Positions 1 through 42,589 of a stretch of DNA of 42,589 nucleotides are shown here, piece after piece. Origin of the DNA: a virus. Under the pieces are notes generated by a model, which worked only from the letters and a program-made list of their open reading frames with translations, was not told the DNA's origin and searched no databases. Within the stretch, counting starts at the first letter, position 1. The number at the start of each line of letters is the position of its first letter. Location of the stretch: positions 1-42,589 of the IMG/VR virus record IMGVR_UViG_3300031825_000189, one strand, 5' to 3'. Made by a program: the position numbers and the translations under genes.

Positions 1-1041
<1,041 letters not shown>

Positions 1042-1075
1042 AAACCGAGGCGCGCCGCGATTACGGGAGCCTGCA

Positions 1076-1390
1076 ATGACGACCCGTGTCCTGCATATCC
1101 CAGCGAAGTCTTTGAACGAGGCGCGGGTTATCGCCCATGCGGTCGATGCGGGCCGTGTGCCGTGCCTCGGCCAGTATCTCGATGCCGAGCGCGCCGAGGT
1201 TGCTGCGGGCGCCATGAGCGCCACGCATAGGGTCGAGCATGCTGTCTATCCCATCATCATGGTCGACGGCGTGTCCGACGATGGCCGGATCAGGGTGGCG
1301 AAGCTCGCCGACGGGATCGGGCAGGCCGTCGCTGCCTTCCTGATCGTGATCGGCGGATCGTACCTCGTCGGGCTGGGGACGCTGCTGTGA
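1076..1390 (+). CDS. Small protein with C-terminal membrane anchor
   Basis: A 104-residue protein. The ATG at 1076 was chosen because a GGGAG ribosome site precedes it and because starting earlier would overlap the previous gene by over 150 bases. Residues 1-80 are soluble. Residues 82-103 form one hydrophobic segment at the extreme C-terminus, so the protein is predicted to be tail-anchored in the inner membrane. Its stop overlaps the GTG of the next membrane gene (GTGA), which suggests coupled translation. I do not recognise the family. Confidence 0.7.
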   Translation: MTTRVLHIPAKSLNEARVIAHAVDAGRVPCLGQYLDAERAEVAAGAMSATHRVEHAVYPIIMVDGVSDDGRIRVAKLADGIGQAVAAFLIVIGGSYLVGLGTLL

Positions 1391-1566
1391 GCCCGCGGTT
1401 CGCATGGTTCGATGCTGGCGTGGTTCTCGTCGCGATCCTGCTCGTCGGCTGCGTCATCGGCTTGATGCTGACGGATAGGCGCAAGGCCGATTTCGGGCCG
1501 GGCTTTGACGATCCCGAGCGGCCTGACGGCCTTCCCGAAGACGACGCCCGGCACACGCATCTCTGA
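1387..1566 (+). CDS. Small membrane protein, 59 aa
   Basis: Starts at a GTG that overlaps the stop of the previous gene (GTGA at 1387-1390) and ends at TGA 1564-1566. Residues 8-27 are a hydrophobic helix and the C-terminal half is acidic (DPERPDGLPEDD). It looks like a single-pass membrane protein with its tail in the cytoplasm or periplasm. The tight overlap makes it likely to be translated together with the 104-residue membrane protein. The function is unknown. Confidence 0.6.
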   Translation: MSPRFAWFDAGVVLVAILLVGCVIGLMLTDRRKADFGPGFDDPERPDGLPEDDARHTHL

Positions 1567-1784
1567 TGTTCGCGCTGATCCTTTTCCTCGTCGCATCGCG
1601 CGCAAGAGCTTCGCCAGCCGGGACAGGCCATTGGAATAGGCCGCCGACTGGTCCTCACGGGGGACGCCGCAACGTCCCAGAGGCCCACCCGAACTGCTCC
1701 GCACCGGTCTGGGGGACCGGCACGCGAAGCAAAAACCTAAAGGGCGGTCGTTGCGGCGACCGCCAGTTCAGGAGGCAGCCATGA
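1566..1784 (+). CDS. Doubtful 72-aa reading frame over a structured leader
   Basis: An open frame starts at a TGATG overlap with the previous gene and stops at an ATGA overlap with the next one, which favours translation. Against this, only the first 15 residues are hydrophobic and ordered. The rest is Pro/Gly/Arg-rich and without a recognisable pattern, and two strong hairpins (1704-1720 and 1743-1764) lie inside it. I think it more likely that this stretch is an untranslated leader of the recombination operon. Confidence 0.25.
   Translation: MFALILFLVASRARASPAGTGHWNRPPTGPHGGRRNVPEAHPNCSAPVWGTGTRSKNLKGGRCGDRQFRRQP
1704..1764 (+). promoter_or_regulatory. Two tandem RNA hairpins before the recombination operon
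   Basis: Hairpin 1 has arms 1704-1709 (CCGGTC) and 1715-1720 (GACCGG). Hairpin 2 has arms 1743-1750 (GGCGGTCG) and 1757-1764 (CGACCGCC) with a six-base loop. No T tract follows, so neither is an ordinary terminator. Hairpin 2 ends six bases before the AGGAGG ribosome site (1770-1775) of the next gene. It could stabilise the mRNA or control access to that site. The role is inferred. Confidence 0.45.
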
Positions 1785-1996
1785 TCGATCTAGTTCGCCG
1801 CGCGCTTGCTGCCTGGTCAGCATGGCGGCTCCGGAAGGCCAACGCCAAGCGCCTCAGCCTCGCGGCTGAGAGGCGGCGCCTGATTTCCGAGATCGAGCAG
1901 GCCCGCCGCCATCACCGGCCAGTCCGCTCTCTCGAACGCCAACTTCAAGACGTAACCCACGCGCGCCTCAGGGCCGCGCTCAAGATCGAGGTTTGA
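1781..1996 (+). CDS. Small basic coiled-coil protein, 71 aa
   Basis: The ATG at 1781 has a perfect AGGAGG ribosome site six bases upstream (1770-1775). The protein begins with an amphipathic stretch (MIDLVRRALAAWSAW) and continues as a long charged helix rich in Arg, Glu and Gln, probably a coiled coil. It is the first gene of the recombination cassette and precedes the 312-residue protein by three bases. The family is not recognised. Confidence 0.6.
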   Translation: MIDLVRRALAAWSAWRLRKANAKRLSLAAERRRLISEIEQARRHHRPVRSLERQLQDVTHARLRAALKIEV

Positions 1997-1999
1997 GAG

Positions 2000-2938
2000 A
2001 TGAGCGCTGTTCGCGAAGACTTCTCCTACTGGAAGGCGCAGCTCGCCGGCCAGAACCCCGAGCTCGAAGACAAGCTCCCGCGCTGTGGCTGCTATCGCTA
2101 CCGCGGCGATCCGGTCCTGATCCGCGTGGTCGACGGAACCATGTTCGCCTGGATCGGCCGCAAGGGGCAGCAGCGCCGCGCCGTGGCGGATGCCGGCTTC
2201 GCTGAAACGACCTTCTCGTTCTTCTGTCGGGACGCCATCTCGTCCGACCTCTACGACGCCGTAGCCAACCGCAATGAGCCGTGGCCGGAGGAAATCGAGA
2301 GCCTCGACGACGCCCGCTCGAACTTCCCGACCGATCCGTTCGAGGCGCTGATGGCCGAGCTCGAGTTGATCGAGCTGAAGATCACCGAGTTCTTCAAGAT
2401 CGCGGTCGTGCCCGGTGACGATGTCCGCGCGCTGCAAGCCGACAAGTGGAAGGAACGGGCGCGCGATCTCTCCGGCAAGATCGAGGAAATGCGCGTCGCG
2501 GAGAAGAAGCCGGTCGATCAGCAGGCCAAGGACATCCAGAGGAAGTTCGTGCCTCCGCGCGACCGCGCCGACGCGCTGGTGACCAAAGTCAACAACGGCC
2601 TATCGGCTTACTCGCTCGCCAAGAAGCGAGCCGTCGAAGCTCAGGAAGCCGCCGATCGCGAAGCGCGGGCCAAGGCAGCGGCCGCGATGGGCGAGGCTGC
2701 GCCGGTTGAGCAGGCGCCGGTGCGCGGCCGGAGCAAGGTCGCTACCGGCAGCACGACCGTCCGTACCCGGAAAGTCGCCGTCATCACCGATCTCCCGGCC
2801 TGCGCCGCCTTCTACGCCGGGTGGGAGAACCCGCCGATCGAACTTGTCGATCTGCTCAAGGGCTTCGCCAAGAAGAACATCGAAGGCGGCGTGGCGGTGC
2901 CCGGCGCTGAGCTCCGAACCCTCGAATACGTCGCTTGA
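2000..2938 (+). CDS. Phage protein upstream of Bet, coiled-coil
   Basis: A 312-residue soluble protein. Residues 1-75 form a compact domain with an LPRCGCYRYRGDP motif. Residues 110-170 and 195-230 are long charged helices (coiled coil). Residues 260-312 form a small C-terminal domain. It lies 9 bases before the Bet-family annealase in the same operon, where phages often place a nuclease or an accessory protein. I see no nuclease motif, so I do not call it an exonuclease. An accessory or DNA-binding role in recombination is possible from context alone. Confidence 0.65.
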   Translation: MSAVREDFSYWKAQLAGQNPELEDKLPRCGCYRYRGDPVLIRVVDGTMFAWIGRKGQQRRAVADAGFAETTFSFFCRDAISSDLYDAVANRNEPWPEEIESLDDARSNFPTDPFEALMAELELIELKITEFFKIAVVPGDDVRALQADKWKERARDLSGKIEEMRVAEKKPVDQQAKDIQRKFVPPRDRADALVTKVNNGLSAYSLAKKRAVEAQEAADREARAKAAAAMGEAAPVEQAPVRGRSKVATGSTTVRTRKVAVITDLPACAAFYAGWENPPIELVDLLKGFAKKNIEGGVAVPGAELRTLEYVA

Positions 2939-2947
2939 GAGGCAATC

Positions 2948-4186
2948 ATGAACGCCATAGCCAAGGTTGAACCTCGCAAGTCCGTCATCGCCACGCTGGC
3001 CGATTCCTACGGGATGGAGCCGCAGGCGTTCGAGGCCACGTTACGCGGAACCGTTTTCCCGCCGTCCGGCACCCGCGAGGAATTCGCGGCCTTCGTGCTC
3101 GTCGCGAAGGAGTACCGGCTGAACCCCCTCCTGCGCGAGATCTACGCCTTCCCGAAGAAGGGCGGCGGCATTGTGCCGATCGTCGGCATCGACGGCTGGC
3201 TCAACCTCATCAACGGGCATGCGCAATTTGATGGCATGGAGTTCGATCAGCACGACGACGAGAAGGGCAACCTCCTGGCCGTTACCTGTCGGATCTACCG
3301 CAAGGATCGGACTCACCCCACCGTCGTGACGGAATACCTCGACGAGTGCATTCGCGGCACCGAGCCGTGGAAGATGAAGCGCCGCATGCTTCGTCATAAG
3401 GCGGCGATGCAGGGCGCGCGCTACGCCTTCGGCTTCTCTGGCATCTACGACGAGGACGAGGCGGCCGATATCGCCCAGGTCCGCGATGTCGGCGGGGGCT
3501 CGCTTCCATCCGTCCCGCCGCCCCCTCCTTCTGACGATGAACTCAATTCGGCCGTGAAGGTCGAGGATGCAGTCATCGTCTCCGAATCCGCCACTGCCAA
3601 TCCCCCCCGGCAGGAAGCGGATGCCGCCGGCACGTCGCAGTCGATCCCCCAGCCGAACGACGTGCCGGCGGCGCCTTTCGAGGATGGGATCAATCCCGAC
3701 GAAGAGATCGCAATCCTTGATGAGAAGCTGAGCCTTGCGAAGTCGGCTGATGATGTCGAGGCCTGGTATGTCGAGACCGACATCGAGGCCGTGCTTGCCG
3801 ACTTCTCCGGCTATGTCGAGAAGGCGCGCGAGGTCAAAGCGCGGCATCTGGCCCGCGTCTCGCGCGAGGTGAACGACGCGCCTTCTGCTCCCGCCGAGGA
3901 GGCCAGCGACGACGTTCCACCACCGCCGGCCGATGAGGCTCCGCTGGCGCCGCCGGCTGCGGACGACATGAGCACGCCGGAAGCCTACGAGGCGCTCGTC
4001 CAGGCCAAGCTCGCTGCGGCAGCCGGCCTGACCGCTTACGAAGCCGTCCGCAAGTGGTGGACCGAGACGCGCCCTGTGCGCCACGGCCTCGGCATCACCG
4101 CGCATGAGGACATCGCCCGGCTGCAAGCCTACTTCGGCGCCCGCAAGGACGAGCTCGAAAAGGCGGGGGGGCTGAGCCATGGCTGA
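2948..4186 (+). CDS. bet: Single-strand annealing protein, Bet/RecT family
   Basis: A 412-residue protein. Residues 1-180 match the Redbeta/Bet family: a short N-terminal helix, then REEFAAFVLVAKEYRLNPLLREIYAFPKKGG, VGIDGWLNLIN, and WKMKRRMLRHKAAMQGARYAFG (each quoted in part or loosely). Such proteins anneal complementary DNA strands during phage recombination and replication. The C-terminal 230 residues are an unusual extension: a Pro/Ser/Asp-rich linker, then a repeated region with two similar helical blocks, DVEAWYVETDIEAVLADF near 275 and AYEAVRKWWTETRPV near 365. The extension may bind a host single-strand binding protein or another partner. No obvious exonuclease partner is present. 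Confidence 0.9.
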   Translation: MNAIAKVEPRKSVIATLADSYGMEPQAFEATLRGTVFPPSGTREEFAAFVLVAKEYRLNPLLREIYAFPKKGGGIVPIVGIDGWLNLINGHAQFDGMEFDQHDDEKGNLLAVTCRIYRKDRTHPTVVTEYLDECIRGTEPWKMKRRMLRHKAAMQGARYAFGFSGIYDEDEAADIAQVRDVGGGSLPSVPPPPPSDDELNSAVKVEDAVIVSESATANPPRQEADAAGTSQSIPQPNDVPAAPFEDGINPDEEIAILDEKLSLAKSADDVEAWYVETDIEAVLADFSGYVEKAREVKARHLARVSREVNDAPSAPAEEASDDVPPPPADEAPLAPPAADDMSTPEAYEALVQAKLAAAAGLTAYEAVRKWWTETRPVRHGLGITAHEDIARLQAYFGARKDELEKAGGLSHG

Positions 4187-4388
4187 GCCGACCCCTGCCC
4201 AGATGGATGCCCTGCGCGAGGCCGTGGCGCTGCTAAAGGCGCACTGCTGCGACGGCGAAATCGGTTTCATGGACGAACTGAAGCGGATCGCCGACTCCGG
4301 AGATGTCCATGCAGCCTATCTGCATGAAGTGATCAGCGAGCTCGACGATCTGGAGATCGAGGTTCCAGGGAGGCGTCTCGATGGCTGA
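4179..4388 (+). CDS. Small acidic phage protein, 69 aa
   Basis: Starts inside the end of bet (8-base overlap) and ends inside the start of the next gene (8-base overlap), so it belongs to the same tightly packed operon. The protein is helical and acidic, with one CC pair at residues 23-24. No family is recognised. Confidence 0.6.
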   Translation: MAEPTPAQMDALREAVALLKAHCCDGEIGFMDELKRIADSGDVHAAYLHEVISELDDLEIEVPGRRLDG

Positions 4389-4725
4389 CCGTCGCATCTA
4401 CACGGACGAAGACGCTGCACGGTTCTTCAAGGCCAGAGCTGGCAAGCCCTATCGCCCGTCGAACGGGACGGAAGGCGAGATTTTCCAGGCGACATGGTGC
4501 GCGCAGTGCGAGGCCAATAGAGCCTTCCGCGAGGACCACGAGCGGGCTGACGGCTGCCCGATCATTGCGAACACGATGGCACTGTCGATCGACGACCCCG
4601 ATTACCCGGCGGCATGGCACTACGGGCCGGACGGCCAGCCGAAGTGTGCAGCTTTCGTGGAGATCGGATCGGATGCCGCGCCCCGGTGTCCCGACACACT
4701 CGACATGTTCGGAGGCGCAGCATGA
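4381..4725 (+). CDS. Phage protein with a Cys-x2-Cys site, 114 aa
   Basis: A soluble 114-residue protein. A WCAQCEANRAF segment near residue 40, followed by a later DGCPI and two more cysteines (residues about 83 and 100), suggests a zinc-binding knuckle. It overlaps its neighbours on both sides in the recombination operon. The arrangement resembles small zinc-ribbon proteins seen beside phage recombination genes, but no function can be given. Confidence 0.6.
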   Translation: MADRRIYTDEDAARFFKARAGKPYRPSNGTEGEIFQATWCAQCEANRAFREDHERADGCPIIANTMALSIDDPDYPAAWHYGPDGQPKCAAFVEIGSDAAPRCPDTLDMFGGAA

Positions 4726-4940
4726 AGCTCGCCACCCTCACCGCTCTTCACTGGGACGGCGACCTGCCGCGCCTCGGTGATTTCATCAAGGCCAAGCGCG
4801 GGCGCACGGCCTTCAAGGTCGTCGAGATCGTCATGCCGAAGCGGCCGGGTACCCGCTACGTCGCCCGTTTCCGCTGCGAGCGGCACTACGCGCTCTCGAA
4901 TGGCGATGTTGTGCACGGATGGGAGTGGGCAAAGCGATGA
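4722..4940 (+). CDS. Small phage protein, 72 aa
   Basis: The ATG at 4722 overlaps the stop of the previous gene (ATGA), which fixes the start. The 72-residue product is basic and looks like a small beta-barrel (LGDFIKAKRGRTAFKVVEIV, then RYVARFRCERH). It could bind nucleic acid, but no known domain is recognised. The stop overlaps the next start. Confidence 0.6.
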   Translation: MKLATLTALHWDGDLPRLGDFIKAKRGRTAFKVVEIVMPKRPGTRYVARFRCERHYALSNGDVVHGWEWAKR

Positions 4941-5305
4941 GCGCAACACCTGTCCGCCTTCAGCTTTCCCGCCGCAAGGGCTTCGACCTTCAGGCGCTGA
5001 GCATCGCCACCAATGGCCTGCCGGCTGCGGTCGTCACCCGCGCGACGATCTGGGGCAATCCCTACAGCACGCGGCCGGCGAAATGCCTCTCGACGAACGG
5101 CAAGCGTCACCAATGCACGATCGTCGCCACGGTTGAGGAAGCCGTCGATCGCTTCCGGCAGTCATTCACCGAAGGCGGCAAGCGGTGGGCGCGGCTCGGC
5201 GAGATCAGGGGCAAGAACCTGGCTTGTGCTTGCCGGATCGGCGCGCCCTGTCATGCCGATACCTTGCTCGCCCTCGCCAACCGCCCCGTATGCGAGGAGG
5301 CCTGA
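4937..5305 (+). CDS. DUF4326 domain protein
   Basis: A 122-residue protein starting at the ATG of an ATGA overlap (4937). The motif order fits DUF4326: IWGNPYSTRP near residue 35, a middle helix AVDRFRQSF, and a C-terminal RGKNLACACRIGAPCHADTLLALAN with Cys-x-Cys and Cys-His. DUF4326 proteins are common in phages and mobile elements, and their function is unknown. The conserved Cys/His set suggests metal binding or catalysis. Confidence 0.8.
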   Translation: MSATPVRLQLSRRKGFDLQALSIATNGLPAAVVTRATIWGNPYSTRPAKCLSTNGKRHQCTIVATVEEAVDRFRQSFTEGGKRWARLGEIRGKNLACACRIGAPCHADTLLALANRPVCEEA

Positions 5306-5307
5306 CG

Positions 5308-5730
5308 ATGGCCCCCGTCGCGATCGAGAAGCCAATGACGCTGGACGGCGCAGCCGAGGCTCTTGGCTGCTCGCGCCGCTGGCTGCAAGGTTGGCTCACC
5401 GACCATCCCGACCATGGCTATAAGATCGGGCGGGAGTGGCGGTTCATGGCCGCCGACATCATCACCATCCGGGAGGCGCTTCGATGCCGCTCAAGCTCGT
5501 CCGAGACCGCAAGAACCCGGATGACGGTCTCTGGTACGTCCGGGGGACTGTCCGCGGACGCCGCATTGAAGAAAGCACTGGCACTCGCGAGCGCAAGCGG
5601 TCCGAAGAGTTCAAAGCGCGCCGGGAAGCCGAACTCCTCGATGAGGCCATCCACGGCCGGGCTTCCGTCGCGACCTTCGCGCACGCATGTGCGAGCTACC
5701 TTGAGTTTGGTGGGGAGGGACGATTCATGA
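5308..5730 (+). CDS. Helix-turn-helix protein, excisionase-like, overlapping int
   Basis: The ATG at 5308 lies two bases after the DUF4326 stop. Residues 1-60 form a MerR/excisionase-type winged helix (MTLDGAAEALGCSRRWLQGW, then YKIGREWRFMAADI), which usually directs integrase towards excision. After residue 60 the frame stays open to 5730 and overlaps the integrase gene by 247 bases. That tail is Ser/Arg/Thr-rich and unstructured, as expected of an out-of-frame reading of int. Either the tail is a passive overlap, or a frameshift or sequencing error hides an earlier stop near 5490. Confidence 0.65.
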   Translation: MAPVAIEKPMTLDGAAEALGCSRRWLQGWLTDHPDHGYKIGREWRFMAADIITIREALRCRSSSSETARTRMTVSGTSGGLSADAALKKALALASASGPKSSKRAGKPNSSMRPSTAGLPSRPSRTHVRATLSLVGRDDS

Positions 5731-6596
5731 CGCCGATCCTGCGTCACTTCGGCCAGACCAAGCTCACGAAGATCGATCAGGTTGCGATCGACGCTTGCGC
5801 CAAGGCGCTCTACCCGAACGGCAAGCCGAGCACCCTGACGCGGCAGGTCTACACGCCTGTTTCAGCCGTGATGCAGCATGCCGCCGCCCGTGGCATGTGC
5901 ATTCCGATCACGATCGAACGGCCGAGCCAGCCAAAAGGAAAAACCCGGTGGCTTACCGTCTCCGAGGCCGAGCGGCTTGCGATAGCCTGCTCCCCTCACC
6001 TTCGCCCGGTCGTGCTTTTGATGCTCTACACCGGCGCCCGCGTCTCCGAAGCACTCTATCTCGATTGGGCTCAGGTCAATCTTGAGGCCGGCAATGTCGT
6101 CTATCTCGACACCAAGAACGGCGAGGATCGCGGTGTGCCTCTTCACCCCGCCGTCGTTGCGGCTCTGGCGCGGTCGAACCGGCGCGAGGGCCCTGTCTTT
6201 CTGAACCACAAGGGCGCCGCCTACGAGGAGAAGGACGGCGAAGGCGGTCAGATCAAGACAGCCTTCCGGGGCGCGACACGCCGCGCCTGTCTCGGCAAGT
6301 GGGTCGACACGAAGAAGAAGGACAAGGCCGGGAAGACGGTCAAACGGTGGATCACCGATGTCACCCCGCACACCTGCCGCCACACCTGGGCGACATGGCA
6401 CTATGCCGCGCACCGCGATATCCGCCAGCTCATGGAATTGGGCGGCTGGAAGCAGATTAGCATGGTCCAGCGCTACACCCATGTGAACGTCTCGAACCAT
6501 GCCCCTTCGATCGCTGCCCTGCCCTCGCTGGGGGATATCTGGGGGAGCGAAGAACCTACACCCGCAATTTCGCAACCCGAACAAAAGGTTGGATGA
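5484..6596 (+). CDS. int: Tyrosine integrase
   Basis: A 370-residue site-specific recombinase. It integrates the phage into the host chromosome at a tRNA-Val(CAC) gene, judging by the attP just downstream. An N-terminal arm-binding segment (residues 1-60) and a core-binding domain (60-150) precede the catalytic domain. The catalytic residues are Arg186 (TGARVSEAL), Lys211, His296 and Arg299 (HTCRH), Trp322 (GGWKQ, in the His/Trp position) and the nucleophile Tyr331 (QRYTHV). ATG 5484 is chosen because MPLKLVRDRKNPDDGLWYVRG is the typical start of this family. The last codons contain one copy of a 19-base repeat that recurs beyond attP. Confidence 0.95.
   Translation: MPLKLVRDRKNPDDGLWYVRGTVRGRRIEESTGTRERKRSEEFKARREAELLDEAIHGRASVATFAHACASYLEFGGEGRFMTPILRHFGQTKLTKIDQVAIDACAKALYPNGKPSTLTRQVYTPVSAVMQHAAARGMCIPITIERPSQPKGKTRWLTVSEAERLAIACSPHLRPVVLLMLYTGARVSEALYLDWAQVNLEAGNVVYLDTKNGEDRGVPLHPAVVAALARSNRREGPVFLNHKGAAYEEKDGEGGQIKTAFRGATRRACLGKWVDTKKKDKAGKTVKRWITDVTPHTCRHTWATWHYAAHRDIRQLMELGGWKQISMVQRYTHVNVSNHAPSIAALPSLGDIWGSEEPTPAISQPEQKVG
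6528..6546 (+). repeat. 19-base direct repeat, left of attP (candidate arm site)
   Basis: The sequence ctgggggatatctggggga lies inside the 3' end of int and recurs exactly at 6726-6744. The two copies lie 60 and 70 bases from the attP core, on opposite sides and in the same orientation. Each copy itself contains two GGGGGA blocks. They are probably integrase or excisionase arm-binding sites; this role is inferred. Confidence 0.7.
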
Positions 6597-6605
6597 TGAT
6601 GCCCG

Positions 6606-6655
6606 CGCCCTTCACACGGGAGGGGTCACAGGTTCGAACCCTGTGCCGCCCACCA
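6606..6655 (+). other. attP core: 3' half of tRNA-Val(CAC)
   Basis: Bases 6611-6655 read as a tRNA from the anticodon loop to the CCA end. The loop is TTCACAC (anticodon CAC at 6613-6615), then stem and variable region, the T stem ACAGG/CCTGT (6628-6632 and 6640-6644) with T loop TTCGAAC, the acceptor strand GCCGCCC (6645-6651), discriminator A and CCA. No D arm or 5' acceptor strand is present upstream, where the int end lies, so this is not a working tRNA. It is the segment that regenerates the host gene on integration. A strand exchange point in the anticodon stem or loop is typical. Confidence 0.9.
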
Positions 6656-6725
6656 TATTTCCTCGATATTCTCAGGCCCCGTCGCGCACGGGCGCGCAGA
6701 ACGGTGCATGAACACGCGCGCCGTA

Positions 6726-6744
6726 CTGGGGGATATCTGGGGGA
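6726..6744 (+). repeat. 19-base direct repeat, right of attP (candidate arm site)
   Basis: Exact second copy of ctgggggatatctggggga, 71 bases beyond the attP core and in the same orientation as the copy at 6528-6546. It lies in the non-coding stretch 6656-6804, which otherwise shows no gene. Only the attP repeats and general GC-rich sequence are visible there. Confidence 0.7.
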
Positions 6745-6804
6745 ACCTGTTCTCCTAGCGTTCCACGAATCGCCCCTCCCCTCCACCGCGAGGAGGGCTG
6801 GCCG

Positions 6805-7125
6805 ATGAGCGGGGCCGTCTTCATCGATAGCTTTTCGTCTCTGGACGAACTCACGGGCGAGCGCAGACGCGACCCGAAGGCGATCCTCGCTGTCATCGCG
6901 AAGACTGGGCGCTTCTCGTGTTTCGAGATCGATCGCGCGATGGCGCGGCCGATGACATGGCTGCTCAACAAGAGTGGCTGGGTCACGACTCGCCTCGATG
7001 AAGTCGTACCCGACGCAGACGGCTTCGGCAGCACCCGGCAAAGCACATACCCGTGGACCTATTGCGAGGTGACCCCGCTCGGCCGGCTGGCGCTCGCTGG
7101 GATAACTGCGGAGACGCTTCCGTGA
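6805..7125 (+). CDS. Hypothetical protein, possibly winged-helix, 106 aa
   Basis: The first gene after attP, with a GGAGGG ribosome site 10 bases before the ATG. Residues 25-65 (AILAVIAKTGRFSCFEIDRAM, then WLLNKSGWVTTRLD) and the ending EVTPLGRLALAGI resemble a small winged-helix fold, as in phage proteins that test a DNA-binding domain against a short beta wing. No family can be named. Its stop overlaps the next start (GTGA). Confidence 0.55.
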   Translation: MSGAVFIDSFSSLDELTGERRRDPKAILAVIAKTGRFSCFEIDRAMARPMTWLLNKSGWVTTRLDEVVPDADGFGSTRQSTYPWTYCEVTPLGRLALAGITAETLP

Positions 7126-7325
7126 GCGCGGCACCTCCCGAACCGCCCGCCAAACGCAAGGCGTTCCTCGAATACTACGCGGCCGTCCTGACGCGAGAGG
7201 CAGACGCGCGACCCGGCCAAGACTGCCAGTGGATGCGAGACGGTGCGGCGCGGGCTCTCCGAGAGGCTGCGGCGATCGACACGCGTCCTGCCCAATCCGA
7301 TCTCTTCGCAGGAGAAGCCGCATGA
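7122..7325 (+). CDS. Small phage protein, 67 aa
   Basis: Starts at the GTG of a GTGA overlap and ends at an ATGA overlap, so it is translated within a coupled string. The product is helical and charged (FLEYYAAVLTREADARPG, then WMRDGAARALREAA) and ends in QSDLFAGEAA. A similar QTDLFDLEP ending is found at 8156, which hints at a short shared C-terminal peptide of the kind used for binding a sliding clamp; that reading is speculative. Confidence 0.55.
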   Translation: MSAAPPEPPAKRKAFLEYYAAVLTREADARPGQDCQWMRDGAARALREAAAIDTRPAQSDLFAGEAA

Positions 7326-7903
7326 CCGACAGATCCGTGCCTGAGGGGCTGGTGGAGGAGCTGCGGGCAGCGATCCTGCGTGGTGCCGCCGATGAACTGA
7401 ACGGCAAGCCTAACGGCGACATCATCGTCAAGGGCTGTGAGGCCGCCGAATATGTCGACCCCGAAGATGCGGCGGCCGCATTCGTCGATTCCATCGTCGA
7501 CGAGGTCAGGCCCCTCCTAGAGGCCAACGCCCGCGAGCTTGTGCAGGCCAGCAAGGAACTCGACGCCATCTCGGCAGCCATTGGCTCGACGCGCTTCATG
7601 GACCCGCCTGACGGTGGCGATGTTCCGGTTCACGAGCAGGTCGAGCGGATGGCTGTCGCACTGCTCGACGCCGAACGCTCCCGCGACGAAGCCCTAGAGG
7701 CGCTGCGTGTCGAGCGGAAGAGGGTTGCGGTGTTGGAGGAGGCGCTGCGTCCGTTCGGAGATGCAGCAAACGGGCTTGCTCCTGATCTGCCGGCAACAGA
7801 CCAGGTCCTGCTTACGGTTGGCGGCTTGCCAATCGCATGGGTCTACACGGACCAACTTCGCCGCGCCCGCTCCGTCCCTGCTCAAGGGGGCGAACGTGGC
7901 TGA
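7322..7903 (+). CDS. Ea22/Ead-like accessory protein, 193 aa
   Basis: Residues 1-75 form an N-terminal domain, 85-140 are a charged coiled coil, and 140-185 carry the EALRPFGDAANG motif followed by a strand and a helix ending in DQLRRARS. The same C-terminal module (EALAPFADEKNG to QIRKAREAV) is found in the protein at 11063. Such modules are typical of Ea22/Ead-like genes in temperate phages, whose function is unclear. The ATG at 7322 lies in an ATGA overlap. Confidence 0.6.
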   Translation: MTDRSVPEGLVEELRAAILRGAADELNGKPNGDIIVKGCEAAEYVDPEDAAAAFVDSIVDEVRPLLEANARELVQASKELDAISAAIGSTRFMDPPDGGDVPVHEQVERMAVALLDAERSRDEALEALRVERKRVAVLEEALRPFGDAANGLAPDLPATDQVLLTVGGLPIAWVYTDQLRRARSVPAQGGERG

Positions 7904-8156
7904 ACGCGCGATATGCACAAACGTCGATGCTCTGACAGGCATCGAGTGGGGCAGATACGACGCGGGACTTTTCGGCTGGCCGGATGGCCGCGCTCTTCGG
8001 CGGCGCCTTCGCGAGACATGCCAGTTCTGGGCAGACGATATCTTCGTTGACCTGTCTTCGCTCCCGGTCAGCGAGACACTCCACGTCATCCAGATCGTGA
8101 GCGATGAACCCAAACCAGTCCAGACAGATCTATTCGATTTGGAGCCCCGCCCATGA
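7896..8156 (+). CDS. Small phage protein, 86 aa
   Basis: GTG start at 7896 with an AAGGGGG ribosome site 8 bases upstream, inside the end of the previous gene. The sequence has aromatic clusters (GIEWGRYDAGLFGWPDG and CQFWADDIFVDLSSLP) and ends in QTDLFDLEPRP. No family is recognised. Its stop overlaps the ATG of the next gene. Confidence 0.55.
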   Translation: MAERAICTNVDALTGIEWGRYDAGLFGWPDGRALRRRLRETCQFWADDIFVDLSSLPVSETLHVIQIVSDEPKPVQTDLFDLEPRP

Positions 8157-9115
8157 CCACAACCCCTGACACCCAACCGACGTGCGTCGAGACTGTATGG
8201 CTGCGCGATTTGGATGGCACAGGAAGCATGCACCCCTGCGCTGAAGGCGACCCCGGAGCGGTCGAGTATGTGCCTGCGCTGTCTGCCGCCTCCCCTGCGG
8301 GCGGCGGGGTGGATGCGGGAGCGGTCACGTCGATCGATGTGACGATCGCTCTCCGCGAATGGTTCGGGGGCGAACGCTACGCTCGCGACTATGAGTACCT
8401 CGACATGCAGATGGGGCCTCAGATGAAGGCCATGCTTGAAGTCGTCTTTGCAAACCGCCGCGAGCGCCTCGCCTCCCTCTCCCCGGCCCCGACTAGCGGG
8501 CCAGAATACCACGAACGCAAGGACGCCGAGCTTAAGCGGATCGCGGCTCGTCTCGCAGAGTTGAGCCCCTCGGAAGGTTTGTTCTGCGACGGCGGAGACT
8601 ATGCGCTTGAGTTCCGCTGGACGACGGACGGTGAGCTTTCGACGAGCGGGTCGGAGGCTGGGGGCGAGGTGGTGGCGTGGATGTTCACGCACGAAGATGG
8701 CTCGCGCTCGTTCGTGAGCGATCCCGACACAAAGCGCATCTGGTCGGAGACGATGAAGCGAGACCTTGTCCCGCTCCTCGCCACCCCCGCCCCTTCGCCT
8801 GCGGGCGGGGTGAGGGAGGCGTTGGAGCTTGCACGTAAGGTGATCGCGGGACGGCCAGAAAGGAGCCTAGCCGACAATCTTGCGCTTCACCGGATCAACG
8901 TAGCCCTCGCGTCTCCGGCCACTGCGGCGAGGGGTGGGACGGAGATGTCCAAGGCTGAGCGAGATGGCTTCCAAAGCAAGCTGCATTGGCTGCGCGCATA
9001 TCGATCTGAGACCGGCTCACCTCTGAAGCAGGCGATGGATGCCTATGAGAGGAATGAACCGTTCGGCCGCTCGGCCCTCGCCTCTCCCGATGCGAAGTCG
9101 GAGGACACGCCATGA
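8153..9115 (+). CDS. Mosaic phage accessory protein, 320 aa
   Basis: The product is built of short blocks joined by Pro/Ala/Gly linkers. An N-terminal WLRDLDGTGSMHPC block is followed by a linker of the type SPAGGG, then a DVTIALREWFGGERY helix domain. After that come ELKRIAARLAEL, an EVVAWMFTHEDGSRSF block with a LVPLLATPAPSPAGG end, a helix REALELARKVIAG, and a C-terminal EMSKAERDGFQSKLHW segment. The VAWMF...PLLATP and linker modules recur in many phage accessory proteins. The function is unknown. The start lies in an ATGA overlap. Confidence 0.6.
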   Translation: MTTTPDTQPTCVETVWLRDLDGTGSMHPCAEGDPGAVEYVPALSAASPAGGGVDAGAVTSIDVTIALREWFGGERYARDYEYLDMQMGPQMKAMLEVVFANRRERLASLSPAPTSGPEYHERKDAELKRIAARLAELSPSEGLFCDGGDYALEFRWTTDGELSTSGSEAGGEVVAWMFTHEDGSRSFVSDPDTKRIWSETMKRDLVPLLATPAPSPAGGVREALELARKVIAGRPERSLADNLALHRINVALASPATAARGGTEMSKAERDGFQSKLHWLRAYRSETGSPLKQAMDAYERNEPFGRSALASPDAKSEDTP

Positions 9116-9564
9116 CGAAGGGTTTGGTTGGCACCCGCGAGACCTTGCAGGAAACCGCTGCGCCCTACGGCATCATCGACCCAGACTATGCTCGCATCTT
9201 CACGATCGGCCGCTGCATTGCTTGGCAGGAGGGTTACGCGCTCGTGATGCACGGCAGCTTCACTCGCGACCTTGACCTGATCGCGATCCCGTGGACGGAC
9301 CGAGCGACCGATGCCGAGCATTTGGTCCAGCGGGTCGCGCTGGCGCTTGATGACTTGAGCATCCTGGAGAAGGGCCGCGGGCGACCGTCGCAGGCAACGC
9401 AGAAGCCTCATGGCCGGCTGGCTTGGACGCTGACGTTCAAAACGTTCGGAGATCCGCGCTTTGTTGATCTGTCGGTTATGCCGCGCGTGACGTCTGACGG
9501 TTCTGGCCAGAGCCTCGCGGATGCCAGCCCCAAGCCTATGGAGGCAACCGATGGCCAAGGATAA
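9112..9564 (+). CDS. Nucleotidyltransferase-like phage protein, 150 aa
   Basis: Residues 40-60 read ALVMHGSFTRDLDLIAIPW, which resembles the G-S-x-x-R-D-x-D-L core of a minimal nucleotidyltransferase fold. A later FVDLSVMP could supply the third acidic residue. Proteins of this type are common in phage accessory regions, often described only as hypothetical. The substrate is unknown. It overlaps its neighbours by 4 and 14 bases. Confidence 0.6.
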   Translation: MTKGLVGTRETLQETAAPYGIIDPDYARIFTIGRCIAWQEGYALVMHGSFTRDLDLIAIPWTDRATDAEHLVQRVALALDDLSILEKGRGRPSQATQKPHGRLAWTLTFKTFGDPRFVDLSVMPRVTSDGSGQSLADASPKPMEATDGQG

Positions 9565-9799
9565 GCTGACGAGCGAGGAGCGGGCCGAGCTTTCCGCGCT
9601 CGCAAAATTCAACGACGCGGTCAGTGGCCCGTCGTTCATCATGCGCCGGCACTGGCGTGGCGACATCGGTCGGCTTGCCCGACGCGGACTCGTGAAATGG
9701 GGAGACCCTCCAAAGGGCTTCACGAAAACCAAGTTCGCCGGGGTCGAGATCACCCCCGCCGGCCGCGCCGCATTGGAGGCGAACGATGCAGATCGATGA
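9551..9799 (+). CDS. Small phage protein, possibly winged-helix, 82 aa
   Basis: ATG 9551 is the first start in this frame near the end of the previous gene (14-base overlap). The product is basic, with helical segments (SEERAELSALAKFNDA, then MRRHWRGDIGRLARRGLVKWG) and an EITPAGRAAL ending like the wing and last helix of a winged-helix domain. It probably binds DNA or a regulator, but this is inferred from the pattern only. Confidence 0.55.
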   Translation: MAKDKLTSEERAELSALAKFNDAVSGPSFIMRRHWRGDIGRLARRGLVKWGDPPKGFTKTKFAGVEITPAGRAALEANDADR

Positions 9800-10094
9800 G
9801 AACGTGGAGAAAGTCGCTGCGATCCTTATGAGCCGCGTGAACGCGCCGGAGGGCGAAATCTACGCAGCATCGCGCGAGATCGTTTCTGCCCTATCCCCCG
9901 GCTCTATAGGAGATATGGAGGGGTGGGTACTCGTGCCCAGCGAGCCAACAGAACGGCAGCTAAAGGCGGCTGGTGACGCATTCTTTGATGCGACCGTGGC
10001 CCATGTGGCGGGCGACCTAGACTCGGTCAACACGCCATTCCGGCGCTTTTACCGCGCCATGCTCGCTGCGGCGGGAGGACGCGAGCATGGCTAG
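9786..10094 (+). CDS. Phage accessory protein with WVLVP-EPT module, 102 aa
   Basis: The N-terminal helix resembles an AAA-lid-like or dimer helix. The second half has GWVLVPSEPTERQLKAAGDAF and ends in FYRAMLAAAGG, a module found at the ends of many phage accessory proteins. It starts 14 bases before the end of the previous gene. The function is unknown. Confidence 0.6.
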   Translation: MQIDENVEKVAAILMSRVNAPEGEIYAASREIVSALSPGSIGDMEGWVLVPSEPTERQLKAAGDAFFDATVAHVAGDLDSVNTPFRRFYRAMLAAAGGREHG

Positions 10095-10545
10095 CCAGGT
10101 GCCTTATGCGAGCGCGACGTCAGGAGCCGCAGCCCGTGACGAGATTACGAAGCTCCTCCGTCGCATGGGCTGCGAGAGCGTCGGCTTCATGGACAACTTC
10201 GATGAGAAGACCGTGCTGCTGGCGTTCAAGCACCGGGGTCGGGCGATCCAGTTCGAGGCATCCGCGAAAGGCTGGGCGGCATGGTTCCTGAAGGAGAATC
10301 CCTGGAACCAGCGCATGAAGAAGACCAAGCCGCAGCATGAGGCCGCCGCCCTGGATCAAGGCCTGATCGCCGTGAACTCGATCCTGCGAGATTATGTCAA
10401 AGGAATGATGACGGCTGTGGAGTGTGGGCTCATGAGCGTCGAAACCGCATTCTTGGCGCACCTGATCACAGAGAACGGCGAGACGGTAGGCCAGCGCATT
10501 ACATCGCTCAAGCTCTTGCCGGCTCCAACGGAGAGTGCGGGATGA
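10087..10545 (+). CDS. Conserved phage protein, 152 aa
   Basis: Residues 15-85 (DEITKLLRRMGCESVGFMDNF, then VLLAFKHRGRAIQFEAS and WAAWFLKENPW) form an alpha/beta domain. Residues 95-130 are helical. It resembles phage proteins I have seen beside accessory regions, but I cannot name a family. It overlaps the previous gene by 8 bases, and the next by 4. Confidence 0.6.
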   Translation: MASQVPYASATSGAAARDEITKLLRRMGCESVGFMDNFDEKTVLLAFKHRGRAIQFEASAKGWAAWFLKENPWNQRMKKTKPQHEAAALDQGLIAVNSILRDYVKGMMTAVECGLMSVETAFLAHLITENGETVGQRITSLKLLPAPTESAG

Positions 10546-11066
10546 TCGATCGAAAGCGCGCATCTTCGCTCCTCTGCTATGAGGCTTCAACCGGTGAATT
10601 CCGTTGGCGCGTATCGCGCGGGAACCTCCGATCTGGAGCGATAGCCGGGACGCTCGACAGTTACGGCTATGTCCAGATTAAGATCGACGGCGTTCTCATC
10701 CTTGCGCACCGCTTGGCATGGCTTCTTACGGTTGGCGACCCGCCGCCGTTCCTCGATCATATCAACGGTGATCGGTCAGACAATCGCTTCGCAAATTTGC
10801 GGCCCGCAACGCGGCGGCAGAATGCAGGCAACCGAAAGCCGAACCGTGGGACCAAGACAGGCCTTAAAGGCGTACGCAAGGTCGCCGGGTGTTCGACGTT
10901 TCGCGCTGTCATTGGTGGCTCGAAAGACCGGCAGCATCTGGGCACCTTCCCCACCGCAGAAGAAGCCCACGCCGCCTATGTCGCTGCCGCTAGAGCACGG
11001 TATGGCGAGTTTGCTCGCATCGGAGAGAACAAGCTTCTGCCCCCGCCACAGGATGCGCGCTCATGA
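10542..11066 (+). CDS. HNH endonuclease with AP2 domain
   Basis: A 174-residue protein. Residues 20-60 form an N-terminal strand region with the typical YGYVQIKIDGVLILAHRLAW. Residues 72-90 hold the HNH motif (DHINGDRSDNRFANLR), with His73 as the likely catalytic base. Residues 105-160 form an AP2-type DNA-binding domain (GLKGVRKV, then HLGTFPTAEEAHAAY). This is the layout of phage homing or nicking endonucleases. The ATG at 10542 overlaps the previous stop. It is in frame with the operon, so it may be a domesticated nuclease or a recent insertion. Confidence 0.9.
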   Translation: MIDRKRASSLLCYEASTGEFRWRVSRGNLRSGAIAGTLDSYGYVQIKIDGVLILAHRLAWLLTVGDPPPFLDHINGDRSDNRFANLRPATRRQNAGNRKPNRGTKTGLKGVRKVAGCSTFRAVIGGSKDRQHLGTFPTAEEAHAAYVAAARARYGEFARIGENKLLPPPQDARS

Positions 11067-11503
11067 CAGCCCCAGCCGCGATACCGAGCGCGGAGGAGAT
11101 CGCCAAGCTGATCTCTGGTGCGCCGTTCCCGTCTCCAAAGTCACTCGCTAAAGCTCGCGCTATCCTCGCCCTCTTCGCCCCGATCCTGGCGGAGAAGGAA
11201 CGGGAGATCGCCAACCTTGATAGCCTCACCGATATAATGATGGAGACTCATCTGAAAGAAGTCTCGACATGGCGTAACGCTGCTGACCAGTTCCGCGGCC
11301 GCGCCCTAGCAGCAGAAGCCGCGCTCGCTGCGGCAGTCGAAGCGCTTGCGCCATTTGCAGACGAGAAGAACGGCGTCATGCAGGATCTGCTTTGGGGCGA
11401 TCAGCCTGATAGCGCTACGATGACGATCACATGCCCTCTCGGGCAAATCAGGAAAGCCCGTGAGGCTGTTCGTGCCGCAGCCATCCGGGCGCAAGGAGAG
11501 TGA
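11063..11503 (+). CDS. Ea22/Ead-like accessory protein, 146 aa
   Basis: A 146-residue protein with a Pro-rich start, helices (LAKARAILALFAPILAEKEREI) and a coiled coil (FRGRALAAEAALAAAVEAL). The C-terminal module APFADEKNG to QIRKAREAV is also found in the protein at 7322, so the two share a recombined end. Starts at an ATGA overlap with the HNH gene. Confidence 0.6.
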   Translation: MTAPAAIPSAEEIAKLISGAPFPSPKSLAKARAILALFAPILAEKEREIANLDSLTDIMMETHLKEVSTWRNAADQFRGRALAAEAALAAAVEALAPFADEKNGVMQDLLWGDQPDSATMTITCPLGQIRKAREAVRAAAIRAQGE

Positions 11504-11504
11504 G

Positions 11505-11663
11505 ATGCCTGACTGGCTTGTCGCGCTCTGCATCGTCATCGCATGGGTTCAAGGCCTCTGGCTTGGCGGCGTCATCTGGGCCAGCGGGCCGTTCTGGGAC
11601 GGCGTGCATAGCGTCTTCCGATCTGACCGCTCACAACGCAGAAAAGGCCGGCGCAGCCCCTAA
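11505..11663 (+). CDS. Small membrane protein, 52 aa
   Basis: ATG 11505 follows the previous stop by one base, with AAGGAG about nine bases upstream. Residues 4-28 are one hydrophobic helix rich in Trp (WLVALCIVIAWVQGLWLGG), then a short basic tail. It is the last gene of the rightward arm. Its stop codon lies in the loop of the hairpin at 11646-11677. Confidence 0.6.
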   Translation: MPDWLVALCIVIAWVQGLWLGGVIWASGPFWDGVHSVFRSDRSQRRKGRRSP

Positions 11664-11677
11664 GGACCGCGCCGGCT
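11646..11677. terminator. Hairpin between convergent arms
   Basis: The arms 11647-11654 (GCCGGCGC) and 11669-11676 (GCGCCGGC) are perfectly complementary. An A tract at 11642-11645 gives a T tract for the leftward transcript, so the hairpin is a factor-independent terminator for the leftward strand and possibly a block for the rightward one. It sits where the two long transcription units meet. Confidence 0.75.
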
Positions 11678-11767
11678 GAGGTGGTATACAGGGAATCGAA
11701 CCGAGAGGGTCAGGAACCTTCTCGATATCCGCCGGGGCTGCCGGCGGATGGAAGAAGCTCAGCAGAG

Positions 11768-11905
11768 CTAATAATGCTCAAGTCGGTTCCATACGCTCAC
11801 GACGAAATCCCAATTCCGGATCAGGCATGCCGTCATCACGGACGTAAGCGCCCATGCCGCCAGCAGGATCAGCCATACCGTAATCGGGAAGCGTGGTCGG
11901 GTCAT
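11768..11905 (-). CDS. Small membrane protein, 45 aa
   Basis: Start at 11905 (ATG) overlaps the stop of the 77-residue membrane protein (ATGA), and the stop TAG is at 11768-11770. One hydrophobic helix spans residues 8-29 (ITVWLILLAAWALTSVM), followed by an aromatic-rich end (NWDFVVSVWNRLEHY). It is the last gene of the leftward arm, right behind the lysis cassette, and may take part in lysis timing. From 11664 to 11767 only the hairpin and a short tRNA-like stretch are seen. Confidence 0.55.
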   Translation of the reverse strand: MTRPRFPITVWLILLAAWALTSVMTACLIRNWDFVVSVWNRLEHY

Positions 11906-12135
11906 TTCGCACCTTTGATGGACGCGATGATTTCACCGAATAGCTTGAGAGCGGCCCAGGTCCCGCCGATCGCGCCTAGAATGCCGACAAGCAGCCATTT
12001 CACGAAGGCGGATACGGTTCGGATGGAGCGGACCAGGCTGATCCCCTCCTCCAGCAAATGGACATCCTCGGTCCTGAGATTGGCGAGAAAGTCCTTGGTC
12101 TCGTCCGAGAGCTGAGCGAAGCGGTCTGGAGGCAT
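11902..12135 (-). CDS. Small membrane protein, 77 aa, holin-like candidate
   Basis: A 77-residue protein. Residues 1-42 are soluble and helical. Residues 46-66 form a hydrophobic helix with a glycine zipper (FVKWLLVGILGAIGGTWAALKL), followed by a short basic tail (IKGAK). The size and layout resemble phage superinfection or lysis membrane proteins. It lies just after Rz1 and is coupled to the 45-residue membrane protein. It could be a second holin or an antiholin, but no family is certain. Confidence 0.6.
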   Translation of the reverse strand: MPPDRFAQLSDETKDFLANLRTEDVHLLEEGISLVRSIRTVSAFVKWLLVGILGAIGGTWAALKLFGEIIASIKGAK

Positions 12136-12191
12136 CAGGGGCGCACCCCTTGCGTTAGGTCATGTTCGTGCATCTGATAGCTCTCAGCCAT
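12135..12191 (-). CDS. Possible 18-aa leader peptide
   Basis: ATG at 12191 with a weak AGAGG site six bases upstream; the stop overlaps the next start as TGATG at 12133-12137. The product (18 residues, HEHDLTQ in the middle) has no recognisable pattern. The tight overlap suggests that it may be translated to couple expression of the downstream membrane gene. The stretch 12192-12261 shows nothing else. Confidence 0.2.
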   Translation of the reverse strand: MAESYQMHEHDLTQGVRP

Positions 12192-12261
12192 GGGCGCCTC
12201 TGTCTGGTGCTCGTGGTCAGGCACGGGATGACGCTGGAACCGCCATCTCGTGCCGCCTGCT

Positions 12262-12471
12262 TCAGGATCGCGACCAGCAGCCGGCCGCGACGCCTTTCTC
12301 GAAATGGATGTCAATCCGGCGCGTATCGGCCTTGGTCTTGCCGGTGACGTTGCCGAGGCTATCGGTGATGACACCACATGGTCTATCGACCGGGGCCGTC
12401 GTCTGGCACGCAGACACCGCGAGAGCGGTCCCAAGTGCCAGTGCAGTTCTCAACCGTGCGCGCGGCTTCAT
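12262..12471 (-). CDS. Rz1-like spanin lipoprotein, nested in Rz
   Basis: A 69-residue lipoprotein. It has a basic N-terminus (KPRARLR), a hydrophobic segment and a lipobox VSAC with the lipidated cysteine at residue 22. The start lies within the upstream Rz gene in another frame, the classic Rz/Rz1 nesting. As the outer-membrane spanin subunit it should pair with Rz to fuse the inner and outer membranes at lysis. The proline content of the mature part is lower than in lambda Rz1. Confidence 0.75.
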   Translation of the reverse strand: MKPRARLRTALALGTALAVSACQTTAPVDRPCGVITDSLGNVTGKTKADTRRIDIHFEKGVAAGCWSRS

Positions 12472-12640
12472 CTGCTAGTCCTCTCGCCTTGTCGTTCGAC
12501 TTCTGGATTTCGATGGTGACGGTGGCCGCTCCGCGCTCTTCAGCGTCGGATGTGATTTTCCAGTAGGCGCCGATGGCGGCCACGGCGATGGCAAGGCCGA
12601 TCCAGACCTTGGCCGGGATGAGGGCGAGGAACGGCATCAC
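12383..12640 (-). CDS. Rz-like inner-membrane spanin, 85 aa
   Basis: The N-terminal hydrophobic helix (residues 4-26) is followed by a periplasmic charged coil (IEIQKSNDKARGLADEAARTVENC). The gene lies directly behind the endolysin (4-base overlap) and contains the Rz1 start in another frame. It is shorter than lambda Rz (153 residues), but its position, topology and nested lipoprotein support the spanin call. Confidence 0.75.
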   Translation of the reverse strand: MMPFLALIPAKVWIGLAIAVAAIGAYWKITSDAEERGAATVTIEIQKSNDKARGLADEAARTVENCTGTWDRSRGVCVPDDGPGR

Positions 12641-13104
12641 AGGCCATCCATGCAGTATGAGCGCTCAGCCTGCCGGCGGCGCGTAAGGCCGGGGAAGACA
12701 ACCCCGGCGGCACGGTTCCATTTGAGGAACGCATCGCAGCTCGCGCGCGTCTGCCCGGCATTCTCAAGCCGCGAGACAGACGACTTACAATAGGCCCCGA
12801 CACCGATATTGTAGGCGAGCGAGACATGCGCGACATAGCGTTTGTCCGGCATGCTCTTGGCCGTGAATGTGCAGCGCTCGACACCATCGGCGTAGTGATC
12901 GAGCTCCTTGACGAGCAGCGCCTTGCACTCCTCAAGTGTCTTCCTGTCGCCGGGCTTCACGCCACCTGTCGAGCCATAGCAGATCGTCCATGGCGGTCCC
13001 TTGGTCGCGGGATCGGGATAGGCATTGAGCCGAAGCCCTTCGAAGCCGCCGACGAGCACGACGCCAAGCGCAGCCACGGCACCGCCCTTCTTCATGCGGC
13101 TCAT
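12637..13104 (-). CDS. SAR endolysin, GH24 lysozyme
   Basis: A 155-residue muramidase that cleaves the glycan strand of peptidoglycan. Residues 7-20 (GGAVAALGVVLVGG) form a weakly hydrophobic signal-anchor-release segment, so export through Sec and activation on release from the membrane are likely. The catalytic triad fits GH24: Glu22 (FEGLRLNAYPD), Asp31 and Thr40 (WTICYGST). Seven cysteines (including C42, C60 and C78) could control activity by disulfide switching, as in P1 Lyz. It follows the holin with a 4-base overlap. Confidence 0.9.
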   Translation of the reverse strand: MSRMKKGGAVAALGVVLVGGFEGLRLNAYPDPATKGPPWTICYGSTGGVKPGDRKTLEECKALLVKELDHYADGVERCTFTAKSMPDKRYVAHVSLAYNIGVGAYCKSSVSRLENAGQTRASCDAFLKWNRAAGVVFPGLTRRRQAERSYCMDGL

Positions 13105-13325
13105 GGCTCATCTCCAGACACGGATTGCTGCGCGACGAGACGGGCAACAAAGGCCCCGCCGATGACGAGGAACGACAGGCCGGCAAGCCAGCCCTTCGGA
13201 ATCGGGATCAGTCCATCGGCGAAGGGAAGGACAGCTTCCATGCCGGTGAGCACGCCAGCGAGCGCAAGCAGCCTGACGGACCACGCATGCTTGAGGATCG
13301 CACGCCAGTTATTGGCTAGATGCAT
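13101..13325 (-). CDS. Probable holin, 74 aa
   Basis: The protein has an N-terminal amphipathic helix (NNWRAILKHAWSVRL) and two hydrophobic helices, residues 18-36 and 45-64. It lies first in the lysis cassette, directly before the SAR endolysin. Similar small proteins occupy the holin position in many alphaproteobacterial phages. For a SAR endolysin the partner would be a pinholin that collapses the membrane potential; this is inferred from position and topology. Confidence 0.7.
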   Translation of the reverse strand: MHLANNWRAILKHAWSVRLLALAGVLTGMEAVLPFADGLIPIPKGWLAGLSFLVIGGAFVARLVAQQSVSGDEP

Positions 13326-13342
13326 AGGCTAGCTCCAGACAT

Positions 13343-13366
13343 GAAAAAGCCCGCGCGAGGCGGGCT
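13343..13366 (-). terminator. Leftward terminator before the lysis cassette
   Basis: Arms 13348-13354 and 13360-13366 (AGCCCGC/GCGGGCT) with a five-base loop. The A run at 13344-13348 becomes a T tract on the leftward transcript. It lies between the acyltransferase gene and the holin, so late transcripts must pass it to express lysis genes. Confidence 0.85.
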
Positions 13367-13402
13367 GTTGGTGGCGGTCGGGTGGCGTGATATGTCGATG
13401 AA

Positions 13403-14461
13403 ATGAAGTCGCGCATCCTCGAACTCGACGGCCTCCGGGGCATCGCCGCGCTCGCTGTTTTCTTCATCCACTCAGGCGGATTTGGCCTGAAAAGTTTCGG
13501 CAATCTTGGATACGCGATAGTCGATCACGGAAAATATGGCGTGACGCTATTCTTTGTCGTGTCGGCGTTCTGCCTATGCCTCAGCGTGGCCCCTGCTTTC
13601 GCGAAACGGCCTATCGATTGGCGTGCTTTCTATATCCGGCGCTTCGCCCGCATATTGCCGCTTTTCTTCGCCGTTTGTGCGTTCCTCGCGGTCGTCAATT
13701 CGTTGAACGGCACCTGGAAAAACATACCGATCGACACGCTTCTTCGTATCGGCTTCAACCATATCACGCTTCTCAGCATGTTCGATCCAACGACGAATAA
13801 CGCGATCATCGGCGTGGAGTGGTCGATCTTTGTAGAATTTCTGTTCTACTTCATGTTCCCATTCGTGCTGTTCTGGCTCATCGCCGCGCCTTGGAGCATG
13901 GTTGTCGTGACGGCTGTTTTGATGTGGCCGCCTGTATGCAAAATCATCACCGACTTTCTTGGAATCAACGAGCCGAACTTCACGATATTCTGGCACTTTC
14001 ATTCTTTTTTGGTCGGCATGCTCGTTTACCGATTCTTGATTGCCGATCCGACTAAGCGCCCGGTATTGGGTTCCGCGTTGTTCATCGCCGCGATAACGCT
14101 AAGCATCGCGGCTGTTTTTAAGCAGGATCATGGGTTCAGCGTATCAGCCGCATCTCTGGCCGCAGCTTTTACGATCGCCGCTGCGCATTATGCGAGCCCA
14201 CTAGTAGGGTGGTTGAGATGGCCGTTTTTGGTATTTATCGGCGGGATCAGCTTTTCCATTTATTTGATCCACCCCTTGGTCATGCGGCCTATGGGTGGGC
14301 TTGGGTCGCTCTTTGTCTATCAGGCAGTTGCCGCGCTCGCCGCGACCATCGCAATTGCGTGGGGGACGAACCGCATGATTGAGCTGCCTGCTCAGGATTT
14401 TGGAAGGCGGATGATTGCGAACTTGCGGGTTAGGGCCGCTGCGCCCGAGTCCGCGCGCTAA
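13403..14461 (+). CDS. Acyltransferase family 3, O-antigen modifying (OafA-like)
   Basis: A 352-residue integral membrane protein with about 10 hydrophobic helices. It starts with the hallmark ELDGLRGIAALAVFFIH, which holds the Arg12-x10-His23 motif of acyltransferase-3 proteins. These enzymes move acyl groups onto surface sugars. Phage copies usually change the O-antigen after lysogeny and so block adsorption of related phages. It is oriented against the late genes, is visibly richer in A/T, and is bordered by a leftward terminator, as expected of a moron. It overlaps the fibre-assembly gene end by four bases. No clear ribosome site precedes the ATG at 13403. Confidence 0.9.
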   Translation: MKSRILELDGLRGIAALAVFFIHSGGFGLKSFGNLGYAIVDHGKYGVTLFFVVSAFCLCLSVAPAFAKRPIDWRAFYIRRFARILPLFFAVCAFLAVVNSLNGTWKNIPIDTLLRIGFNHITLLSMFDPTTNNAIIGVEWSIFVEFLFYFMFPFVLFWLIAAPWSMVVVTAVLMWPPVCKIITDFLGINEPNFTIFWHFHSFLVGMLVYRFLIADPTKRPVLGSALFIAAITLSIAAVFKQDHGFSVSAASLAAAFTIAAAHYASPLVGWLRWPFLVFIGGISFSIYLIHPLVMRPMGGLGSLFVYQAVAALAATIAIAWGTNRMIELPAQDFGRRMIANLRVRAAAPESAR

Positions 14462-14892
14462 ACTGCCAAGACCGCGTCCGCGCGTGCCTCGCCAAGGGCG
14501 GACGCTATACCCGCGCGCAACGCCGGAAAGTCAGCGTCGCTGTGGTCGAGATAGGCAGCAGCTTCGTAGATCCGACGCAGGCGCGGAGGGGCCGCCTCAA
14601 GGGCGGCATCGAGCACTTCAGCCTCTTCCTCCGTCAGCCGACGCCAAAGGTCGGCTTTCGCGAGGGTAGTTGGAGGCATCGTCTCTGGCCCAGAGGGTGG
14701 GGCTTCGACTGGAACCGTCTCGACCAGCCAAGCACCATTTGCCCATCTGGCTCTAGAGCCAGCCCCATACGACGGCGGCTGAGCAGTCACACAACCACGC
14801 GGGATAAGGTATGCGCCTGCGTCACGCGGGCTCTTGTCGGCTTTGAGCACCCCAACGAAAACGCCTTCATCATCAGTCTGGTAGACGATCAT
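14458..14892 (-). CDS. Tail fibre assembly-like protein, 144 aa
   Basis: A short beta N-terminus (MIVYQTDDEGVFVGVLKAD, then YLIPRGCVTAQPP and WANGAWLVE) is followed by a helical C-terminus (LWRRLTEEEAEVLDAALEA). This is the pattern of phage proteins encoded directly after a tail collar/fibre gene, which act as fibre chaperones or small fibre parts. It follows the collar-domain protein by ten bases. The call rests on position and general shape. Confidence 0.6.
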   Translation of the reverse strand: MIVYQTDDEGVFVGVLKADKSPRDAGAYLIPRGCVTAQPPSYGAGSRARWANGAWLVETVPVEAPPSGPETMPPTTLAKADLWRRLTEEEAEVLDAALEAAPPRLRRIYEAAAYLDHSDADFPALRAGIASALGEARADAVLAV

Positions 14893-14902
14893 CGGAAAAC
14901 CC

Positions 14903-15640
14903 TCAGTATCTGATGCAAGCTAGGGCTGCGAGGTTTCGCGGCCTCGTTTCGGAGCCGCCGGCCCCGTAAGTCTCGGACCCGGCATACGCGTGAGCATTGC
15001 TCGCATCGATCGCGATGCCACCACCCGCAGTTAGATTCAACCGCTGGCCCAGGCCGTGGGTGTGAAGCCGGTATTGGTCGAGCTGGAGCGCGTACATAAC
15101 GCGGGCAGGATCGCTCCCTTTCCCATCATCAAAACCACGGATGAACTCACCCCGCATGTCGGGCAGGACGATGTAATCGCCGGTCGTGCTGCGGGTCGTC
15201 GTTGGGTTCAGAGGGTCGGTGCAGCGGAAGCCCCAATCAGCGGTCGGGTTGAGGGTATCCCCGCAGTAAATGGCCGTATCAAGCGCGGTGTATGCCGACC
15301 GCAGCACAGCCGCGCCGTTAGCCTTCAGCCAGCCCGAAGGCGCAGTAGATGTGAAGAAGAAACCGAGCTGCCCAGGCACACCAACCAGATACCGGGCATC
15401 ACCGCTTTGACGGTTGAGCGCGTCCGTATCGTTCGTGGCGTCACCAACATTGATCAGCTTGAACCCGCCGAACGGGATATCAGCAGTAACCGCAGTCACG
15501 CCCGTTCGAGCGATGCTCTGCGTCAGCGCAGCGGCGATATCCTCAAGCGGAGGGTTATGCTGCGTCGCCTCGATCAACTCGCCTGTGACGGCTTCATACC
15601 CAGGTGGAAGCGAGTAAACTCCTGAACCGTCTCGGGGCAT
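14903..15640 (-). CDS. Tail fibre protein with collar domain
   Basis: A 245-residue protein starting at 15640 (ATG with GGAGAA upstream). Residues 1-80 resemble a short fibre stalk (SGVYSLPPGYEAVTGELI, then NVGDATNDTDALNRQ). Residues 90-245 fit a phage tail-collar domain: GQLGFFFTSTAPSGWLKANG, YIVLPDMRGEFIRGFDDGKGSD, LHTHGL, and the ending ETRPRNLAALACIRY. Each motif is quoted in part only. Such fibres bind the host surface. It is last in the leftward structural set before the fibre chaperone. Confidence 0.85.
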   Translation of the reverse strand: MPRDGSGVYSLPPGYEAVTGELIEATQHNPPLEDIAAALTQSIARTGVTAVTADIPFGGFKLINVGDATNDTDALNRQSGDARYLVGVPGQLGFFFTSTAPSGWLKANGAAVLRSAYTALDTAIYCGDTLNPTADWGFRCTDPLNPTTTRSTTGDYIVLPDMRGEFIRGFDDGKGSDPARVMYALQLDQYRLHTHGLGQRLNLTAGGGIAIDASNAHAYAGSETYGAGGSETRPRNLAALACIRY

Positions 15641-15655
15641 GGGCTTCTCCAATAG

Positions 15656-15679
15656 AAAAAGGCGCCCAGTGAGGAGCGC
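15656..15679 (-). terminator. Leftward terminator before the tail fibre gene
   Basis: Arms 15662-15667 and 15674-15679 pair with one G-U wobble on the leftward RNA, around a six-base loop. The A run 15656-15660 becomes a T tract. It separates the ejection-protein block and two + strand morons from the fibre gene. Confidence 0.65.
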
Positions 15680-15766
15680 ATTGGCTGATAATGACAAGGA
15701 TTTGGCTGACTTTGCTCTATACGAGAGCCCAACCGTCAGGCAGGATTGCTCAAACGGGAGGAATGA

Positions 15767-15991
15767 ATGAAGGCGCTAATCGTGGTCGGGCTGGTCGCCA
15801 CTCTCGCGGCGTGCGTCCCGGTCAGAGGCACAAACGAGCGTTGGCTTTCCGATGCCGAAATTGCGGCGAAGGATGAAGCGACGTGCGCCAGCTTCGGCGC
15901 GGTTAGAGGGACGCAACCCTATATCGACTGCCGCCTGAGGTTGCGGTCTGACCGCTCGGCAGAGGACAGTCGGAGGCGGTGGTCTTCGTGA
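15767..15991 (+). CDS. Small lipoprotein, 74 aa (moron)
   Basis: A signal peptide with hydrophobic core (ALIVVGLVATLAAC) ends in a lipobox LAAC with the cysteine at residue 16. The mature part is short and polar. A GGGAGG ribosome site precedes the ATG by 6 bases. The gene runs against the late genes in a two-gene + strand block and may be expressed from the prophage, for example in superinfection exclusion. The stretch 15680-15766 could hold its promoter, but I see no convincing -35/-10 pair. Confidence 0.7.
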   Translation: MKALIVVGLVATLAACVPVRGTNERWLSDAEIAAKDEATCASFGAVRGTQPYIDCRLRLRSDRSAEDSRRRWSS

Positions 15992-16227
15992 AGCAAATCG
16001 ACCATGACCCGCAGGAGTTCTCCGACAAGCGCGCAGGATGGCCATCGACATGGCTCATTGTGGCCCTGGTCTGGGCCGGCAACCTCTACTTTTTCTCGTT
16101 CGATTGGCGTTCGATGTGCTTGGGTCTGTTGACCGGCTGCATTCTAGTCGCTTGGGCGATGGACCTTACCGGCGGCAAAATCCCGATGTCATGGCGCAGC
16201 AAGTCGTCCCGCCGAACCGGCTCCTAG
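15988..16227 (+). CDS. Small membrane protein, 79 aa (moron)
   Basis: A GTG at 15988 overlaps the lipoprotein stop (GTGA), so the two are co-translated. Residues 19-37 (WPSTWLIVALVWAGNLYFF) and 43-60 (MCLGLLTGCILVAWAM) form two membrane helices. The last 39 bases overlap the convergent ejection-protein gene. With the lipoprotein it forms a possible surface or exclusion module. The function is unknown. Confidence 0.65.
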   Translation: MKQIDHDPQEFSDKRAGWPSTWLIVALVWAGNLYFFSFDWRSMCLGLLTGCILVAWAMDLTGGKIPMSWRSKSSRRTGS

Positions 16228-18252
16228 ATTGGTCATGATGGCGTTGGCGACAGCGCGAATGCCATCGTTCTTCGCCGTCTTCTCGCCAGCCATCGAAAGC
16301 ACCCGGCGCGCTTCGTCTGGGTTGGTTTCCATCAGAACCTTGGCGATGCGCTCGATGACCCGAGGGGGCAGACCTTTGGCCTCGTTCGAGCCTTTCGACG
16401 CGGCGGCAAGGATGGCCTGGATCGGCCTGCCCTGCATGAGGTTGGTCATGATGCCGGGGTCTAGCTTTGCCATCTCGGCAGCGTCAGCCAGATTGTCCGC
16501 CGTCTTGGAGCCTCCGAGCGCGGCCTTTGCCGTCTCCGACATCTGCGCTTCGCGGCCAAGACGACGGCCGAGCGTGGGGGCCTGCCCCGGCGCTGCCATG
16601 GCCGGCAGCTCGCGGCGCATGCTGTCCGCGATGAACGGACGCGCGCTGTCGGTCATGGTGCCGGCTGCGCTCTCTGCTTTTGCAATCATCGGGTCGAAAT
16701 AGCCGATACGCGCGCCGTGCTGCTGTTCTGGAGAAAGGCCGCCAAAGGCGCGCAGCGTGTCGTCTGTCCGGTTGCGGGGGGAAGCCATCGCCTTTCCGAT
16801 ATCGACCGCCTCGACAGGGCGTGACGCGGCGGCATAGGCATCGCGAGCGCGGGCATACTGCGGCGATGTGCGAGCCAGCGCGTCATCAAGCTGCTGCTGG
16901 ATCGGGCCAAGCGCGTCGGCCATCGCGCCCTGCCCATTCTCAACAGCCTTCGAGATCATGGCGTCGATGTTGGTCTTGGCCCGGAAAGCCTTTTCAACGT
17001 TGGTGACCGTGAGGCTGTCCGCCGCGAGGTAGGACCGCGCCTCCTTCAAAGCGTTGCGGATAGGATCGCGGATCGCCGCCTCCCCCGCCTCGATGCCGGC
17101 ACGCGCAGCGAGGTCAGTCGGGACAGCCCCGGCTGCGGTGGCGACGTTGTCCGCAGCGGGAGAAATGGCACGGTTCGCCGCAGCGACCGCAGGCGATACG
17201 TCAATCGGAGCGGTCTCTCGTGCGACAGGACCATAGTTGATTCCGGCATCGACCGAGCGCGAGCGCGAGGCGAGATCGGTGAACTGCGAGGCGGTCATTT
17301 TCGAACCAGACGCATCTTGCAAGGCACCGGCGACGCGACGCCCTTGATCCATCTGACGGCCGATCAGCGCATCGACAACTGCCTGGCGCTGGTCGTTGGG
17401 GTTGCGTGCGACCGTGGAAAGCATGCGCTGGCCGGCGTTGCCCATGGCGTCCGCCGCCGTGAAAACATCCTGACCGTCTGCCCGAGCGGAAGTTAGTGCG
17501 GCCGCAACATCATCGGCGGTCATGCCTGCCCGCTTCATGCCTTCACCAATTGCGGTGTTGGCGTATTCGTCGGGCCGCAGGCGGGCCATGAGCGGCGCCG
17601 AAAGAGCGCCTGCCACCTTGGACACACCGGAGATCACCGGGGGGGCCGCTGCGCCTACCGCACCGCCTAGAAGCCCGCCAGTAGCCGCCCCTTGAGCGCG
17701 GCCCTCCACGCCCTCGCCAGCGCCGGCGCCTGATAGAGCGCCGAGGATAGCCCCCTCCTTGGCGGATGCGGCGATGACGCCTGGCAGTGTCTTGCCGGCG
17801 TTGATGGCATTGGCTGTCGATGACAGGCCGGCTTTTGCCAGCCCGATGCCGCCCGTAACGCCCCCCGCCAGTTGCCCGGCAATGCGGTAGCCGCCACGGT
17901 TCTCCGAGTCGGCTTCATCGGTCGCATTCTCGCGAGCCTTGTTCGCGGCGTAGCGTTCCGAGAACGAGGCCCCGCTTTTCCCGGTCCCAAAGACGGGGTT
18001 CAGCGCAGCATCACCGGCCGCCGCCAGTTCATCGGCAAGCCCGAAGGTCAGCGTATCGGCGGCGCCGCGCACCGTCGCGTCGATCTTGCCGAGCAGGCTG
18101 TCGCGGGCGTCAGGCTCCTTCGTCGCAGGGGCGGCCGAGGCCTTGTAGTTCGCATAATGCGAGCGCATGGCGCCCTCGATCACATCGGGGGCTGTGCCCA
18201 CGGGAAACGAGAACGAAGAACCATCCGGCCCCTGGATTTTGATGTCAGCCAT
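16189..18252 (-). CDS. Large virion protein, probable DNA ejection protein
   Basis: A 687-residue protein. The start MADIKIQGPDGSSFSFPVGTAP (quoted in part) and a GAMRSHYANYK segment form a small N-terminal domain seen in podophage internal proteins. Residues 120-225 are rich in Gly/Ala with hydrophobic stretches (glycine-zipper type), able to cross a membrane. The rest is helical (coiled coil). Such proteins leave the capsid with the DNA and build a channel in the envelope. It lies last in the structural run, right behind the transglycosylase-bearing protein. Confidence 0.7.
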   Translation of the reverse strand: MADIKIQGPDGSSFSFPVGTAPDVIEGAMRSHYANYKASAAPATKEPDARDSLLGKIDATVRGAADTLTFGLADELAAAGDAALNPVFGTGKSGASFSERYAANKARENATDEADSENRGGYRIAGQLAGGVTGGIGLAKAGLSSTANAINAGKTLPGVIAASAKEGAILGALSGAGAGEGVEGRAQGAATGGLLGGAVGAAAPPVISGVSKVAGALSAPLMARLRPDEYANTAIGEGMKRAGMTADDVAAALTSARADGQDVFTAADAMGNAGQRMLSTVARNPNDQRQAVVDALIGRQMDQGRRVAGALQDASGSKMTASQFTDLASRSRSVDAGINYGPVARETAPIDVSPAVAAANRAISPAADNVATAAGAVPTDLAARAGIEAGEAAIRDPIRNALKEARSYLAADSLTVTNVEKAFRAKTNIDAMISKAVENGQGAMADALGPIQQQLDDALARTSPQYARARDAYAAASRPVEAVDIGKAMASPRNRTDDTLRAFGGLSPEQQHGARIGYFDPMIAKAESAAGTMTDSARPFIADSMRRELPAMAAPGQAPTLGRRLGREAQMSETAKAALGGSKTADNLADAAEMAKLDPGIMTNLMQGRPIQAILAAASKGSNEAKGLPPRVIERIAKVLMETNPDEARRVLSMAGEKTAKNDGIRAVANAIMTNLGAGSAGRLAAP

Positions 18253-20508
18253 TTACATGGGCTCCATCTTGCCAGTGGCGGGGTTGAACTTGAAGCTCCC
18301 AGGCTTCGACGTATCGACGGGCTTCGGCTGGACAGCCGGTGCGTTTACGCCACCTTTCGCCCTGGCACGATCAATGCCGCCCCGGATAACGTCCTCCAGA
18401 TCCTTGAGCGCTGCGTCAAAGCCTTCCTTGCTCTGGGCTCGATCGAGACGCGCGATGGCCGCCGTCGCTTTCGCTCCCTCGCCCTCGGAGATCGCGCCGC
18501 CGCCCTTAAGCTGGCTGAACGCCTCCAAGAACGCCTTGCCCTTCATCTGTTCGACTAGGCCGACAAAGTCACGCCCCTTTGTTCCGGGCGCGCCATCCCC
18601 GATGATCGGGAGCTGAGAACCCCAGCCCGTCGCGCCAAACTGGTTGCGGCCGGGGTGGTTGCGGATGGCCTCGATCGTCGCGAGCGATTCTTCCGCCTTC
18701 GCGATAGCCCCAGGCATATCAACCTTGGCCTCGCCTGCGGCCTTGCCCTCGACCTTTGCGGCTTCTGCGCCCGCGATGTTCTTGACCTCGCGCCCGACAA
18801 CCTGACCGCTACGCTTGTCGCGCAAAATTATCTCGGTCCCGGTGTCGATTTTCTCGATGCCGTTGGACACCTTCACGCCGGGCGGGAGCTTCATCGCGGG
18901 CGCGGTTCCGTCCTCGCCGGGCTGCAACAGCACCGTGTTGCCTTCAGCGTCGGTGCCATAGACGGGCACCAGCGAGCGCTTCACGTCGCTGGCATTCCGG
19001 TCCCGGTCCAGGATAACGCGGCCGTTCCGATCCACGAGCCGCTGATCCTTGCCAACCGCGATAGGCGCCTTGTTGTCGCCCTCGATCTTCTTGACCAGCA
19101 GAGCCATGGCGACCTTCTTCGTGCTCTCCGACGCATAGGGGCTCGTCAGCGCCTGGACGATCGGATCACCGGGGTTCTGTGCGACAGCCTTGGCAACCGC
19201 AGCAACAGCCGGGTTTTGAGCCGCAGCGGGCGCCCGAGCCTGTCCGCCCGTGAAAGCAGCCGTTACCCGCTCCAAGGGGTTCATGGGCGCCTGCGGTGCC
19301 TGCGGCTGGCCCTGCCGGGCCTGTTCGCTGATGACCTGTAGCTGTCGCATCCCGCCGTCTGGCGAATTGGACAGGTCGGGCATCATCTGCGGCTGCGGAG
19401 CGGCCTGCGGGGGCATCTGCCCAATCGCCTCGACGGCGCCGGGGGCCGGCAGATCGGCCGGGCGCGGCGGGGGCATCGGCGCCTGTGCCACCATAGGGGG
19501 CTGGGCAGCCTGCGGCGGAATGGCCGTGCCCATCCAAGGCTGCGCAACGCCTTCCGCCTGGAAAGCAGGATCGAGCGGCTGATCTCCGGTAGCGATAGCG
19601 TTGAAGGTCTGCGCGGTCATCGCGGGGGAAGGCTGCTCGCCCGGCGGAACGGCAAAGCCAGCGGGGGCAGATTGGGCCTCGGCAGGAACAGCGCCAAGCG
19701 CCGGCATATCGGCTTCGTTCGCCGCGAGCTTTGAGGTCCAGCGTCTGGCGAACTCTCCCGCTGTCATGTTGGCATTGCCGCCATTGAGCCTGACGGCATC
19801 AGCCCCGACGATATCAATGGCTCGTGCATTTGGGTTGGCCAGGAGCCTTGAAGCTCCGCCGCCGCCCTGCTGATGGGCCAGATATAGCTCACCAGCCGTT
19901 GGCTCACGCCCCAGAGCTCGGGTTAGAGTTGCCTTGTTGTCGGCCGCCAACCGCGCCGCAGCATCGGTGCTGGCAATCGGGTCCATCGGGTTTTCGAGGC
20001 CGTAATCCTTCGCCGTTCCATTAACGAACTGAAACAGGCCGCGCGCACTCGAATTGGGATTGGCCGCAGTCGGGTTAAAGTTGCTCTCGATCTTCGCCGT
20101 CTGCGCCAGATAGTTCGCTGGCAAGCCGTATTGCGCCTCCTTGGATGTGAAGACAGGAGCAAGCGCGGCTGGGGTAGCGGTGACCGCAGCGGATGGGTCT
20201 GCCGTGGCTGCTGATGGCGATGATGCAGCAGCGGCAGGGGCACCGGTCATCCCCCCTAGTAGCCCCGCCAGAAGGCTCCGATCCTCGGCAGCATTCGCCT
20301 TTTCGGCTTCGCTCGCCTTGCGATCTTCCCACCCGCCAACGAGAGCTTGAGCGACACGCGCGGCGCCTTGGGTCCAGTGCTGGATAGGGCTATAGTCGCC
20401 GCCCTGCTTCGCCAGCAGCTCAGCAACCTTGCGCTTGCGCTCAACCTGCTCCGGTGTCAGGCGCTCGCCACCAGAGCCCCAGACGAAAGGTGCGGCGAGG
20501 TCCACCAT
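18253..20508 (-). CDS. Internal virion protein with lytic transglycosylase domain
   Basis: A 751-residue protein. After a helical N-terminus and an Ala/Ser linker, residues 120-270 form a soluble lytic transglycosylase domain. It has QYGLPANYLAQTAKIESNF with catalytic Glu141, SSARGLFQF (residues 153-161) and a later YLAHQQGGGGA. It opens the peptidoglycan during DNA entry. Residues 280-430 are Pro/Gln/Ala-rich and flexible. The C-terminal 300 residues are mixed alpha/beta with long helices. It is translated just before the 687-residue protein, as expected of an ejection complex. Confidence 0.85.
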   Translation of the reverse strand: MVDLAAPFVWGSGGERLTPEQVERKRKVAELLAKQGGDYSPIQHWTQGAARVAQALVGGWEDRKASEAEKANAAEDRSLLAGLLGGMTGAPAAAASSPSAATADPSAAVTATPAALAPVFTSKEAQYGLPANYLAQTAKIESNFNPTAANPNSSARGLFQFVNGTAKDYGLENPMDPIASTDAAARLAADNKATLTRALGREPTAGELYLAHQQGGGGASRLLANPNARAIDIVGADAVRLNGGNANMTAGEFARRWTSKLAANEADMPALGAVPAEAQSAPAGFAVPPGEQPSPAMTAQTFNAIATGDQPLDPAFQAEGVAQPWMGTAIPPQAAQPPMVAQAPMPPPRPADLPAPGAVEAIGQMPPQAAPQPQMMPDLSNSPDGGMRQLQVISEQARQGQPQAPQAPMNPLERVTAAFTGGQARAPAAAQNPAVAAVAKAVAQNPGDPIVQALTSPYASESTKKVAMALLVKKIEGDNKAPIAVGKDQRLVDRNGRVILDRDRNASDVKRSLVPVYGTDAEGNTVLLQPGEDGTAPAMKLPPGVKVSNGIEKIDTGTEIILRDKRSGQVVGREVKNIAGAEAAKVEGKAAGEAKVDMPGAIAKAEESLATIEAIRNHPGRNQFGATGWGSQLPIIGDGAPGTKGRDFVGLVEQMKGKAFLEAFSQLKGGGAISEGEGAKATAAIARLDRAQSKEGFDAALKDLEDVIRGGIDRARAKGGVNAPAVQPKPVDTSKPGSFKFNPATGKMEPM

Positions 20509-21584
20509 CAGAGCACCGCCTTTGCGTAGTACACGGCATCAAACCCGTCCGGCGTCGTCGTGACGGCTTCAGGGTGGACGGCGCGGACTTCGTCAGCCAT
20601 GAGGCCAATATGAACCGGACCGCCGTCCTTGTAGCGGTAGGCGTAGACGGGAAGGCCGTTGTTGAGTGTTCCGACGCGCTCGATATCGGTTTTTAGGCGC
20701 CGGTCTGATTTGATCGCCGCCCCGCCAAGAGTGCCGGCAAGCCCGAACAGGCCTCCCATCATTGCATTGTTAGATGCCACCTTCTGCTTGTAAGCGTCCA
20801 TCTGTGCGTTGTAATTGGCCTGCACCGCGCCTTGATAATCAGTCCCCGCCACCTGCGTCTGAGGCGTGCTGACGAACTGAGGAAGGGAAACCTGAGACCC
20901 GTTCATCAGCGCAGAAATCTCATTGATCGGCTGGTTGCGCTGCGTGAGCAGTTCCTGGATGCCCTGTTGCCTTGCCGTCGAGGCAAGCCCGAACATGCGG
21001 GACTGCTCAGTGCCAGCATTGAGAATAGCGCCTAGCCGCGCGTCATTCGCATTGCGCCCCAGTTCATCGGCGGCATCATTATAGGCCTGTGATCCAGGAC
21101 GGAGACCCTGATTGATAAGCCTGCTCTCAAGCGACGAACGATCCCGCGAGATTTGCGGGTTTAGACGCGCCATAAGAGCATCTTCATATTTCTGACGATC
21201 GGCTGAGAAGTCGGTAGGGAGAGGCGCGGCACCAAGAGAGCTAAAATCGATGGGTTTACCCAGAAGATCGCCAATGCGTGCTGACTGATCGCGGCCGATC
21301 CCGGCAATGTTCTCTTCAGTTTGATTATTCAAATCTTGGACGCGCTGCCCAGATGGCGAGAGCGTCGTTGTAGCCGTGTACTGCGGAACGATGTAGTGCG
21401 ACCCGGTAAGGCTATCGACGAGATCCTGATTGCTTGTATGAGTATAAGTCAGTGATCCATCAGGCGTCACCTGATTGGTCATGTTAAGAATACCCTGCGT
21501 AATTGCAGTGTCGCGGTTGGCGCCGGACTGCGCGGCAGCGGTCGCTACCGGGTCCGGGGCTGCTGGTGCCTTGGGACTTTTCAC
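20508..21584 (-). CDS. Virion protein with S74-type intramolecular chaperone end
   Basis: The start is taken as the GTG at 21584 (GTGA overlap with the acetyltransferase, GGAAG upstream); a GTG at 21596 is an alternative. About 358 residues. The N-terminal 240 are helical with YDQ-rich low-complexity parts. Residues about 290-358 read SDRRLKTDIERVG, GLPVYAYRYKDGGPVHIGLMADEV and VYYAKAVL (quoted in part), typical of the peptidase S74 chaperone of endosialidase. That domain trimerises fibres and is often released by self-cleavage. It precedes the ejection proteins, so it could be a fibre or a stopper. Confidence 0.75.
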   Translation of the reverse strand: MKSPKAPAAPDPVATAAAQSGANRDTAITQGILNMTNQVTPDGSLTYTHTSNQDLVDSLTGSHYIVPQYTATTTLSPSGQRVQDLNNQTEENIAGIGRDQSARIGDLLGKPIDFSSLGAAPLPTDFSADRQKYEDALMARLNPQISRDRSSLESRLINQGLRPGSQAYNDAADELGRNANDARLGAILNAGTEQSRMFGLASTARQQGIQELLTQRNQPINEISALMNGSQVSLPQFVSTPQTQVAGTDYQGAVQANYNAQMDAYKQKVASNNAMMGGLFGLAGTLGGAAIKSDRRLKTDIERVGTLNNGLPVYAYRYKDGGPVHIGLMADEVRAVHPEAVTTTPDGFDAVYYAKAVL

Positions 21585-21967
21585 GTGATCTTCCACTCTT
21601 CTCTGAGGATGCCAAGGATCACACCATCTCGGCCGGGGCCGAACAGGTGACGCTTGCGGCCCTCGGGTTGAGCGCTAAGCCGCTTTGCCATCTCGATGAC
21701 GGCAGGATTTTCGGTCGTGAACGAAACGCGGATGCAGCCGAGTTCTTTGAAAACATAGTCGGCGGCGCGGCGCAGAAGCCGGCGGGGCAGATGCCCGTTC
21801 ACGCTCGCAACCGTCAGCTCGATGTCGGTACCGGTCCAGCAGTTGAAGACGATGCCTGAAACGATCCGGCCGTCATGCTCGACACCGAGGCACGTATAGG
21901 GCGGCTGGAATTCCGTACCGACCATCTTCCCAACGAACGCTGCCACGCGCTCATCCGAGACAATCAC
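21581..21967 (-). CDS. GNAT-type acetyltransferase in the tail region
   Basis: A 128-residue protein starting at a GTG (21967) that overlaps the previous stop. The order of elements fits GNAT: an N-terminal strand and helix, GRIVSGIVFNCWTGTDIELTVAS, then RRLLRRAADYVFKELGCIRVSFTTENPAVIEMAKRLS, with the acetyl-CoA loop near HLPRRLLRRA. Similar acetyltransferases are found beside tail genes of other podophages. It may modify a virion or host protein; the substrate is unknown. Confidence 0.7.
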   Translation of the reverse strand: MIVSDERVAAFVGKMVGTEFQPPYTCLGVEHDGRIVSGIVFNCWTGTDIELTVASVNGHLPRRLLRRAADYVFKELGCIRVSFTTENPAVIEMAKRLSAQPEGRKRHLFGPGRDGVILGILREEWKIT

Positions 21968-23769
21968 GAAACCAGGTCCCCTATTTCATACATCGTATCG
22001 ATGCGGACGAGGTCGAGGTCAGGCGGGGCGATGCCGCCAGATGTGATCTGCAAGCCGATGGACATTGCGTAACCTTGCCCACCGACGGATTGCCAGCCGC
22101 CGAAGGTGCTTTTCTGGTAAGACTCCGCCCAGACTGCTTGCCCCCAGATACCGGTACCCCACGTATCCCCGTCGATTACCGGGCTCACGTCAGGCGCGGC
22201 CGGCAAAACTGTGTCGAAATCGAATTTAGCCGTGAGGGCCAGATTTGCGGCAGTGGGAGACCTATAGACCGCGCGAGCCAGAGACTGAATTTTCAGGGCG
22301 GCCGGCGCCTTGAGGTCATCGAAAAGAGGCACGCAACTGCAAACATATGGCGCCCCCTGATCCGCGCCGGTCACTTCCGCTTCGACCACAGTGCCATCTT
22401 CTGTTCCCCAGAAGAGCCGCGAACCGAAAAGCTGAAGCGTCGTTCCATTCCAAGCCGTAAACGGAGCCCATGCCCCTGTGAGCATGTTGACGACGAACAT
22501 ACCCTCAGGGTGGCCATCAGCAGGCGGGAAAGCCACCAACAGCATTTGCTTGGTAGGCCATGACTCGACGGCCCAGGGGCGAGAGATGCGAGCCCCTACC
22601 GCCAGCGTCCATTCATCCTGGATCGGCTGCGATACCGCTATCATGGTGAGGGCGCCGATGTCCTTGTCAACGGCCTGCGAGATCGGAATGAGGCCGATAT
22701 CGGTCGCGATCAGGATATCCCCGCCCGCCTTGACCCACGCGTCCTTCCCGAGTGGGAGTCCGACCCGATAGACGCCCTTCAGCGACCACGCCGCGCTGTC
22801 GCTGGGATCTATGCCGCCATAGACAGCAACCTCTCCCTCGGTCGTGAAGAAGGCTAGCGAAGCCTGCAAGCCAGCCCCTTCATCCCTCGACCATTCCGCG
22901 ATGAACAGCAGAGATCCGCCACGCTCAAAGACGCCACCGAGCGGGAACTTATGAGCTGCGCCGCTGATCGCCTCCACATCGAAGTACCAAGCGTTCAGGC
23001 TCTCTTTCTCGATGGCCCAGACACGGCTTCTATGCGACGCCAGATAGGACAGGCTCGACATGGCGATACCAGTCACGCCAGGAGTGAGCAGTACGGCCAC
23101 CCCGTTGACTGTGGCCGAGCCAGTCGAAGCCGTAATGATCTCGTTATCCTGAAACGTGCCGGTGACTGCGTTAATCCAGAGGTAGCCGGTCGTCCCGCTG
23201 TCGGAAATCCGATAAATGACGCCTGTCGCCCCGGAAGTGCCCCCCGTAACCGTTAGACCTGTCGCGCCCCATTCCACAGTCTGCGCATCATAATCGAGGC
23301 GGTAAAGGTTGCTGTCCGTAACTGGATACCAATCAACCCCATTGAAAATTAGACCATCGTCCTCTCCATTGACCCCGATCAGGAACTCGCCGCCAGCCGT
23401 CTCGAACTGGAGCCACGACCAATCCCCACCAGTCATTCCGCTATAGGACGGCGTTGGAGATACATCTGGGTCGACAACGGTTGTAAGGTCATAGAGATCG
23501 GTTGAGTTTGTGGCAAAGAAACGGGCGTTGTTACCGCTGTTGTAGATCGCCATGGATGTAACTGGATTACCGGACCCGATCGTTGCGTATTTCTGCGATC
23601 CCCGGCGCATCCGAATGCCGGTAGGCGTCGGGAACCAGTTCTCCAGAACTGCCGCACCTTCAGACTTTGGCGCAGCAAGGTTCTCGTTGGAAATCCAGCC
23701 ACGCCGGGGGGCGGGAAACGACTTCGGCAGCGATACCCTGCGCTTGGTCTTCGGCGCGGGCATCCTCAT
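21964..23769 (-). CDS. Tail nozzle/stabilisation protein (P22 gp10- or T7 gp12-like)
   Basis: A 601-residue, beta-rich protein with a basic N-terminus (APKTKRRVSLPKSFPAPRRGW) and a WFPTPTGIRMRRGSQKYAT block typical of podophage tail nozzle proteins. The later part repeats strands with W and G in a beta-propeller pattern. It assembles below the portal adaptor to close the tail. It follows the adaptor gene with a four-base overlap, in the usual podophage order. Confidence 0.75.
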   Translation of the reverse strand: MRMPAPKTKRRVSLPKSFPAPRRGWISNENLAAPKSEGAAVLENWFPTPTGIRMRRGSQKYATIGSGNPVTSMAIYNSGNNARFFATNSTDLYDLTTVVDPDVSPTPSYSGMTGGDWSWLQFETAGGEFLIGVNGEDDGLIFNGVDWYPVTDSNLYRLDYDAQTVEWGATGLTVTGGTSGATGVIYRISDSGTTGYLWINAVTGTFQDNEIITASTGSATVNGVAVLLTPGVTGIAMSSLSYLASHRSRVWAIEKESLNAWYFDVEAISGAAHKFPLGGVFERGGSLLFIAEWSRDEGAGLQASLAFFTTEGEVAVYGGIDPSDSAAWSLKGVYRVGLPLGKDAWVKAGGDILIATDIGLIPISQAVDKDIGALTMIAVSQPIQDEWTLAVGARISRPWAVESWPTKQMLLVAFPPADGHPEGMFVVNMLTGAWAPFTAWNGTTLQLFGSRLFWGTEDGTVVEAEVTGADQGAPYVCSCVPLFDDLKAPAALKIQSLARAVYRSPTAANLALTAKFDFDTVLPAAPDVSPVIDGDTWGTGIWGQAVWAESYQKSTFGGWQSVGGQGYAMSIGLQITSGGIAPPDLDLVRIDTMYEIGDLVS

Positions 23770-24446
23770 GCGATGTAGCCCGGATAGGCGACCAACGCGC
23801 CGTCAGGAATGCGCGGCGTGCCCATGTAGAGAATGCGCGATCCCTTGTCGCGGCCTGCCTCCTCACCGAAGGCAATCTCGTAGTTCTTCAGATGCTCGGC
23901 ATATTCGAGGCCCTTTTGAGCCTTCCAGCGCCAGACGATGCCGAGCGTCAGCAGGCGCTCAGGCAGAAGGAATGTGTCCGTATCGACCGTGAAGGCCGTC
24001 TTGCTGCCGGAAACGATGATGTTCGACTGGTAGTAGTAGCGGGCCGTCTGCGTCGAGGCCATGGCGGGCTTGATCTGGATTTCACCACCAAGGTTGATCC
24101 AATAGCCAGGGGCCCCAACGACGGGCGTGATGTCGAATTCAAGCCACTGGTCGAGGTCGCGGGCCTTCAGGAACGGCAGGCGGGCAAGCGAGCCGTAGAT
24201 ATTGGAATCGAGCGGCATCCTGTCGTAATCGGAGGGCAGTGGGAAACTCGTGTCGCTCCCGTCGCCAGTGATCGTGGCGAGCGTCGTCAGCTTGCGCCAG
24301 TCATGCGCCTTAGCGATGGCCGTGGCCGTCTCGTTGGCGAGGTCAGCAAGCTCCTGAGCAAACGCGCTCGTACCACCGAATATGGTAGCCGGGCGCGGTT
24401 GCGTAAGCTTGATGGCCGCTGACTGGCAAGCCGAGAGGACGGTCAT
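23766..24446 (-). CDS. Head-tail adaptor (P22 gp4 / T7 gp11 type)
   Basis: A 226-residue protein. A helical N-terminus (ETATAIAKAHDWRKLTTLATI) leads to a middle PLPSDYDRMPLDSNIY block and a strand region with WLEFDITPVVG and YYYQSNIIV, then a final helical part (LGIVWRWKAQKGLEYAEH). This order is typical of the adaptor that sits between portal and nozzle in podophages. It is coupled to the previous and next genes by overlapping codons. Confidence 0.75.
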   Translation of the reverse strand: MTVLSACQSAAIKLTQPRPATIFGGTSAFAQELADLANETATAIAKAHDWRKLTTLATITGDGSDTSFPLPSDYDRMPLDSNIYGSLARLPFLKARDLDQWLEFDITPVVGAPGYWINLGGEIQIKPAMASTQTARYYYQSNIIVSGSKTAFTVDTDTFLLPERLLTLGIVWRWKAQKGLEYAEHLKNYEIAFGEEAGRDKGSRILYMGTPRIPDGALVAYPGYIA

Positions 24447-25168
24447 CAGGCGGCTGCCTCAGTCTGCATCTGATGCTCCAAGGCCACGTTGTCGGCATTG
24501 CGCATTGCAATGGCAGTGGCGCGCTCGATCAGCGTCTGACGTGATGGAGTGCCGCGCACGCCATCACCCGTCTCGCGCTTGATGTAGGATTTCAGCTCAT
24601 CGTCGCTCAGGTCTTCGATCGCCCGGTCGGACACGTCGGAAACCTCGACCGGAGAGGAACCGGCCATCAAGGCCTCCATCTGCCTCTGCATGCGCTCCAT
24701 CTGGGCGCGAAGCTCTGCGTTCTCCGCAGCGGCGCGCGAGGCGGCAGCGCCATCGGCTGCGGCAGCCAGATAGGAACGTGCCTGGTCGCGAAGCTCGCGG
24801 GCGCCCATGCCGAGGCTTGGCAGCATGTTGTCGGGAAGGTTGGACAGCTCCTCGACCGACAGGACACCGAGCGCCTTCAGCGACGCGACGCGGCCCGTGG
24901 TCATGATCGGCCACTGCTCCAGAGGCGTACCGCTGGCGGCGCGGGCCTCACCGCGCTTGAACGCGGCATAGTGGTCCGGCCAGCGCTGGCGGTGCTCGTC
25001 GAGCACGTAATTCACATGGGTGGCGAGGCGGTCGCCGGGAATGCGGATCTCGACCATCTCGCGCTCGTCGAAGACCGGGCGGCCCTCTTCGGCGCTCTTG
25101 GCCTTATTTTCGACGGCCTGCATATAGAAGCGTGGGCGAGCGGTGTCCTGTTCGGCGGGGGAGGCCAT
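24446..25168 (-). CDS. Phage structural-region protein with coiled coil, 240 aa
   Basis: Start at 25168 (ATG, MASPAEQDTARP) is preferred; an ATG at 25198 lies at the end of the terminator T tract. Neither has a good ribosome site. An N-terminal alpha/beta domain (PVFDEREMVEIRIPGD, then NYVLDEHRQRWPDHYAAFKRGE) is followed by a helix-hairpin-helix-like LKALGVLSVEELSNLPDNMLP, a coiled coil (residues 150-185) and an EDLSDDELKSYIKRETG segment. It lies between coat and adaptor. The role is unknown; a head-completion role or head-associated scaffold is possible. Confidence 0.6.
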   Translation of the reverse strand: MASPAEQDTARPRFYMQAVENKAKSAEEGRPVFDEREMVEIRIPGDRLATHVNYVLDEHRQRWPDHYAAFKRGEARAASGTPLEQWPIMTTGRVASLKALGVLSVEELSNLPDNMLPSLGMGARELRDQARSYLAAAADGAAASRAAAENAELRAQMERMQRQMEALMAGSSPVEVSDVSDRAIEDLSDDELKSYIKRETGDGVRGTPSRQTLIERATAIAMRNADNVALEHQMQTEAAA

Positions 25169-25199
25169 GAGGATGACTTTCGTTTGAGGAAAGGACATG

Positions 25200-25228
25200 A
25201 AAAACCCGCCGCAATCGCTCGCGGCGGG
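25200..25228 (-). terminator. Leftward terminator after the head genes
   Basis: Arms 25205-25212 (CCCGCCGC) and 25221-25228 (GCGGCGGG) pair perfectly. The A run 25200-25204 gives a T tract on the leftward transcript. It follows the 51-residue gene and precedes the tail genes. Confidence 0.85.
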
Positions 25229-25250
25229 GTCGTTAGCAACGATGCTCTGA

Positions 25251-25406
25251 TTACTGTACGTCGATGACTGCAATCATCGCAGCAATCTTGGCGTGCAACG
25301 CCTCCAAGAGAGCGGCAGTGGTAAACGCGTCGTAGCTGTGCGTGGAGATGTCCCTATAGATGGAGATCATCTCATCGAAGTACGGTTGCAGATCTTCAAG
25401 CGTCAC
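25251..25406 (-). CDS. Small helical protein, 51 aa, between head and tail genes
   Basis: GTG start at 25406 with AAAGGG 8-13 bases upstream, and stop TAA at 25251-25253. The product reads as two helices (LEDLQPYFDEMISIYRDIS and TTAALLEALHAKIAAMIAVIDVQ, each quoted loosely). It follows the coat and decoration genes and ends just before the terminator. The family is not recognised, but position and ribosome site support a real gene. Confidence 0.55.
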   Translation of the reverse strand: MTLEDLQPYFDEMISIYRDISTHSYDAFTTAALLEALHAKIAAMIAVIDVQ

Positions 25407-25421
25407 TTGTTTTCCCTTTCA

Positions 25422-25913
25422 TCAAGCCGGGGTCGCGTCGTCCATGAAGGGACGGGCGATCTCGAACTCGGCAAGGCCGGTCGAAGGCGTATCGACAGCC
25501 GAAGCGCCGATCGCCAGCTTCACACGATCGCCGGCTACGACAGCGTCGTCGACGCTGCCAGCGGTCGCAGTCGCATAGACGAGGCCATTATCGGCATAGG
25601 ACGCGAGCGCCTTGCCGACAGCCTTGCCGCTGATCTGATACCATCCCCAGGTGCTGGCGACGGTCGCGGCCATGGCGACGGCAACCTGACCGATGGCATT
25701 CGCAGCCAGCAGCGTGGTCGATCCATCATCCATGTTGTAGGTGACCCAGGAGCCGACCGCCGTGTTGGCGGCGCCCTTGAGATAGATGAACTCGCCCGCC
25801 CCATAGGTCGGGTCCGTTGCCGTCACGATGGTGCCAACAGGCACCTTCGCGGCGGTATCGACCGAGCCGATCAGGGACTGCCCGAGGCGGTTCTGCGTGA
25901 TGGTGTAAGCCAT
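25422..25913 (-). CDS. Probable head decoration protein, 163 aa
   Basis: A 163-residue beta-rich protein directly downstream of the coat gene. It contains GTIVTATDPTYGAGEFIYLKG, SWVTYNMDDGSTTLLA and the ending EFEIARPFMDD (each quoted in part). Such proteins behind the coat gene usually bind the outside of the capsid. The composition is rich in Ala, Thr and Val, with no cysteine. Confidence 0.7.
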   Translation of the reverse strand: MAYTITQNRLGQSLIGSVDTAAKVPVGTIVTATDPTYGAGEFIYLKGAANTAVGSWVTYNMDDGSTTLLAANAIGQVAVAMAATVASTWGWYQISGKAVGKALASYADNGLVYATATAGSVDDAVVAGDRVKLAIGASAVDTPSTGLAEFEIARPFMDDATPA

Positions 25914-25926
25914 TGTTTCACCCTCC

Positions 25927-26919
25927 TCAGTCGGTGAGTTTCGCCTGGAATAGCGGATTGGCGAGCGTCAGGTTGCCATAGAATCCCAAGTGCTGGACGA
26001 CGGCATCCTGATTGACCGGGCGCTGCTTGCCGCCGAAGGCGACGAAGTTACGATCCGGGTGATAGCGGAAGCGAAGACCATCCTCTCCCAGCTTCAGGAA
26101 GTAGGTCGTATTGGACGGCATGGCCGAACCAATGCCGCCCTCCAGAACCACGTCCAGCTCGTAGCCGGCACCAGCGAAGGCGAGCGACGGAAACCCGAGG
26201 GTCGACAACTTGCCTTCCTTGGTGACGCGCTGGATCGCGACAAGTGCCGCCTGGAACAGACGGAAATGCGTCGCGTCAGCCGCGATGAGGTTCGGGCCGT
26301 TCTTGCCGCGTGAGTGGTTGATCAGCACGCGGGTATACTGGTCGTGGATGTTGGCTGCCGTAGTCGCCGCGCCGAAGTCGGTGGTGGCGTCGTAGGAGCC
26401 GGTGCGCCATAGGGGCACGGCCGCACGATCGATACCGCCATAGGTTCCGGAATCCTCGACCGTGGGAACGGCGAGCTGGAGGCCGCCGATCTGGTTGGTG
26501 AGGGTGCCGGCCGAGTGGAGGTCTTCCACGAAGCGGTCCGTCAGCTCGCGCTCAGCGGCCGAGATGTGCTCTTCCATCACGTCCTTGAGCTGGTTCGGGC
26601 CGCTGTTCTTCAGGATGTCCTCGCCCGAGAGCGTGACGGACACAGCCGCCAGCTTGGGGGTGAATTCGGCATCGCTGAAGAGTTCGGCGGGGGCCGGGTT
26701 CAGGAAGTCGTAGCCGGAGTACCGGACATACGTTCCGGATTCGGCGTAGAGCAGACGTTCGCGGATCGTCGGACCCGAGAAGGTTTTCATTCCACCCTTC
26801 TGCTTCATCACAGAGAGGATGGCGTTGGCATTCGAGACGAGGTCCGCATATCCACGGGACCGGTCTTCGAGCGCCAACGAAAAAGCTTCGGTGAGCTTGT
26901 CGTTGGAGACGATTGCCAT
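25927..26919 (-). CDS. Major capsid protein
   Basis: A 330-residue protein in the coat position, between scaffold and decoration genes. The N-terminal arm has helices (DKLTEAFSLALEDRSRGYADLVSN). The P domain holds SYDFLNPAPAEL-like and AAVSVTLSGEDILKNSG segments. The end FYGNLTLANPLFQAKLTD is a typical A-domain finish for this family of podophage coat proteins (HK97 fold by inference). A ribosome site AAAGGAACC precedes the ATG at 26919. Confidence 0.85.
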   Translation of the reverse strand: MAIVSNDKLTEAFSLALEDRSRGYADLVSNANAILSVMKQKGGMKTFSGPTIRERLLYAESGTYVRYSGYDFLNPAPAELFSDAEFTPKLAAVSVTLSGEDILKNSGPNQLKDVMEEHISAAERELTDRFVEDLHSAGTLTNQIGGLQLAVPTVEDSGTYGGIDRAAVPLWRTGSYDATTDFGAATTAANIHDQYTRVLINHSRGKNGPNLIAADATHFRLFQAALVAIQRVTKEGKLSTLGFPSLAFAGAGYELDVVLEGGIGSAMPSNTTYFLKLGEDGLRFRYHPDRNFVAFGGKQRPVNQDAVVQHLGFYGNLTLANPLFQAKLTD

Positions 26920-26939
26920 GTCTTAGGTTCCTTTGAGGG

Positions 26940-27971
26940 TCAAGAAAGACCGACTGACGCAAAGGCGCTGTCCAGCGCTTCGCGTGTGGAACCGGCGGGT
27001 TTCCGCGTGGACGTGTTTGAGACGGACGGGCTGCCGGTGATGGATAGCGACGCCTTGCGGGTTTGAGCCGGGTCTGGCGTGGCAGGCTGTGGTGCGGCCG
27101 GGGCCGCTGTCTGGGCAGCGACTGCCGCCAGATGGGGGTGAAGCGCGAGGGCTGCCTGATAGGCTTCCTGAAGATCGGGCGTGCGGCCCGCATCCCTCTG
27201 CGCTGCGATCTGCTTCGCGATGTCGTCCGCGACGTAGTTGAACAGCGGGTTCTTGGCTGCGAACTCCTCGACCTGCGTCTTGACCGGGCGAAGCTCGATC
27301 TCCTGGTAATTCTTGGCGACGCCTGAAAGCTCCTGTCGCAACTGGGCGATTTCGGCCTTGAGCGAGGCGACTTCGGGGGCTGCCCCGCCACTGGTCTGCT
27401 GGCCGGCGAGGGCATGCGCCATCTGCGCTGGGTCAATGCCGAGGTTCTGGCACACCGCGACCATGCCCTTGACCGGATCAGCCCGAAGCATGTTCTCCAT
27501 GTTGACATAAGCGCTCAGCGCCTCGGGGAGCGTCGTGCCGCCCTGCTTGGCCATCGCGTCGAACTGGCGCAGTGGCTCGAAAGCCTCATGGCTCTCCTTG
27601 TATTTCTGGAGGCCTTGCGTCAGCTCCTGCTCCATGCGGGCGACTTCGGTGCGGATGATCTCCGGGGCCTGCGCCCATGCCTCCTGTGCGGCCTTGACGA
27701 AGCGCGCTGGCGGGGTCGCGGTAACGGCAGGCTGATCGGCGGCGGGGGGCTGCTCCTGCCCTTCTGCAGGCGCCCCTGTGGCCTTTGGGGCAAACTTGCC
27801 ATCGGGAGCGCGGGCCGGGCCTTCGCTGGGCGCTGCAACCTGCTGTTCTGTCGGCTGGTTGACGGTATCGAATGCCTTGGCCAGCGCGTCCGAAATGCTC
27901 GGGACGGCGCTGGTTTCAGGCATAGCGGTATCGCTCGCGCCGTTTGAGGGCGCGTTCTGCACGTCTTCCAT
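26940..27971 (-). CDS. Scaffold protein
   Basis: A 343-residue, Ala/Gln/Pro-rich protein upstream of the coat gene. Residues 80-140 and 170-230 are charged coiled coils (RTEVARMEQELTQGL and ASLKAEIAQLRQELSG). The C-terminus ends in a basic helix, REALDSAFASVGLS, which is where scaffolds usually bind the coat. It directs procapsid assembly and leaves before DNA packaging. The 105-residue protein at 27987 ends in a related AFARAGISL. Confidence 0.85.
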   Translation of the reverse strand: MEDVQNAPSNGASDTAMPETSAVPSISDALAKAFDTVNQPTEQQVAAPSEGPARAPDGKFAPKATGAPAEGQEQPPAADQPAVTATPPARFVKAAQEAWAQAPEIIRTEVARMEQELTQGLQKYKESHEAFEPLRQFDAMAKQGGTTLPEALSAYVNMENMLRADPVKGMVAVCQNLGIDPAQMAHALAGQQTSGGAAPEVASLKAEIAQLRQELSGVAKNYQEIELRPVKTQVEEFAAKNPLFNYVADDIAKQIAAQRDAGRTPDLQEAYQAALALHPHLAAVAAQTAAPAAPQPATPDPAQTRKASLSITGSPSVSNTSTRKPAGSTREALDSAFASVGLS

Positions 27972-27986
27972 GAGGATTGGTTCCTG

Positions 27987-28304
27987 TTAGAGCGAGATGC
28001 CGGCGCGGGCGAAGGCTTTGCCGACGCTTTCGCTGATGCCCTTGCGATCGGGCTCTGGCTTTGGCGCGGGCTTCAAGGCCTCGTTTCCAACCTCGATGTA
28101 GCCCTTCGCCCGGTAGGACTGACGCAGCGCGGCCTTGCTGGTGTAGATTTTGCCGTCGACCATGCTTTTCACCTCGATCCCGTCAGACATGACCGCTGGG
28201 GCCGAGAGGCTGGACCGCTTCGGAGCAGGCTTGCGTGCATAGTAGGTGTCCCGGTCAACCAACTCGCAGGTAACCGGATCAAAAACGTATGTTTCGCGGG
28301 GCAT
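27987..28304 (-). CDS. Small head protein with scaffold-like C-terminus, 105 aa
   Basis: Start at 28304 is chosen for a GGAG ribosome site (spacing five to six). An alternative start at 28340 overlaps the upstream stop as TGATG. The N-terminal part has a PRETYVFDPVTCELVDRDTYYAR block. The middle is a strand pair and helix (DGIEVKSMVDGKIYTSKAALRQSYRAKGYIEVG, in part). The end ISESVGKAFARAGISL resembles the end of the scaffold. It may be a second coat-binding assembly factor. Confidence 0.65.
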   Translation of the reverse strand: MPRETYVFDPVTCELVDRDTYYARKPAPKRSSLSAPAVMSDGIEVKSMVDGKIYTSKAALRQSYRAKGYIEVGNEALKPAPKPEPDRKGISESVGKAFARAGISL

Positions 28305-28339
28305 GGTAGCTCCGATATAAAGCGACATGGGCGCGAGCA

Positions 28340-29668
28340 TCAGACTGCCGGAGTGCGCTCAGCCCAGAACTTGCGGACGATGACGGTTGCGGACCCCGCC
28401 GCGCTAAATGCAATGCGCAGCGCCAGATTAGTGAAAGGCGACCCAGTATAGGCCGTGATGGCAAGCGGATCTGGCGAGAGAACAAGATTGGTGTACCCGC
28501 CATCGTCCGTTCCGATGGTCGACGCGCTCATGTCATACATGGGCGACGTGCCGCCAGTTGTCGGGAACCATTCGATATCTGCTTGAACGCCAGATACTCC
28601 GGTTGCGCCCGCCGTAACGTCGATCTCGAAACCGCCTTTGATCAGGTCCCCAAGCGTAATGTTCGTGCGGTCCAAGGCGAGGATCAGGCTGACCGTGCCG
28701 GACGCTGTGGCAGTTGCGTCGATCTTGACCTCGTTGCCCCAGGTATTCCCATCAGCATCCGCGCTAGTCGCCTGGATCGTAAAGACGCCCGTGACCCCTC
28801 CGCTCTGCGCCGCCGTGAAGTTCGACGGGATGAACCCCGTGTTCCCGGTCCCGCCGGGGGCCGCCGACCCGCTCAAGGCAGGGTTAGGATTGAGCGAGAG
28901 CGACCCGAGCCCACTCTTGGCTTGCGTCAGATTACGCAGCCGATATCCCGGCATCTCGTTCAGATACGGAGCGATCTTGTCAGCGAAGGCGAAGCCGGTG
29001 ATCTTGGCCGCCTTGACGTTATCATGCGTGCCGTCGACCGAGTTTGTCAGTGCGATAGCCGATGCATTGCTTGTGATGACGCTATATGGCGTCGGGTCTA
29101 GCACGACGACATTCGGCACGCCGCGATAGTCGTCGCCCTTCGCCAGATAGTCGGCCATGCGGCGGTTGAAGTCATTGAGCTGGCCGATTTGCGCATTGGT
29201 GAAACTGACGGCTCCGCGCTCCCACACATAGAAGAACCGCACACCCGCATCATTCGCGGCCTTGATCCCGGCCTTGATGTCCGCGAGCGACACGGCGACG
29301 ACATTGGCGGCTGTGACTGCCGTACCGGGCATTGCGCCACCAACTGTCGTGTAGCCCGCCGCAGCCTGGGAAATGGAGTTGATCGGGCCATCTCCGACCA
29401 AATTTGATGCCCCTGCCGCAATGGCGGATGCGAAGTTGAACTGATCCGTCCGATAGCCGGAGACGGCGAAGTGCCCGACCGTGATCATGGGCTTGCCCAC
29501 AGCGCGGAGTTTCGCCGCCGACCAGTTCATCCACCCGGCATTGCCCTTATTTCGCTTGCCTCCGTCCTGAAACATCGCTGCAAGTCGCGACGTTCCAACC
29601 CACGAAAAGGTATTTGGGGCGCGCAGCACCTTGAGCGTCGTTGCCTGCGAAGCGAGACGGACAGCCAT
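28340..29668 (-). CDS. SGNH-type hydrolase in the head operon
   Basis: A 442-residue protein. Residues 1-235 fit an SGNH/GDSL esterase with variations. Block I is FSWVGTSRLAAM with Ser27 in place of the usual GDS, block II is GHFAVSGYRTD, and block V is SVDGTHDN with Asp212 and His215. Residues 250-442 are a beta-rich domain of Gly/Thr type, which may bind the virion or sugar. Such enzymes deacetylate surface sugars. The position between portal and scaffold, not among tail genes, is unusual. Confidence 0.75.
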   Translation of the reverse strand: MAVRLASQATTLKVLRAPNTFSWVGTSRLAAMFQDGGKRNKGNAGWMNWSAAKLRAVGKPMITVGHFAVSGYRTDQFNFASAIAAGASNLVGDGPINSISQAAAGYTTVGGAMPGTAVTAANVVAVSLADIKAGIKAANDAGVRFFYVWERGAVSFTNAQIGQLNDFNRRMADYLAKGDDYRGVPNVVVLDPTPYSVITSNASAIALTNSVDGTHDNVKAAKITGFAFADKIAPYLNEMPGYRLRNLTQAKSGLGSLSLNPNPALSGSAAPGGTGNTGFIPSNFTAAQSGGVTGVFTIQATSADADGNTWGNEVKIDATATASGTVSLILALDRTNITLGDLIKGGFEIDVTAGATGVSGVQADIEWFPTTGGTSPMYDMSASTIGTDDGGYTNLVLSPDPLAITAYTGSPFTNLALRIAFSAAGSATVIVRKFWAERTPAV

Positions 29669-29925
29669 TAGACTGGCTCCACGAGATATGTTCCATCGGA
29701 ATCAAAGAGATAAGCGCCATCGGCATCGACAAGAGAGACAAAGCCCGGCTGCACGATCCCCTCCGGGCCGAACGTCATGCCGTATCCAACAATCCCGTAA
29801 TCGCTTCCGTCGTTCAGAACGAACTTGGGCGAAAGGAATCGGATTTCATGGGGGCCGTTGGCATCGACGTTCACGCGCCCGCCGGGGTTCCCGTCAACGA
29901 TCGTACCCTTCTGCCAGTAAGCCAT
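29668..29925 (-). CDS. Small beta protein between portal and hydrolase, 85 aa
   Basis: An 85-residue beta-rich protein with Gly, Asp and aromatic residues. The end has two similar blocks, DADGAYLF and DSDGTYLV, a short repeat that may bind ions or a partner. It is coupled to the portal (overlap of one base) and the hydrolase. It may be an adaptor for the hydrolase or a virion decoration part. Confidence 0.6.
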   Translation of the reverse strand: MAYWQKGTIVDGNPGGRVNVDANGPHEIRFLSPKFVLNDGSDYGIVGYGMTFGPEGIVQPGFVSLVDADGAYLFDSDGTYLVEPV

Positions 29926-32048
29926 CAGTCGACGTCCTCGGAGGGCTCTGGCTGGGCGGCATCGGCTGCTGCTTTCGCCATCATCTCGTCCATGGTCATC
30001 TTGTGCTTGGCCATGGCCAACTGGCCGTCCATCTGCGTCTGTGCCATGGTGGACTGAGCCTTCATCATCTCGGCCTCACCCTTGACCTGCGCAGACTGGA
30101 GCTTGATCGCCTCGGTCTGGGCCTTGGGATCGGGGCCTGGGCCAGACATGGCCGACTGAGCCTCGACCTTCGCTTTCTCAAGCTCGATCATCGACTTCTG
30201 CGCATTGGCCTTCTTGCCTTCGGTGTCGGCCTTCTTGCCTTCAAGCTCGATCTGCATCGCAGGGTCCGGCTCGGCCGGCTGCTGCGCGCGCTCGGCCATG
30301 CCCTCAAGCATCTCGGTCAGGTTGTCGATGGCGCCTCCGAGAGAACGGCCAGCACGGAACCCATCAGCCGCGAACTTCAGCACCGCACCCATGAACGGGC
30401 CAAGCTGCGGGGCCTGCATGACGATCGGCGCCGCCTGCTGGAACAACCCGCCAACCGCCGTGACGAACTCAACCCGACGCTGCTTCTCCGCATCCTCGTC
30501 AGGCTGGATCGTGCTGTCCGTCTCGATCTCGATGGTGAAACCGCGCGCCTTATCGTCCCTCAGGAAGGCAATGACCTCCTCAAGCGACGGCTTCTTGAGC
30601 GCGTCCAGCATCTCCTTTGGCGGCTCGGGCGGTGGTTGAGCCTGCTGCCCCTGCTGCTGCATGGCCTGCGCCTGCTGGGCGAGGGCCTGCGCCTGCTGCA
30701 CAGCCATTTGCGCCTGCTGCTTCTGCGCCTGCGTCGGCAGATCGGTCTGCGACATCGCCGCGAGCGTTTCGGGCGCGAAGTTCTCTGCCATGATCTCGGC
30801 CGTGATGCGCGTCATGTCGCGGGCAAAGCGCACAAGCTCGTTCTGGCGCTCACGGATGCGCAGCGACCCCCACTGAGACTTGATCTGTTGGGCCGTAGCC
30901 GTCTCGCCTGCGTCAGTGGAGCCACGCACGATGTCGCTGATGCCGGTGATCTGGTACACGTCCTCGATCACGACACGGCGAAGATCGACCAGCGACTTGA
31001 TAAGCTCGATCACCTCTCCAACCGGGAACCAGACGATTGAATCCTTGAAGCCGCCCGGCCCAAGCGCGGCCATGGACGATATCGGGATCATGGTCGCCCG
31101 GTCGTCGATGCTCTTGATCGCCGTCTCGATGGCTTCCGAGATGTCGCCCTGCCCTGCGGCGTAAAAGCCTTTCATCCGCAGCGACTGCGACAGAGCCGCA
31201 ATGCGGGCGGTGTATTCGTTGATCTCCTCGATCTGGTCCTTGTACTGGACGATCTCGGGAACCGGGATTAGGCCGCCGGGAATAAGCGTGCCATAGGCAG
31301 GCGGTGGGCACGGGAAGAACCCGGCCAGCGACAGGAAGGCATCTTGCTTGTCCAGAATGTCGGCGTGATCCTCGGCAACCCAAATGACTTTGCCACTGGA
31401 CTTGTCCCAAATCTCCCAGACGGCAGCCTTGTCCGTCTTCTGTGGAACGGCAGCGTTCTCATCCTGCTTCTTGAGGGGGACGCTCTCAAATGCCTCCCCG
31501 AACCGACGCTCACCCTCTTCTCGCGTCAGCCACGCCCGGCGGGCAACCCAGCCGACGATCCTCCATGAACGCAGCATCTCATGGGCGAAGTCGCAAGCGG
31601 CAACGTGGTCATAGGCGACAGCCTGAGAGCCGTTGATCTCCGTCAGGCGGGCCCAAGCTGTCCCGCGCGCATACATCAGGAAGTCGTCTCTAACCTCATG
31701 CATGACACCATCGATGTCTTGCTGTTCGAAGTTGACGACGCTCGCGCGCTCCAGCATCTCCGAGGCGGCCAGAGCGACCGCATTGTTGTCCTTGAAGCGC
31801 GGGGCAACGACGGGGACCGGAGGCCGGGCATAGACAGCAGGCTTCAGGACCTCGATATTCGCCCAGAAGATTGCATACTCACGATCGGCTGCGTCCGAAC
31901 GCTCACGGCGCGAATAGAGTTTGTCCAGGTTCTTGCACTGGTCAGCCCACTTCTGGAAAGCGGTCTGGTAGTCCTTGATCCTGCTCAGCCATGGGCCGGC
32001 AGGCGCGGGGCCTTTCGGCTCCTCGCTTTCCATTTCGGCCTCTGACAT
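29925..32048 (-). CDS. Portal protein, P22 type
   Basis: A 707-residue protein close to the size of P22 gp1 (725). The N-terminal part (YQTAFQKWADQCKNLDKLYS, then REYAIFWANIEVLKPAVYARPPVPVV) and ITGISDIVRGSTDAGETATAQQ are typical of this portal family. Residues 440-470 are a Gln/Ala-rich stretch, and residues 600-695 a long charged coiled coil like the P22 barrel. The portal forms the ring through which DNA passes. It follows TerL by five bases. Confidence 0.9.
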   Translation of the reverse strand: MSEAEMESEEPKGPAPAGPWLSRIKDYQTAFQKWADQCKNLDKLYSRRERSDAADREYAIFWANIEVLKPAVYARPPVPVVAPRFKDNNAVALAASEMLERASVVNFEQQDIDGVMHEVRDDFLMYARGTAWARLTEINGSQAVAYDHVAACDFAHEMLRSWRIVGWVARRAWLTREEGERRFGEAFESVPLKKQDENAAVPQKTDKAAVWEIWDKSSGKVIWVAEDHADILDKQDAFLSLAGFFPCPPPAYGTLIPGGLIPVPEIVQYKDQIEEINEYTARIAALSQSLRMKGFYAAGQGDISEAIETAIKSIDDRATMIPISSMAALGPGGFKDSIVWFPVGEVIELIKSLVDLRRVVIEDVYQITGISDIVRGSTDAGETATAQQIKSQWGSLRIRERQNELVRFARDMTRITAEIMAENFAPETLAAMSQTDLPTQAQKQQAQMAVQQAQALAQQAQAMQQQGQQAQPPPEPPKEMLDALKKPSLEEVIAFLRDDKARGFTIEIETDSTIQPDEDAEKQRRVEFVTAVGGLFQQAAPIVMQAPQLGPFMGAVLKFAADGFRAGRSLGGAIDNLTEMLEGMAERAQQPAEPDPAMQIELEGKKADTEGKKANAQKSMIELEKAKVEAQSAMSGPGPDPKAQTEAIKLQSAQVKGEAEMMKAQSTMAQTQMDGQLAMAKHKMTMDEMMAKAAADAAQPEPSEDVD

Positions 32049-32053
32049 GCGGG

Positions 32054-33370
32054 TTAGATCCTGATTCTCACGCCGCTGGGCGGGCGGGGCGGGCCGGGCA
32101 GAAGAACCTGGCCGATTTGTGGAATACGCTTGGGCTTGGCGATAGGCTGAGACAGCGTGCGATAGGCCAGCGCCATGTAACGGGCTGCGTCTGCCGCATG
32201 GCTGGTCCAGTCGTGGCGGGGCTTGTCGCGAAAGGCCTTGGTCTTCTCGTCGTACTCGGTACGATACTGGCGAAGCGCCTCGATGCCGGCCGCGCAGCGC
32301 GTCGCGTCTATTCTCGCGATCGGCAAAACCTGCCGCACCGCATTGATGCCGTCCTCAATCGACACGTTCGCGACGATCCGGGCATTGCGCCCGAGTGCTG
32401 TCAGCGTCTCCACCCGCGTCTTGCCGGTGCCCAGCTCGCGGGCTCTGGCGTCATGCGGCAGGAAGTCGATGCCATAGCGATAGGGCAGAGCGTTGAGCGT
32501 GGCGACGTAGTGAGGTAGCGCCTTGCCGTGGTCCTCGATGAAATCCACCACAGCGAGGCCACCGGGAGCCGCCTGCCATAGCCAGATGGCTGTGCTGTCT
32601 CCTATACCCAGATCCCATGCCGCATGCACGGGCAAGGCGGGGTCAACAGGTTGGAGCGCGACGCGCCCCTGTGCCTCAGCCTGCGCGATCTCCCGCGCGT
32701 AGTAAGCGCCGACGATCGCCGCATCAAACGAGCACTCGAACTCTTGCTCGTATTGTTCTGGTGTCATTTCCGCGCGGGCGTCGGCCAACTCGCCTTCCGC
32801 CAGAAGCCCTGTTTCGCTCGCCTTCAAGATGGAGCTAAACCACCCATCAGGGTCGGCCTTGGCCCGCTCGTAGATGCGGTGAAACTCGTTCTTGCCCTTC
32901 GGCGTGCCGATGAAGGTGGCCGTCCCTTGGCGGTCAGCCAGCATGGGGCGGATAATCTCGCCCCAGACTGTTGAGAGCCGCATGTCCGCCGGCTCATCGA
33001 TCGTCACATCGTCCAGGTAGCCGCCGCGCAATCTGTCGGCGTTGTCCGCTCCGTAAAGCCTGATGCGCGCGCCGTTGATAAGCTCAACCCACAAATCGCT
33101 TTCGTTCTTGTCCGCGATGATGGGGGCCGCGTAGCGCTTCAGATAATCCCACGCGATGTCCTTCGCCTGAACGAAGAATGGCGCGACGTAGGCGGCCCTG
33201 TAATTGGCCTTTGGCGTCGTGATTGCCCGCCTGATTTTGTCGTTGATGGTCGAAACCGTCTTGCCTGCGCGCCTGTGCGCGACCAGCACGGCCCATCGTT
33301 GCTTGCGCTCATGGAATGGCAGAAACACCCCACGCGGCGCGTAGGGGAGCGTTATTCTCCGCTCGACCAT
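32054..33370 (-). CDS. terL: Terminase large subunit
   Basis: A 438-residue packaging motor. The ATPase has a Walker A at residues 31-38 (AHRRAGKT), a Walker B near 121-126 (DVTIDE) and a coupling motif ATFIGTPKG near 151-159. The nuclease domain starts with AAWDLGIGDST (Asp253) and ends with HDWTSHAADAARY, which holds the late acidic residues. It cuts and pumps DNA into the procapsid. It overlaps terS by 19 bases. Confidence 0.93.
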   Translation of the reverse strand: MVERRITLPYAPRGVFLPFHERKQRWAVLVAHRRAGKTVSTINDKIRRAITTPKANYRAAYVAPFFVQAKDIAWDYLKRYAAPIIADKNESDLWVELINGARIRLYGADNADRLRGGYLDDVTIDEPADMRLSTVWGEIIRPMLADRQGTATFIGTPKGKNEFHRIYERAKADPDGWFSSILKASETGLLAEGELADARAEMTPEQYEQEFECSFDAAIVGAYYAREIAQAEAQGRVALQPVDPALPVHAAWDLGIGDSTAIWLWQAAPGGLAVVDFIEDHGKALPHYVATLNALPYRYGIDFLPHDARARELGTGKTRVETLTALGRNARIVANVSIEDGINAVRQVLPIARIDATRCAAGIEALRQYRTEYDEKTKAFRDKPRHDWTSHAADAARYMALAYRTLSQPIAKPKRIPQIGQVLLPGPPRPPSGVRIRI

Positions 33371-33624
33371 TCGACCGTCAGTTTAACAGGGCCGCCCCCT
33401 TCGCCCGCGATCTGCATGGGCAGCACCTTGCCGAGCAGGGCCATGAACGGGCCTGGGTTGGCCTTCGCCTGCACGGTCAGGTAGCCGACGAGGCCCTCCT
33501 TATCGCCGGCCTTCTCTGCCGCTTGCAGGATGGCGTCCTTGAGGAGGGCTGTGGTCTTGTTGGGGGTTCCCTTGGCCCGGCCGGTCTTGGACCTATCGAG
33601 GCCTGTTTTAGGCTTCTCAGCCAT
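33352..33624 (-). CDS. terS: Terminase small subunit-like protein (DUF5681 type)
   Basis: A 90-residue protein whose start (KTGRAKGTPNKTT) fits the DUF5681 pattern and whose middle is helical. It lies directly before TerL. Small subunits recognise the packaging site. It is short compared with many TerS proteins, so it may be only the DNA-binding part. A GGGGAGAAAC ribosome site precedes the ATG. Confidence 0.7.
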   Translation of the reverse strand: MAEKPKTGLDRSKTGRAKGTPNKTTALLKDAILQAAEKAGDKEGLVGYLTVQAKANPGPFMALLGKVLPMQIAGEGGGPVKLTVEWSSGE

Positions 33625-33663
33625 GTTTCTCCCCGTGGGTTTGAGCCATCGGGCCTAAAAATG

Positions 33664-33688
33664 AAAAAGCCCGGCGGTGAGGCCGGGC
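33664..33688 (-). terminator. Leftward terminator between early and late genes
   Basis: Arms 33669-33675 (GCCCGGC) and 33682-33688 (GCCGGGC) with a six-base loop. The A run 33664-33668 gives a T tract on the leftward transcript. It stands only about 40 bases before terS, so the late genes need either read-through by antitermination or a promoter in the short gap. None is obvious. Confidence 0.85.
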
Positions 33689-33765
33689 GGGAAGATCGTG
33701 CGGGCTAATTTCGGATTAGGTCGCAAATCGCTGATCTTGCAAATCGGCATACGTGATCTGCTGAA

Positions 33766-34293
33766 TCACGTCAAGCGAAGGCGGTTGGCGACTACGTTCA
33801 GCGCACACCTGAAAGCGCCGACTTCCTCGTCTCGTGTCAGTTCCTTGTCCATGACGCAGACTCTCATGAGGATGCTGTTGCCTTCGTAGTGCATGCCTGC
33901 GTCTGCGAGGGCATCTTGCAGTTCTGCATAGGCTGAGCGGATTGAGCTGATTTGCTCATCGTCCAGATCCGGTGATGAGCCACTGAAGGTTCCGATCATC
34001 TCGGCCGCGAGGCTCGGGAACCTCGGCATACCTCCGGTGATGTGCGTCATGTAGCGGACAGAACGCTTGGTGAAGACCTCGGCCGCCTGATACTGGCGAT
34101 CGTCGATCACGCCGCCTAGCAGCATCCGTCCATAGGCGAATCCAGCCCGGTGGTCGCGCTCGCCGCGCCGATGGGGCTGCGCAAGGACAACTGCCACGAT
34201 CTTGTCGGGTCGCTCACCACGGTCCGCATTGACGATGCGACCATTGCCATATCGCTTCACGCCTTCACGCCTGCGCGGTCCTGCCTTCGCCAT
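33766..34293 (-). CDS. Phage protein of the early region, 175 aa
   Basis: ATG 34293 is chosen for its AAAGGA ribosome site. The basic N-terminus (AKAGPRRREGVKRYGNGRIV) is followed by a helical region with HRAGFAYGRMLLGGVIDDRQYQAAEVF and a C-terminal LDDEQISSIRSAYAELQDAL. The fold resembles phage proteins placed just before the packaging genes that are sometimes suspected late regulators or terminase-like DNA binders. No family is certain. Confidence 0.6.
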   Translation of the reverse strand: MAKAGPRRREGVKRYGNGRIVNADRGERPDKIVAVVLAQPHRRGERDHRAGFAYGRMLLGGVIDDRQYQAAEVFTKRSVRYMTHITGGMPRFPSLAAEMIGTFSGSSPDLDDEQISSIRSAYAELQDALADAGMHYEGNSILMRVCVMDKELTRDEEVGAFRCALNVVANRLRLT

Positions 34294-34298
34294 GTATG

Positions 34299-34532
34299 TC
34301 AGTCCTTTCGAATGCCAGCCTCGATCGAGGCCATGCGGTCGTCGATACGAGCCTTGATGGCTTCCGCGATGTCGGAGCCGGTCATCGAACGGAGCTGTTC
34401 GAGCTGCGCGCCATAACCCAGTCCCATCGGTGCCCCGGTTATGCTCACGAGGTGAGAAAGCGTGTCCTGCGCCATCTTCACGTCTCGCGCGCAGATCATA
34501 ACCTTCCATGCTTCATCTGCTGGTGTAACCAT
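34299..34532 (-). CDS. Small phage protein, 77 aa
   Basis: ATG 34532 with AAGGAC nine bases upstream. The product is helical (DEAWKVMICARDVKMAQDTLSHLV, then EAIKARIDDRMASIEAGIRKD). It belongs to the early leftward operon. No family is recognised. Confidence 0.5.
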   Translation of the reverse strand: MVTPADEAWKVMICARDVKMAQDTLSHLVSITGAPMGLGYGAQLEQLRSMTGSDIAEAIKARIDDRMASIEAGIRKD

Positions 34533-34535
34533 GGG

Positions 34536-34721
34536 TCAGTCCTTCCGGGATTCCGTATGCTTGGAGCCATCGTGGATTGCATGGGCGTATCCGCTGACCA
34601 TTACCCAATGACTCCGAATGAACATGCGAAGAGCCTGTGGGTTAAATTCAACACCGGCTTCCCTCTTCATCAGGCGAGAAAGCTTTTCTTCAGGGGCTAT
34701 TGTCGAAATCGCGTTGCACAT
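34536..34721 (-). CDS. Small phage protein, 61 aa
   Basis: The ATG at 34721 has an AAGGAG ribosome site about ten bases upstream, inside the end of the preceding gene. The helical product (APEEKLSRLMKREAGVEFNPQ, then FIRSHWVMVSGYAHAIH) has no recognised family. Confidence 0.5.
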   Translation of the reverse strand: MCNAISTIAPEEKLSRLMKREAGVEFNPQALRMFIRSHWVMVSGYAHAIHDGSKHTESRKD

Positions 34722-34725
34722 GTCT

Positions 34726-34953
34726 TCATGTCTCCTTCGGAATTGAGTTTCCACCAGCAATTAGTCTGGAGATGCCGCCGAACTCGCTAAACTGCACTTC
34801 GTTGCCGCTGAAGCCGATCTCCATGAGGACCGGGTCATAGATGCCATTGAAGAAATAGTCTTCGAGGGCACCGCCGTAGCGCTCCTTCATGTCGGCTTCG
34901 ACCTGCGCGAGCTTTGCCACGACAAGCGCGTCAAGGGCTGGGTTTCCGATCAT
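34726..34953 (-). CDS. Small phage protein, 75 aa
   Basis: The ATG at 34953 overlaps the previous stop (ATGA). The first half is a helix (LDALVVAKLAQVEADMKERYG), the second half is mixed (YDPVLMEIGFSGNEVQFSEFGG). It was probably translated by coupling. The function is unknown. Confidence 0.55.
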   Translation of the reverse strand: MIGNPALDALVVAKLAQVEADMKERYGGALEDYFFNGIYDPVLMEIGFSGNEVQFSEFGGISRLIAGGNSIPKET

Positions 34954-35207
34954 ATCCCCTGCTCCGATTTGAGGGAGCGGATGCATCGGCCGATTCGGCG
35001 CCCTGCCTCTCGGCGGCCGGGGGCTTTCGGGTCCCATGCAGATCTGAATTTGGCCTCGCCGTCCGCGAACCGCGCCGCCTCCTCCAGCTTGTCGTTCTGA
35101 GCCTGGCGGATGGCTTGGGCGATGATAGCTGCAAGCCAATTCCACGATTCCTGTCGACCCTTGATCGCGTCGACGATCGCCCTCGCTCTGTCTTCAGGGC
35201 TGGTCAT
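34950..35207 (-). CDS. Small phage protein, 85 aa
   Basis: ATG 35207 with AAAGGAC eight bases upstream. The helical N-terminal half (PEDRARAIVDAIKGRQESW, then AAIIAQAIRQAQNDKLEEAARFADG) and the basic end (RREAGRRIGRCIRSLKSEQ) resemble short phage accessory proteins often found near replication genes. No function can be given. Confidence 0.55.
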   Translation of the reverse strand: MTSPEDRARAIVDAIKGRQESWNWLAAIIAQAIRQAQNDKLEEAARFADGEAKFRSAWDPKAPGRREAGRRIGRCIRSLKSEQGI

Positions 35208-35253
35208 GGGGTGTCCTTTTGTTTGGCATCCGCTAGGTTCGACCGAGAACTGG

Positions 35254-35670
35254 TCATGCCTTCCACTCGAAGCCGAAGGCTGAAAACCATGATTGTCTTG
35301 CCTCTTCCTGCTCGGATGCCAAGAATCGCTCGAACTCTCTTTCACGTTGCATACGAACTGCCGCCGATACGCTGAAAGACCGAGACGACGCCAAATCTGG
35401 GTCGAGCACCCCAACGGTACGGCGCTTTGTGAACCATTCTCGCCTCTGAGCGATCCACTTCGGATCGAATACCCGTTTGATCATCGTCTCGGCCCAATGC
35501 TTGTCTGAGGACGGGCCGGATGGGACGCACATATCTTGCGCGGCCTGAATTGCCCCGGCAGAGCCAATAGGGAAGACGCCCGCCTTCTGCGCCGCCTCAC
35601 GAGCTACCACAGGTGCCGCGACTGGTGCGGCAGCCAACAAGCGCAAAAATCCTCGACGACCAACGCTCAT
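35254..35670 (-). CDS. Phage protein with a twin-arginine signal, 138 aa
   Basis: The N-terminus reads GRRGFLRLLAAAPVAAPVVA, with the Arg-Arg-x-Phe-Leu core, a hydrophobic stretch and a short Ala-rich end. This fits a Tat export signal. The rest (about 110 residues) is helical and charged, with KWIAQRREWFTKRR and AVRMQREREFERFLASEQEEA, and no cofactor motif. It overlaps the next gene by four bases. An exported phage protein in the early operon is unusual. It might instead be a basic N-terminal DNA- or membrane-binding segment that mimics a Tat signal. Confidence 0.6.
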   Translation of the reverse strand: MSVGRRGFLRLLAAAPVAAPVVAREAAQKAGVFPIGSAGAIQAAQDMCVPSGPSSDKHWAETMIKRVFDPKWIAQRREWFTKRRTVGVLDPDLASSRSFSVSAAVRMQREREFERFLASEQEEARQSWFSAFGFEWKA

Positions 35671-36251
35671 TCCGCGGCCTCCCTGCTCCAGTTGTCGTGC
35701 TGCTCATCTGGGCTCGGGACCGTGCGATGAGCGCTCTCGCGGAAGATGGCCATGGCCTCATCAGACAGCGCCATCCGGCCCTTGAGCTTCGCGGCTGCAC
35801 CAGCAACGGCGCGGTCAAGCTGCTCCAGCCTCGCTTCCGGGATAGCATCGCGGTCTACGACCGTCTCACCGGTTTCCTTGCGGATGCCGAAGCGCTCGCG
35901 GGCGGCGTCGGCTTGGGCTTTGCGGCGGGCCCATTCCTCCTCGGTCGGTTCAACGTCGCCCGGCGCCGGAAGCGCCATCCGCTTCACCGGGGCGATCAGA
36001 TCCTCGCAGTATTTGCAGGCGCGGGAGACCTGGGCCGGGGTCGGAAGGAACCGCCCATCGAACCAATCGAATTCACCTCTGATCAGCCGGGTAACGGCTT
36101 TCCGAATGGCGCCATCGGAATAGCCTTCAACGGCGATGAGGTAGGTCGCAGCAGCCCCCATGCCGTTGCCACGCTCTGCCGGGAACGCGGTGAACAGCGC
36201 CTTGAGGGCGTTGGTCGCTTCAGCCTGCGATGCGGGGGAATGGCTGGACAT
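35667..36251 (-). CDS. Replication protein, helicase-loader-like
   Basis: About 194 residues from ATG 36251 (AAAGG upstream); a TTG at 36284 would add 11 residues. Helices with EATNALKALFTAFPAE and GYSDGAIRKAVTRLIRGEFDWFDGRFLPTPAQVSRACKYC (quoted in part) resemble the N-terminal half of phage helicase loaders that also have a PTPAQ/PSPAE motif. It follows the ori-bearing replication gene with an overlap. The C-terminal half is charged. Loader function is inferred. Confidence 0.55.
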   Translation of the reverse strand: MSSHSPASQAEATNALKALFTAFPAERGNGMGAAATYLIAVEGYSDGAIRKAVTRLIRGEFDWFDGRFLPTPAQVSRACKYCEDLIAPVKRMALPAPGDVEPTEEEWARRKAQADAARERFGIRKETGETVVDRDAIPEARLEQLDRAVAGAAAKLKGRMALSDEAMAIFRESAHRTVPSPDEQHDNWSREAAE

Positions 36252-36915
36252 TGGAGCCGAACCTTTGGTTTGCGAGGTCTTCAATCTCTTCGAGGCCGCG
36301 GAGGATTGCGTCTCCTCGGACTTGGCGTGGGGGTCCTTGGCTGCGGCCTCCCCATTCGGCTTTCCAGCCTTGCCAACCGCGCTCGATCATCTCGTCAGCG
36401 GCGGCCCTAGGGTCCGGCGCCTGCCCCAGGCTCGCTGCCAGTCGCCCCGCTGCATACGGGGTCAATGGTTTTTTGAGCTTGGCGCGATGATCCACCACCG
36501 CCACGGCCCGCTCCTGCCCCACGACGACAGCCAAGGCAGCGATGCTTGCGGCTCGGTCTGATTTTGGCTTGGCGATGGGCTGGGGCTCCACCGAAGAAGC
36601 TTTAGCTTCTGAGGTGGTGGGGTATGTAGTTATATTAGGTTCTGGTTCCGCGTGCGTAGGCGCGTTCTGAATATCGCGCGAGGGCGTAACGGGAGTAACG
36701 TTACGCGCGTTATTTTCGTTACGGTCCGTAACGGAAGTAACGTTATTTTCGTTACGTTTCTCGGCCTGACGACAGCGCCATTCCGCCTGACGCTGAGCAT
36801 TGCTCTTCACCGCCGGCTTGCTGGCAATTTCCAGCCGTTCGCATGCAGCGATAAGAGCATCGCCCGTTAGGCCGGCGTGGACCAGCTCAGCAACCATGGC
36901 GGCAGAGAGGGCCAT
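36220..36915 (-). CDS. Replication initiator-like protein carrying iterons
   Basis: A 231-residue protein. The first 50 residues are helical (AELVHAGLTGDALIAACERLEIA). Residues 53-80 are an Asn/Val/Thr-rich repeat (RNENNVTSVT, then RNENNARNVTPVT) that the iterons below encode. After a linker, residues 115-200 form a helical domain (IAALAVVVGQERAVAVVDHRAKLKKPLTPYAAGRLAASL, in part). The order of DNA-binding start, iteron-coding linker and C-terminal domain is like lambda O. The gene is coupled to its neighbours in the replication block. Confidence 0.6.
   Translation of the reverse strand: MALSAAMVAELVHAGLTGDALIAACERLEIASKPAVKSNAQRQAEWRCRQAEKRNENNVTSVTDRNENNARNVTPVTPSRDIQNAPTHAEPEPNITTYPTTSEAKASSVEPQPIAKPKSDRAASIAALAVVVGQERAVAVVDHRAKLKKPLTPYAAGRLAASLGQAPDPRAAADEMIERGWQGWKAEWGGRSQGPPRQVRGDAILRGLEEIEDLANQRFGSNVQPFPRIAG
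36622..36756. other. Candidate replication origin: iterons and AT-rich stretch
   Basis: Two direct repeats lie at 36685-36723 and 36727-36756. Each starts with CGTAACGG and ends with CGTTATTTTCGTTACG; the first has a nine-base insertion that creates the palindrome GTAACGTTAC (36695-36704). Next to them is an A/T-rich stretch (about 36622-36645) in an otherwise GC-rich genome. Repeats plus AT-rich DNA inside a replication gene is the plan of the lambda origin. The assignment is inferred. Confidence 0.6.
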
Positions 36916-37259
36916 TAGAAGCGCTCCACCTTCCAGCCGCCGCCCTTGCCTTTCGGAAGGGCCTGGACGGCGATGAACTGCATGGGGTAGATCGACGCCG
37001 CGACCTTGATCTTGACCCGCGCATCATCGGTCCAGAAGCCTTTGCATTCGTGGACCTCAAGCGAGCCATCGGCCCTCAGGACGAGGAAATCCGGTTCGTA
37101 GAAAGTCTTGTCGGCAAGCCGGAGCTTCACACCCTCGAACTTCCACCACAGCACGTCCTTGCATGCCATGAGCGTGTCGAGAAAGGCCGCATAGGCGGCT
37201 TCCGTCCGATTCATTTGGCCGGGAGGGAGACGGCCAAGGGCGCGCGTCGAGAACTTCAT
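36915..37259 (-). CDS. PD-(D/E)xK nuclease-like protein (DUF1064 type)
   Basis: A 114-residue protein with the core YEPDFLVLRADGSLEVHECKG: Asp56, Glu70 and Lys72 in the PD...ExK arrangement, plus an N-terminal NRTEAAYAAFLDTL helix and a FIAVQAL strand. DUF1064 proteins are small phage nucleases, perhaps acting on branched or packaged DNA. It is coupled to the replication gene (TAATG) and to the small HTH gene (ATGA). Confidence 0.8.
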   Translation of the reverse strand: MKFSTRALGRLPPGQMNRTEAAYAAFLDTLMACKDVLWWKFEGVKLRLADKTFYEPDFLVLRADGSLEVHECKGFWTDDARVKIKVAASIYPMQFIAVQALPKGKGGGWKVERF

Positions 37260-37417
37260 TCGCCCCGCTCCCGATCTCTGGAGCGCGCAAGCGCGTTGGC
37301 CACGACATACTCGGTAAGGCAGAGCTTCGCCGTGATTTCATGTGTGTTCAGGCCACGACGCCAGAGCGCCATGATCTGAGCCGAGTAGGTGATCTGCTTG
37401 TCTGAGAGGGCGATCAT
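37256..37417 (-). CDS. Small helix-turn-helix protein, 53 aa
   Basis: ATG 37417 with GGAGGAA eight bases upstream, and stop TGA at 37256-37258. The sequence is one helix (SDKQITYSAQIMALWRRG) followed by an HTH pattern (LNTHEITAKLCLTEYVVANALARSR, in part), as in GcrA-type or Trp-repressor-like small DNA binders. It lies between the DnaA domain IV gene and the nuclease, coupled to both. It may regulate replication. Confidence 0.6.
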   Translation of the reverse strand: MIALSDKQITYSAQIMALWRRGLNTHEITAKLCLTEYVVANALARSRDRERGE

Positions 37418-37920
37418 CAGCGCTTCCTCCCACGGACGACGTTGCCGACACCACGGACGTTCTCTCCAAGCATCTCGTTGATACGCCGGATGGAATGCAG
37501 GATCGTGGTATGATCACGCCCGCCCATCAGCTTGGCAATGCGCGGCATCGACATCGTCGTGCTCTTGGCAATCCTCCAAGCCGCTAGTTGCCGGGCGTGG
37601 GCTACACTTGGAACTCTGCTCGACCCGTAGATATCGCTTGGGCTAACACCACACTCCTCTGCCGTCTCCTTGACCAGGCGCTTGGCAATCTGAGGCCCCC
37701 ATGTCGGGTCTACGGAGTTGTCATACGCTAGTCTGTATAACGCTAGTAGATCATGCTCAGGCTCAGCCTCTTCAACAGGCTGAGGCGAAGGTATGGGCTT
37801 TGCCGCTATTGTAACGACGGACACCGGCGCTGTTCCGTACAGACGCGCGCGACGAGCGGCATAGTCAGCCGCCATCCTGTGAGCGTTTTCGGCAGTGTAT
37901 TCGACGACCGCGACGCTCAT
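37417..37920 (-). CDS. Stand-alone DnaA domain IV protein
   Basis: A 167-residue protein. Residues 83-148 match the DNA-binding domain IV of DnaA: VSPSDIYGSSRVPSVAHARQLA (in part), the signature GGRDHTTILHSIRRI (in part), and the HTH between. Host DnaA uses this domain to bind its boxes at oriC. No AAA+ ATPase domain is present: the first 80 residues are only helical. The protein may bind the phage origin, or compete with host DnaA for boxes. It lies in the replication block. Confidence 0.9.
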   Translation of the reverse strand: MSVAVVEYTAENAHRMAADYAARRARLYGTAPVSVVTIAAKPIPSPQPVEEAEPEHDLLALYRLAYDNSVDPTWGPQIAKRLVKETAEECGVSPSDIYGSSRVPSVAHARQLAAWRIAKSTTMSMPRIAKLMGGRDHTTILHSIRRINEMLGENVRGVGNVVRGRKR

Positions 37921-37923
37921 GGC

Positions 37924-38364
37924 TTAAGCCTCCTTGCTCTCGCTAGAAGCGAAATCCCGAGCGCGCTTAGCCATTCGGCGAAGGCGATCAACTTCCGCCC
38001 TGTTGCCATCAGGATCGACGCTAGCCAACCGGGCCGCGTAGAGTTCCATGGTATTTGCATGCTGGTGCATCTCTCGGGTGATGATGCGCTCCGCGATCCG
38101 GGCGCGAGCTGCTTCAAGGCGGTGGATCTCGTCGGCAAGGACGGCGCGCGCTTCCTTGTTCCAGAGAGCGCGGGCGCGACGGGCGTTGATGCCGATGAAG
38201 GCTGCGGCGCGCGGTAGTGCCGACTTGAGCGGCAGTTGCGGCGCGACGAACTGGAGCACTGCGCCGATATGAGCGCGGGCCTGGATAGCGATTGTCATGT
38301 CAGGCTTACTCGACTGGTTAGGCTTGGCTGATCGTGCCGAGGATACGGACTGAATGGCTGACAT
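37924..38364 (-). CDS. Phage early protein, helical, 146 aa
   Basis: The ATG at 38364 is used; a GTG at 38409 would extend it. Residues 30-60 are helical with IQARAHIGAVLQFVAPQL. Residues 60-100 hold an HTH-like ALPRAAAFIGINARRARALW. The end is a charged coiled coil (HRLEAARARIAERII, then EVDRLRRMAKRARDFA). DNA binding is likely. It lies directly before the DnaA-like gene. Confidence 0.55.
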   Translation of the reverse strand: MSAIQSVSSARSAKPNQSSKPDMTIAIQARAHIGAVLQFVAPQLPLKSALPRAAAFIGINARRARALWNKEARAVLADEIHRLEAARARIAERIITREMHQHANTMELYAARLASVDPDGNRAEVDRLRRMAKRARDFASSESKEA

Positions 38365-38411
38365 CTCGGGTGAACCTTTCGCGATGTTGAGAACGCGAAA
38401 GGGGGCCACCG

Positions 38412-38636
38412 ATGGTCAGGCTCGATGTGCTCGTGAGGCAGGTCTTGGCGGACGCTCGCGAGAAGATGGACAAGAGAAAGGCCGGCGGGGTGGTTGAGGC
38501 CCCGCCGGAAGTTGCCGCGCACGAGAAGAGGGAGAATGTGCGGGGAGAGAAATACGAGAACATCGCTACTTACCGACGGGGAAAGCATTCCCGTCAGCCC
38601 GAAGTCAGCCCGGACGGACTGAGCTTGACTGAATGA
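38412..38636 (+). CDS. Possible antisense small protein, 74 aa
   Basis: A + strand frame inside the leftward operon. It has an AAAGGGGG ribosome site six bases before ATG 38412 and a hydrophilic, charged product (DVLVRQVLADAREKMDKRKAGG). It fills the gap between the multi-HTH gene and the 146-residue gene, where no leftward frame looks coding. It could be a real divergent gene or a chance frame over a leftward promoter region. An imperfect hairpin (about 38576-38597) is the only other structure. Confidence 0.4.
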   Translation: MVRLDVLVRQVLADAREKMDKRKAGGVVEAPPEVAAHEKRENVRGEKYENIATYRRGKHSRQPEVSPDGLSLTE

Positions 38637-38641
38637 GGCAA

Positions 38642-39481
38642 TCACTGGCCAACCCTGTTTTCAGCCAGTGTTCGACGCGGCCCGTTCTTGGCTCGCCACC
38701 AATGGCCAATCACCGCGTTACGAGTGATGCCAAGAGATCGAGCTATCTGACCTGCGGAATAGGTGCCGCGAAGCCGGATACAGGTTTCTCGGATGCTGCT
38801 ACCATCGCACTGGATTGCAGGGGTGAGACTCACTACACGGCGAGGCCGGTCCTCACGACCTCGAATAACCTTTCCATCCGGTCCACGAAATACGAGGCCA
38901 TGAGGGCGAGCCCACATGGCCAGCGCTGTAGCCGAGACTTCCTTGCCTTCAATCTTACCGACTTCGGCAGCGATCTGACGCCAGCTCTTACGGTTTGTGC
39001 GGCCTTCTTCGACGAGTTGGCGTCGCGCCGACAGATCACGGTTCGGACCATGCTTGGAGGAAATGCCATATTGCTCGCAGAAATGCGCCAACCGTTGCGC
39101 CGGGTAGCCATCTCCGACAAGAGACCGGATCGAAGCACCATTCGAAACCTTCGCCATGAGCCTCAGAAGCTCCAGGCGCTCGCTCAGCGATATCCGGTCG
39201 ACCTCAATGCTGCGCTCTCTGCAGAGTTGGGTGACGTACCGGTAGTTCTTCCCGGTCTCAGCGACGATCTGCTCGTATGTGCAACCAGCGTCAGCGAGCT
39301 TCCTGCACTGTTCGGCAATCGCATCGCGCTTTTCGCCTACCGTAATTCTCCGAGGGACATGGCCAGACTTCACGACAATCTGGCGGACTCGCTCACGCGT
39401 GATGCCGTAGTCGTCTCCGATCTGTTGCAATGTCTGCCCGGCATCGAACCGCGCAATAATCTCTCGATTCCGTTCGCTCAT
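38642..39481 (-). CDS. Four-HTH regulator with sigma-like and GcrA-like ends
   Basis: A 279-residue protein from ATG 39481. Residues 16-38 (TLQQIGDDYGITRERVRQI) look like sigma-70 region 4. Residues 68-89 (TYEQIVAETGKNYRYVTQL) and 166-190 (SWRQIAAEVGKIEG) are further HTH-type segments. Residues 242-264 (SAGQIARSLGITRNAVIGH) match the GcrA DNA-binding HTH. GcrA controls sigma-70 promoters at methylated GANTC sites in alphaproteobacteria. The phage protein may steer host RNA polymerase or choose phage promoters. It lies in the early operon behind GapR-like and a small membrane gene. Confidence 0.75.
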   Translation of the reverse strand: MSERNREIIARFDAGQTLQQIGDDYGITRERVRQIVVKSGHVPRRITVGEKRDAIAEQCRKLADAGCTYEQIVAETGKNYRYVTQLCRERSIEVDRISLSERLELLRLMAKVSNGASIRSLVGDGYPAQRLAHFCEQYGISSKHGPNRDLSARRQLVEEGRTNRKSWRQIAAEVGKIEGKEVSATALAMWARPHGLVFRGPDGKVIRGREDRPRRVVSLTPAIQCDGSSIRETCIRLRGTYSAGQIARSLGITRNAVIGHWWRAKNGPRRTLAENRVGQ

Positions 39482-39612
39482 GATGCCACCAACTCCGCTA
39501 GACCAGCCCACACCAGCGCATTGAGACCGAGCGCAAACGCCCATTCGGCGCTGCGGACGAGAACAGCCGGGATTGCTGAAAGGATCGCGCAGGTGAGAAG
39601 GATGACTGCCAT
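39478..39612 (-). CDS. Small membrane protein, 44 aa
   Basis: ATG 39612 lies one base after the GapR-like stop. The stop overlaps the next start (ATGA). Two hydrophobic stretches (ILLTCAILSAIPAVLV and FALGLNALVWAGLAELV) form one or two membrane helices. It is the only membrane gene in the early leftward block. The function is unknown. Confidence 0.55.
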   Translation of the reverse strand: MAVILLTCAILSAIPAVLVRSAEWAFALGLNALVWAGLAELVAS

Positions 39613-39613
39613 G

Positions 39614-39880
39614 TCAAGACGCCTCCTCACGCGCGGGTCGCGCGCCTGCACGCGAGGCGTTGGCGATTTCCTGCTCGTACAGGTCAACGATTGTCTCGAA
39701 TTCGGTGCGCTCGTCGTGGTCTTTCGCCCGGCGCTTGATGACCTCGCGGAGAGCCTTTTTGTCGTATCCGCTGGACGCGACTTCGGCATATACCTCCCGA
39801 ATATCGCCATCTATCAGCTTCTTCTCTTCATGAAGCCGTTCGATACGCTCGCAGAAGTCGCGGAGATGATCGCCGCTCAT
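39614..39880 (-). CDS. GapR-like nucleoid protein (DUF2312)
   Basis: An 88-residue protein that follows the GapR/DUF2312 pattern: DHLRDFCERIERLHEEKKL, DIREVYAEVASSGYDKKALREVI and DERTEFETIVDLYEQ (each in part). GapR binds overtwisted, AT-rich DNA as a tetramer ahead of the replication fork and activates type II topoisomerases in Caulobacter. A phage copy may prepare phage DNA for replication or interfere with the host factor. It is coupled to Cro (ATGA). Confidence 0.9.
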   Translation of the reverse strand: MSGDHLRDFCERIERLHEEKKLIDGDIREVYAEVASSGYDKKALREVIKRRAKDHDERTEFETIVDLYEQEIANASRAGARPAREEAS

Positions 39881-40077
39881 GCCGCCCTCTCAGGCTGCTT
39901 GACGGTTGCGCTCTCCTTCGTAAGGCGCTCGATGAGCTTTCTGGCCGGCCCTCGCGGAGCAGCGCCTCGCTCCCAATTGGAAACGGTGCTTTGATCGACG
40001 CCGACCGCCTCGGCAAGCTGGGCCTGCGTCAGCCCGAGTTGGGAGCGGATCGCTCGGATATCGATGTCATGTTCCAT
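39877..40077 (-). CDS. Cro-like HTH-XRE repressor, leaderless
   Basis: A 66-residue XRE-type protein (IRAIRSQLGLTQAQLAEAVG, then STVSNWERGAA). It lies opposite the CI-like gene and is first in the leftward operon, so it fits the Cro role of turning the lytic cascade. The ATG (40075-40077) is six bases downstream of the -10 element, where transcription is expected to begin, and there is no ribosome site. The mRNA is therefore probably leaderless. Confidence 0.85.
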   Translation of the reverse strand: MEHDIDIRAIRSQLGLTQAQLAEAVGVDQSTVSNWERGAAPRGPARKLIERLTKESATVKQPERAA

Positions 40078-40083
40078 TCCACA

Positions 40084-40112
40084 ACTATGGGAAAGCCATA
40101 GCGTCTTGTCAA
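40084..40112 (-). promoter_or_regulatory. Leftward early promoter
   Basis: On the - strand: -35 TTGACA (40112-40107), a 17-base spacer and -10 CATAGT (40089-40084). An operator (40085-40101) covers the spacer and -10. The same arrangement, with an identical -35 and -10 and nearly the same operator position, is found at 40836-40864. Confidence 0.85.
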
Positions 40113-40147
40113 TGAGTTTCCCATAAGGGGCTATGGCAAAATCACAG
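40085..40147. promoter_or_regulatory. Three immunity operators
   Basis: Three related 17-base sites, written in one direction: CTATGGGAAAGCCATAG (40085-40101), TTATGGGAAACTCATTG (40110-40126, reverse) and CTATGGCAAAATCACAG (40131-40147). Half-sites are CTATG/CATAG, seven bases apart. Centres are 25 and 21 bases apart. The first covers the cro promoter, the second its -35, and the third ends one base before the CI-like ATG. This resembles OR1-OR3 of lambda. Confidence 0.85.
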
Positions 40148-40148
40148 A

Positions 40149-40538
40149 ATGGATAAGCATGAGAGACTGCGGGCGGCGCGCGAGCACGCCGGCTTCGCGA
40201 CCGCAGCATTAGCAGCCGAGGCGGTTGGGGTTCCGTACCCCACCTACGCAGGGCATGAGAACGGCAGCTCCGGATTCCCCAGCAGCAAGGGGGAAATCTA
40301 TTCGCGCAAGTTCAAGGTACGCTTCGAATGGCTGATGAGCGGTCGAGGCCCTATGCTTGAGATCGCGGCGCCCGCCCTTTCCGAGATCGACGCTGAGATT
40401 GCACGCCTTCTGCCGGATGTCCCGGAGGAGGAGAAGCGGGCCTACCTGGCATGGCTGCGGTCGAGATTCGGCTTAGGAGATGCAACAGAGCCTCAAGCTT
40501 CTGCTCCGGCCCAAGCCGGCGGACGGCGGCTAAAATAA
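40149..40538 (+). CDS. CI-like HTH repressor, short and without a protease domain
   Basis: A 129-residue protein. Residues 4-65 form an XRE-type DNA-binding domain (HERLRAAREHAGFATAALAAEAVG, with RFEWLMSGRGPM as the typical end of this family). The second half is helical (DAEIARLLPDVPEEEKRAYLAWL) with no LexA/S24 serine-lysine site, so RecA-driven self-cleavage is not expected. The ATG has no ribosome site; a possible -10 CAAAAT (40137-40142) lies six bases upstream, suggesting a leaderless message here too. It should repress both flanking promoters through the five operators. Confidence 0.8.
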   Translation: MDKHERLRAAREHAGFATAALAAEAVGVPYPTYAGHENGSSGFPSSKGEIYSRKFKVRFEWLMSGRGPMLEIAAPALSEIDAEIARLLPDVPEEEKRAYLAWLRSRFGLGDATEPQASAPAQAGGRRLK

Positions 40539-40812
40539 GCTTGTCCGTGTCCATTGAAGGCCCCCAGCCAGTTCCTGATTGCTCAGGCTATTGAGGCGCG
40601 CCCCGACCGTCAGAATCTGTCAGGATATAGGACCGGCTTCCTATTTCCGCTGCGTCAATACCCACATTAGGGTGATTCAAATCTGCTCGGAAGCCCGGCG
40701 ATAGCAGCCGGCAAACGGAACTCGATCAGGGTTAACCCAGGATTGCAACAATCTTTGACCTAGCAAGCCGGCGCTGGGCGCCTGTGGGCTGGCCATCGCG
40801 CTCGCACAAAAT
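40539..40812. other. Non-coding region between the CI-like gene and the rightward promoter
   Basis: No convincing gene is seen in these 274 bases. An inverted repeat ATAGGA/TCCTAT lies at about 40627-40644, a short GC hairpin at about 40770, and two GANTC sites at 40613-40617 and 40674-40678. This stretch may hold the end of the CI transcript and other control sites. Confidence 0.5.
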
Positions 40813-40864
40813 CTATGACTTTCCCATATTTTCTGTTGACATAAGAATATGACTTTCCCATAGT
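40813..40864 (+). promoter_or_regulatory. Rightward early promoter with two operators
   Basis: TTGACA (40836-40841), a 17-base spacer and CATAGT (40859-40864). One operator (40847-40863) lies in the spacer and -10, and another (40813-40829) just upstream of the -35. In the common direction they read CTATGGGAAAGTCATAT and ATATGGGAAAGTCATAG. The promoter drives the operon starting at 40898 and is the partner of the cro promoter. Confidence 0.87.
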
Positions 40865-40897
40865 GCCTCATCAGCCAACGCCGATGGGGATCGACAG

Positions 40898-41287
40898 ATG
40901 GGCACTCACTACGCCGAAAGCCTGAGCGGGAAGGTTCGCGAGTTCGCGGACTTCGACGCCGCTTTCGATTTCGTCATCGCCGAGAACAAGCTTTGCGATG
41001 AGCACTGGACGGTGCGCGCCAAGAAGCCGGCTGCTCCTACGAGCCCGACTGAGGCTGACCTGATCGAGGCCGCGTTCCGCATCGCCGAAGGAATCTTCGA
41101 AGCCCTCTGCCCGGTCGACATGAGCGACTTCGCCCCGCGCTGCGAAGATAGCTTCGACCGTCAGTCCAAGTGGAACGCCGAATACTGGCGCCGCCGTCGA
41201 TCTGCGCGAATGGCCCTTCTGGATCGTTCGCTGGCCCGCATCGCGGCGTCCGACGACATCACCCGCCATCTCATCGCTGCGGAGTGA
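40898..41287 (+). CDS. First gene of the rightward operon, 129 aa
   Basis: ATG 40898 with GGGGAT eight bases upstream, about 27 bases after the predicted transcription start. The product has an alpha/beta N-terminal part (KVREFADFDAAFDFVIAEN) and a helical, basic end (YWRRRRSARMALLDRSLARIA). It is the first gene expressed from the repressor-controlled promoter, so an early regulatory or anti-host role is plausible. The family is not recognised. Confidence 0.6.
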   Translation: MGTHYAESLSGKVREFADFDAAFDFVIAENKLCDEHWTVRAKKPAAPTSPTEADLIEAAFRIAEGIFEALCPVDMSDFAPRCEDSFDRQSKWNAEYWRRRRSARMALLDRSLARIAASDDITRHLIAAE

Positions 41288-41292
41288 GCGCT

Positions 41293-41487
41293 ATGAGCAC
41301 GAAACCCAAGGCCGGTGACGCCATCCGTATCCTGCCGTCTGCCATCGGCACGGCGTCGGAATATGCAGGCGAAACCGTCACGATCGTGGACATCACGCTT
41401 GATGGCGAGATCGTCTGGTTCAGGGCGCATCGCGACCTCGAAGGGTACGACGCCCCGCTCACAGAAGATGAGTGGGAGGCCGCGTGA
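41293..41487 (+). CDS. Small beta protein, 64 aa
   Basis: ATG 41293, five bases after the previous stop. The product is a small beta fold (GDAIRILPSAIGTASEYAG, then VTIVDITLDGEIVWFRAHRD), like a KOW- or SH3-type barrel, ending in an acidic helix. No family is recognised. Confidence 0.55.
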   Translation: MSTKPKAGDAIRILPSAIGTASEYAGETVTIVDITLDGEIVWFRAHRDLEGYDAPLTEDEWEAA

Positions 41488-41576
41488 TGCTTCGCCCCGC
41501 CACCCGCGAGCGCCAATCCCGAAACCACCGCCCGCAACGCCGGGATCTGAAACCACCCACACCGAAAGGACTTCAC

Positions 41577-42077
41577 ATGACCGTCGTCTATCCCGATTTC
41601 TCGAAGGGACCATGCATCCCGCAGGGCGACATCGTCCTGCTCTCGCTCGGCCAAATCGGAATGGGGCACCTCACGGCAGAGATCGCCGCGAGCCCCGATC
41701 TGCGTGGTCCGCAGGATGGGCTGCTTCGCCTCTTGGAGGGCGAAGTCACGGGCCACTACCACTGCTTCGCTACCCCCGGCATGCGAAACCAGCCGGTCAT
41801 GTTCCGCGATGACGGTCTCGCTCGCGACTACGCCGCCGTGGCCGATGTCGCGACCGGCACCGCACGCCTCGTCGATTGCTCCACCGCTCTCGCCGCGCTC
41901 GAAAGCAACGGCGCACTCACCCGCCGCGATCTCACGATCGGCTTCCTGCTGATCGATGGAGGCCCAGCGGATCTCAGCCATCCCGAGCACGACACGATCC
42001 GCGTGCCGGAGGGCGCTTATTATGTCGGTCGCCAGATCGAGTCAGCGGGCGCCGACGAGCGCGTTGTTCAGGACTAA
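41577..42077 (+). CDS. Conserved partner of the DUF6745-like gene, 166 aa
   Basis: ATG 41577 has AAAGGA six bases upstream; an in-frame ATG at 41487 would add 30 unstructured residues and is not preferred. Motifs GDIVLLSLGQI, EGEVTGHYHCF and LSHPEHDTIRVPEGAYYVGRQIE (in part) match what I know of proteins encoded just before DUF6745 genes. Such pairs occur in phages and bacteria. The His-rich segments (GHYHCF and SHPEHD) suggest metal binding. The function is unknown. Confidence 0.7.
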   Translation: MTVVYPDFSKGPCIPQGDIVLLSLGQIGMGHLTAEIAASPDLRGPQDGLLRLLEGEVTGHYHCFATPGMRNQPVMFRDDGLARDYAAVADVATGTARLVDCSTALAALESNGALTRRDLTIGFLLIDGGPADLSHPEHDTIRVPEGAYYVGRQIESAGADERVVQD

Positions 42078-42083
42078 CCCGTC

Positions 42084-42589
<506 letters not shown>

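Follow-up and report, generated by a model that had tools for sequence, protein, structure and literature searches.

Phages were already known to carry GcrA, GapR (as T4 DsbA) and proteins annotated as DnaA-like. Phage GcrA has been described, with a cell-cycle role proposed for that of phiCbK (PMC3556154), and phage CcrM, CtrA sites and the idea of cell-cycle-aware phages have likewise been discussed (PMC9437464). T4 DsbA was reported as a GapR homolog with a possible action at late promoters (PMC7824862). The GapR of Erythrobacter phage R34L1 was presented as a first (PMC12185513), a description that sits uneasily with that earlier DsbA link and with the 153 phage records that we found to match the GapR family. 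Precedents for phage inhibition of DnaA are provided by lambda P and the prophage protein YfdR (PMC4776307). In the literature that we searched, which included few subscription journals, no paper joining GapR, phage, DnaA and GcrA was found.

The window analyzed here is a whole 42.6-kb stretch of DNA, an IMG/VR virus record. It encodes a tyrosine integrase (5436–6596) together with portal, terminase and tail genes, and therefore represents a temperate tailed phage. Isolated phages showed no direct DNA similarity to it. Among named genomes, the nearest terminases are from a Bauldia metagenome-assembled genome and Rhizobiales, at 64–65% identity. The CcrM site, GANTC, is rare in the window (50 occurrences vs. 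222 expected) and is likewise depleted in Hyphomicrobiales loci (144 vs. 444). The terminase relatives and the GANTC depletion thus point to an alphaproteobacterial host, probably of the Hyphomicrobiales type.

Leftward from ~40.1 kb, the genes run in the order cro-like, GapR, multi-HTH, coiled-coil, DnaA domain IV (DnaA-IV), short HTH, resolvase-like and O-like. The features of the region are as follows:

40149..40538, plus strand: divergent phage repressor-like gene (phrog_4, E = 2.5e-8)
39877..40077, minus strand: Cro-like HTH protein whose gene opens the operon (HTH_3, E = 7e-12; start trimmed)
39614..39880, minus strand: GapR/DUF2312/UPF0335 protein, 88 aa (PF10073, 86.6 bits; cut-off 22.6)
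38642..39481, minus strand: five-HTH protein, 279 aa, not GcrA (Sigma70_r4, 42.4 bits, over the cut-off; GcrA below cut-off)
38482..38508, minus strand: G+C-rich hairpin (inverted repeat) between the multi-HTH and coiled-coil genes
37924..38364, minus strand: conserved protein with an HTH and a long helix ("coil" protein), in every case directly upstream of the DnaA-IV or GcrA slot
37417..37920, minus strand: stand-alone DnaA domain IV, 167 aa (PF08299, 69.7 bits; cut-off 31.5; residues 81–147)
37256..37417, minus strand: short HTH protein, 53 aa (phmmer matches in sister operons L002, L106, L107, L108 and L111)
36915..37259, minus strand: Holliday-junction resolvase-like/DUF1064 endonuclease (phrog_190, E = 9.7e-22)
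36220..36915, minus strand: replication initiator, lambda O-like (phrog_678, E = 1.4e-11)
36685..36756, no strand assigned: five CGTAACG/CGTTACG iterons within the O-like gene (72 bases; a local A+T peak adjoins)

The operon genes mostly overlap or touch, except that spacers precede the multi-HTH gene and the coil gene, the latter spacer being ~280 bases long. A promoter-like site (10/12) lies at 40112–40084, in a scan that expects about one by chance. The initial annotation had placed a leftward early operon here; the gene overlaps, the divergent repressor/cro-like pair and the promoter-like site all back that assignment, and the coordinates and strand it gave were right. Half of the CGTAACG/CGTTACG copies in the window (5/10) fall within 72 bases of the O-like gene, making this iteron cluster a candidate phage replication origin. 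We read the region as a temperate, lambda-organized phage's early replication operon. The hairpin at 38482–38508 consists of 9 pairs, 3 of which show double-sided (compensatory) changes across eight sequences that include sister phages. It is terminator- or attenuator-like with a poor T tract, and it was not called by a simple terminator scan; no known RNA family was found in the window.

The DnaA-IV protein matched the structure of E. coli DnaA domain IV (1J1V) with a phmmer E value of 9.5e-10, which, together with its PF08299 score, bears out the stand-alone DnaA DNA-binding domain first noticed in the sequence. In the 1J1V alignment (residues are given in our numbering of that chain), R399, R407, Q408, T418, P423, D433, H434, T435 and H439 are identical to E. 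coli, and every base- and phosphate-contact position checked is intact. Of these, R399, P423, D433, H434, T435 and H439 are given as specificity residues in PMC7561715. The full DnaA initiator profile, TIGR00362, scored only 60 bits against a cut-off of 344, with the match confined to domain IV, and the protein contains no AAA+ ATPase, no helicase-binding domain, no domain I, nor anything resembling domains I–III. Its N-terminal 80 residues include an EYT...M.AD..ARRAR stretch common to several phage relatives, a motif that we give from the alignment only because the corresponding regular expression did not beat its control (9/51 vs. 8/49). Phage DnaA-IV copies fall on the DnaA side of the tree and keep the DHTT signature. 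Most sampled Hyphomicrobiales yielded an extra match, a chromosomal stand-alone DnaA-IV that carries DRTT and forms a distinct clade (support 97); given the separate clade and other signature, derivation of the phage protein from this paralog is not supported. DnaA boxes are not in excess in the phage, with 48 two-mismatch sites vs. 48.7 expected and no exact box, although alphaproteobacterial boxes are more degenerate than the E. coli consensus and single Caulobacter form used in the scan, so that phage targets may be missed. No DnaA-box cluster was found in the window phage or its relatives. Thus, an intact DnaA-box reader is encoded by a phage that offers it no obvious target.

The GapR protein aligns with PF10073 over profile positions 2–69 of 72 and matched the solved GapR/UPF0335 structures 6CFY, 6JYK and 6OZZ with phmmer E values from 2.7e-19 to 4e-11; the family score and these structure-chain matches confirm the initial assignment of a full GapR/DUF2312 protein. 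The residue roles in GapR have been described (PMC7373187, PMC7498317). Caulobacter GapR contact positions R26, E28, K34, K56 and R65 are identical in the window protein, K42R, K59R and R63K are conservative changes, and three are lost (K49A, K60E and K66A). Hence the conserved basic contacts and the E28–R65 pair are mostly, not fully, present, and the loss of K49 and K66 counts against the explanation that we rate best below. By these family and residue comparisons, both DnaA-IV and GapR are genuine relatives of host replication proteins. In a GapR tree built on 74 columns, which is weakly resolved, the window protein groups with those of L102 and L106 (support 96; L numbers denote loci) and shares no more than 54% identity with sampled host copies; a recent host capture of the window GapR is therefore not supported. 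A second phage lineage, separate from the first (support 99), comprises L086, L087, L107, L111 and L112, while the GapRs of phages L230 and L160 were placed with a host GapR. These separate lineages and the placement of L230 and L160 indicate that phage GapR probably has more than one origin.

To place the operon among its relatives, we compared eight loci: the window, five further phage records found with the coil protein, and L086 and L087, found by way of the terminase. The coil protein is 57–87% identical in the seven other phage records, reaching 97% in L106 when only the matched region is counted, and has distant versions in prophages; the host genomes scanned with it gave no match. Its AF2 model contains four helices (pLDDT 78.5), and a fold search returned no PDB match. 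GapR is present in all eight coil-protein loci, each of which also has DnaA-IV or GcrA. DnaA-IV occurs in six (the window, L086, L087, L106, L108 and L112) and true GcrA in three (L106, L107 and L111). In the closest relative, L106, a stretch of about 2.6 kb holds GapR, DnaA-IV and a full GcrA together. The records of L107 and L111 contain GcrA but lack DnaA-IV throughout, so a DnaA-IV step is not universal. The operon contains a recurrent cassette of DNA-binding proteins of host replication control, made up of GapR, a variable HTH gene, the HTH/coiled-coil protein that is conserved, and one or both of DnaA-IV and GcrA. The recurring pair suggests that such viruses may meddle with the host cell cycle.

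The reading that we favor, with a probability of roughly 0.4, is that DnaA-IV dampens host initiation by competing for DnaA boxes and that GapR assists the phage forks. DnaA-IV would recognize host DnaA boxes and, being incapable of ATP binding, DNA melting and helicase loading, would act as a competitor of host DnaA at oriC and at DnaA-controlled promoters, thereby blunting host initiation. Phage replication would start from the iterons in the phage's own O-like gene, and the extra GapR would bind overtwisted DNA and stimulate gyrase and topo IV ahead of phage forks and of early transcription. Given that the phage encodes an O-like initiator with iterons of its own and has no DnaA-box excess, we infer that the simplest role for an ATPase-less box reader is competition at host boxes, with GapR relieving torsion at phage forks. 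For the five-HTH protein, a role as phage transcription factor is probable, one that true GcrA may fill in sister phages. The sequence data are compatible with the proposal in the initial annotation of a phage that resets or imitates its host's cell cycle, since the DnaA-box-reading residues are intact and the phage shows no DnaA-box excess, but both GapR and DnaA-IV could equally well act on phage DNA alone.

A possible alternative, to which we give tentative credence, is that phage DNA is the sole target. DnaA-IV would then be an accessory origin or promoter binder for O-dependent replication and GapR a DsbA-like dsDNA-binding or transcription factor, neither having a host target. Such roles would fit genes that lie in a replication operon beside an O-like gene and iterons, the reported GapR homolog T4 DsbA may itself act at late promoters (PMC7824862), and the swapping of DnaA-IV and GcrA in the same slot is what would suit a generic regulator. 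However, all DnaA-box base contacts are retained and yet neither the phage nor its relatives have a box cluster, and borrowing three distinct S-phase factors from the host would be a strange route to generic DNA binding.

How far GcrA enters the picture depends on the phage. The initial annotation had described a multi-HTH protein ending in a GcrA-type HTH; the multiple HTHs stood up, whereas membership in the GcrA family did not. PF07750 scored 18.7 bits vs. a cut-off of 26.9 across 23 residues, covering profile positions 19–42 of 155 only, and the NCBIfam GcrA model scored 15.7 bits vs. 280. A profile made from the three true GcrAs of sister operons gave E = 2e-7 on this protein, a value reached only by adding up two weak matches to HTHs (13 and 15.9 bits) and with the C-terminal part left unmatched. 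The GcrA C-terminal CRWP...YCG...YC motif, the region of sigma-70 interaction, is absent from the window protein and present in L106, L107 and L111. We therefore rejected a GcrA identity for the window protein, on the two subthreshold scores and the missing C-terminal part. The GcrA-type motif QIA..LGxTRNAVIG, N-terminal in GcrA proper, is C-terminal in the five-HTH protein (residues 262–284 of a 300-aa reading). The first HTH is sigma-70 region-4-like (42.4 bits), the last carries the GcrA-like TRNAVIG helix, and it is mainly the first that relatives have in common. Five three-helix units stand in tandem in an AF2 model of modest to low confidence (mean pLDDT 68).

A GcrA-type HTH also occurs as an insert in the DnaA-IV protein of L087 (29.2 bits, over the Pfam cut-off); a similar-looking insert in L112 and L160 is not recognized as GcrA by Pfam. 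A wider proposal, which we regard as rather unlikely, is that of a widespread modular cassette of alphaproteobacterial phages in which DnaA-IV, GcrA and DnaA-IV with a GcrA-type HTH insert interchange beside GapR to seize S-phase control; oriC re-initiation would be blocked, and fork and promoter factors would pass to the phage. More doubtful still is S-phase imitation, in line with the initial annotation, whereby GcrA, GapR and DnaA-IV would activate the replication genes of the host and provide the S-phase factors that non-replicating (G1/swarmer) cells lack, permitting phage replication at any stage. The full trio in L106, true GcrA included, and the GcrA and GapR of L107 and L111 would serve such a program, which resembles the proposal for phiCbK GcrA (PMC3556154) and the broader notion that phages take an interest in the cell cycle of alphaproteobacteria (PMC9437464), but the window has no GcrA, a DnaA-IV without an AAA+ domain cannot initiate, and our scan found no CtrA boxes.

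The pairing of GapR with DnaA-IV extends beyond the coil-protein loci. L102, whose GapR is 68% identical to that of the window, keeps the order of the two genes and carries a coil-like gene that is distantly related, and prophages L160, L210, L211 and L212 carry the pair. Across 81 Hyphomicrobiales genomes, among the matches listed, 5/16 second GapR copies lay within 4 kb of a DnaA domain vs. 0/76 primary copies (Fisher p = 9e-5; weak DnaA matches near either class could be missing); one of the five neighbors is a full-length DnaA (L213). In the isolated phages ppBjS10J-1 and ppBeUSDA76-2 the pair lies within about 1 kb, and in RHph_N28_2 both genes are in the same region, about 7 kb apart. 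The GapR/DnaA-IV juxtaposition is not a one-off. Of three factors claimed to share one operon, DnaA-IV and GapR do so and GcrA, in the window, does not, while the juxtaposition recurs in phages, prophages and isolates. That the three have no joint role, alphaproteobacterial phage early regions simply gathering small DNA-binding genes, is the least probable account: gene order and content do differ among relatives, with HTH, HNH, GIY-YIG and methyltransferase genes coming and going, but GapR is constant across the eight coil-protein loci and, among the matches listed, it is the second GapR copies that lie nearer a DnaA domain.

Should the cassette target the host, it would offer a minimal protein set for asking which cell-cycle parts a virus must control in alphaproteobacteria, as well as a natural ATPase-free DnaA competitor usable for titrating initiation. 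Even if it acts on phage DNA only, the GapR/DnaA-IV pairing and the DnaA-IV/GcrA swap would show functionally linked host-factor modules, and many early genes now labeled "hypothetical" in rhizobial phages and prophages would gain a name.

Several known systems bear comparison. The Rhizobium and Bradyrhizobium phages RHph_N28_2, ppBjS10J-1 and ppBeUSDA76-2 have the same DnaA-like plus DUF2312 pair in their early regions; the DnaA-IV genes of the latter two are annotated as hypothetical, and the papers searched contained no discussion of the pairing. R34L1 and T4 likewise encode phage GapR-family proteins, with no DnaA-IV neighbor described for either. With phiCbK-like GcrA (gp222) the shared idea is a phage-borne cell-cycle regulator (PMC3556154), but the window has only a GcrA-type HTH within a five-HTH protein. 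Caulobacter GapR (CCNA_03428), a nucleoid-associated UPF0335/DUF2312 protein, is of the same Pfam family and nearly the same length (89 aa vs. 88), and most of its DNA-contact and structural residues are kept, whereas K49, K60 and K66 are changed. Compared to E. coli DnaA, the window HTH shares identical box-contact residues and the DHTT signature of 1J1V, but domains I–III are lacking and the N-terminal 80 residues are unrelated. The chromosomal stand-alone DnaA-IV of Hyphomicrobiales (PRK06030-like) is also a lone domain IV of similar size, yet it belongs to its own clade and has D-R-T-T where phage copies have D-H-T-T. Finally, the hallmarks of a lambda-like early replication operon, namely a divergent repressor/cro pair and an O-like initiator with intragenic iterons, are all found in the window.

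Among the DnaA domain IV (PF08299) matches listed, 58 of 81 Hyphomicrobiales genomes have at least two each. DRTT replaces DHTT in most of the chromosomal stand-alone copies of the domain that were fetched (L161–L179), and, judged by sequence, the DRTT-type chromosomal copies are a distinct paralogue. Domain IV proteins with a GcrA-type or look-alike HTH inserted between the N-terminus and domain IV are encoded by two phage records that share the coil-protein locus of the window, L087 and L112, and by the Hyphomicrobiales prophage L160:

L087, 4412–5140
L112, 2899–3561
L160, 7466–8113

In one Hyphomicrobiales genome (L213, 5445–8012), a 60-kb contig carries GapR followed 40 bases on by a second full-length DnaA, and the pair sits behind a coil-like gene.

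The CcrM site GANTC is rarer than expected across the whole window (50 vs. 222 expected) and lower still in the related phages L087 (3 vs. 47) and L108 (4 vs. 58); the host loci contain 144, against 444 expected.

Two hairpins lie upstream of the coil gene, and attenuation or translational control by them is possible:

38482–38508 (−), G+C-rich hairpin, with compensatory changes that keep the pairing in sister phages
38373–38402 (−), hairpin CCTTTCGCG/CGCGAAAGG, in which the coil gene's probable ribosome-binding site lies

Within the lambda O-like gene, five CGTAACG/CGTTACG iterons (36685–36756) adjoin an A+T-rich stretch, and this array is a candidate phage replication origin. The window also encodes a DUF6745 protein (364–1041; 98.9 bits) and an O-acetyltransferase (13403–14461; phrog_3333), whose likely role is surface-polysaccharide modification.

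L230 bears the name of a cyanobacterial phage (Microcystis phage Mwe-JY25), and its GapR is close to an alphaproteobacterial host copy. L230 also encodes an O protein and a match resembling the GcrA C-terminus, and its host label may be wrong.
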